A DNA stretch of 27,423 nucleotides from IMG/VR virus record IMGVR_UViG_3300039191_000482, positions 1 through 27,423 of that record, one strand, 5' to 3'. The DNA comes from a virus. Position 1 is the stretch's first letter, and each line of letters starts with the position of its first letter. A model generated the notes under the pieces. That model was not told where the DNA came from. It did not search any database and saw nothing but the letters and a program-made list of their open reading frames with translations. Both the position numbers and the translations under genes were made by a program. Of this stretch, positions 1 through 27,423 are shown one piece after another.

Positions 1-284
1 ATGGCATTCATTCGTCCCCACTCATCGGCAACACGTTCGTCTACATGCAGAACGCGGTCTCCAAATCCGGAGACCACTTCTTCCAGCCAGACTTCCAAAG
101 CCTTTGCTTTTTGCGGGTCGCGACGCCTTGCAAGTTCGATGCCCCTGCGGACTTCACCGAGAACGAGCGCGCTGGTCCAGAGTTCATCTTCGTCAACCTT
201 GGCCCACCATGCGGCGACCGCGGGGTCGCATTGGTCGCCCTTACGCAGTTCGGAGATGACGTTGGTGTCGATCAGGTAACTCAC
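1..284 (-). CDS. PIN-domain toxin (VapC/FitB-like), partial
   Basis: Probable toxin of a type II toxin-antitoxin pair. PIN-domain toxins are metal-dependent RNases that cleave tRNA or mRNA until bound by the antitoxin. Read on the minus strand from a GTG at 284, the protein begins MSYLIDTNVISELRKG, which is the classic PIN start with acidic Asp6. A second family acidic residue is Glu44 in the GEVRRGIE segment. About 94 codons are visible and the gene runs off the left edge; family members are about 130-140 residues, so the C-terminal acidic residues are missing. The GTG start overlaps the antitoxin stop by four bases (GTGA, 281-284), which indicates translational coupling. The family is secure; the RNA target is unknown. 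Confidence 0.85.
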   Translation of the reverse strand, partial: MSYLIDTNVISELRKGDQCDPAVAAWWAKVDEDELWTSALVLGEVRRGIELARRRDPQKAKALEVWLEEVVSGFGDRVLHVDERVADEWGRMNA

Positions 285-562
285 AGATCAATCTCGCGAC
301 CGAAATCGCTCGGGCGGTCAAGCTCGATGCCCTCCAAGGGCGCAGAGGCAAGAAGCGCCTTGAAGCTTTTGGAGGGCGAGCGCGTGATTTGGTTGCGCAG
401 GATCGCACGGGTAGCATCTTGCCGCGACGGGTCGCCAAGGGCACTGGCGATGTCTCGTACCAAGCTGGCATCGTCTGTACGCACTTGAACTTCCACGCGA
501 ACGAAGCCGAGTGCGGCTTGGCGCTTGCGCCATTGCGTCGTGTTTGACTGACTTGCGCTCAT
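281..562 (-). CDS. Antitoxin of the PIN-toxin pair (ribbon-helix-helix-like)
   Basis: A 93-residue antitoxin, first gene of a two-gene operon with the PIN toxin. Residues about 20-57 (FVRVEVQVRTDD, then ASLVRDIASALGD and SRQDATRAILRN) look like a strand followed by two helices, as in ribbon-helix-helix DNA-binding antitoxins. The tail (PLEGIELDRPSDFGREIDL) resembles the toxin-binding tail of PIN-partner antitoxins. The ATG at 562 is preceded by an AGAGAGGT ribosome-binding site. A promoter with an overlapping inverted repeat lies just upstream (573-611), consistent with autorepression. The ribbon-helix-helix label is inferred from residue pattern, not from an alignment. Confidence 0.75.
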   Translation of the reverse strand: MSASQSNTTQWRKRQAALGFVRVEVQVRTDDASLVRDIASALGDPSRQDATRAILRNQITRSPSKSFKALLASAPLEGIELDRPSDFGREIDL

Positions 563-572
563 GATGACCTCT

Positions 573-611
573 CTTTCCGGAAATATTACCGGAAAGCTCT
601 AGCCGGTGCAA
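573..611 (-). promoter_or_regulatory. Promoter and operator of the left toxin-antitoxin operon
   Basis: On the minus strand a TTGCAC -35 (606-611) and a TAATAT -10 (583-588) are separated by exactly 17 bases. The -10 lies between the arms of an inverted repeat: CTTTCCGG (573-580) and CCGGAAAG (589-596), 8-bp perfect arms with an 8-base spacer. This is the arrangement expected of an autoregulated toxin-antitoxin operon in which the antitoxin dimer blocks RNA polymerase. The site is 11 bases upstream of the antitoxin start. Confidence 0.7.
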
Positions 612-639
612 CCGTGTAGCCTGTCAAGCCCTCTCGTTC

Positions 640-679
640 CAGCGGGACACTTTTCAGCGGGACATCGGAAGGCGAGACA
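640..679. repeat. Tandem 15-bp-spaced repeats CAGCGGGACA (x2 plus one variant)
   Basis: CAGCGGGACA occurs at 640-649 and 655-664, with a degenerate copy (GCGAGACA) at 672-679. All are in the same orientation at a 15-bp period. A further exact copy lies at 1331-1340 and a partial one (CACGGGACA) at 1283-1291, on the other side of the gpZ-like gene. Read on the minus strand the unit is TGTCCCGCTG. Short repeated TGTC-type units are reminiscent of transposase-binding ends of Mu/TniA-type elements, but no transposase is present. Function is not established. Confidence 0.5.
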
Positions 680-742
680 TTCACCGAGCGAGAGGTTAAA
701 TAAACGATATACTCGGTGTCGTGTGCGTGGGAGGCAGGGGCT

Positions 743-1276
743 GTGAATGTCATCATCCGCGACCTCGACCAAACCCGCGTGCATTTCGAAGCTGCAATCC
801 ATCGGGTCGGTGAGCAGGCGGCAACGCGCGCCTTTAACCGCGCGCTCAACAGCGAGGGCAACAAGGTCCGCACCCAGGTGCGCCGTGCGCTGCGACAGCA
901 GACCGGCGCGAAGGCAGCGCTGATCAATCGGGAGACGCGGGCCATCCGCTCGAGCTTCTCGAACTTGACCTATACCATTGAGGCGCGCGGTGACTATCTG
1001 GGCCTGTCGCATTTCAGCCCACGACAGTTCGCCTACGGTGTGCGGGCCAAACCTTGGGGACGCTGGCAGCGCTTTGAGGGCGCCTTCCTCGTGGGCTCGC
1101 TGGCCAATAACGCCTTCGTCCGTGAGGGCAGGGCGCGCTTGCCGATCAAGAAGATGTTCGGTCCGGCCATCCCGAAGGAGATGCTGCAGGACGCGACACG
1201 CGACGCGTTCGAGGCAGCACAGCCAGACGTGTTGGCCGAAGCCACGAGGCAGATCGCGCGTCTTCTGGATGTCTAA
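743..1276 (+). CDS. Phage minor tail protein, lambda gpZ-like
   Basis: A 177-residue protein resembling the prophage minor tail protein Z family, which acts at the head-tail junction or in tail completion. Recognisable features are an N-terminal helical part (ATRAFNRALNSEGNKVRTQVRRAL), a central strand-rich part (SNLTYTIEARGDYLGLSHF) and the C-terminal LPIKKMFGPAIPKEML stretch typical of gpZ-like and related tail proteins. The GTG at 743 is preferred over an in-frame GTG at 716 because GGAGG lies 8 bases before it. The gene stands alone, about 13 kb from the other tail genes and bordered by short repeats. Its normal lambda position, between the FII-like and U-like genes, is empty here. Confidence 0.75.
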   Translation: MNVIIRDLDQTRVHFEAAIHRVGEQAATRAFNRALNSEGNKVRTQVRRALRQQTGAKAALINRETRAIRSSFSNLTYTIEARGDYLGLSHFSPRQFAYGVRAKPWGRWQRFEGAFLVGSLANNAFVREGRARLPIKKMFGPAIPKEMLQDATRDAFEAAQPDVLAEATRQIARLLDV

Positions 1277-1745
1277 GCAGCACACGGGACAAGAAAAGGT
1301 AATGGTTTCAATGGCAACAAGAAAAGAAAACAGCGGGACATTTATTTGTTGGACAGCGATTCGCGACTTTGATAAAACGTTTGCAAGGGCCAGATCAGCG
1401 TGCTGAGAGGCCACCGCACAAACCGACAGGGGACCCCTTGGGTCCCTTCCGAGGCGCTTTGTTACGCGGGGCCGCCGCCTCGCAGGATTTGAGCGTTTTT
1501 TATTCTTTCAAAAACCCGTTTCGCTTCGTTTCAGAGGGGGTCGCCCCCAATGAAATCAGGAGCTTAGGCCCTAAATTGGCGAAATGACACCCCCCTAAAT
1601 CCACTTCGCTTCGTGCAGTTTGAGACTCCTCAAACCGCGCCAAACCCCAATAAAACATGGGCTTTCGCCACTTCGCGAAACGAAATGACCCCCTGCGGTT
1701 CGTTTCGTTTCAGCGGGGCGTAGGCCCGTGCCCGGCAGGATCCCA
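1277..1745. other. Non-coding region rich in inverted repeats
   Basis: About 470 bases without a convincing gene. It contains a copy of CAGCGGGACA (1331-1340) and a 7-bp hairpin, GGGACCC/GGGTCCC with a 3-base loop (1430-1446). Further inverted repeats are GGGGG-TCG-CCCCC (1536-1548), GTTTGAG/CTCAAAC (1618-1635), and CGAAACGAA (1676-1684) paired with TTCGTTTCG (1699-1707). Several TTCGCTTCG/TTCGTTTCG words recur between 1518 and 1710. None of the hairpins is followed by a convincing T-run, so they are not called as intrinsic terminators. This may be a regulatory leader, a decayed gene region or element debris. Confidence 0.5.
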
Positions 1746-3053
1746 ATGACAGCACAAACCAAAATCAACCCGCAGGCCTGGCCTGCGGCGCAGGTCGAGA
1801 TGTGGCAGGTGGCTGATCTTGCACCCTACGCCAAAAACGCGCGCCAGCACCCGCCGGAACAGATCGATCAGATCGCGGCGTCGATGGAGCGGTTCGGCTT
1901 CACCATCCCGATGCTGGTGGGTGAGGATGGCACGATCATTGCGGGCCATGGCCGTTTGATGGCGGCGGCGCAGCTGGGGCTGGCGGAGGTGCCGGTGATG
2001 GTGGCGCGCGGCTGGTCGGAAGAGGACCGGCGGCTTTACACGCTGGCCGACAACCGGCTGGCGGAAATTGCCGAGTGGGATCCGGAGATGCTGCGCATCG
2101 AGCTCGGCGAGCTGCGCGAGGATTTCGGCATCGAGGACATGTCGCTGATCGGCTTCAGCGCCGAGGACCTAGCGGAAATCCTGCCCGATGCGTTGATCGA
2201 CACCACGGGCGGTTTGACGGACCCCGACGATGTTCCGGAGGTTCCCGAAACCCCGGTAACACGGCCCGGCGATGTCTGGATCCTCGGCAAGCACCGGCTG
2301 CTCTGCGGCGACAGCACTGTGGCCACCGATGTGGAGAAGGTGCTGAACGGTGTGACGCCGCTGCTGATGTGCACAGATCCACCCTACGGAGTTGAGTACG
2401 ATCCGAGCTGGCGCAACCAGGTGGGGGCGGCCAAAACCAAGCGCACTGGCAAGGTGCTGAACGATGATCGGGCCGATTGGCGCGAGGCCTGGGCACTGTT
2501 TCCGGGTGACGTGGCCTATGTCTGGCACGGGGCGCTGCACGCGCGCGAGGTGATCGAAAGCCTCGAGGCCTGTGGCTTCAGCCTGCGGTCCCAGATCATC
2601 TGGGCCAAGGAGCGGCTAGTGCTCAGCCGGGGCGATTATCACTGGCAGCATGAACCGTGCGCGTACGCTGTCAAAAAGACCGGCAAGGGTCACTGGGCGG
2701 GTGACCGCAAGCAGACAACGCTGTGGCAGATCCCGAGCAAGGATCAGGATGCTAAGACGGTGCATGGGACCCAGAAACCGGTCGAATGTATGCGCCGGCC
2801 AATCGAGAACAATTCCAGCCCCGGACAGGCGGTTTACGAGCCTTTCATGGGGTCCGGGACCACGCTGATCGCAGCGGAAATGTCAGGACGCGTCTGCTTC
2901 GGCATCGAGTTGAACCCGGCTTACGTCGATGTGGCAGTGGAGCGGTGGCAGCAGTTCACCGGTGAGACGGCGGTGCTGGAAAGCAGTGGGCAGAGTTTTG
3001 ACGACCTGAAATCCGGCGCAGCCCCGCCGGTTGACGCCAAAATGCAAACCTGA
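1746..3053 (+). CDS. ParB-N domain / DNA methyltransferase fusion (N4-cytosine or N6-adenine)
   Basis: A 435-residue fusion that probably methylates phage or host DNA using S-adenosylmethionine. Residues about 19-110 form a ParB/Srx-like domain with the DGTIIAGHGRLMAAAQLG signature. The methylase part carries catalytic motif IV DPPYG at 211-215 and the SAM-binding motif FMGSGTT at about 367-373. That order (IV before I) is the beta class of the N6_N4_Mtase family. The ATG at 1746 follows an AGGA ribosome-binding site; an in-frame GTG at 1728 is a weaker choice. No restriction endonuclease is adjacent, so it is likely an orphan phage methylase protecting DNA or altering regulation. Base specificity cannot be read from the sequence. 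Confidence 0.9.
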   Translation: MTAQTKINPQAWPAAQVEMWQVADLAPYAKNARQHPPEQIDQIAASMERFGFTIPMLVGEDGTIIAGHGRLMAAAQLGLAEVPVMVARGWSEEDRRLYTLADNRLAEIAEWDPEMLRIELGELREDFGIEDMSLIGFSAEDLAEILPDALIDTTGGLTDPDDVPEVPETPVTRPGDVWILGKHRLLCGDSTVATDVEKVLNGVTPLLMCTDPPYGVEYDPSWRNQVGAAKTKRTGKVLNDDRADWREAWALFPGDVAYVWHGALHAREVIESLEACGFSLRSQIIWAKERLVLSRGDYHWQHEPCAYAVKKTGKGHWAGDRKQTTLWQIPSKDQDAKTVHGTQKPVECMRRPIENNSSPGQAVYEPFMGSGTTLIAAEMSGRVCFGIELNPAYVDVAVERWQQFTGETAVLESSGQSFDDLKSGAAPPVDAKMQT

Positions 3054-3120
3054 CCGGGCTACGTCATTGACACTCCATGGGAATGTCGCAGTTATGAGCA
3101 TTCACCCAAAGGAGCGATGT

Positions 3121-3582
3121 GTGACGCAAGGGCAGAAAAAACTGAGACGGATAGCGATCGGCAGCGCGGCGACAATCGTTCTGGCGGTGATCATCGCCGT
3201 GCTCACGCTGGCGCCGATGCCTGCCGGTGGTCCTGCTGGGTCTGACAAGCTCTACCACGTTCTGGCTTTTGCCTGCCTTGCGTTTCCGCTGCCGTTGGTG
3301 CGGCCGCGACTTGCGATCTGGGTCGTGTTGGGCGTTATTGCCTACGGCGGCGCGATTGAAGTGATCCAACCCTTCTTTGGTCGTCAGGCCGAATGGGCTG
3401 ACCTCGTGGCAGATGGGGTCGGTGCAATCCTCGGGGCGGTTGTTGCGCGTCAACTGGGGCTTTGGCTTCGCAGGTCAGGTGAACCAAACGACAAGGATAA
3501 TCCCATGACCGAAGCCTGGCGGGCCGAAGATGCCGCACTTGCCGGCGACAGTTTCACGTCATCGCGTTCTAGGTCGAAATAA
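3121..3582 (+). CDS. VanZ-like family membrane protein
   Basis: A 153-residue predicted inner-membrane protein. Four hydrophobic segments lie at about 11-31, 45-60, 64-82 and 98-116. The pattern SDKLYHVLAFACLAFPL ... GGAIEVIQPFFGRQAEW ... DLVADGVGAILGA is characteristic of the VanZ-like family, whose founding member gives low-level teicoplanin resistance but whose general function is poorly known. The GTG at 3121 has an AAAGGAG site 7 bases upstream, better than the ATG at 3094. The C-terminus (after about residue 122) is a polar tail ending SRSRSK. It lies after the methyltransferase and converges with the minus-strand cluster. It is probably accessory cargo rather than a phage function. Confidence 0.8.
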   Translation: MTQGQKKLRRIAIGSAATIVLAVIIAVLTLAPMPAGGPAGSDKLYHVLAFACLAFPLPLVRPRLAIWVVLGVIAYGGAIEVIQPFFGRQAEWADLVADGVGAILGAVVARQLGLWLRRSGEPNDKDNPMTEAWRAEDAALAGDSFTSSRSRSK

Positions 3583-3624
3583 TGGGTGTGGGCGAAGGCT
3601 GATGGACAAGCCGCGGTATTTATC

Positions 3625-3825
3625 TCATCCCCGTGATGCCTGCAGCTCCTGGAAGAAGCGTCTTGCGTCAATGCCGCGTCCCTCCATGGCTTCCGATAGC
3701 CCTTGCGCGATGCTGGCAATAGCCTCTTGATAATCAGCGCAGCCGTCGATCGATTGTAACATCTCTGGTGCAGGATCCGTCGGATCCTGCTGGCCAATTT
3801 GCGTATAGGTGTCGGGATTGCTCAT
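3625..3825 (-). CDS. Small hypothetical protein (66 aa)
   Basis: An unrecognised acidic, mostly helical protein: MSNPDTYTQIGQQ, then a helical segment (YQEAIASIAQGLSEAMEG) and RRFFQELQASRG. The ATG at 3825 has GGAG about 6 bases upstream; an ATG twelve bases earlier lacks a better site. It is the last gene of a minus-strand set that includes the DUF3489 gene, separated from it by about 100 bases containing an 8-bp inverted repeat (GGTGATCG 3838-3845 and CGATCACC 3896-3903). Length, start site and codon pattern support a real gene; function unknown. Confidence 0.5.
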   Translation of the reverse strand: MSNPDTYTQIGQQDPTDPAPEMLQSIDGCADYQEAIASIAQGLSEAMEGRGIDARRFFQELQASRG

Positions 3826-3925
3826 TCTGCACTCCAAGGTGATCGTTCTTGACCGATTTGCCTGTCAGCGATTGGTGGCCAACTAAATGCCAATGCGATC
3901 ACCCTGCGAGCGAATGCCGCGTGGG

Positions 3926-4492
3926 TCAAGATAACCGATAGACTCGTCCACGCTGATCTTCTTTCTCGGAGGTGATCGTCAGGCCAAGCTTCTTCTTGAG
4001 CGCACCGGAGATGGCACCTCTCGCGGTGTGAACTTGCCATTGCAATGCGGCTGAAATTTCTTCGATCGTCGCGCCGTCCGGTCGGGACAGCATGTCGATC
4101 AGCGCGGCCTGCTTTGTGCCTGTGCGTGGCGTGTGCGCTTTGCGCGCGGCCTTGGTCTCGGCGGGGCTGTCCAACGTGGGCGTGTTGGTCGCCGCGTCAG
4201 CTGCGCTTGCAGACGCGGTGTTCGCGTCCTCTGTCTCAATGCCGATAGCGGCAAGCCCTGCATTCGTGGCGATCAGCGTGACGCCGTGGCCGTCGCCGGT
4301 TTCGCGCCAGACGGGCTCGCCCTTGCGCATGTCTGTGTCGACCTCTTCGATCAGCCCTTTGGCGATCATGGTGCTGACCACCTTGGCGGCGGCTCCTCCG
4401 CGCAGGCTGTCAGGCAGTGGCAGGGCAATGCGGTCCATGTTTTGGGCGGCGCGCGACAGGATGATCGTCTGGGTGTCGGATAGTTGGGTCAT
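3926..4492 (-). CDS. DUF3489 domain protein
   Basis: A 188-residue protein. The C-terminal ~70 residues (GTKQAALIDMLSRPDGAT, EEISAALQWQVHTARGAISG, KKLGLTITSEK, GRVYRL) match the DUF3489 domain, which looks like a winged helix. The N-terminal ~80 residues contain a second helical region (LSDTQTIILSRAAQNMD, AAKVVSTMIAKGLIEEV) that also resembles a helix-turn-helix fold. The two are joined by an Ala/Thr-rich linker. The ATG at 4492 has a GGAGA site. The fold suggests DNA binding and possibly transcriptional control of this small-gene cluster; that role is inference. Confidence 0.85.
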   Translation of the reverse strand: MTQLSDTQTIILSRAAQNMDRIALPLPDSLRGGAAAKVVSTMIAKGLIEEVDTDMRKGEPVWRETGDGHGVTLIATNAGLAAIGIETEDANTASASAADAATNTPTLDSPAETKAARKAHTPRTGTKQAALIDMLSRPDGATIEEISAALQWQVHTARGAISGALKKKLGLTITSEKEDQRGRVYRLS

Positions 4493-4587
4493 GATGGTCT
4501 CCGGTGTTTGGCCAACGCAGGGTGCGTCGCCTGCTACCGGGTAAAGCCCGCCAGTTGGCGGGCTGTGCGCTTTGCCGTGTCTGCGGG

Positions 4588-4857
4588 CTATTCTGCGTGT
4601 TCGCCCTCGCCAAAGGCGCTGTCGGTGATGCGCTTCAGCAGACTGGCGTAATGGTCGAGGGTGCCAACGTCGCCCCAGTTGATCTCATCTGGATGGCTGT
4701 TGAAGTGGTCCGCGCTGAGCGCTTGCAGGCGGCCGAGCATTTCGTCGATCTCGGCCTTCTTGCCGAGGAAGGCGTTCAAGGCGGCTTCGCGGTTACGTTG
4801 TGCTTTTGCGGCGCGCAGCTGGTGGCGGGGTGTGGTGATTGGGTTCAGGCGTGTCAT
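4588..4857 (-). CDS. Small hypothetical phage protein (89 aa)
   Basis: Starts MTRLNPITTPRHQLRAAKAQRN at an ATG at 4857 with a GGAG site (ACGGAGTC) upstream. A longer reading to 4989 would overlap the next gene and lacks a good ribosome-binding site. The protein has a long basic helix (residues about 12-45), then a loop containing NSHPDEINWGDVGTL and an acidic end. It resembles small accessory proteins of alphaproteobacterial prophages, but no domain is recognised. Its neighbours are other small minus-strand genes, suggesting an early or accessory phage operon. Confidence 0.65.
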   Translation of the reverse strand: MTRLNPITTPRHQLRAAKAQRNREAALNAFLGKKAEIDEMLGRLQALSADHFNSHPDEINWGDVGTLDHYASLLKRITDSAFGEGEHAE

Positions 4858-4870
4858 GGTTTTGACTCCG

Positions 4871-4937
4871 TGGTGAGTTGCATGGTTTTCCTGCCACCAC
4901 ATTCGCTCTTTGGAGCTGATTAACGTAGTAAAATCAG
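4871..4937 (-). promoter_or_regulatory. Intergenic inverted repeats upstream of the 89-aa gene
   Basis: The spacer between two small minus-strand genes is A+T-rich for this window. It holds CTGATT (4916-4921) paired with AATCAG (4932-4937), 6-bp arms with a 10-base spacer, and GTGGTG (4871-4876) paired with CACCAC further on. The first could be an operator or part of an internal promoter for the downstream genes; the second could form a stem in the leader of the 89-aa gene. Weak, positional evidence only. Confidence 0.25.
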
Positions 4938-4958
4938 AGCCATAATATTGCTTTGTGA

Positions 4959-5243
4959 TCATTCGGAGCGGGCGGTCGCGTCCACCCATGCGTCATCCTG
5001 CCAGACATAAAGATGGCACAGCTCGCAAGTCGGGCGCGGCAGGACGTGCGGGGCGCGCGGCGGGTCGAAACAGTCCAGCGCATCGGCGCTGACCTGCCGG
5101 ATTTCACGGGCGGCAAGGATATCGTCGGGCGTCCAGCGCGCCAGCGCGGGCAGCATGTGGGCCGGGTAGCCGTCAAAGTGAACATAGACGTGGGCCCATT
5201 CCTCTGGCCCGGTCTGAATGGCGATCTGCGCGCGGGTGCTCAT
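4959..5243 (-). CDS. Hypothetical protein (94 aa)
   Basis: Begins MSTRAQIAIQTGPEEWAHVYVHFDGYPAHMLPAL at an ATG preceded by GGGAGAG. The start (S/TRAxIAI followed by a YxHxDGYP-like stretch) is a pattern I associate with small phage and plasmid proteins of unknown role. A CELCHLYVW stretch near the C-terminus holds two cysteines and a histidine. It lies 11 bases after the next upstream gene, so the two are probably co-transcribed. No function can be assigned. Confidence 0.65.
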   Translation of the reverse strand: MSTRAQIAIQTGPEEWAHVYVHFDGYPAHMLPALARWTPDDILAAREIRQVSADALDCFDPPRAPHVLPRPTCELCHLYVWQDDAWVDATARSE

Positions 5244-5254
5244 AATGCTCTCCC

Positions 5255-5473
5255 TCAGATCAGCTGCAAATCAGCCAGCGTGGCACAGGCCGCCGCGAGC
5301 TGGCTGGTGGGCAGTTCGATCTTCAGATGCGAGATCACGTCCGAGGCTTCAGCGGCAATGCCGTGCTCACGCAGTTCGGCCTCAATGGCGGCGGCCACGG
5401 CGTCAGGGCGGGAGCGGTCAAACTGATCAGGCAATGCGGCGTGGTCGATGCGGATGGTTGTGATGGCGGTCAT
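5255..5473 (-). CDS. Small hypothetical protein (72 aa)
   Basis: A 72-residue protein beginning MTAITTIRIDHAALPDQFD. The ATG at 5473 has AAAGG about 8-10 bases upstream. The middle is a predicted amphipathic helix (RPDAVAAAIEAELREHGIAAEA), followed by a strand-like VISHLKIELP segment and a final helix. It is tightly spaced with both neighbours on the minus strand (11 bases on each side), as expected for an operon. Function not recognised. Confidence 0.6.
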   Translation of the reverse strand: MTAITTIRIDHAALPDQFDRSRPDAVAAAIEAELREHGIAAEASDVISHLKIELPTSQLAAACATLADLQLI

Positions 5474-5484
5474 GGTGTGGCCTT

Positions 5485-5667
5485 TCAGGGTTGCTGTTCA
5501 ATCAGGGCAAGGATCGCGCAGGCCATGCCGCCGAGGTATTCGCTGCGGCGAAAGACGATGTCGTCGATCTCGTTTGCGGTGGTGATGCTTGGGTCGACTG
5601 CGAGGTCAGCTGCCATGTGCGGCAGGAGTTTGGCGGCAGCGGCGTTGTAGCGTTCTACGATGGTCAT
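5485..5667 (-). CDS. Small hypothetical protein (60 aa)
   Basis: The first gene of the minus-strand cluster, starting MTIVERYNAAAAKLLPHM at the ATG at 5667, with GAGG upstream. An in-frame ATG at 5682 has no better site. It appears wholly helical and mildly acidic. It diverges from the plus-strand DUF7220 and terminase operon across about 100 bases of A+T-rich sequence that should contain promoters for both directions. Function unknown. Confidence 0.55.
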   Translation of the reverse strand: MTIVERYNAAAAKLLPHMAADLAVDPSITTANEIDDIVFRRSEYLGGMACAILALIEQQP

Positions 5668-5733
5668 GGGCGAGGTCCTCAAATGCGTCGTTTGCGTTGA
5701 GGAATCTTCGCTCTATGGGTCGGGTATATCCAG

Positions 5734-5739
5734 TATAAT
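5734..5739 (+). promoter_or_regulatory. Candidate -10 element (TATAAT) for the packaging/late operon
   Basis: A perfect TATAAT lies in the A+T-rich divergent region 32 bases before the DUF7220 start. No good -35 sits at 16-18 bases upstream, so it would depend on an activator or an alternative contact. The overlapping minus-strand TATACT (5732-5737) could serve the leftward small-gene cluster. Confidence 0.35.
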
Positions 5740-5770
5740 CGTAGCAATTACATGGCTTTATGAGGGGCGG

Positions 5771-5983
5771 ATGGCGCAATCAAGACGCGGGTCCCTGATC
5801 GAGGCTGTGACCAACACAGTGGTGGGGTATGTGCTGGCGGTTGCTACGCAGTTTGCGGTGTTTCCGATCTACGGGCTGAAGGTCGGGGTGCTGGAAAACC
5901 TTGGGTTGGGCCTCGCGTTCACAGCCGTGTCGCTGATCCGTGGGTACGTCCTGCGTCGACTGTTCAATCGCTGGAGGCTGTAA
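5771..5983 (+). CDS. DUF7220 family small membrane protein
   Basis: A 70-residue protein with two hydrophobic segments (VTNTVVGYVLAVATQFAVFPI and GVLENLGLGLAFTAVSLIRGYVL) ending in the basic stretch RRLFNRWRL. The pattern matches the DUF7220 family of phage-encoded small membrane proteins; its function is unknown. The ATG at 5771 has a GAGGGGCG site. It sits 3 bases before the terminase small subunit gene and is probably the first gene of the late transcript. Two membrane spans could suit a holin, but nothing else supports that. Confidence 0.75.
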   Translation: MAQSRRGSLIEAVTNTVVGYVLAVATQFAVFPIYGLKVGVLENLGLGLAFTAVSLIRGYVLRRLFNRWRL

Positions 5984-5986
5984 TCC

Positions 5987-6484
5987 ATGTCGGTTGGCAA
6001 ACCCCGTGGCCAGACCATCACCGTGGCGCAGGCCGCAGCCCTGCTGGGCCGGTCGGAACGCTGGGTCCAGGGCCTCGTCACATCCGGCTACATGGATCGC
6101 GCCACTCGGGGCGAATACACGCTGGTGGGCGTGATCCGAGGGGCGCTGGCCTATTACGAAGACCAGCTGTCCAAAAACAACAAGGCCGCGGTGGCAAGCC
6201 GGGCCACGGAAGCGCGCACGCGTGAGATTGAACTCAGGATTCAGGAACGCAGCCGGGAGTTGATCCCGATGGAGGATGCAAAGGCCGTGGTGGGCGAGAT
6301 GGCGGCGCTGGTGCGGGCGGAGCTTGCGGGGCTTGCTGCGCGCTACACGCGCGACATGGAGGCGCGGCGCGCGCTCGAAGAGGTGATCGATGGCGCGCTG
6401 GAACGCATTGCAGGGGCCGCAGAAAAAGCGGGTACAGCTTTGGTTGCTGGCAGCGGCGATCTGGAGGCCGAGCGAGAAGCGTGA
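5987..6484 (+). CDS. Terminase small subunit, Nu1-like
   Basis: A 165-residue DNA-packaging protein that would recognise the cos or pac site and recruit the large subunit. Residues about 10-55 (ITVAQAAALLGRSERWVQGL, then SGYMDRATRGEYTLVGVIRG) form the winged helix-turn-helix seen in lambda Nu1. A basic helix (EARTREIELRIQERSRELI) and a C-terminal helical region for large-subunit contact follow. The ATG at 5987 has GGAGG 9 bases upstream. It overlaps the terminase large subunit by 95 bases. Confidence 0.85.
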   Translation: MSVGKPRGQTITVAQAAALLGRSERWVQGLVTSGYMDRATRGEYTLVGVIRGALAYYEDQLSKNNKAAVASRATEARTREIELRIQERSRELIPMEDAKAVVGEMAALVRAELAGLAARYTRDMEARRALEEVIDGALERIAGAAEKAGTALVAGSGDLEAEREA

Positions 6485-8453
6485 TCCGGCGGCCTGGGCC
6501 GCGGCCCACCGCATCTATCCCGAAACGGCCGGTATTCCCGGTCCCCGCGATCCAAAGCTGACGCCGTATATGATCCCCTGGTCTGCGGCCGTGCATCGCG
6601 GCGGCTATCGCCGGGTGGTGGCGGTGACCTCGGCACAATCGGGCAAGACCGACAGCATGCTGGACATCATCGGGGCGCGGTTGGACCAACGTCCCGCGCC
6701 AATCTTGTACGTCGGCCCGACGAAGGAGTTTCTGACGGATCAGTTCGAACCGCGGCTGATGGCGCTGCTGGATGAGGCCGACACGCTGGCGAACAAGGTG
6801 GTGCGCGGCCGCCGCATGAAGAAGACGCTGAAGCATGTGGCAGGTGTTCGGCTGCGTCTCGCGCATGCAGGGTCTTCGACGGCGCTGAAGTCCGATCCTG
6901 CCGCGCTCGCGCTGATCGACGAATACGACGAGATGATGGCCAATGTGAAAGGCCAGGGCGATGTGCTCGGGCTGGTGGAAGCGCGCGGCGAGACCTATGC
7001 GGATTTTGTCACGGCGATCACCAGCACACCGGCGCGAGGCCTCGTGGAAATCGAACCGGATGAGATCAGCGGTCTGGAGTTTTGGGCGCGTTCCAACCCA
7101 GATGATCTCGAGAGCCCGATCTGGAAACTGTGGCAGGAGGGCACACGGCACCATTGGGCCTGGCCCTGCAAACATTGCTTGGGCTTCTTCATCCCGCGGT
7201 TCAAGCAGCTGCGCTGGCCTGAGCGCGCGACACCGTCGCAGGCCAAGCAGGCGGCCACACTGGAATGCCCGCGCTGCGGGGGCCAGCACAGCGACACGGA
7301 CAAGCCTTGGATGAACGCCCGCGGGACGATGGTGGCGCCTGGACAAACGGTAACGCTGAAGGACGACGCGCCGCATGTCACTGGCGCGCCAGCGGAAAAC
7401 TCGACGCTGTCGATGTGGACATCGGGGCTGTGCTCGCCCTTTGTCACCTGGGGGCAGCGGGCAGAGACCTACCTCATGGTGCTGCAATCGGGCGACCACG
7501 GCCGGATCCAGACCGCGATGAACGCGGGCTTTGGCGAATGCTACGCCATGACTGCTTCGGGCGATGTGCCGGATTGGCAGGAAATCATGGAGCGCCGCCA
7601 GCCGTATCGGGCGGGTGACGTGCCAGCAGGCGGGCTGCGTCTCGTCATGGGCGTGGACGTCCAAAAGTTCAGCCTGGTCTATGTGATCCGGGCCTTCGGC
7701 GCGCGCGGTACGTCCTGGCTGGTGGAGTTTGGCCAGCTTTACGGGCCCACGGAGGATGACGATGTCTGGTCGGCGCTGGCGGACCTGATGCTGACACCGG
7801 TGGGCGGCATGCAGATCGAGAAGGTGTTTGTGGATTCAGGGTTTCGGCCGGACAAGCCGGAACTGGGCAACGAGCACAAGGTCTATGAGTTCTGTCGGCG
7901 CTACAGCTGGCTCTGTTCGCCCACCAAGGGCCGGGATCAGCAAAACCCGCCGTATCGGGTCTCGAAAATCGAGGTGAAGCCGGACGGTAAACGCGCGCTC
8001 TATTCAATCGATCTGGTGACGCTGTCGACGGATTTCTTCAAATCGCTGGTGATGTCGCGCATCCGCACGCCCGTCGATCAGCCAGGGGCGTTCCATGTCC
8101 ATGAGGCGGTCTCGGAGGATTACTGCAAGCAGCTGACCTCGGAGGCGCGGATTGTGGTGCAGGGCAAGCCGGTCTGGGTCAAACGTTCGCGCAACAACCA
8201 CTTTCTGGACTGTGAGGCGCTCTGTGCTGCCATCGGCTATACGCTGAACGTCCAGCGGATCCCCGAAGGTGTGGAGCGCAAGCTGTCCATTGAGGCGGCG
8301 GTACCCGACGGGCATGACCCGTCAATGGTGGCCGCACCGAAGCCGGACCCACACGGGGCGCCGCTGCCGACATCACGCTCCTCCCAGATCCGTGGCGGCA
8401 GCGGCGCGCTGCGCGGGCGATTTGCGCGCCAGGGCAGCCGATTGAACAGGTAA
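6390..8453 (+). CDS. Terminase large subunit, lambda GpA-like
   Basis: A 687-residue packaging ATPase and nuclease. The Walker A-type motif TSAQSGKT is at residues 80-87 and a Walker B-like LIDEYDE has the acidic pair at 177-178. A Cys4 cluster (Cys260, Cys263, Cys293, Cys296) is typical of the GpA family. The likely nuclease domain begins around the GVDVQKFS motif, with Asp423. The ATG at 6390 lies inside the small-subunit gene with AAGAGG 6 bases upstream; it is the first ATG that keeps the whole conserved N-terminus. The enzyme cuts the concatemer and pumps DNA through the portal encoded just downstream. Confidence 0.93.
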   Translation: MARWNALQGPQKKRVQLWLLAAAIWRPSEKRDPAAWAAAHRIYPETAGIPGPRDPKLTPYMIPWSAAVHRGGYRRVVAVTSAQSGKTDSMLDIIGARLDQRPAPILYVGPTKEFLTDQFEPRLMALLDEADTLANKVVRGRRMKKTLKHVAGVRLRLAHAGSSTALKSDPAALALIDEYDEMMANVKGQGDVLGLVEARGETYADFVTAITSTPARGLVEIEPDEISGLEFWARSNPDDLESPIWKLWQEGTRHHWAWPCKHCLGFFIPRFKQLRWPERATPSQAKQAATLECPRCGGQHSDTDKPWMNARGTMVAPGQTVTLKDDAPHVTGAPAENSTLSMWTSGLCSPFVTWGQRAETYLMVLQSGDHGRIQTAMNAGFGECYAMTASGDVPDWQEIMERRQPYRAGDVPAGGLRLVMGVDVQKFSLVYVIRAFGARGTSWLVEFGQLYGPTEDDDVWSALADLMLTPVGGMQIEKVFVDSGFRPDKPELGNEHKVYEFCRRYSWLCSPTKGRDQQNPPYRVSKIEVKPDGKRALYSIDLVTLSTDFFKSLVMSRIRTPVDQPGAFHVHEAVSEDYCKQLTSEARIVVQGKPVWVKRSRNNHFLDCEALCAAIGYTLNVQRIPEGVERKLSIEAAVPDGHDPSMVAAPKPDPHGAPLPTSRSSQIRGGSGALRGRFARQGSRLNR

Positions 8454-8458
8454 CGAAC

Positions 8459-10081
8459 ATGTCCGTGATCTCAAAGCTCAAAGATCTACTGGCCGAGGCG
8501 TTGCCTCAACCGGCAGGGCCTGAGGGGATGACCCTCCCTAAACCCTCGAGCAAATACATGCGCGGTGGACGGGGCGTGACCTTCGCAGGCTGGAAACCGG
8601 CACTGCGGGAAAGCCAGGATGATATTGGCGAGGCCTGGGACGATGCTGCCGCGCGGGTGGGGGACCTCCTGCACAACAGCGGCTGGCTGGCCGGAGCTAT
8701 GGAGCAATGTATCGCCAATACCGTGGGCACGGGGCTACAGCTGAAGGCGCTGCCGGAAAACGAGACTTTTGGGATGACGCCAGCCCAAGCCTCGGACTGG
8801 GCGAAGACGGTGGAGCGCCGGTTCGAACTTTGGGCGCGCAGCGCGCAGGAATGCGACATTCAGGGTCTGCGCACGTTTGGTCAGATGCAGGCGGCGGCGT
8901 TTCGGTCCTGGCTTGTGACGGGCGAAATCCTTGCGGAGCTGCCCTGGCGCAAGCGGCCCTGGAACCGCTACGGCACGAAAGTCCGGCTGCTGCCGCCGCA
9001 GCGGCTCTCGCGCAAGACCGAAAGCCTGAAGCGGCTGATCAACGGGGTCTATACCGATGCCGACGGCATGCCGGTGGGCTACCGCGCCATTCGCAAGGAC
9101 CTGTTTCGGCATGACGAGGAATACGATGTGCGTGCCCGGGATGCGGCGGGCCGACCGCGCGTCATTCATATCTTCGAGGGCGCACCGGGCACACATCGGG
9201 GCATCTCGCCTCTGGTTCCCGCGCTGCAGGTCGCCCGCCAGTTCGATCAGCTGGCCGATGCCACGCTGATGGCAGCGATTGTGCAGACGCTGTTTGCAGT
9301 GACGATCACCTCCGACGAGCCGACCGAACAGGTGCTGCAGGGCCTGCTGACGCCCCAGGAACAGGCGCAGATGCTGGCGCAAGGCATCTCGCCAATGGAG
9401 GCCTATATCGAGATGGTGGCGGGCTATTACGACGGCAGCACGCTGGATGTGGGGATCAATGGCCGCCTGGCCCATCTCTTCCCGGGACAGGAGCTGAAGT
9501 TCCATACATCAAACCATCCATCGTCGGATTATGCCGCCTTTGCGATGCATCTTCTGCGCGAACTCGCGCGCTGTCTCGGGCTGACATATGAAAGTGCCAC
9601 CGGCGACAATGTGGGGGCGACCTATTCTTCGCTGCAAGCGGCGACGACAGAGATCTTTGCCATCACGAAAGCCCGGCGGCGCAACATCATGGCGCCGTTC
9701 TGCCAGCCGATCTTTGAGGCCTGGCTCGAGGAAGAGATCGAGGCGGGCAGCCTGCCGTTTCCGGGTGGGATTGCCGGGTTCATGGCCAATCGCACGGCTG
9801 CGTGCCGGGCGGACTGGCGGGGTGATCCCCGCCCGCAGGCCGATGATCTGAAAAAAGCCAAGGCCCACGAGGTCTGGAAGCGCCTTGGTGTCATGTCGGA
9901 CGCGATGATCTGTACCGATCTTGGGGCGGATGTGGACGACGTTTACCAACAACTGGCGCAGGAACAGGCGCTCCGGGCCGAATACGGGCTGCCCGAGCCG
10001 CAGATGATGGGCGCGCAGGGCGGTGGACCGAGCGCGCCCACCTATGGACAGGACGAAACTGGCGATGAGGCGGAGACATGA
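8459..10081 (+). CDS. Phage portal protein, lambda gpB-like
   Basis: A 540-residue portal that forms the dodecameric ring at the capsid vertex. The lambda-family pattern is visible: GWLAGAMEQCIANTVGTGLQL near residue 80, a central SWLVTGEILAELPW and an HIFEGAPGTHRGISPLVPAL segment. Next comes the DYAAFAMHLLRELARCLGLTYE helix, then a stretch of about 70 residues ending in NRTAACRADW. The ATG at 8459 is 5 bases after the terminase stop. The last four bases overlap the next start (ATGA), indicating coupled translation. Confidence 0.93.
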   Translation: MSVISKLKDLLAEALPQPAGPEGMTLPKPSSKYMRGGRGVTFAGWKPALRESQDDIGEAWDDAAARVGDLLHNSGWLAGAMEQCIANTVGTGLQLKALPENETFGMTPAQASDWAKTVERRFELWARSAQECDIQGLRTFGQMQAAAFRSWLVTGEILAELPWRKRPWNRYGTKVRLLPPQRLSRKTESLKRLINGVYTDADGMPVGYRAIRKDLFRHDEEYDVRARDAAGRPRVIHIFEGAPGTHRGISPLVPALQVARQFDQLADATLMAAIVQTLFAVTITSDEPTEQVLQGLLTPQEQAQMLAQGISPMEAYIEMVAGYYDGSTLDVGINGRLAHLFPGQELKFHTSNHPSSDYAAFAMHLLRELARCLGLTYESATGDNVGATYSSLQAATTEIFAITKARRRNIMAPFCQPIFEAWLEEEIEAGSLPFPGGIAGFMANRTAACRADWRGDPRPQADDLKKAKAHEVWKRLGVMSDAMICTDLGADVDDVYQQLAQEQALRAEYGLPEPQMMGAQGGGPSAPTYGQDETGDEAET

Positions 10082-10338
10082 CCATCAGCATCGACGAGGC
10101 CGATCCCTGCGCGGCGGCCGCCAGCCTGCGGCAGGTCTATGTCCGGCTCGTCGCGGGGGAAGGCGCTATGGAGGTGCGGTTCCGGGCGGGATCAAACGGT
10201 GTGGAGCGGTCGGTGACCTATCATCGTGCGCATCCGGACCGGCTCTTGGCAGTCATTCGCGGCTTTGAAGAACACTGTGCCCGCCTGCAGGGCCACGGCC
10301 CAAGGCGCTTTGCGCTTGGAACAGGAGGGGTGAGGTGA
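10078..10338 (+). CDS. gpW-like head-tail connector / head completion protein
   Basis: An 86-residue protein resembling the lambda gpW family, which plugs the portal after packaging and allows tail joining. It has a helix (CAAAASLRQVYVRLVAGEGA), then two short strands (MEVRFRAGSN, VERSVTYHR) and a second helix (LLAVIRGFEEHCARL), the alpha-beta-beta-alpha order of gpW. It ends in a basic and glycine-rich tail. In lambda, W precedes the portal gene; here it follows it. Start and stop overlap both neighbours by four bases. The assignment is by pattern and context. Confidence 0.65.
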   Translation: MTISIDEADPCAAAASLRQVYVRLVAGEGAMEVRFRAGSNGVERSVTYHRAHPDRLLAVIRGFEEHCARLQGHGPRRFALGTGGVR

Positions 10339-11699
10339 CGGAACCACCGGAAATCGTTCAAAGCCTGGTGGGGCCAACGCTTGCACAAATTGCGGGCCGC
10401 GTGCTGAACCGCCCGCTGCTGTTGCACCCGGATAAGGCTGATCTGATCCTGCATGTGTTGCAGGGCCGGATTGGGATTGAGCCATTGGCGGTTCCGGACC
10501 CGCAATCGAACCGCTTTGTTGGCAGTCACCGCCGCGATAATGGCAGCGTCGGTTCCATGCGCGTTGCAAACGGCGTTGCCATCCTGCCCATCGTGGGCAG
10601 CCTTGTGAACCGCGGTGCCTGGATCGGGGCCAATTCGGGGCTGGTCTCCTACGAGGGCATTGCCGCGCAGTTGCGCGAGGCGCAAGCCGATCCGGATGTG
10701 CAGGCGATCCTCTTGGATATCGACAGCCCCGGCGGTGAGGCCACGGGCATGTTTGCGACAGCCAACCTCGTTCGCGCTGTGAACGAGGTGAAGCCGGTTC
10801 TGGCCTTCGTCAATGATGTGGCCGCCTCGGCTGCCTATGGCATCGCAAGTGCTGCGCGCGAAATCATAGTGTCGCCCACCTCGATGGTCGGCTCCATCGG
10901 CGTGGTGCTGACCCATCTCGATCGCTCGGGAGAATTGGAAGATCGCGGCGTGAAGCCGACGCTCATTCATGCCGGGGCGCACAAGGTTGATGGCAACCCG
11001 TTCGGGCCGCTGTCCGACGCCGTGCGCGCTGATCTGCAGGCCGAGGTCCTCAAAATCTACGACCAGTTCGTCGGTCTCGTGGTGGAGGGGCGTGCTGGCC
11101 GGATCAGCGCCGCCGCGATCCGCGCCACAGAAGCCCGCACCTATCTTGGCGCTGATGCCATTGCTCAAGGTCTCGCCGATCGCATTGCGAGCCTGGACGA
11201 GGTTATCGCCGCGCTTTCGCAACCGCCCTCCGGGGCAATTCCCCAGAGAAAGGGAGGACCCATGACCAATTCGACAAAATCCCAGACACCTATGGAGGCC
11301 GATACTGCGGTGGCTTCAGCCGCATCGGTTCCCGGTATCAGCCACGCTGATCTGCAAGTCGCCGTCGATGCAGCCCGCACTGAGGCGCGTACCGCCGGTG
11401 TCACCGCTGGCAAAGCCGAGGCCACGGCGCGGATCAAGTCCATCCTGACAGCGCCCGAGGCCGAAGGCCGAGAGGCGCAAGCGCTGGTGTTGGCGCTTGA
11501 GACCGAGATGACAGCTGTGGATGCCGCGAAAGTTATGACGGCATCCCCCAAGGCATCGGTCCCATCGACGATTGCCGACCGGGCCGCACAGGAGACCGAG
11601 CTCGGGGCTGAAACCCCGGCCGATCAACGCAACCGCGCCGAGCGCAGTGTGGCCGGGTGGTCGAAAGCCATCACCCACGCCAATGCGCGCTTCGGCTGA
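10335..11699 (+). CDS. S49-family head maturation protease with scaffold domain (lambda C/Nu3-like)
   Basis: A 454-residue capsid protease and scaffold. Residues about 80-290 are a ClpP/SppA-type serine protease: LLDIDSPGGEATG, then the nucleophile Ser165 in AASAAYGIAS, the MVGSIGVVL motif and Lys217 in AGAHKVDGNPFG. The 52-residue Ser-Lys spacing matches bacterial SppA. The C-terminal ~145 residues are helical and Ala-rich, as expected of a scaffold. An internal start at 11262 would make that part alone. The GTG at 10335 has GGAGGGG upstream and overlaps the preceding stop (GTGA). Confidence 0.9.
   Translation: MTEPPEIVQSLVGPTLAQIAGRVLNRPLLLHPDKADLILHVLQGRIGIEPLAVPDPQSNRFVGSHRRDNGSVGSMRVANGVAILPIVGSLVNRGAWIGANSGLVSYEGIAAQLREAQADPDVQAILLDIDSPGGEATGMFATANLVRAVNEVKPVLAFVNDVAASAAYGIASAAREIIVSPTSMVGSIGVVLTHLDRSGELEDRGVKPTLIHAGAHKVDGNPFGPLSDAVRADLQAEVLKIYDQFVGLVVEGRAGRISAAAIRATEARTYLGADAIAQGLADRIASLDEVIAALSQPPSGAIPQRKGGPMTNSTKSQTPMEADTAVASAASVPGISHADLQVAVDAARTEARTAGVTAGKAEATARIKSILTAPEAEGREAQALVLALETEMTAVDAAKVMTASPKASVPSTIADRAAQETELGAETPADQRNRAERSVAGWSKAITHANARFG
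11262..11699 (+). CDS. Nested scaffold protein (lambda Nu3-like) from an internal in-frame start
   Basis: Inside the protease gene an in-frame ATG at 11262 is preceded by AGGGAGG (11251-11257), a stronger ribosome-binding site than most genes here have. It would yield a 145-residue protein (MTNSTKSQTPMEAD...) equal to the scaffold domain: two helical, charged regions (LQVAVDAARTEARTAG, GKAEATARIKSILT). In lambda, Nu3 is made in just this way from within gene C. That this start is used is inferred from the ribosome-binding site and the lambda precedent. Confidence 0.6.
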   Translation: MTNSTKSQTPMEADTAVASAASVPGISHADLQVAVDAARTEARTAGVTAGKAEATARIKSILTAPEAEGREAQALVLALETEMTAVDAAKVMTASPKASVPSTIADRAAQETELGAETPADQRNRAERSVAGWSKAITHANARFG

Positions 11700-11715
11700 A
11701 GAGGAGACTGAGATC

Positions 11716-12087
11716 ATGACTGTTCTCACAGAAGGCCGGCATCCCGGCGAATTCCTGATGACCGAGGCCAATGGCCAGCGCTCGCGGGAAAATATCACCA
11801 TCGCCAGTGGCGCGGGCATCATCGCCCCGGGCACGGTGCTGGGCAAAATCACCGCCAGCGGCAAATATCTGGCCAGTGCCGTGGGGGCTACGGATGGCAG
11901 TCAGACAGCGGTCGCCATCGCGCTCTATGGCTGTGATGCTTCGGCAAGTGATGTTGCGGTTGCCGGCATCACTCGGGACGCTGAGGTGAACGGCAAGATC
12001 CTGACCTACCATCCCGACCGGGATCAGCCTGCCGAAAAGACGGCGGCCCAGGGTGATCTGGCCGCTGTCGGCATTATCGTGCGATGA
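11716..12087 (+). CDS. Head decoration protein, lambda gpD-like
   Basis: A 123-residue capsid decoration protein that would form trimers stabilising the expanded shell. The pattern HPGEFLMTEANGQRSRENITI, GTVLGKIT and AVAIALYGCDAS, ending in a strand-rich part with QGDLAAVGIIVR, fits the HDPD family. The ATG at 11716 has GAGGAGAC upstream. Its stop codon abuts the stop of hicB on the other strand with no gap. The major capsid gene that should follow directly is pushed away by the hicAB insertion. Confidence 0.88.
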   Translation: MTVLTEGRHPGEFLMTEANGQRSRENITIASGAGIIAPGTVLGKITASGKYLASAVGATDGSQTAVAIALYGCDASASDVAVAGITRDAEVNGKILTYHPDRDQPAEKTAAQGDLAAVGIIVR

Positions 12088-12420
12088 TTAACCAGTGGCC
12101 CGTGACAAGACGTCTTCTGCCCATTGGTTCAGGCTTTTGCCTTCAAGCTCGGCCGCAAGGACGGCTTTGCGGTGCACGTCTGAGCTGACGCGGAACATCA
12201 TCTTACCTGAATAGGCTTTTTGCGGCTCTTTGCCGATCTTTGCACAGGTTTCGAGATAATCGTCGACGGCTTCGTGAAACGCAGCTCGCAGATCGTCAAC
12301 CGTCTCGGCATGAAAGCCAATGCGGTCTCTAATCCCGGCGATATGCCCCACGAAGATGCCATCATCATCGTCGTAATCGATGCGGGCTGCACAGCCTTTG
12401 TAAGTCATGCTGTTGGTCAT
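12088..12420 (-). CDS. hicB: HicB-family antitoxin
   Basis: A 110-residue antitoxin for HicA. The N-terminal part (YKGCAARIDYDDDDGIFVGHIAGIRD, then HAETVDDLRAAFHEAVDDYL) is the RNase H-like HicB fold. The C-terminal part (about 73-107, KMMFRVSSDVHRKAVLAAEL, SLNQWAEDVLSRA) is a ribbon-helix-helix DNA-binding domain, so it probably represses its own promoter at 12680-12707. It starts within the HicA stop (ATGA overlap) and ends against the stop of the decoration gene. It lies antisense within the head operon. Confidence 0.92.
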   Translation of the reverse strand: MTNSMTYKGCAARIDYDDDDGIFVGHIAGIRDRIGFHAETVDDLRAAFHEAVDDYLETCAKIGKEPQKAYSGKMMFRVSSDVHRKAVLAAELEGKSLNQWAEDVLSRATG

Positions 12421-12671
12421 GGCGTCACCTTGATGCGTTCTAAAAAATCACGGGCGTCTCGAACCTGATACCGTTTCGCCTCCTTGCCCGGATGCGGTCG
12501 GTGGAAAGTGGCGATTTCGCCATCTTTTTCGAATCTGACGCGCGAACCACGCCCTTCGATCCGCTGCGCGCTTGCTGCAAGTAGCAATCCCTCAATCGCC
12601 ATCCACTCGATGGTACCGGAAACCGGGTCGGTGAAAACGGCGGCCAAGGTTTTACGGTGCTTACTGTTCAT
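12417..12671 (-). CDS. hicA: HicA-family mRNA interferase toxin
   Basis: An 84-residue toxin of the HicA family, a dsRBD-like fold that cleaves mRNA. Seen are MNSKHRKTLAAVFTDPVSGT, the GSRVRFEKDG motif (about 42-51) and the ATFHRPHPGKEA segment with the likely catalytic His57, then YQVRDARDFL. The ATG at 12671 is chosen because family members begin MNSKHRKTL; two upstream ATGs would put an unrelated hydrophobic extension in front. Toxin-first order is normal for hicAB. The visible motif residues are intact, so it should be active. Confidence 0.92.
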   Translation of the reverse strand: MNSKHRKTLAAVFTDPVSGTIEWMAIEGLLLAASAQRIEGRGSRVRFEKDGEIATFHRPHPGKEAKRYQVRDARDFLERIKVTP

Positions 12672-12679
12672 GCCGAACA

Positions 12680-12707
12680 AAAATACAGATGCTAGCATAA
12701 AATGCAA
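12680..12707 (-). promoter_or_regulatory. hicAB promoter and palindromic operator
   Basis: Minus-strand TTGCAT (-35, 12702-12707) and TATTTT (-10, 12680-12685) are 16 bases apart, 9 bases before the hicA start. The spacer contains the palindrome ATGCTAGCAT (12689-12698). That overlaps a second inverted repeat, GCAT-AAA-ATGC (12695-12705), giving three GCAT/ATGC half-site units between the promoter hexamers. This is a natural binding site for the ribbon-helix-helix domain of HicB. Confidence 0.6.
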
Positions 12708-12761
12708 GCGGTCTTGTTTCTGGCGTGGTCACATGATGCCAAACACTGAGAAGGACCTCCC

Positions 12762-13793
12762 ATGTCGATCCTCAATATCTTCAGTCAGGACGCGTTCAGC
12801 GTCATGCGCCTCACGGATGCGCTTCGTGAGATCAAATACACTCCGTCCCGCATCGGGCAGATGGGGCTGTTCCAGACCTCCAGCATCGACACGCTGGATA
12901 TCGCGATCGAGAAGGACAAGGAACAAAACCGCATGCTGGTCTCGGCCAGCCCCCGCGGTGGCCCGGGCCAGACCTTTGGCAAATCAAAACGCGCCATGCG
13001 GATGCTTAAGGTGCCGCACTTCCAGGTCGACGATGCGATCTATGCCGACGAGGTCCAGCAGGTGCGCGCCTTCGGCCAGGAAGTCGCCGTGGAGCGGTTG
13101 CAGCAGAAGATCGCGGATCGCGCAGCCGAGGCCAGCCAGTTCTTCGCACTGACCGAGGAATACCACCGGCTGAACATCCTCAAGACCGGCCAGCTTCTGG
13201 ACGCTGACGGCTCGGTCCTCTTTGACTATTTCACCGAGTTTGGTGAAAACCAGCAGGCCGTGGTCGATTTTGACCTCGACAATGCCAGCGCCACCGATGG
13301 TGCCCTGCGCAAGAAATGCGCCGGTGTCATCCGCCAGATGGCGGGCATTCTCGACGGTCTGCCCTACACGAGCGTCATCGCGCTGTGTGGCGATGCGTTC
13401 TTCGACGACCTGATCGGCCACAAGGAAGTGCGCGAGACCTACAAGGGCTATGCCGATGCGGCCTCACTGCGCAACGCCTATATCAACTCGGGCAATTCCG
13501 GCATCTACGGCGCGTTCGAGTTCGGCGGCATCACCTGGATGAACTACCGCGGTGGTCAGAATGTGGGCATTGAGACCGACAAGTGCCATCTCGTGCCGAT
13601 GGGCGTGCCCGGGCTGTTCCGCACGGTCTATGCCCCGGCTGATTACATCGAGACGGTGAACACGCCGGGCCAGCGCCTCTATGGCAAGCAGTGGGAAATG
13701 CAGAACGGCAAGGGCGTGAACCTCGAGTTCCAGATGAACGCCCTGCAATACTGCACCCGCCCGCGCGTGCTGATCCCCGGCAAGCGCACCTGA
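12762..13793 (+). CDS. Major capsid protein, lambda gpE-like
   Basis: A 343-residue major head protein of the lambda E family. Diagnostic stretches are AFSVMRLTDALREIKYTPSR at the start, VPHFQVDDAIYADEVQQVRAFG near residue 85, and the central GENQQAVVDFDLDN. The C-terminal part has ITWMNYRGG, CHLVPMGVPGLFRTVYAPAD and GVNLEFQMNALQYCTRPRVLI. The length is typical for the family. The ATG at 12762 has GAAGGA upstream. It follows the hicAB insertion and its promoter region, and is followed by the head-tail joining gene. Confidence 0.93.
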   Translation: MSILNIFSQDAFSVMRLTDALREIKYTPSRIGQMGLFQTSSIDTLDIAIEKDKEQNRMLVSASPRGGPGQTFGKSKRAMRMLKVPHFQVDDAIYADEVQQVRAFGQEVAVERLQQKIADRAAEASQFFALTEEYHRLNILKTGQLLDADGSVLFDYFTEFGENQQAVVDFDLDNASATDGALRKKCAGVIRQMAGILDGLPYTSVIALCGDAFFDDLIGHKEVRETYKGYADAASLRNAYINSGNSGIYGAFEFGGITWMNYRGGQNVGIETDKCHLVPMGVPGLFRTVYAPADYIETVNTPGQRLYGKQWEMQNGKGVNLEFQMNALQYCTRPRVLIPGKRT

Positions 13794-13830
13794 TTGGTGC
13801 GTGAGGCCGCCCGCTGAAAGGACCTGGGCC

Positions 13831-14247
13831 ATGACATCCTTGTTTGACGATCTCGACGCCGCTCTCTCGGGCGCGATCAAGGGTGCCTTCGCGGAGACGG
13901 CAATCCACCGGCCGCGCGTTTCGGCCCAATATGTCGAGCGCACGGCCGATCCAGACCGGCCGCAGCACCTCATCTATGGGGTGTTTTCCGCTGGCCCCGC
14001 TGACGACCAGCTCAAGGGCGCAGCCCGGGGCTCCGAATTCTCGGGGACGACGCGCGTGGCATCGGCCAGCGCCGAGTTCTGGATCGCCAAGGCCGAGGTC
14101 GCTGCGCTGACCGCTCTTCCCGCCAAGGGCGATACAATCAGACTCACCAGCCGGGCTGGCAGCCCGACCTATGCGGTCTCCTCAGTCCAGCACACGGATA
14201 TGGGCGACCTGAACCTTATTCTCGTTTGGGAGGACCTGCCGTCATGA
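13831..14247 (+). CDS. Probable head-tail joining protein (gpFII-like position)
   Basis: A 138-residue protein starting MTSLFDDLDAALSGAIKGAF at the ATG at 13831, with AAAGGA upstream. An N-terminal helix is followed by mostly beta-strand sequence (HLIYGVFSAGPA, VASASAEFWIAKAEVAAL, GDTIRLTSRAGSPTYAV, DLNLILVWEDL), as expected of small neck proteins of the FII/attachment type. Its place directly after the major capsid gene and before the tail terminator fits. It overlaps the next gene by four bases (ATGA). The role rests on position and fold pattern. Confidence 0.6.
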   Translation: MTSLFDDLDAALSGAIKGAFAETAIHRPRVSAQYVERTADPDRPQHLIYGVFSAGPADDQLKGAARGSEFSGTTRVASASAEFWIAKAEVAALTALPAKGDTIRLTSRAGSPTYAVSSVQHTDMGDLNLILVWEDLPS

Positions 14248-15038
14248 GCCTGACCCGCCTTGCCATGCGCCTCGCGGCCGCCCGTGCGCTGCTCGACCGG
14301 ACGCTGGCCGGGCCGCGGGTGTTCGACAGCGCGGTCGACCCGATCGACCAAACCATTGCTGAACAGCGCCAGCCGCTGATCGTGCTCACCACCGACGAGC
14401 ACGAGCTTGAGGTGACGGGGCGCAACCTGACAAGCGGCAACCATCGCTGCGAGTTGGTGATCGAGATTGCCATCGCGTCGCGGGTGGAGGTGCCTGCCAC
14501 GGATGGCGACGGGGGCCAGATCACTATCGCGATCCCGCACACGGACGAAGGGATGGAGCTGACACTCGACATCATGGAGCATCAGGTGGTCCGCGCCCTG
14601 AACCGCGACGACAATGCGTGGTCGCGCGTCTGGATGATGCTGGTCCCCCGGATCACGCGCAGCCTTTCCCGGCGCGGCGCATCGGCCGAAAACGGCGTGC
14701 GCTTTGCTGCGCGGCAGCTGGTTTTGAGCTGCGATCTGGTGGAAACCCCGGTTTCTGGCGGGGCTGTGACGTCGAACAGCGCGTGGGGCCAGCTCCTCAC
14801 ACTGATGGACGCTGACACAGCGCTGGCGGGCATCGCGAGCCTGATGCGGGCGGAAATAGAGGGCGAGCTCGCGGATGAGTGGCGCCGCGCGGCCGAGGCG
14901 CTAGGCGTGCCGCTGGAAGTGGCCAACCAGATCGGCATCGGGCCGGTCGCAGACCTCGACGCGGACCCACAACCGCTCTCGGACATCACGTTTTTGGATT
15001 TAGACCAGACTGTCGTCTTTGAGCCGCAAGGGTCATAG
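14244..15038 (+). CDS. Probable tail terminator/completion protein
   Basis: A 264-residue protein. The first ~150 residues (MSLTRLAMRLAAARALLDR, then GPRVFDS, QPLIVLTTDEHELEV, HRCELVIEIAIASRVE) look like tail terminator or gpU-type proteins that cap the tail tube before head joining. The C-terminal ~100 residues are a mostly helical extension of unclear role (DTALAGIASLMRAEIEGELA and beyond). The ATG at 14244 overlaps the stop of the preceding gene. It is followed two bases later by the first P2-type baseplate gene, so the lambda-head/P2-tail junction lies about here. Confidence 0.6.
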   Translation: MSLTRLAMRLAAARALLDRTLAGPRVFDSAVDPIDQTIAEQRQPLIVLTTDEHELEVTGRNLTSGNHRCELVIEIAIASRVEVPATDGDGGQITIAIPHTDEGMELTLDIMEHQVVRALNRDDNAWSRVWMMLVPRITRSLSRRGASAENGVRFAARQLVLSCDLVETPVSGGAVTSNSAWGQLLTLMDADTALAGIASLMRAEIEGELADEWRRAAEALGVPLEVANQIGIGPVADLDADPQPLSDITFLDLDQTVVFEPQGS

Positions 15039-15040
15039 CC

Positions 15041-15553
15041 ATGGCGATCCGCGAAATCGTCGAGCTTGTCGCGCGGGTCACCGATCTGGAGCGCCGTGTC
15101 GCAGGCGTCATGCGGCATGGCACGGTGGCGGAGGTCGATCCCAAACGCCAGCGCATGCGGTTGGATTTTGGGCCAACGCATGGCGGACAGGGCCGGTTCC
15201 TGTCGCCCTGGCTGCCTTATGCCCAGTTCTCGGGCGTGTTGCGTGTCCACACACCACCCACGGTCGGGCAGCAATTCACGGTGATGTCGCCCACGGGGGA
15301 TTTCCAACAGGCGGTTGCAGTGCCGCTGACCCATCACGCGGGTAATCCGAGCCCCTCAACCGCGGGGGATGAGAATGTCATCACTTATGGCAATGTCCGG
15401 ATGACGCTCGCGGATGACCTCGTGCGTGTCGATGTGGGCGGATCGCTCCTGAAGATGACGGCAGCCGAGATCACGCTGTCGACCAATGGCAGCAGCATCG
15501 TGCTGAACGCAGTCGGAGTCACCATCAACGGTGCGCGGATTGATCTGAACTGA
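15041..15553 (+). CDS. Baseplate assembly protein V (P2 gpV-like spike)
   Basis: A 170-residue spike protein of the contractile tail. The N-terminal helix (IREIVELVARVTDLERRVAG) is followed by an OB-fold (HGTVAEVDPKRQRMRLDF, then LSPWLPYAQFSGVLRVHTPP, VGQQFTVMSP). The C-terminal repeat-like strands (VRMTLADDLVRVDVGGSLLK, ITLSTNGSSIVLNAVGVTIN) should form the trimeric beta-helix needle. The PAAR gene next to it would cap this needle. The length is close to P2 gpV (about 210) but shorter. Confidence 0.88.
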   Translation: MAIREIVELVARVTDLERRVAGVMRHGTVAEVDPKRQRMRLDFGPTHGGQGRFLSPWLPYAQFSGVLRVHTPPTVGQQFTVMSPTGDFQQAVAVPLTHHAGNPSPSTAGDENVITYGNVRMTLADDLVRVDVGGSLLKMTAAEITLSTNGSSIVLNAVGVTINGARIDLN

Positions 15554-15570
15554 CGCGAAGAAGAAACCTC

Positions 15571-15864
15571 ATGCCAGCTGTCACCCGCCGCGGCGACGCC
15601 TGCACCGGGCATGGCTGCTGGCCGCCCCGGCCGAGCACGGGCGGCAGTCCGGATGTCTTTGCCAACGGGATTGCGGTCCACCGCCAGAGCGATGCCTGGG
15701 CCGCGCATACCTGTCCTGCCATTCCAGAAACCCATGCCAGCGTGCTGGCCTCCGGGTCTGCAACGGTCTTTGCCAATGGCCGCCAGCTTGGGCGGATTGG
15801 CGATCCGGTGGCCTGTGGATCATCGGTGGCTGCCGGTTCGCCCGACGTGTTTGCCGGGGAATGA
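15571..15864 (+). CDS. PAAR-domain spike tip protein
   Basis: A 97-residue protein with the PAAR pattern: MPAVTRRGDACTGHGCW, repeated SPDVFANGIAVHR / ATVFANGRQLGRIGD segments, GDPVACGSSVAAGSPDVFAGE. PAAR proteins form a sharp metal-bound cone at the tip of the tail spike and help pierce the outer membrane. Several Cys and His residues (around 11-16, 47, and 82) are candidate metal ligands. It follows the gpV-like gene by 17 bases with a GAAGAA site. A strong hairpin lies 11 bases after its stop. Confidence 0.9.
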   Translation: MPAVTRRGDACTGHGCWPPRPSTGGSPDVFANGIAVHRQSDAWAAHTCPAIPETHASVLASGSATVFANGRQLGRIGDPVACGSSVAAGSPDVFAGE

Positions 15865-15874
15865 GGCAGCGAAG

Positions 15875-15901
15875 TTCAAGGTTGGAAACGCCAACCTTGA
15901 A
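15875..15901 (+). repeat. Perfect 11-bp stem hairpin after the PAAR gene
   Basis: TTCAAGGTTGG (15875-15885) and CCAACCTTGAA (15891-15901) are exact reverse complements around a 5-base loop. There is no T-run after it, so it is not a standard intrinsic terminator. It lies between the PAAR gene and the next small gene and could stabilise or process the mRNA, or attenuate distal expression. Confidence 0.75.
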
Positions 15902-15946
15902 TTCGCCAGTGTGCTGCAAGGCGCAACGACAGCAAGGGATAGAGAT

Positions 15947-16258
15947 ATGAACCGATATGCGATCACCGAGAAGGCAGGCCGCTTCGTTGCGGGCCAGACG
16001 AATACTGGCGTGGGCACCGTGCTGACGCTGACCGACAAGCAGGCGGAGCATGAGCTGCGCCTTGGGACATTGCGGCCGCTGGATGTCGTCGCTCAACCGG
16101 AGCCTTCTGCGGCCAAAACTTCGCCCAAATCCGCACCTAGGGGAGCCCGGGCCAAGAAGTCATCGCGGACCGAACCTGATGTTGTTTCAGATGAAGTGAC
16201 GTCTGCCGATGCCGAAGCCGAAGCTGCCTTGCAAGATAATACAGACGATGCGGGCTAA
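15947..16258 (+). CDS. Hypothetical structural-operon protein (103 aa)
   Basis: Starts MNRYAITEKAGRFVAGQTN at the ATG at 15947, preceded by AAGGGATAGAG. The first ~45 residues look like a compact beta-rich unit (GVGTVLTLTDKQAEHELRLG), a pattern seen in small phage proteins of unknown function. The rest is a low-complexity Ala/Ser/Lys then acidic tail, probably disordered. It sits between PAAR and the W wedge gene. A distantly similar 56-residue protein lies at 21887-22057. No function assigned. Confidence 0.65.
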   Translation: MNRYAITEKAGRFVAGQTNTGVGTVLTLTDKQAEHELRLGTLRPLDVVAQPEPSAAKTSPKSAPRGARAKKSSRTEPDVVSDEVTSADAEAEAALQDNTDDAG

Positions 16259-16261
16259 CCG

Positions 16262-16687
16262 ATGACCACGCGCAGCATAAACCCGTCCGTCGGCCTCAAC
16301 GCCGCCACCGGCGGTGTGATTGAGGGTTGGCCGCATGTGGCCCAGAGCCTGCAGGACATCTTCACCACGCGGTTTGGCGCCCGGATCATGCGTGAATGGT
16401 ATGGATCGTTTGTTCCGAACCTGCTGGGGCGCACCATCACGCCCAACGAGGTCACACCGTGGTTTGCCGCGGTGACCTCAGCGATCGAGCAATTCGAACC
16501 GCGCTACCGTGTGACCCGTATTCAGATCGTCGAAGTGACCCGCGACGGACGGCTGCATTTCTTCCTTGAGGGCGAGTACCGGCCACGGGCCACCTATGGC
16601 GACTTCACGGTTGAAGGCGCGCGCCGCATCAATGCCTATGCCAACCCGGATGGGGTGCTGATCGAGGAGCGCGAGTCCCAACCATGA
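16262..16687 (+). CDS. Baseplate wedge protein W (gp25-like)
   Basis: A 141-residue protein of the gpW/gp25 family, a lysozyme-like-fold baseplate component also found in type VI secretion. Diagnostic stretches are GWPHVAQSLQDIFTTRFG, MREWYGSFVPNLLGR and TPWFAAVTSAIEQFEPRYRV. The strands VEVTRDGRLHFFLEGEYRPR follow. Family members are about 110-140 residues. It ends in an ATGA overlap with gene J (16684-16687), the usual W-J arrangement of P2-like phages. Confidence 0.9.
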   Translation: MTTRSINPSVGLNAATGGVIEGWPHVAQSLQDIFTTRFGARIMREWYGSFVPNLLGRTITPNEVTPWFAAVTSAIEQFEPRYRVTRIQIVEVTRDGRLHFFLEGEYRPRATYGDFTVEGARRINAYANPDGVLIEERESQP

Positions 16688-17571
16688 GCCGTTTCACCGC
16701 CATCAACCTCTCCGGGCTGACGCCGCCCGACGTGATCGAGACGCTGGACTACGAGGCAATCGTCACCGAAATGCGCGATGATCTGGTCGCTCGGCTCCCG
16801 GCCATAGCAGGCGTCATTGATCTCGAAAGTGAGCCCGCGCGCAAACTGATTGAGGCCTTCGCCTATCGCGAGATGCTGCTGCGTGCGCGGATCAATGATG
16901 CGGCGCGCTCGGTTTTGTTGGCCTCGTCTTATGGCAGCAACCTCGATCATCTTGCTGCACTATTTGCCACGCAGCGGATGCAGGTCGTGGGTGCTACCGG
17001 CGCGCTGGTGGCCGAGGACGATGATCGCCTGCGCCGCCGCGTGCAGCTGGCGCCGGAGGCCTTTTCCGTCGCGGGGCCGGAGGGGGCTTATGTCTATCAC
17101 GCGCTCACTGCCGCGCCTTGGGCGCGCGATGCCACGGCGATCATGACGACGCCCGGCCGGGTGCGTGTCACCATCCTGCGGGAGGGACTTGATCCGGTGC
17201 CCAGCCTTTCGGAACGCGAAACCGTCCGCCTGTCGCTGATCAACAATGACGTGCGCCCGCTGACGGATATGGTCGAAGTCTTGGGGCCACGGGTGCATCG
17301 CGCCGACATCACGGCCAAACTGACCCTCTATCCCGGGCCAGACGGCAATGTCGTGCGCGACCGCGCTCTGACTGCGCTGACGGAATGGGTGGAAACCAAC
17401 CGGATGCTGGGCATGAACCTGCGCCGCTCGGCGATCTTCTCGAAGTTGCATGTTGAAGGTGTGCATTCGGTGGATCTCGCCTCACCGGCACAGGACCTCG
17501 TCCTCGGGCCGACCGAGGTTTACGCGATCGACGCCATTACCATCACGATCACGGCCCTGCGCGACGCTTGA
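16684..17571 (+). CDS. Baseplate assembly protein J (P2 gpJ-like)
   Basis: A 295-residue baseplate wedge protein. The pattern LSGLTPPDVIETLDYEAIVTE, RKLIEAFAYREMLLRARIND, SYGSNLDHLAALFATQRM, EAFSVAGPEGAYVYHALTA and the C-terminal LTEWVETNRMLGMNLRRS match P2 gpJ (about 300 residues). It joins W and I in the wedge. In P2-like genomes gene I follows immediately; here a minus-strand vapBC pair separates them by about 690 bases. Confidence 0.92.
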   Translation: MSRFTAINLSGLTPPDVIETLDYEAIVTEMRDDLVARLPAIAGVIDLESEPARKLIEAFAYREMLLRARINDAARSVLLASSYGSNLDHLAALFATQRMQVVGATGALVAEDDDRLRRRVQLAPEAFSVAGPEGAYVYHALTAAPWARDATAIMTTPGRVRVTILREGLDPVPSLSERETVRLSLINNDVRPLTDMVEVLGPRVHRADITAKLTLYPGPDGNVVRDRALTALTEWVETNRMLGMNLRRSAIFSKLHVEGVHSVDLASPAQDLVLGPTEVYAIDAITITITALRDA

Positions 17572-17577
17572 GCCAGA

Positions 17578-17958
17578 TCAGGAGGTAATCTTTTCGATCA
17601 GGTCCACGTTTGGAAGATCCTTGAAATGAGCATCGCACGTGATCAAGCGGGCAGCATGGAGTTTTGCGGTGGCATAGATTACGGCATCGGCGGTCGCGAG
17701 TTTATGTGTGCGACAGACTTCAGCAGCCAAGAGGGCTACCTCCGTGTCAAGTGGAACAACCTGGCATACTTGTGTAAAGGCAATGACTTGATCCGATCTT
17801 TCTTCACCGACCTCACGATTAAGCCACTTGTTGAGTTCAAGCTGGACCATGGTCGGAACCAACCAGTCTGATTGCTTCGGCAAGTAAGGGGTAAGGGCAT
17901 CCCCTGTGGGCGAGGAAATGAGCCACTCAATCCAAGCTGAGGTGTCCACCAGAATCAC
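17578..17958 (-). CDS. vapC: PIN-domain toxin VapC
   Basis: A 126-residue VapC ribonuclease. The four acidic PIN positions are present: Asp5 (MILVDTSAWIEW), Glu41 (QLELNKWL), Asp91 (ATADAVIYATA) and Asp109 (TCDAHFKDL). The length is normal for the family, so the toxin looks intact. It overlaps the antitoxin stop by four bases and ends 6 bases from the stop of gene J. A hand count of 17761-17820 gives 27 of 60 G/C, against 38 of 60 at 17161-17220 inside J, consistent with acquisition from elsewhere. Confidence 0.93.
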   Translation of the reverse strand: MILVDTSAWIEWLISSPTGDALTPYLPKQSDWLVPTMVQLELNKWLNREVGEERSDQVIAFTQVCQVVPLDTEVALLAAEVCRTHKLATADAVIYATAKLHAARLITCDAHFKDLPNVDLIEKITS

Positions 17959-18170
17959 TGAATGCGCTCCGATCTATCCCGATAATCGGTTGCATTTGCC
18001 CCTTTTGCGAGCCCCTTGAGATCATCAATTTTCGGCACTGGAACAAGCAAAACTCCTGTCCCTTTGGGAATGAATGCAAATGTCAGTCCAGCCTCCCAGT
18101 GCTGTGCTGTCCTAATGGCCTTCGGGATCGAAATTTGAAATTTCGACGACAGTGTTGCTGTTTCGGGCAT
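17955..18170 (-). CDS. vapB: AbrB/MazE/SpoVT-type antitoxin VapB
   Basis: A 71-residue antitoxin with the AbrB-type swapped-hairpin domain: ATLSSKFQISIPKAIRTAQH, WEAGLTFAFIP, GTGVLLVPVP. A toxin-binding tail (LKGLAKGANATDYRDRSERIQ) follows. The ATG at 18170 has GGAGG upstream. Such antitoxins bind palindromes in their own promoter; a promoter with flanking repeats is present at 18185-18243. The first codons also contain a 19-base palindrome (18128-18146). Confidence 0.9.
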   Translation of the reverse strand: MPETATLSSKFQISIPKAIRTAQHWEAGLTFAFIPKGTGVLLVPVPKIDDLKGLAKGANATDYRDRSERIQ

Positions 18171-18184
18171 TTTCTTGCCTCCAT

Positions 18185-18243
18185 GCTATCGATGCACTCA
18201 CCGTAAGAAGTTCTTTGGAGAATTTCAAGGTAGGGCTATCGAT
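18185..18243 (-). promoter_or_regulatory. vapBC promoter with flanking ATCGATAGC repeats
   Basis: Minus-strand TTGAAA (-35, 18223-18228) and TACGGT (-10, 18200-18205) are 17 bases apart. The 9-base word ATCGATAGC, with palindromic core ATCGAT, occurs once on each side of the promoter (18235-18243 and 18185-18193) in the same orientation, 50 bases apart. The paired sites are candidates for VapB or VapBC binding and autorepression. Confidence 0.5.
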
Positions 18244-18264
18244 CCCGATCGGTGAAAGAAAGAT

Positions 18265-19524
18265 ATGGCCACGGAAACCCTGCTGCCGGACAACCGCACG
18301 GCCTTCGAAGAGGCGGCCGATCTCACCGGCGCGCGCATTGCCGATCTGCCCATCGGGTTGCGCCAGTTGGTGCAACCGCATCAGATCCCCAGCAGCCATT
18401 TGCCCTGGCTCGCCTGGGGCCTCTCGGTCGATCTGTGGGACAAGGACTGGCCGGAGGAGACAAAACGAGCCCGCACCGCACGATCACTGCCGTTTCACGC
18501 GATCAAGGGCACACAGACTGCCATCGCGGAAGCTCTGGCCGTCATGGGGGCCGAGGCGCGGCGGTTCATCGTGCCACCCGCCAAAACCTATCTGTCGAAG
18601 GCGCTGACGGAGACGGAACGCGCCGCCTATCTCGACCGCTTCGCACAGCTCAGGGTCTATCCGTTCATCGCCCGGGGTGTTTCCGGTCGGAACACCCGGT
18701 ATCTGTCCGCGCCAGACGGCCCGGGCTCCGCCTTTGCCGGGCCCAACAACCCGGTCTCGGTGCAGGGCACGCGCTATGTGCGCACCGCCAAGCTGCATGA
18801 TCGCGGCCGCGAAACGACCCTGACGCTCCGCACGGTAACGCCAGAACGCGTTGGGGAGTTCAACGCGATTGCCTATGACGAGGTGGTTCTGGCCCCCAAG
18901 CCCACGGCGGCGATTCATCTGAACTCCGCCCCCAAAGCCCGCGCCTTCCTGATTGATGATATCGGTGTGCGCCAACGCATTGTCCGCATCCCGCGGGCCG
19001 TGTCTTACAGCTACCGGCTGGGCCGGGAGCAATACACAACCGTACTGCCGAAAGGTGAGATGATCGATGTGCGCCCGCAGCAGGTGGCGCAGCAGCACCC
19101 GCGCCAGTTTGGAGCGACCTTTCCCGGCGTGCCGTGCCAGCAAGTTTCCGGGACCTTTCTGCCCGAGACGATATCCTGGCAGTATCTCTTTGATCGCTGG
19201 CACATCCACGACCCGGCCCGCGTGCTCGACGAGCGCAAGCGGTCCACCCACCTGGGCTACACCCGGCTTGGGATGCCGCCGTACACGGCTGAGGTGCTGA
19301 CCCGCATCACCGGGCGGCGGTATCCGCGCACGGTGGGCCGTTTCGTCAATGGCTATGTCGTGGCCGCCAACACCAAGCCCGTCGCGGATGCGCGCGAGGC
19401 GGTGATGGTCGCCAAATCACTGCGGGACAAGGTCCTGATCAACACCAAGACCTGGCGCGTGCCGCGACCGGGCGACCGCCGCACAGTGGGCGATATCACG
19501 CTCGGCACTTTGACAGAGGTTTGA
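18265..19524 (+). CDS. Tail protein I (P2 gpI-like) with long C-terminal extension
   Basis: A 419-residue baseplate protein. The first ~180 residues (PIGLRQLVQPHQIPSSHLPW, AWGLSVDLWD, RTARSLPFHAIKGTQTAIAE) match P2 gpI, which links the wedge to the fibres. P2 gpI is only about 180 residues. The remaining ~230 are a strand-rich extension (PVSVQGTRYVRTAKLHDRG, AFLIDDIGVRQRIVRIPRAV) that may anchor the unusual fibre encoded downstream. The ATG at 18265 has GAAAGAAAG upstream. It is displaced from gene J by the vapBC insertion. Confidence 0.85.
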   Translation: MATETLLPDNRTAFEEAADLTGARIADLPIGLRQLVQPHQIPSSHLPWLAWGLSVDLWDKDWPEETKRARTARSLPFHAIKGTQTAIAEALAVMGAEARRFIVPPAKTYLSKALTETERAAYLDRFAQLRVYPFIARGVSGRNTRYLSAPDGPGSAFAGPNNPVSVQGTRYVRTAKLHDRGRETTLTLRTVTPERVGEFNAIAYDEVVLAPKPTAAIHLNSAPKARAFLIDDIGVRQRIVRIPRAVSYSYRLGREQYTTVLPKGEMIDVRPQQVAQQHPRQFGATFPGVPCQQVSGTFLPETISWQYLFDRWHIHDPARVLDERKRSTHLGYTRLGMPPYTAEVLTRITGRRYPRTVGRFVNGYVVAANTKPVADAREAVMVAKSLRDKVLINTKTWRVPRPGDRRTVGDITLGTLTEV

Positions 19525-19527
19525 GAC

Positions 19528-21834
19528 ATGGAACGCACCGTCATCTACCGCGATCGGCAGGAGCTGCAATCCGCCGATCTCAACAACATGCAGGACTTTG
19601 CCCGCACCTCGATGGATCACATCGTTCGAGATGCGGTTGAAAGCGGCAAGGCCTATTCTGGCTTTTCCGCCACCAAGACCGCAGCGACCGAGATCACACT
19701 GTCGGCGGGGCGGCTTTATGCGGGGGGCGCGGTCTATGCACGCGGGGAGGACATCATCGTTGATCTCTTCAACGTGCTCCCACTTGTGACCCGCAAGCGC
19801 GTGGCGATTGTCAGCTTCGGCCAGGAGGTCGAGACAGATATCCAGCCCCGCGATTTCCTGATCGATGCGCAGACCGGCACCACCGAGCCGCAATCGGTGG
19901 CGATGGAGTCTTTGCGTCGCGCAGAAATCTCAACCGTCGCGGGCACCGAAGGGCCGGACCCCAGCTATCCCGCCACGGATGCCAATGTGACGGTCATTGC
20001 CTATGTGCTGCTGGACACCACCGGCGTTGTGGCGATCGAGCAGTGGCAGGCGACGCAGTTGCCGAACCTGCGCAATGTTGCCAACCGCGCGATTGCACTC
20101 GAGCGCTGGCGCGGCCAGATCAGCGGCCAGGTCGATACGCTACGCACGGATCTGTCGGCGCTGGCCGACAGGCTGGCAGGCTATGCCACCAAGGCCGAGA
20201 TTGTGGAATTGACAGAGCAGCTCGATGAGCTGCGCACCGAGGTCTATGCGCCGGGCGCTTATATCTACTATGGCACCAACCATTTCCTGACGGCTGATGG
20301 CTCAAATGTCGACCACCCTGATTTTGACGCGGTGGTCGAGGAAGGCATCCGGTTTCCACGGGCGGGCTCCGAGACCTCGGAACTGGCGCTGCTGAACCCC
20401 AACAACGTCTATATCGCCAATATCAGCGGGTTTGTTCTGCCCAAATATGCTCATGGCATCCGGCTTGATCTGACGGGCTATGCCTCGGAGACGCGGCTGG
20501 CGCAGTACACCTTCGAGACCACCGACATCCGCCAGCTCACACGCGCCCGCACGCGGCGGCGCTATGGCAACTCCATGGTGGTCTGCACCAACAGCCGCTG
20601 GTGGCGCCAGGGGACCTATGATCTGGCAGGCAATATCTTCCGTCGGGACGGCGAGACCTGGGAGGTCACCAACGGCCTGCCGGACCGCATGCCCAATGGC
20701 GCGCGCGTGCCCAACGGCAATGTGCACTGGATCCGGGTGCGGCGATTTTGGATCGACACCTATGAGGAGCAATACTGGGACCGGGTCACAACCACGGCCA
20801 CGATCAACGGCCAGCAAGTGGCGCAGACCTTCCTGAACTCGCAGGATGGCTGGCTGAGTCAGGTTGGGCTTTACTTCTCGCGCAAGGCCGCTGCGGGGGA
20901 TGTCACACTGCTGGTGACCGAAACGGCCTTCGGCATGCCGGACCTGACCCGCGTGATCTCGCGCACGACGCTGCCGGTGGCGGACATTCAGGTGGGGGCG
21001 ATTTCCACGGAGGTGGGCCTGCCGTCGCTGGTGGAGAGCAAACTACCGATCACGCCAACCTTCCTGACGGCCGGACGGCGCTATGCCATCGCGCTGGTCA
21101 CCACCGGTGATCATTATGTCGCCATGACCAATACCGACAACGGGGTCGTGCAGGGCACGTTCTTTGTCTCGACCGACGGCGCATTCTTCGCGGGCAACCT
21201 CGTCGATGATATGAAGATGCGGCTCTACTTTGCGCGGTTCGAGCGCACACGGCTCTCGGTCGAGTTGACAGCGCTGCAGCTGGCAGGCGGCATTCTCGAT
21301 CTCGATGTGCTGCACGAAGGTGTGACGCCGCCTGCCTGTCGCACAGATATCGAGGTGCAGGTGAACGGGGCCTGGGTGGCGCTGGATGGTGATACCAGCG
21401 GTCCGGACCTCTCGGATCTGCCGGGCATCCTGCCGCTGCGAATGACGCTCACGGGCACCACGGACCTGATGCCGGGCTTCGGGCTTGCTGGCTCACAGGC
21501 GGTCGCCACGCGGCCCAAGACGGCGTTCACCTGGGTGTCGGATGAGCGCACGCTCGGCTCGCCCACAACCAGCGTCAAGGTGGTCACGGATCTGCAACAT
21601 TTTGAAGAGGTGAACCACGATTGTACCGTGACGCTCATGACCGGTGCCGCGCTGGACGGCGTGGAGGCGGCCGATGTGGTTGAGGATGTGGTGCTGGCCG
21701 ACGGCACTGTGCGGCGGACCTCTATCTTCAACGTGACCTCGGTCAGCAGCTACGCGGTCAAGATCATCGGCTCGACGGTGAGCGCGGCGGTGCCGTTTCT
21801 GGTCAGTGAACTGATCGAGTACGCCCAGACCTGA
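19528..21834 (+). CDS. Large tail appendage/fibre protein (DUF4815-like)
   Basis: A 768-residue protein directly after gene I (3-base gap). The N-terminus (IYRDRQELQSADLNNMQDFA, then GFSATKTAATEITLSAGRLYA, GAVYARGED) resembles DUF4815-type phage proteins that fix an appendage to the baseplate. A predicted coiled-coil segment lies around residues 190-235 (LRTDLSALADRLAGYATKAE, VELTEQLDELRTEVY). The rest is strand-rich with no enzyme motif I recognise. It is probably the main host-contact structure or its adaptor. The family name is from memory of the N-terminal pattern and is less sure than the role. Confidence 0.65.
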   Translation: MERTVIYRDRQELQSADLNNMQDFARTSMDHIVRDAVESGKAYSGFSATKTAATEITLSAGRLYAGGAVYARGEDIIVDLFNVLPLVTRKRVAIVSFGQEVETDIQPRDFLIDAQTGTTEPQSVAMESLRRAEISTVAGTEGPDPSYPATDANVTVIAYVLLDTTGVVAIEQWQATQLPNLRNVANRAIALERWRGQISGQVDTLRTDLSALADRLAGYATKAEIVELTEQLDELRTEVYAPGAYIYYGTNHFLTADGSNVDHPDFDAVVEEGIRFPRAGSETSELALLNPNNVYIANISGFVLPKYAHGIRLDLTGYASETRLAQYTFETTDIRQLTRARTRRRYGNSMVVCTNSRWWRQGTYDLAGNIFRRDGETWEVTNGLPDRMPNGARVPNGNVHWIRVRRFWIDTYEEQYWDRVTTTATINGQQVAQTFLNSQDGWLSQVGLYFSRKAAAGDVTLLVTETAFGMPDLTRVISRTTLPVADIQVGAISTEVGLPSLVESKLPITPTFLTAGRRYAIALVTTGDHYVAMTNTDNGVVQGTFFVSTDGAFFAGNLVDDMKMRLYFARFERTRLSVELTALQLAGGILDLDVLHEGVTPPACRTDIEVQVNGAWVALDGDTSGPDLSDLPGILPLRMTLTGTTDLMPGFGLAGSQAVATRPKTAFTWVSDERTLGSPTTSVKVVTDLQHFEEVNHDCTVTLMTGAALDGVEAADVVEDVVLADGTVRRTSIFNVTSVSSYAVKIIGSTVSAAVPFLVSELIEYAQT

Positions 21835-21886
21835 TCGAGCCGCGCGTAATCTATCCCGCTCAGACCAAAGCCAGGAGACAGTCCAA

Positions 21887-22057
21887 ATGCCATCAAAACC
21901 CACCCATTACCGGGTGACGGTGAACCGTCCCCTTGAATTTGCCGGGGCCCGGTTTCGGCCAAGCGCGCGCTACACGGTGACGGCCGCCATTTTTGATAGT
22001 CTGACCACCGAGCATCCGGAGGCGATCGCCACATCCGAACCGCTGAAGAAAGGGTGA
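21887..22057 (+). CDS. Small structural-operon protein (56 aa)
   Basis: A short gene starting MPSKPTHYRVTVNRPLEFAG at the ATG at 21887, with a CAGGAGAC ribosome-binding site and the correct late-operon spacing. Its stop is 4 bases before the next start. The compact beta-rich pattern (RVTVNRPLEFAGARFRPS, TVTAAIFDSLTTEHPEAI) is distantly like the first half of the 103-residue protein at 15947. Function unknown; it is easy to miss because of its length. Confidence 0.65.
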   Translation: MPSKPTHYRVTVNRPLEFAGARFRPSARYTVTAAIFDSLTTEHPEAIATSEPLKKG

Positions 22058-22061
22058 CGCC

Positions 22062-22868
22062 ATGCTGAGGTTTGAAGATCTGCGGGTCCGGGACAACCAA
22101 GACCTTGATCGGGACTTCTTCAATCGCCGGTATCGCCTGATTGTGGAAAGCCTCGGCGATCTCGACGCGCAGCTTGCCCGTATCCGCGGTGCCACCGACA
22201 ATCTGGTGGCCCTTGGGCTGTCGCGGGTCAACGAGGTTCTTGGACCGGCTCTGGCGGCGGCTCAAGCTGCAGCGGAAAACGGCTTTCTGGTGGCGACCTC
22301 CTCAACGCAACTGATGATGTCGGCCGGGCTTCAAACCACGTTCGAGATTGATGATACCCCGGCACGGGTTCTGTTCGCGCCCACGCCCTATGTCGTTGTG
22401 ACACGCGATGTCGACGACAGCTTGAATGATTGGGCGGTGTTTCGGGTCGATAGCTACGCCCGCACAAATGGCGGGCTCGCGGGCGAAGTGGTGGCTGTTA
22501 ACGGCGATATCGGTGCGGCGGTGCACGGCGATTGGGTGATTTCTGCCAGCGCGGGTCTTGCAGCTTCCGTGATTGAAACGGCGGCTGCGGTCTCGAGCGC
22601 CTTGGCCTTGGCCCAGCAGGCGGCACAGGATGCTGCCGCCGCGGCGGATATTGCCGAAAGCGTGCTGGCCAATGGGCCTGTGTCGTCCGTAAACGGTCAG
22701 GCGGGGGAAGTGGCGCTCGGGATCGGCGATATTCCGAACCTCACGGCGCAGCTCGCGAGCAAGGCGGCCAGCAGCCATGGCCATACGATAGCGCAGGTCT
22801 CAAACCTGCAATCAACGCTGACGGCGCTGCAAGGCCGGATCGATCTGGTCGATGGCGGGACGTATTGA
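22062..22868 (+). CDS. Tail fibre-like protein
   Basis: A 268-residue protein. The N-terminus (MLRFEDLRVRDNQDLDRDFF, then NRRYRLIVESLGDLDAQLAR) looks like a tail attachment and coiled-coil region. The middle is an immunoglobulin-like or interaction domain (TPYVVVTRDVDDSLNDWAVF, VVAVNGDIGAAVHGDWVISA). An Ala-rich helix (SSALALAQQAAQDAAAAADI) follows, then fibre motifs (VSSVNGQAGEVALGIGDIPN; SSHGHTIAQVSNLQSTLTAL). The GHT/IxxVxxL repeat is common in phage tail fibres. It may act with the larger appendage protein; receptor unknown. Confidence 0.75.
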   Translation: MLRFEDLRVRDNQDLDRDFFNRRYRLIVESLGDLDAQLARIRGATDNLVALGLSRVNEVLGPALAAAQAAAENGFLVATSSTQLMMSAGLQTTFEIDDTPARVLFAPTPYVVVTRDVDDSLNDWAVFRVDSYARTNGGLAGEVVAVNGDIGAAVHGDWVISASAGLAASVIETAAAVSSALALAQQAAQDAAAAADIAESVLANGPVSSVNGQAGEVALGIGDIPNLTAQLASKAASSHGHTIAQVSNLQSTLTALQGRIDLVDGGTY

Positions 22869-22882
22869 CGGAGGAGATGCAA

Positions 22883-23107
22883 ATGCGATCCGCCCTGACA
22901 CAGAACAGCACCAACCTGGGCATCACCGATGTGCGCGATGTGCAGGTGGGTGAGGTTGTCGAAGACGGTGCGGGCGGCTTTGTCCGCGCGATCCGAGTCT
23001 TTGGGGAACCCACAGCATCTGCTGGCCCGGCTCTGATCCTCGAGATCCAGATCCAGTCTGACACGAAAACTGACCTCGATATCACGACACCGACGCTGTC
23101 GTTCTGA
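22883..23107 (+). CDS. Small protein after the fibre gene (74 aa)
   Basis: A 74-residue, strand-rich protein (MRSALTQNSTNLGITDVRDV, then GGFVRAIRVFGEP, ALILEIQIQSDTKTDLDI). The ATG at 22883 has GGAGGA 7 bases upstream; an ATG six bases earlier is also in frame. Its position right after the fibre gene suggests a fibre chaperone, receptor-binding accessory or small structural protein. No family recognised. Confidence 0.6.
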   Translation: MRSALTQNSTNLGITDVRDVQVGEVVEDGAGGFVRAIRVFGEPTASAGPALILEIQIQSDTKTDLDITTPTLSF

Positions 23108-23200
23108 ATCTCGGCCAACCGCCGATCCCAAGCATCCAATATACCTTCATGCGCGCCTGACGGCCGCGTGGGGGTTTTGGCTATTCAAGGAGACCCTCTC

Positions 23201-24448
23201 ATGTCTGACCCGACCTTCGGGATTTCCATCACGCGGATCGACACCGAGCCGCGCCCGCCCGTCTGGAGCGATATGTCCGTTGTGGGCCTGATCGGCACAG
23301 CGCCCGACGCCGATGCATCGGTGTTCCCGGCGGACACGCCGGTCTTTCTCTATTCTGACGACGCCACCAAACTGACAGCGCTTGGTGCGACCGGCACGCT
23401 GCGTGATGCGGTCACGCTGATCAACGCGCAGCTCGGCGAGTTCCAAGTGGCCGCCAAGGTCGTGGTCGTGCGCGTCGAAGACGGTACCGATGCGGACGCG
23501 ACCATCGCCAATATCGTCGGCGACGGCGTCGCGACCGGCCTGCAGGCCTTTCTGACGTCTGGCCCTGAGCTGGGCATCATCCCGCGCCTCATTTGCGCCC
23601 CGGGCTATACCAGTCAACGCGGTGTCGGCGAGGCCAACCCGGTCTGCGCAGCCCTGCCTGCGATCTGCGAAAAGCTTCTGGCCCATGCGGTCGTGGATGG
23701 CCCCGCCACCACCGAGCAGGACGCCATTGATTGGCGCGAGACGATCAGCTCGCAGCGCCTGATCCCGGTCGACCCGGCGGTGAAGGTGTTTGCCGGTGGG
23801 GTGAGTTTCGTTCAGCCGCTGTCACCCGCAGTGATCGGCATCGGCGTGCGCCGCGACCATGAAAAGCAGGGCCGCCCGTTCCACAGCTGGGCCAACCAGC
23901 CGGTGCAGGGCATCGTCGGGCCGTCGCGGCCGATCAACTTCTCGCTCACCGATGGCGCGACCGAAGGCCAGCGCTTGCTGTCGGCCAATATCGGCGTGCT
24001 CTTGCGCGGTGAAATGGGCGTGGAAAGTGCGATCGGTCAGGGCGGGTTCATCTTCGTTGGCACCGACAATGCAGGCGAGGATGATCTCTGGCGGTTCTAC
24101 AATGTCACCCGCGGGCGTGACTTCATCCACCTGATGCTGCTGCGCACCCTGCGGTTCTATCTTGGACGCTTCAATGTCACGGGCCAGACCATTCAGGCGA
24201 TCCTGAACACGATGGAAACCGGCCTGCGCAACCTCAAGGCCGATGGCGACATCCTGGGCTTCGAGATGAAGTTCACCCGCGATCAGAACACGCCCGAGGA
24301 ACTGCGCCAGGGCCGCTTCACGGTCAGCTTTGCCGCCGAGGAAGCACCGGTGCTGCGCTATCTCGGCATCCAGTCCGCGCGTTACCGCCCGGCGCTTGAT
24401 GCGCTGCTCGACGATCTGCTCGCGCAGGTCGGCACCATTACAGGATAA
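23201..24448 (+). CDS. Contractile tail sheath protein (P2 FI-like)
   Basis: A 415-residue sheath protein that shortens to drive the tube into the cell. The P2 FI pattern is clear: FGISITRIDTEPRPPVWSDM, VGLIGTAPDADASVF, QGIVGPSRPINFSLTDGATE, and the C-terminal handshake region (DFIHLMLLRTLRFYLGRFNV, METGLRNLKADGDILGFEM). The ATG at 23201 has AAGGAG 7 bases upstream; an earlier in-frame start at 23168 lacks a ribosome-binding site. The tube gene follows after 11 bases. Confidence 0.95.
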   Translation: MSDPTFGISITRIDTEPRPPVWSDMSVVGLIGTAPDADASVFPADTPVFLYSDDATKLTALGATGTLRDAVTLINAQLGEFQVAAKVVVVRVEDGTDADATIANIVGDGVATGLQAFLTSGPELGIIPRLICAPGYTSQRGVGEANPVCAALPAICEKLLAHAVVDGPATTEQDAIDWRETISSQRLIPVDPAVKVFAGGVSFVQPLSPAVIGIGVRRDHEKQGRPFHSWANQPVQGIVGPSRPINFSLTDGATEGQRLLSANIGVLLRGEMGVESAIGQGGFIFVGTDNAGEDDLWRFYNVTRGRDFIHLMLLRTLRFYLGRFNVTGQTIQAILNTMETGLRNLKADGDILGFEMKFTRDQNTPEELRQGRFTVSFAAEEAPVLRYLGIQSARYRPALDALLDDLLAQVGTITG

Positions 24449-24459
24449 AGGGAATTGCC

Positions 24460-24996
24460 ATGAGCAACATCTACATCATGGAGGCTGCAAACCTTTTTTG
24501 CGGCGATGAGAACCCCACGGCCTCCAAGCACCTGACGCTGACTGAGTTGCAGCTGCCCAACCTGCAGGAAATCACCCAGGACCATCACCCGGGTGGCTCG
24601 CGCGTGCAGATCGAGGTCGCGCTTGGCATTCAGAAGCTCGAGGCCAGTTTCAAGCTGGCGGGCTGGGATCCGGACCTGCTGACGCAGTTTGGTCTGGGGG
24701 CTACGGCGCGCAAGAAGTTCACCGCCTACGGTTCGGTGCGCGACAAGCGCAACGGCGTGGCCATCGAGGCCAAGGCGGTGCTGGAGGGGCGTTTGGGCAC
24801 GGCCAACCCGGAGGCGTTCCAGCGTGGCGAGTTGCAGGGCTTTGACTATGCCATCAACGAAATCCTGCATTACGAGCTCTATTTCGAGGGGGCCGAGAAA
24901 TACTACTGGGACTTCTTCACCACCGATTGGCGCGTCAACGGCACGTCGCAAAACACAGACGAGCGCGCGATCTTGCGCCTTCCCAACGGCTTTTGA
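24460..24996 (+). CDS. Tail tube protein (P2 FII-like)
   Basis: A 178-residue tube protein. The pattern MSNIYIMEAANLFCGDENPT, KHLTLTELQLPNLQEITQDH, PGGSRVQIEVALGIQKLEAS and LHYELYFEGAEKYYWDFFTT matches P2 FII. Copies stack as hexamers inside the sheath to make the DNA conduit. Sheath-tube-chaperone-tape-measure order is as in P2. Confidence 0.93.
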   Translation: MSNIYIMEAANLFCGDENPTASKHLTLTELQLPNLQEITQDHHPGGSRVQIEVALGIQKLEASFKLAGWDPDLLTQFGLGATARKKFTAYGSVRDKRNGVAIEAKAVLEGRLGTANPEAFQRGELQGFDYAINEILHYELYFEGAEKYYWDFFTTDWRVNGTSQNTDERAILRLPNGF

Positions 24997-25004
24997 GGTA
25001 ATCT

Positions 25005-25322
25005 ATGTCTGACCCCAAGACGAAAACAGTCTCTCTGTCGGTGCCTGTGACCTTCGAGGGCCGCGAAATCACCGAGATCCGCATCGCCAAGCCGAAGGTC
25101 AAAGACCTCAAGCGGATGAATGCCGCGCTCGACGGCATCACCGACCGCCTGGATCAGGGCATTGTCATGGCCTCGGCGCTGACGGGCTATCCGGTCGAGA
25201 TGATCGAGGACTTGGACACTGACGACTTCACCGCGCTGTCGGAGGTGATTGCGGATTTTTTCCCCAAGGGCACGGCTTCGCCTCCTGGCGATCGGTCGTT
25301 GCCGAAACCGCCCACTGGCTGA
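25005..25322 (+). CDS. Tail assembly chaperone E (P2 gpE-like)
   Basis: A 105-residue tail assembly chaperone: KTVSLSVPVTFEGREITEIR, PKVKDLKRMNAALDGITDRL, ASALTGYPVEMIEDLDTDDF. It binds the tape measure protein before tube polymerisation. A slippery T_TTT_TTC near the end (25256-25262) allows a -1 shift into a second frame that stays open to 25420, giving the longer E+E' form. A start of MSDPKTKT at 25005 with GAGGTAA upstream fits. Confidence 0.9.
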   Translation: MSDPKTKTVSLSVPVTFEGREITEIRIAKPKVKDLKRMNAALDGITDRLDQGIVMASALTGYPVEMIEDLDTDDFTALSEVIADFFPKGTASPPGDRSLPKPPTG

Positions 25323-25420
25323 ACACGCCGCTGACGGGTTTTGACGAGATGGAGTGGTCCGAGGTGGTGCTGTGGCACGCCGAGGCCCGGCGTCTCGCGC
25401 GGGCGGCGAAGATGAGGTGA
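25005..25420 (+). CDS. Chaperone E+E' made by -1 ribosomal frameshifting
   Basis: The zero frame reads GAT TTT TTC and then a stop after 19 more sense codons. Slipping one base back on T_TTT_TTC moves the ribosome into a frame reading PQGHGFASWRSVVAETAHWL, then GFDEMEWSEVVLWHAEARRL and a stop at 25418-25420, giving about 138 residues. The added part matches P2 GpE-type sequences (a W...LWHAEA helix). Products E and E+E' in a fixed ratio are known in P2 and many other phages. No separate start with a ribosome-binding site exists for E'. Confidence 0.85.
25256..25262 (+). promoter_or_regulatory. -1 frameshift slippery heptamer (T_TTT_TTC)
   Basis: The heptamer fits X_XXY_YYZ in the zero frame of gene E (GAT TTT TTC). 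Both tRNAs can re-pair one base back because the heptamer is T-only except its last base. The downstream sequence contains short G+C-rich inverted words but no clear large stem was confirmed by eye. Confidence 0.8.
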
Positions 25421-25424
25421 CCAG

Positions 25425-27304
25425 ATGACACAGCTCACATCCCAACTGGTCATCGAACTGCTGGACCGGGTGACCAGCCCGGCACGCCGGGCGGCGAATG
25501 CCCTGGCGGGTATCTCGAACACCGTCCGCGAGACCAATGGCCAGCCCATCACCTTCGGGGACCGCCTGAACGCGGCCATCACCCGCAACAACCGCGCCCT
25601 GGCTGACGCGCGCGGCGGGCTGGTAGATGCGGTTGCCAGCTTTTACGCGCTGCGCAGCGCGATTGGCGCGCCGATCCAGGCAGCCTCGGATTTTGAAAGC
25701 GCCATGGCCGATGTGGCCAAGGTGGTGGACTTTCCAAGCCCTGCAGCCTTTGCGCAGTTCCAGCAGGATCTCTTTGCGCTGTCGCGCGACATTCCGATCG
25801 CGGTGACTGGCCTTGCGGACATTGCTGCGGCGGCGGGTCAGGCCGGGATCGCGGGGCAGGACCTGATCCGCTTCACCGATGCCGCTGCCCGGATTGGCGT
25901 GGCGTTTGACATCAGCGCCGAGCAGGCGGGTGGGTCAATGGCCAACCTGATGACGGCGCTCGGGCTGACCATTGACGAGACGGTGTCGCTGGCGGATGCG
26001 ATGAACCATCTGTCGAACAACCAGGCGTCTAGTGCGGCGGACATTCTGGACGTGGTCCAGCGCGTCGGCGCGCAGGCGACCATGTTCGGCTTTACGGCCG
26101 AGCAAACATCCGCCTTCGCCTCCGCGATGCTGGCAGCAGGCTCGACAAGCGAGGTCGCTGCGACGTCCTTCCGAAACATGGGGGCGGCGCTCACAAAAGG
26201 TGAAGCTGCCACGGCAGGCCAGAGCCGGGCCTTCGCAGCCCTCGGGCTCGACGCAGAAGATACTGCCCGGTCCATGCAGGAGAACGCGGTCGAGACCACG
26301 ATCGACGTGCTGCGCCGGATCGGCCAGTTGCCAGCAGAGCAACGCGCCGCGATTTCCTCGCAGCTCTTTGGCAATGAGGCCCGCGCGCTTGGGCCGCTGC
26401 TGACCAACCTTGGGCTTGTTGAGGACACGCTCGGCATGGTGGGGAATCGCGCCAATTACGCAGGCTCAGCTTTTGCAGAGTTTGAAGCCCGCAACAACAC
26501 GTTCCAGGCCAATATGCAGCGGTTCCAGAATGTGCTGACCGAGCTGCAGATCAATATCGGCAATGCGCTGATGCCAGCGATCACGCAGCTTGCCGAAGCC
26601 GTCACGCCGCTGATCACCCGTCTGGCTGATCTGGCGAATGCCTATCCGGAGGTGACGCTGGCCGTGGTGGGGGCGACTGCAGCGGTGATCGCTTTCAAAG
26701 GCGCCATGGCGGCGCTGCGCTTTGCCGGGCTTCTGGGACGCGGCGGTGTCTTGTCGCTGATTGCGGCGGGCTACAACAGCATCGGCCGGGCAGCCATCGG
26801 AGCGCGCACGGCGGCAAGTTCGATGATCGGGCTGCAATCTGCGCTGGCGGCGATGTCAGGCCAACCTCTCGGGACGCTTGGTCGTTTGCGTGCCGGGCTC
26901 AGCGGGATCGCGTTGGCGGTCCCGGGCGTCGCGGCCTTGTCGTCCGGAATTGCGGCCATAGGTGCGGCCGTGGCCACGATCTCCGCCCCGGTCTGGGGCA
27001 CGTTCGCGGTGGTCGCGGCCGCAGTGGCCGCAGCTGGCATTGCCATCTGGCGCTATTGGGACCGGATCAGCGCGGTGTTTACCGGCGTGGGGCAGGCAAT
27101 CAGTGCCGCGCTGCAACCGGGTCTCGATTGGGTTGGTGAAAAGCTGTCGTTTCTGAACCCGGTCGTCACCGCCTTCGGCGACGCGTGGGGTTGGGTGCGC
27201 GAAAAGCTGTCGGGTCTTGGCGACATGCTCTCGGGTATGTTCACCCGCGAGACCCTGTCCGAGGAAGACATCGCCCGGATCACCGAACGGGCGCGGGAGG
27301 CTTG
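25425..27304 (+). CDS. Tail tape measure protein T, interrupted by IS30
   Basis: About 626 codons of a tape measure protein that sets tail length and is threaded into the cell. The N-terminal core (SDFESAMADVAKVVDFPSPA, LFALSRDIPIAVTGLADIAA, AEQTSAFASAMLAAGSTSEV, SSQLFGNEARALGPLLTNLG) is the TP901/P2-type domain. Hydrophobic segments (LAVVGATAAVIAFKGAMAA and the stretch at about 26908-27050) follow. The ATG at 25425 is 4 bases after the E' stop. From about 27303 the frame is antisense to a transposase gene, so the true C-terminus is cut off by an insertion. Confidence 0.9.
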
Positions 27305-27423
27305 GATTCAAACATCAAGTGCAACGGTTGATTTGAAGGCCGCGATTTCGTCGGCCAGGGCTTCAGCGGGTGTTCTCCATCCGAGGGTTTTTCTCGGACG
27401 GTTGTTCATCAGGTTTGCAACGT
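27303..27423 (-). mobile_element. IS30-family insertion sequence, 3' end
   Basis: The sequence from about 27303 to the edge is the end of an IS30-family element inserted in the tape measure gene. The transposase stop lies within a few bases of the phage junction, as is usual in this family. The likely terminal inverted repeat starts near GGATTCAAACATCAAGTGCA (from 27304), which resembles IS30-type ends. The exact junction (27302-27306) and target duplication cannot be fixed without the other end. Confidence 0.85.
27308..27423 (-). CDS. IS30-family transposase, C-terminal part
   Basis: On the minus strand the last 37 codons read VANLMNNRPRKTLGWRTPAE, then ALADEIAAFKSTVALDV and a TGA at 27308-27310. 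The LNxRPRKTLGWxTPAE-like motif is diagnostic of the C-terminus of IS30-family DDE transposases. The catalytic domain and start lie beyond the window edge. Completeness of the copy cannot be judged here. Confidence 0.92.
   Translation of the reverse strand, partial: VANLMNNRPRKTLGWRTPAEALADEIAAFKSTVALDV

Follow-up and report, generated by a model that had tools for sequence, protein, structure and literature searches.

A hicAB toxin-antitoxin pair as an exchangeable module, probably under antisense control, between the decoration and capsid genes of a lambda-type head operon

Main finding

The junction between the head decoration gene D and the major capsid gene E of the analysed virus is occupied by a hicAB toxin-antitoxin (TA) pair, and the identity of this pair is confirmed. 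With moderate confidence, we consider it to be an autoregulated type II TA system and an exchangeable D-E moron, which would be expressed from the prophage, serve its maintenance or defence, and be crossed in antisense by late transcription. The analysed stretch of DNA (the window), a viral record of 27.4 kb (27,423 nt), represents a fragment. Loci of relatives are designated by L-numbers.

Organisation of the locus

The head operon of the window is located entirely on the plus strand and codes for a gpA-type terminase, a lambda-family portal, an S49 protease, D and E (Pfam), with hicB and hicA placed on the minus strand between the last two genes. The following features were delineated:

11716-12087, plus strand: gpD-like head decoration gene D (PF02924, 129 bits)
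12088-12420, minus strand: hicB, predicted antitoxin and autorepressor, 110 aa (PF05534, PHROG 9151, AF2 model, dN/dS)
12417-12671, minus strand: hicA, putative toxin, 84 aa, ATG at 12671-12669 (PF07927, PHROG 8887, AF2 model, residue alignment)
12672-12761, no strand: intergenic stretch of 90 bp between the divergent starts of hicA and E, houses the putative hicAB promoter
12762-13793, plus strand: gpE-like major capsid gene E (PF03864, 294 bits)

A preliminary description had placed hicAB on the minus strand between gpD-like and gpE-like genes, which is borne out by the Pfam and PHROG matches and by the coordinates, as is the direct abutment of the hicB stop (12088) on the D stop (12087). 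The two hic genes overlap by 4 bp (12417-12420). The sequence AAGGACC, common to other junction alleles, precedes the ATG of E at the E-proximal end of the intergenic stretch. A recount of positions 12241-12300 yielded the same 32 G/C of 60 as reported before, below the surrounding genes. The G+C content of hicBA is 54.8%, compared to 62.4% for the window, 62.4% for D and 61.0% for E. It is about 8 points below the window value and the 17th lowest among 537 windows of the same size.

Chance ORFs were rejected as an explanation based on family matches above curated cut-offs, synteny and dN/dS. Megablast found no match to a known phage, PADLOC (a limited library) found no defence family, and neither NCBIfam nor, for the window, Rfam yielded a match. 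Judging from relatives residing within bacterial genomes, the virus is presumably temperate.

Properties of HicA and HicB

The longest ORF of hicA (12417-12707, minus strand) begins with TTG, and the cassette had been described as ending at 12707. This start was rejected, since the extra 12 codons represent promoter/operator DNA and homologues begin at the ATG at 12671. The ATG at 12671-12669 (MNSKHRK...) is almost certainly the true start, and position 12707 falls within the putative promoter.

HicA matches the Pfam family HicA_toxin (PF07927) with 36.1 bits (cut-off 27) and PHROG 8887 ('toxin') with 86 bits. The AF2 model (mean pLDDT 94) has the dsRBD-like fold of the HicA family. With VIA-align, the top five entries (1whz, 6hpb, 6g26, 5yrz and 4p78) gave Z values of 5.4-7.1 and rmsd values of 2.0-2.3 over 55-64 residues. 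The sixth entry is also a HicA (Z 4.5) and the first unrelated chain has a Z of 4.4.

The G-x-H histidine of HicA was not found; its position is taken by Arg44, which aligns with His26 in the G-D-H of the Paracoccus phage Pben1 toxin (gapless profile alignment) and is shared by 47 of the 48 aligned subfamily members. Residues E39, G42, S43, H57, H60, P61 and Y68 are invariant across the 48 members. The H24A mutation of Burkholderia pseudomallei HicA abolishes toxicity (PMC3969222) and the gonococcal toxin requires the equivalent histidine (PMC12297915). Because the essential histidine is Arg44 here and the H24A variant of B. pseudomallei is non-toxic, RNase activity of HicA is not assured. The protein belongs to the family by sequence and predicted fold, and the canonical catalytic residue is absent. 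Since the residues are so conserved, we favour a subfamily whose active residues are arranged differently over a dead toxin, with toxicity being putative. Of the earlier designation 'intact hicA', the part concerning the reading frame stands, whereas the essential histidine is replaced.

HicB consists of an N-terminal HicB domain and a C-terminal helical region with predicted DNA-binding function. It matches PF05534 with 75.1 bits (cut-off 21) and PHROG 9151 ('HicB-like antitoxin') with 146 bits. In its AF2 model (mean pLDDT 87), the fold of the N-domain matches HicB structures. The top 11 Foldseek chains are all HicB-family members (probability 0.82-1.00, best E 0.0085), and the PDB matches are headed by 6g26, 6g1n and 2dsy. 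A search by sequence for solved structures of the HicA/HicB subfamily gave spurious matches only.

Comparison of the D-E junction copies with the window resulted in dN/dS values of 0.03-0.09 for hicA and 0.04-0.09 for hicB; values from very close copy pairs, which have few differences, are higher and unreliable. These ratios indicate that both genes are under purifying selection.

Control region of hicAB

Immediately before the hicA ATG lie operator-like repeats of the TGMTWKCA type. Across the homologues, these 8-bp near-palindromes (TGCTTGCA, TGCTAGCA, TGATATCA, TGCTATCA) are present as two to four copies at intervals of about 12-15 bp and overlap the putative promoter. In the window, the region comprises:

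12680-12707, minus strand: putative hicAB promoter TTGCAT-16-TATTTT, read from comparison, activity predicted
12690-12697, minus strand: operator-like site TGCTAGCA, from motif comparison across hicA upstream regions
12703-12710, minus strand: further operator-like copy CGCTTGCA, at a distance of 13 bp from TGCTAGCA, from the same comparison

The motif GCTWGCA/GCTATCA/GCTAGC is present in 64 of 76 distinct regions upstream of hicA homologues, compared to 1.6% in mononucleotide shuffles. Such repeats would be expected if HicB, with its predicted DNA-binding part, represses its own promoter. The putative promoter ends 8 nt before the hicA ATG and is thus near-leaderless. Its TATTTT is weaker than the TATAAT of the Marivita lacus hicAB, in which TTGCAG-16-TATAAT ends 6 nt before the ATG, a layout in which the hicA mRNA would be almost leaderless. 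A consensus promoter scan reported none in the region, where the hexamers are weak, and is not decisive.

A terminator-like stem on the plus strand (12500-12523) could stop the late transcript. It lies inside the hicA coding sequence and is therefore probably fortuitous.

Allelic states of the D-E junction

Capsid searches yielded 80 viral loci and 32 loci from bacterial genomes. Junction states were scored among relatives with alignable D and E, and a tree was based on 103 capsid genes. The junction was found in four states: empty (about 20-75 bp; 26 of the 103), noncoding (113-185 bp, mostly with hairpins; 59), with a minus-strand mini-HicB of 69 aa and without hicA (about 373 bp; 9), and with complete hicAB (about 675 bp; 9). 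On the E-gene tree, the presence of hicAB requires at least 5 changes and the distribution of all four states at least 11.

Besides the window, seven viral contigs (L051, L054, L058-L061, L082) have complete hicAB at the D-E junction, as do Marivita lacus and an Oricola MAG among the bacterial genomes; in L087, the pair is located beside D. Locus L054, which carries hicAB, and the empty loci L053/L049 share an E gene that is 100% identical over 1029 bp, with flanks of 99.8% identity downstream and 96-98% upstream; D is 92% identical and identity resumes at the ATG of E. Likewise, Marivita lacus CGMCC 1.12478 (L161, a cultured lysogen with hicAB) and a Marivita MAG (L162, noncoding) have identical E genes (100%), while the other flanks are more diverged. 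Between the window and L051, the hicAB DNA is 88% identical, compared to only 74% for D and 71% for the S49 gene, from which it follows that the cassette and E move between backbones. Together with the near-isogenic pairs, these identities indicate that exchange is recent, repeated and mediated by recombination through the flanking genes.

A recent insertion unique to the window was rejected, since the same cassette is found at the same site in several lineages. Genes missing from close relatives at the same site, as expected of a moron, were found for L054/L053 and L161/L162. The interpretation as a moron with a putative promoter of its own, put forward in the preliminary description, is supported by the empty sites and the differing near-isogenic pairs, by the conserved operator and putative promoter region, by the lower G+C content and by homologues elsewhere. 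The comparison of the junction in relatives, which that description had proposed, favours a moron. On this comparative basis, hicAB is confirmed as a swappable accessory module, a moron of a known TA family in an unusual, dynamic location.

The mini-HicB (L163:5650-5859, minus strand; also L164, L036, L038-L040, L052, L055 and L056) consists of the N-domain only, and its loci have neither hicA nor operator repeats; Phaeovulum veldkampii is among its carriers. Between its two lineages, dN/dS is about 0.14-0.21 with a significant synonymous excess; the few changes within one lineage are all non-synonymous.

The last approximately 85 bp before E form a conserved noncoding element with two predicted hairpins in about 60 relatives (L004:3916-4000; GCGTGGCCAG..CTGGCGCGCCGACGCAATAAAGGAC). 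Covariation is weak, Rfam gave no match for the junction hairpins of relatives, and the element is absent from the hicAB allele of the window. In L175 (Marivita cryptomonadis, 4970-5996), L070 and L071, E looks 2 bp shorter and its frame is apparently broken near residue 26; these prophages are possibly defective.

Homologues at other sites

Of 395 genomes from the bacterial family that includes Phaeovulum, about a dozen encode HicB relatives of 70-81% identity, located away from D/E. In phages with other head/tail genes, homologous hicAB pairs are placed antisense beside tape-measure genes (L092, L094, L110 and L111) or beside the terminase gene (L095), as checked by PHROG for individual cases; in L116 and others, hicAB follows a portal gene and points the same way. 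An automatic tally of the orientation of all homologues was mixed and noisy, as choosing the longest ORF yields false ORFs in G+C-rich DNA. From the gene order in these loci, antisense placement in late operons is seen to recur, and we claim no general rule.

A second site downstream of E

The junction after E measures 7 bp in the window. In relatives it is a second such site, occupied by TA modules or by antitoxins that have no toxin partner:

L042:2879-3250 and 3274-3576, minus strand: HigB (PF09907, 97 bits) and HigA-like antitoxin just after E; L050 and L052 alike
L168:7090-7392 and 7382-7678, plus strand: RelE/Gp49-like toxin and HI1420-type antidote at the same site
L038:5114-5407, plus strand: antidote without toxin; also L036, L039, L040, L047, L163, L164, L048 and L055
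L038:5417-5605, minus strand: mini-HigA, a 62-aa N-terminal-only HigA-like piece (PHROG 10398); also L036, L039, L040, L047, L163 and L164

The orphan antidote shows a synonymous excess in two of three comparisons. For mini-HigA, the excess is short of significance, and the gene is frameshifted in L048. The toxin-less antitoxins, mini-HicB included, may function as counter-toxins or else be remnants in decay.

A broader reading, which we put forward tentatively and consider unlikely, is that TA modules and antitoxins without a toxin are exchanged at both junctions flanking E. The complete TA alleles (hicAB at D-E, HigBA or RelE-like pairs after E) would be active in the lysogen, with those in antisense being silenced late, while the solitary antitoxins of other alleles, two of which (mini-HicB and mini-HigA) have no DNA-binding part, would neutralise toxins of rival prophages or hosts. 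If so, recombination at the capsid gene would spread immunity and counter-immunity together. The two-sided hot spot around the capsid gene is the newest part of this analysis and a lead worth pursuing.

Proposed role and alternative explanations

The carriers appear to form a prophage family with lambda-type head genes in Rhodobacterales and related Alphaproteobacteria. HicB would neutralise HicA, and its DNA-binding part would repress the shared promoter at the TGMTWKCA-type operators. In the lysogen, expression of hicAB from the minus strand would favour retention of the prophage, with prophage-losing cells being harmed, and would perhaps block competing phages. Alleles would be swapped by homologous recombination within D and E on either side. 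As E is located downstream of D and the gap between hicA and E is only 90 bp, late transcription of the plus strand very probably extends across hicAB. Lytic growth would thereby turn hicAB expression down, and this shut-down would spare the late messages of the phage from an mRNA-cutting toxin. We infer the toxicity of HicA, lysogenic expression, antisense interference and benefit from precedents as well as from the locus. In a Paracoccus prophage, a hicAB pair oriented opposite to its neighbours stabilises a plasmid (PMC6536676), and one member of a HicAB-like pair of phage Adephagia is toxic (PMC11594946). In Staphylococcus aureus phages, antisense 'noncontiguous' operons control a prophage defence gene (PMC11087260). 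By analogy to that architecture, hicAB is likely turned down in lytic growth. A shift of the toxin/antitoxin balance by late antisense RNA, superinfection exclusion and prophage maintenance, as considered in the preliminary description, are plausible.

The same geometry might instead lead to toxin release on induction: late antisense RNA would lower both messages, HicB would be gone first, and HicA would be freed late, to act in abortive infection or superinfection exclusion or to help lysis. Antitoxins of type II systems are, as a rule, labile, and the antisense arrangement is clear. A documented precedent exists for antisense control over a prophage defence gene (PMC11087260). However, free HicA would endanger the late mRNAs of the phage, and the S. 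aureus architecture switches the harmful protein off upon induction (PMC11087260); we regard late toxin release as unlikely. Also unlikely, in our view, is that hicAB is a neutral passenger drifting in and out, whose antisense placement simply avoids overexpression of a sense toxin from the late promoter. Recent gain and loss, the empty alleles and the mixed orientation tally over all homologues are consistent with this, but the low dN/dS and intact operator repeats of the D-E copies argue against it, as does the repeated antisense placement of the same subfamily in other late operons.

The substitution of the catalytic histidine by arginine raises the question of whether HicA is RNase-dead and the pair is kept for another purpose, e.g. 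with HicB as a decoy against HicA of the host or a rival, or as a regulator. The truncated, toxin-less mini-HicB at the same site in relatives and the homologous hicAB that host-group genomes carry at places other than D-E would fit such a role. We nevertheless find it unlikely: dN/dS values of 0.03-0.09 and seven invariant residues resemble a retained active site, and His57 and His60 possibly serve as the active-site histidines.

If the preferred explanation of an autoregulated, prophage-expressed TA moron is right, near-isogenic relatives that share a capsid gene and differ in hicAB provide a natural test of prophage TA function. The HicA subfamily would then keep the fold, but not the histidine thought to be essential, and the swap sites flanking the capsid gene would bear on how phages trade immunity and counter-immunity.

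Comparison with known systems

Like members of the HicAB family (PF07927/PF05534; B. pseudomallei, Escherichia coli, Yersinia pestis), the pair of the window is a two-gene operon with the toxin gene first. It shares the predicted dsRBD-like fold of HicA and the N-domain fold of HicB, the operator repeats at the promoter and a C-terminal part of HicB that is expected to bind DNA. It differs in that His24 of B. pseudomallei corresponds to Arg44, and the window HicA features an extra N-terminal helix with the conserved MNSKHRK as well as an HRPHP motif with the invariant His57 and His60.

The HicAB of Paracoccus phage vB_PbeS_Pben1 (PMC6536676) also belongs to an alphaproteobacterial prophage and is oriented opposite to its neighbours. 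However, it is located in the early region near cro, outside the head operon, and its HicA is a canonical 62-aa protein with the G-D-H histidine and a distant relative of the window protein (hhalign E 0.002). The HicAB pairs of the lambdoid phages mEp234 and HK106 are likewise phage-borne, with a HicB that is 41% identical and a HicA with an FHEPHP-type motif, but are found in the immunity region beside cI and in the same direction as cI.

In the noncontiguous Tha/Ith operon, found in S. aureus phages, a prophage defence gene and an antisense transcript are placed such that lysogenic and lytic expression are mutually exclusive (PMC11087260); the window is compared to it by its geometry. The proteins of Tha/Ith are different, and most of the effect there comes from a protein inhibitor encoded in antisense.
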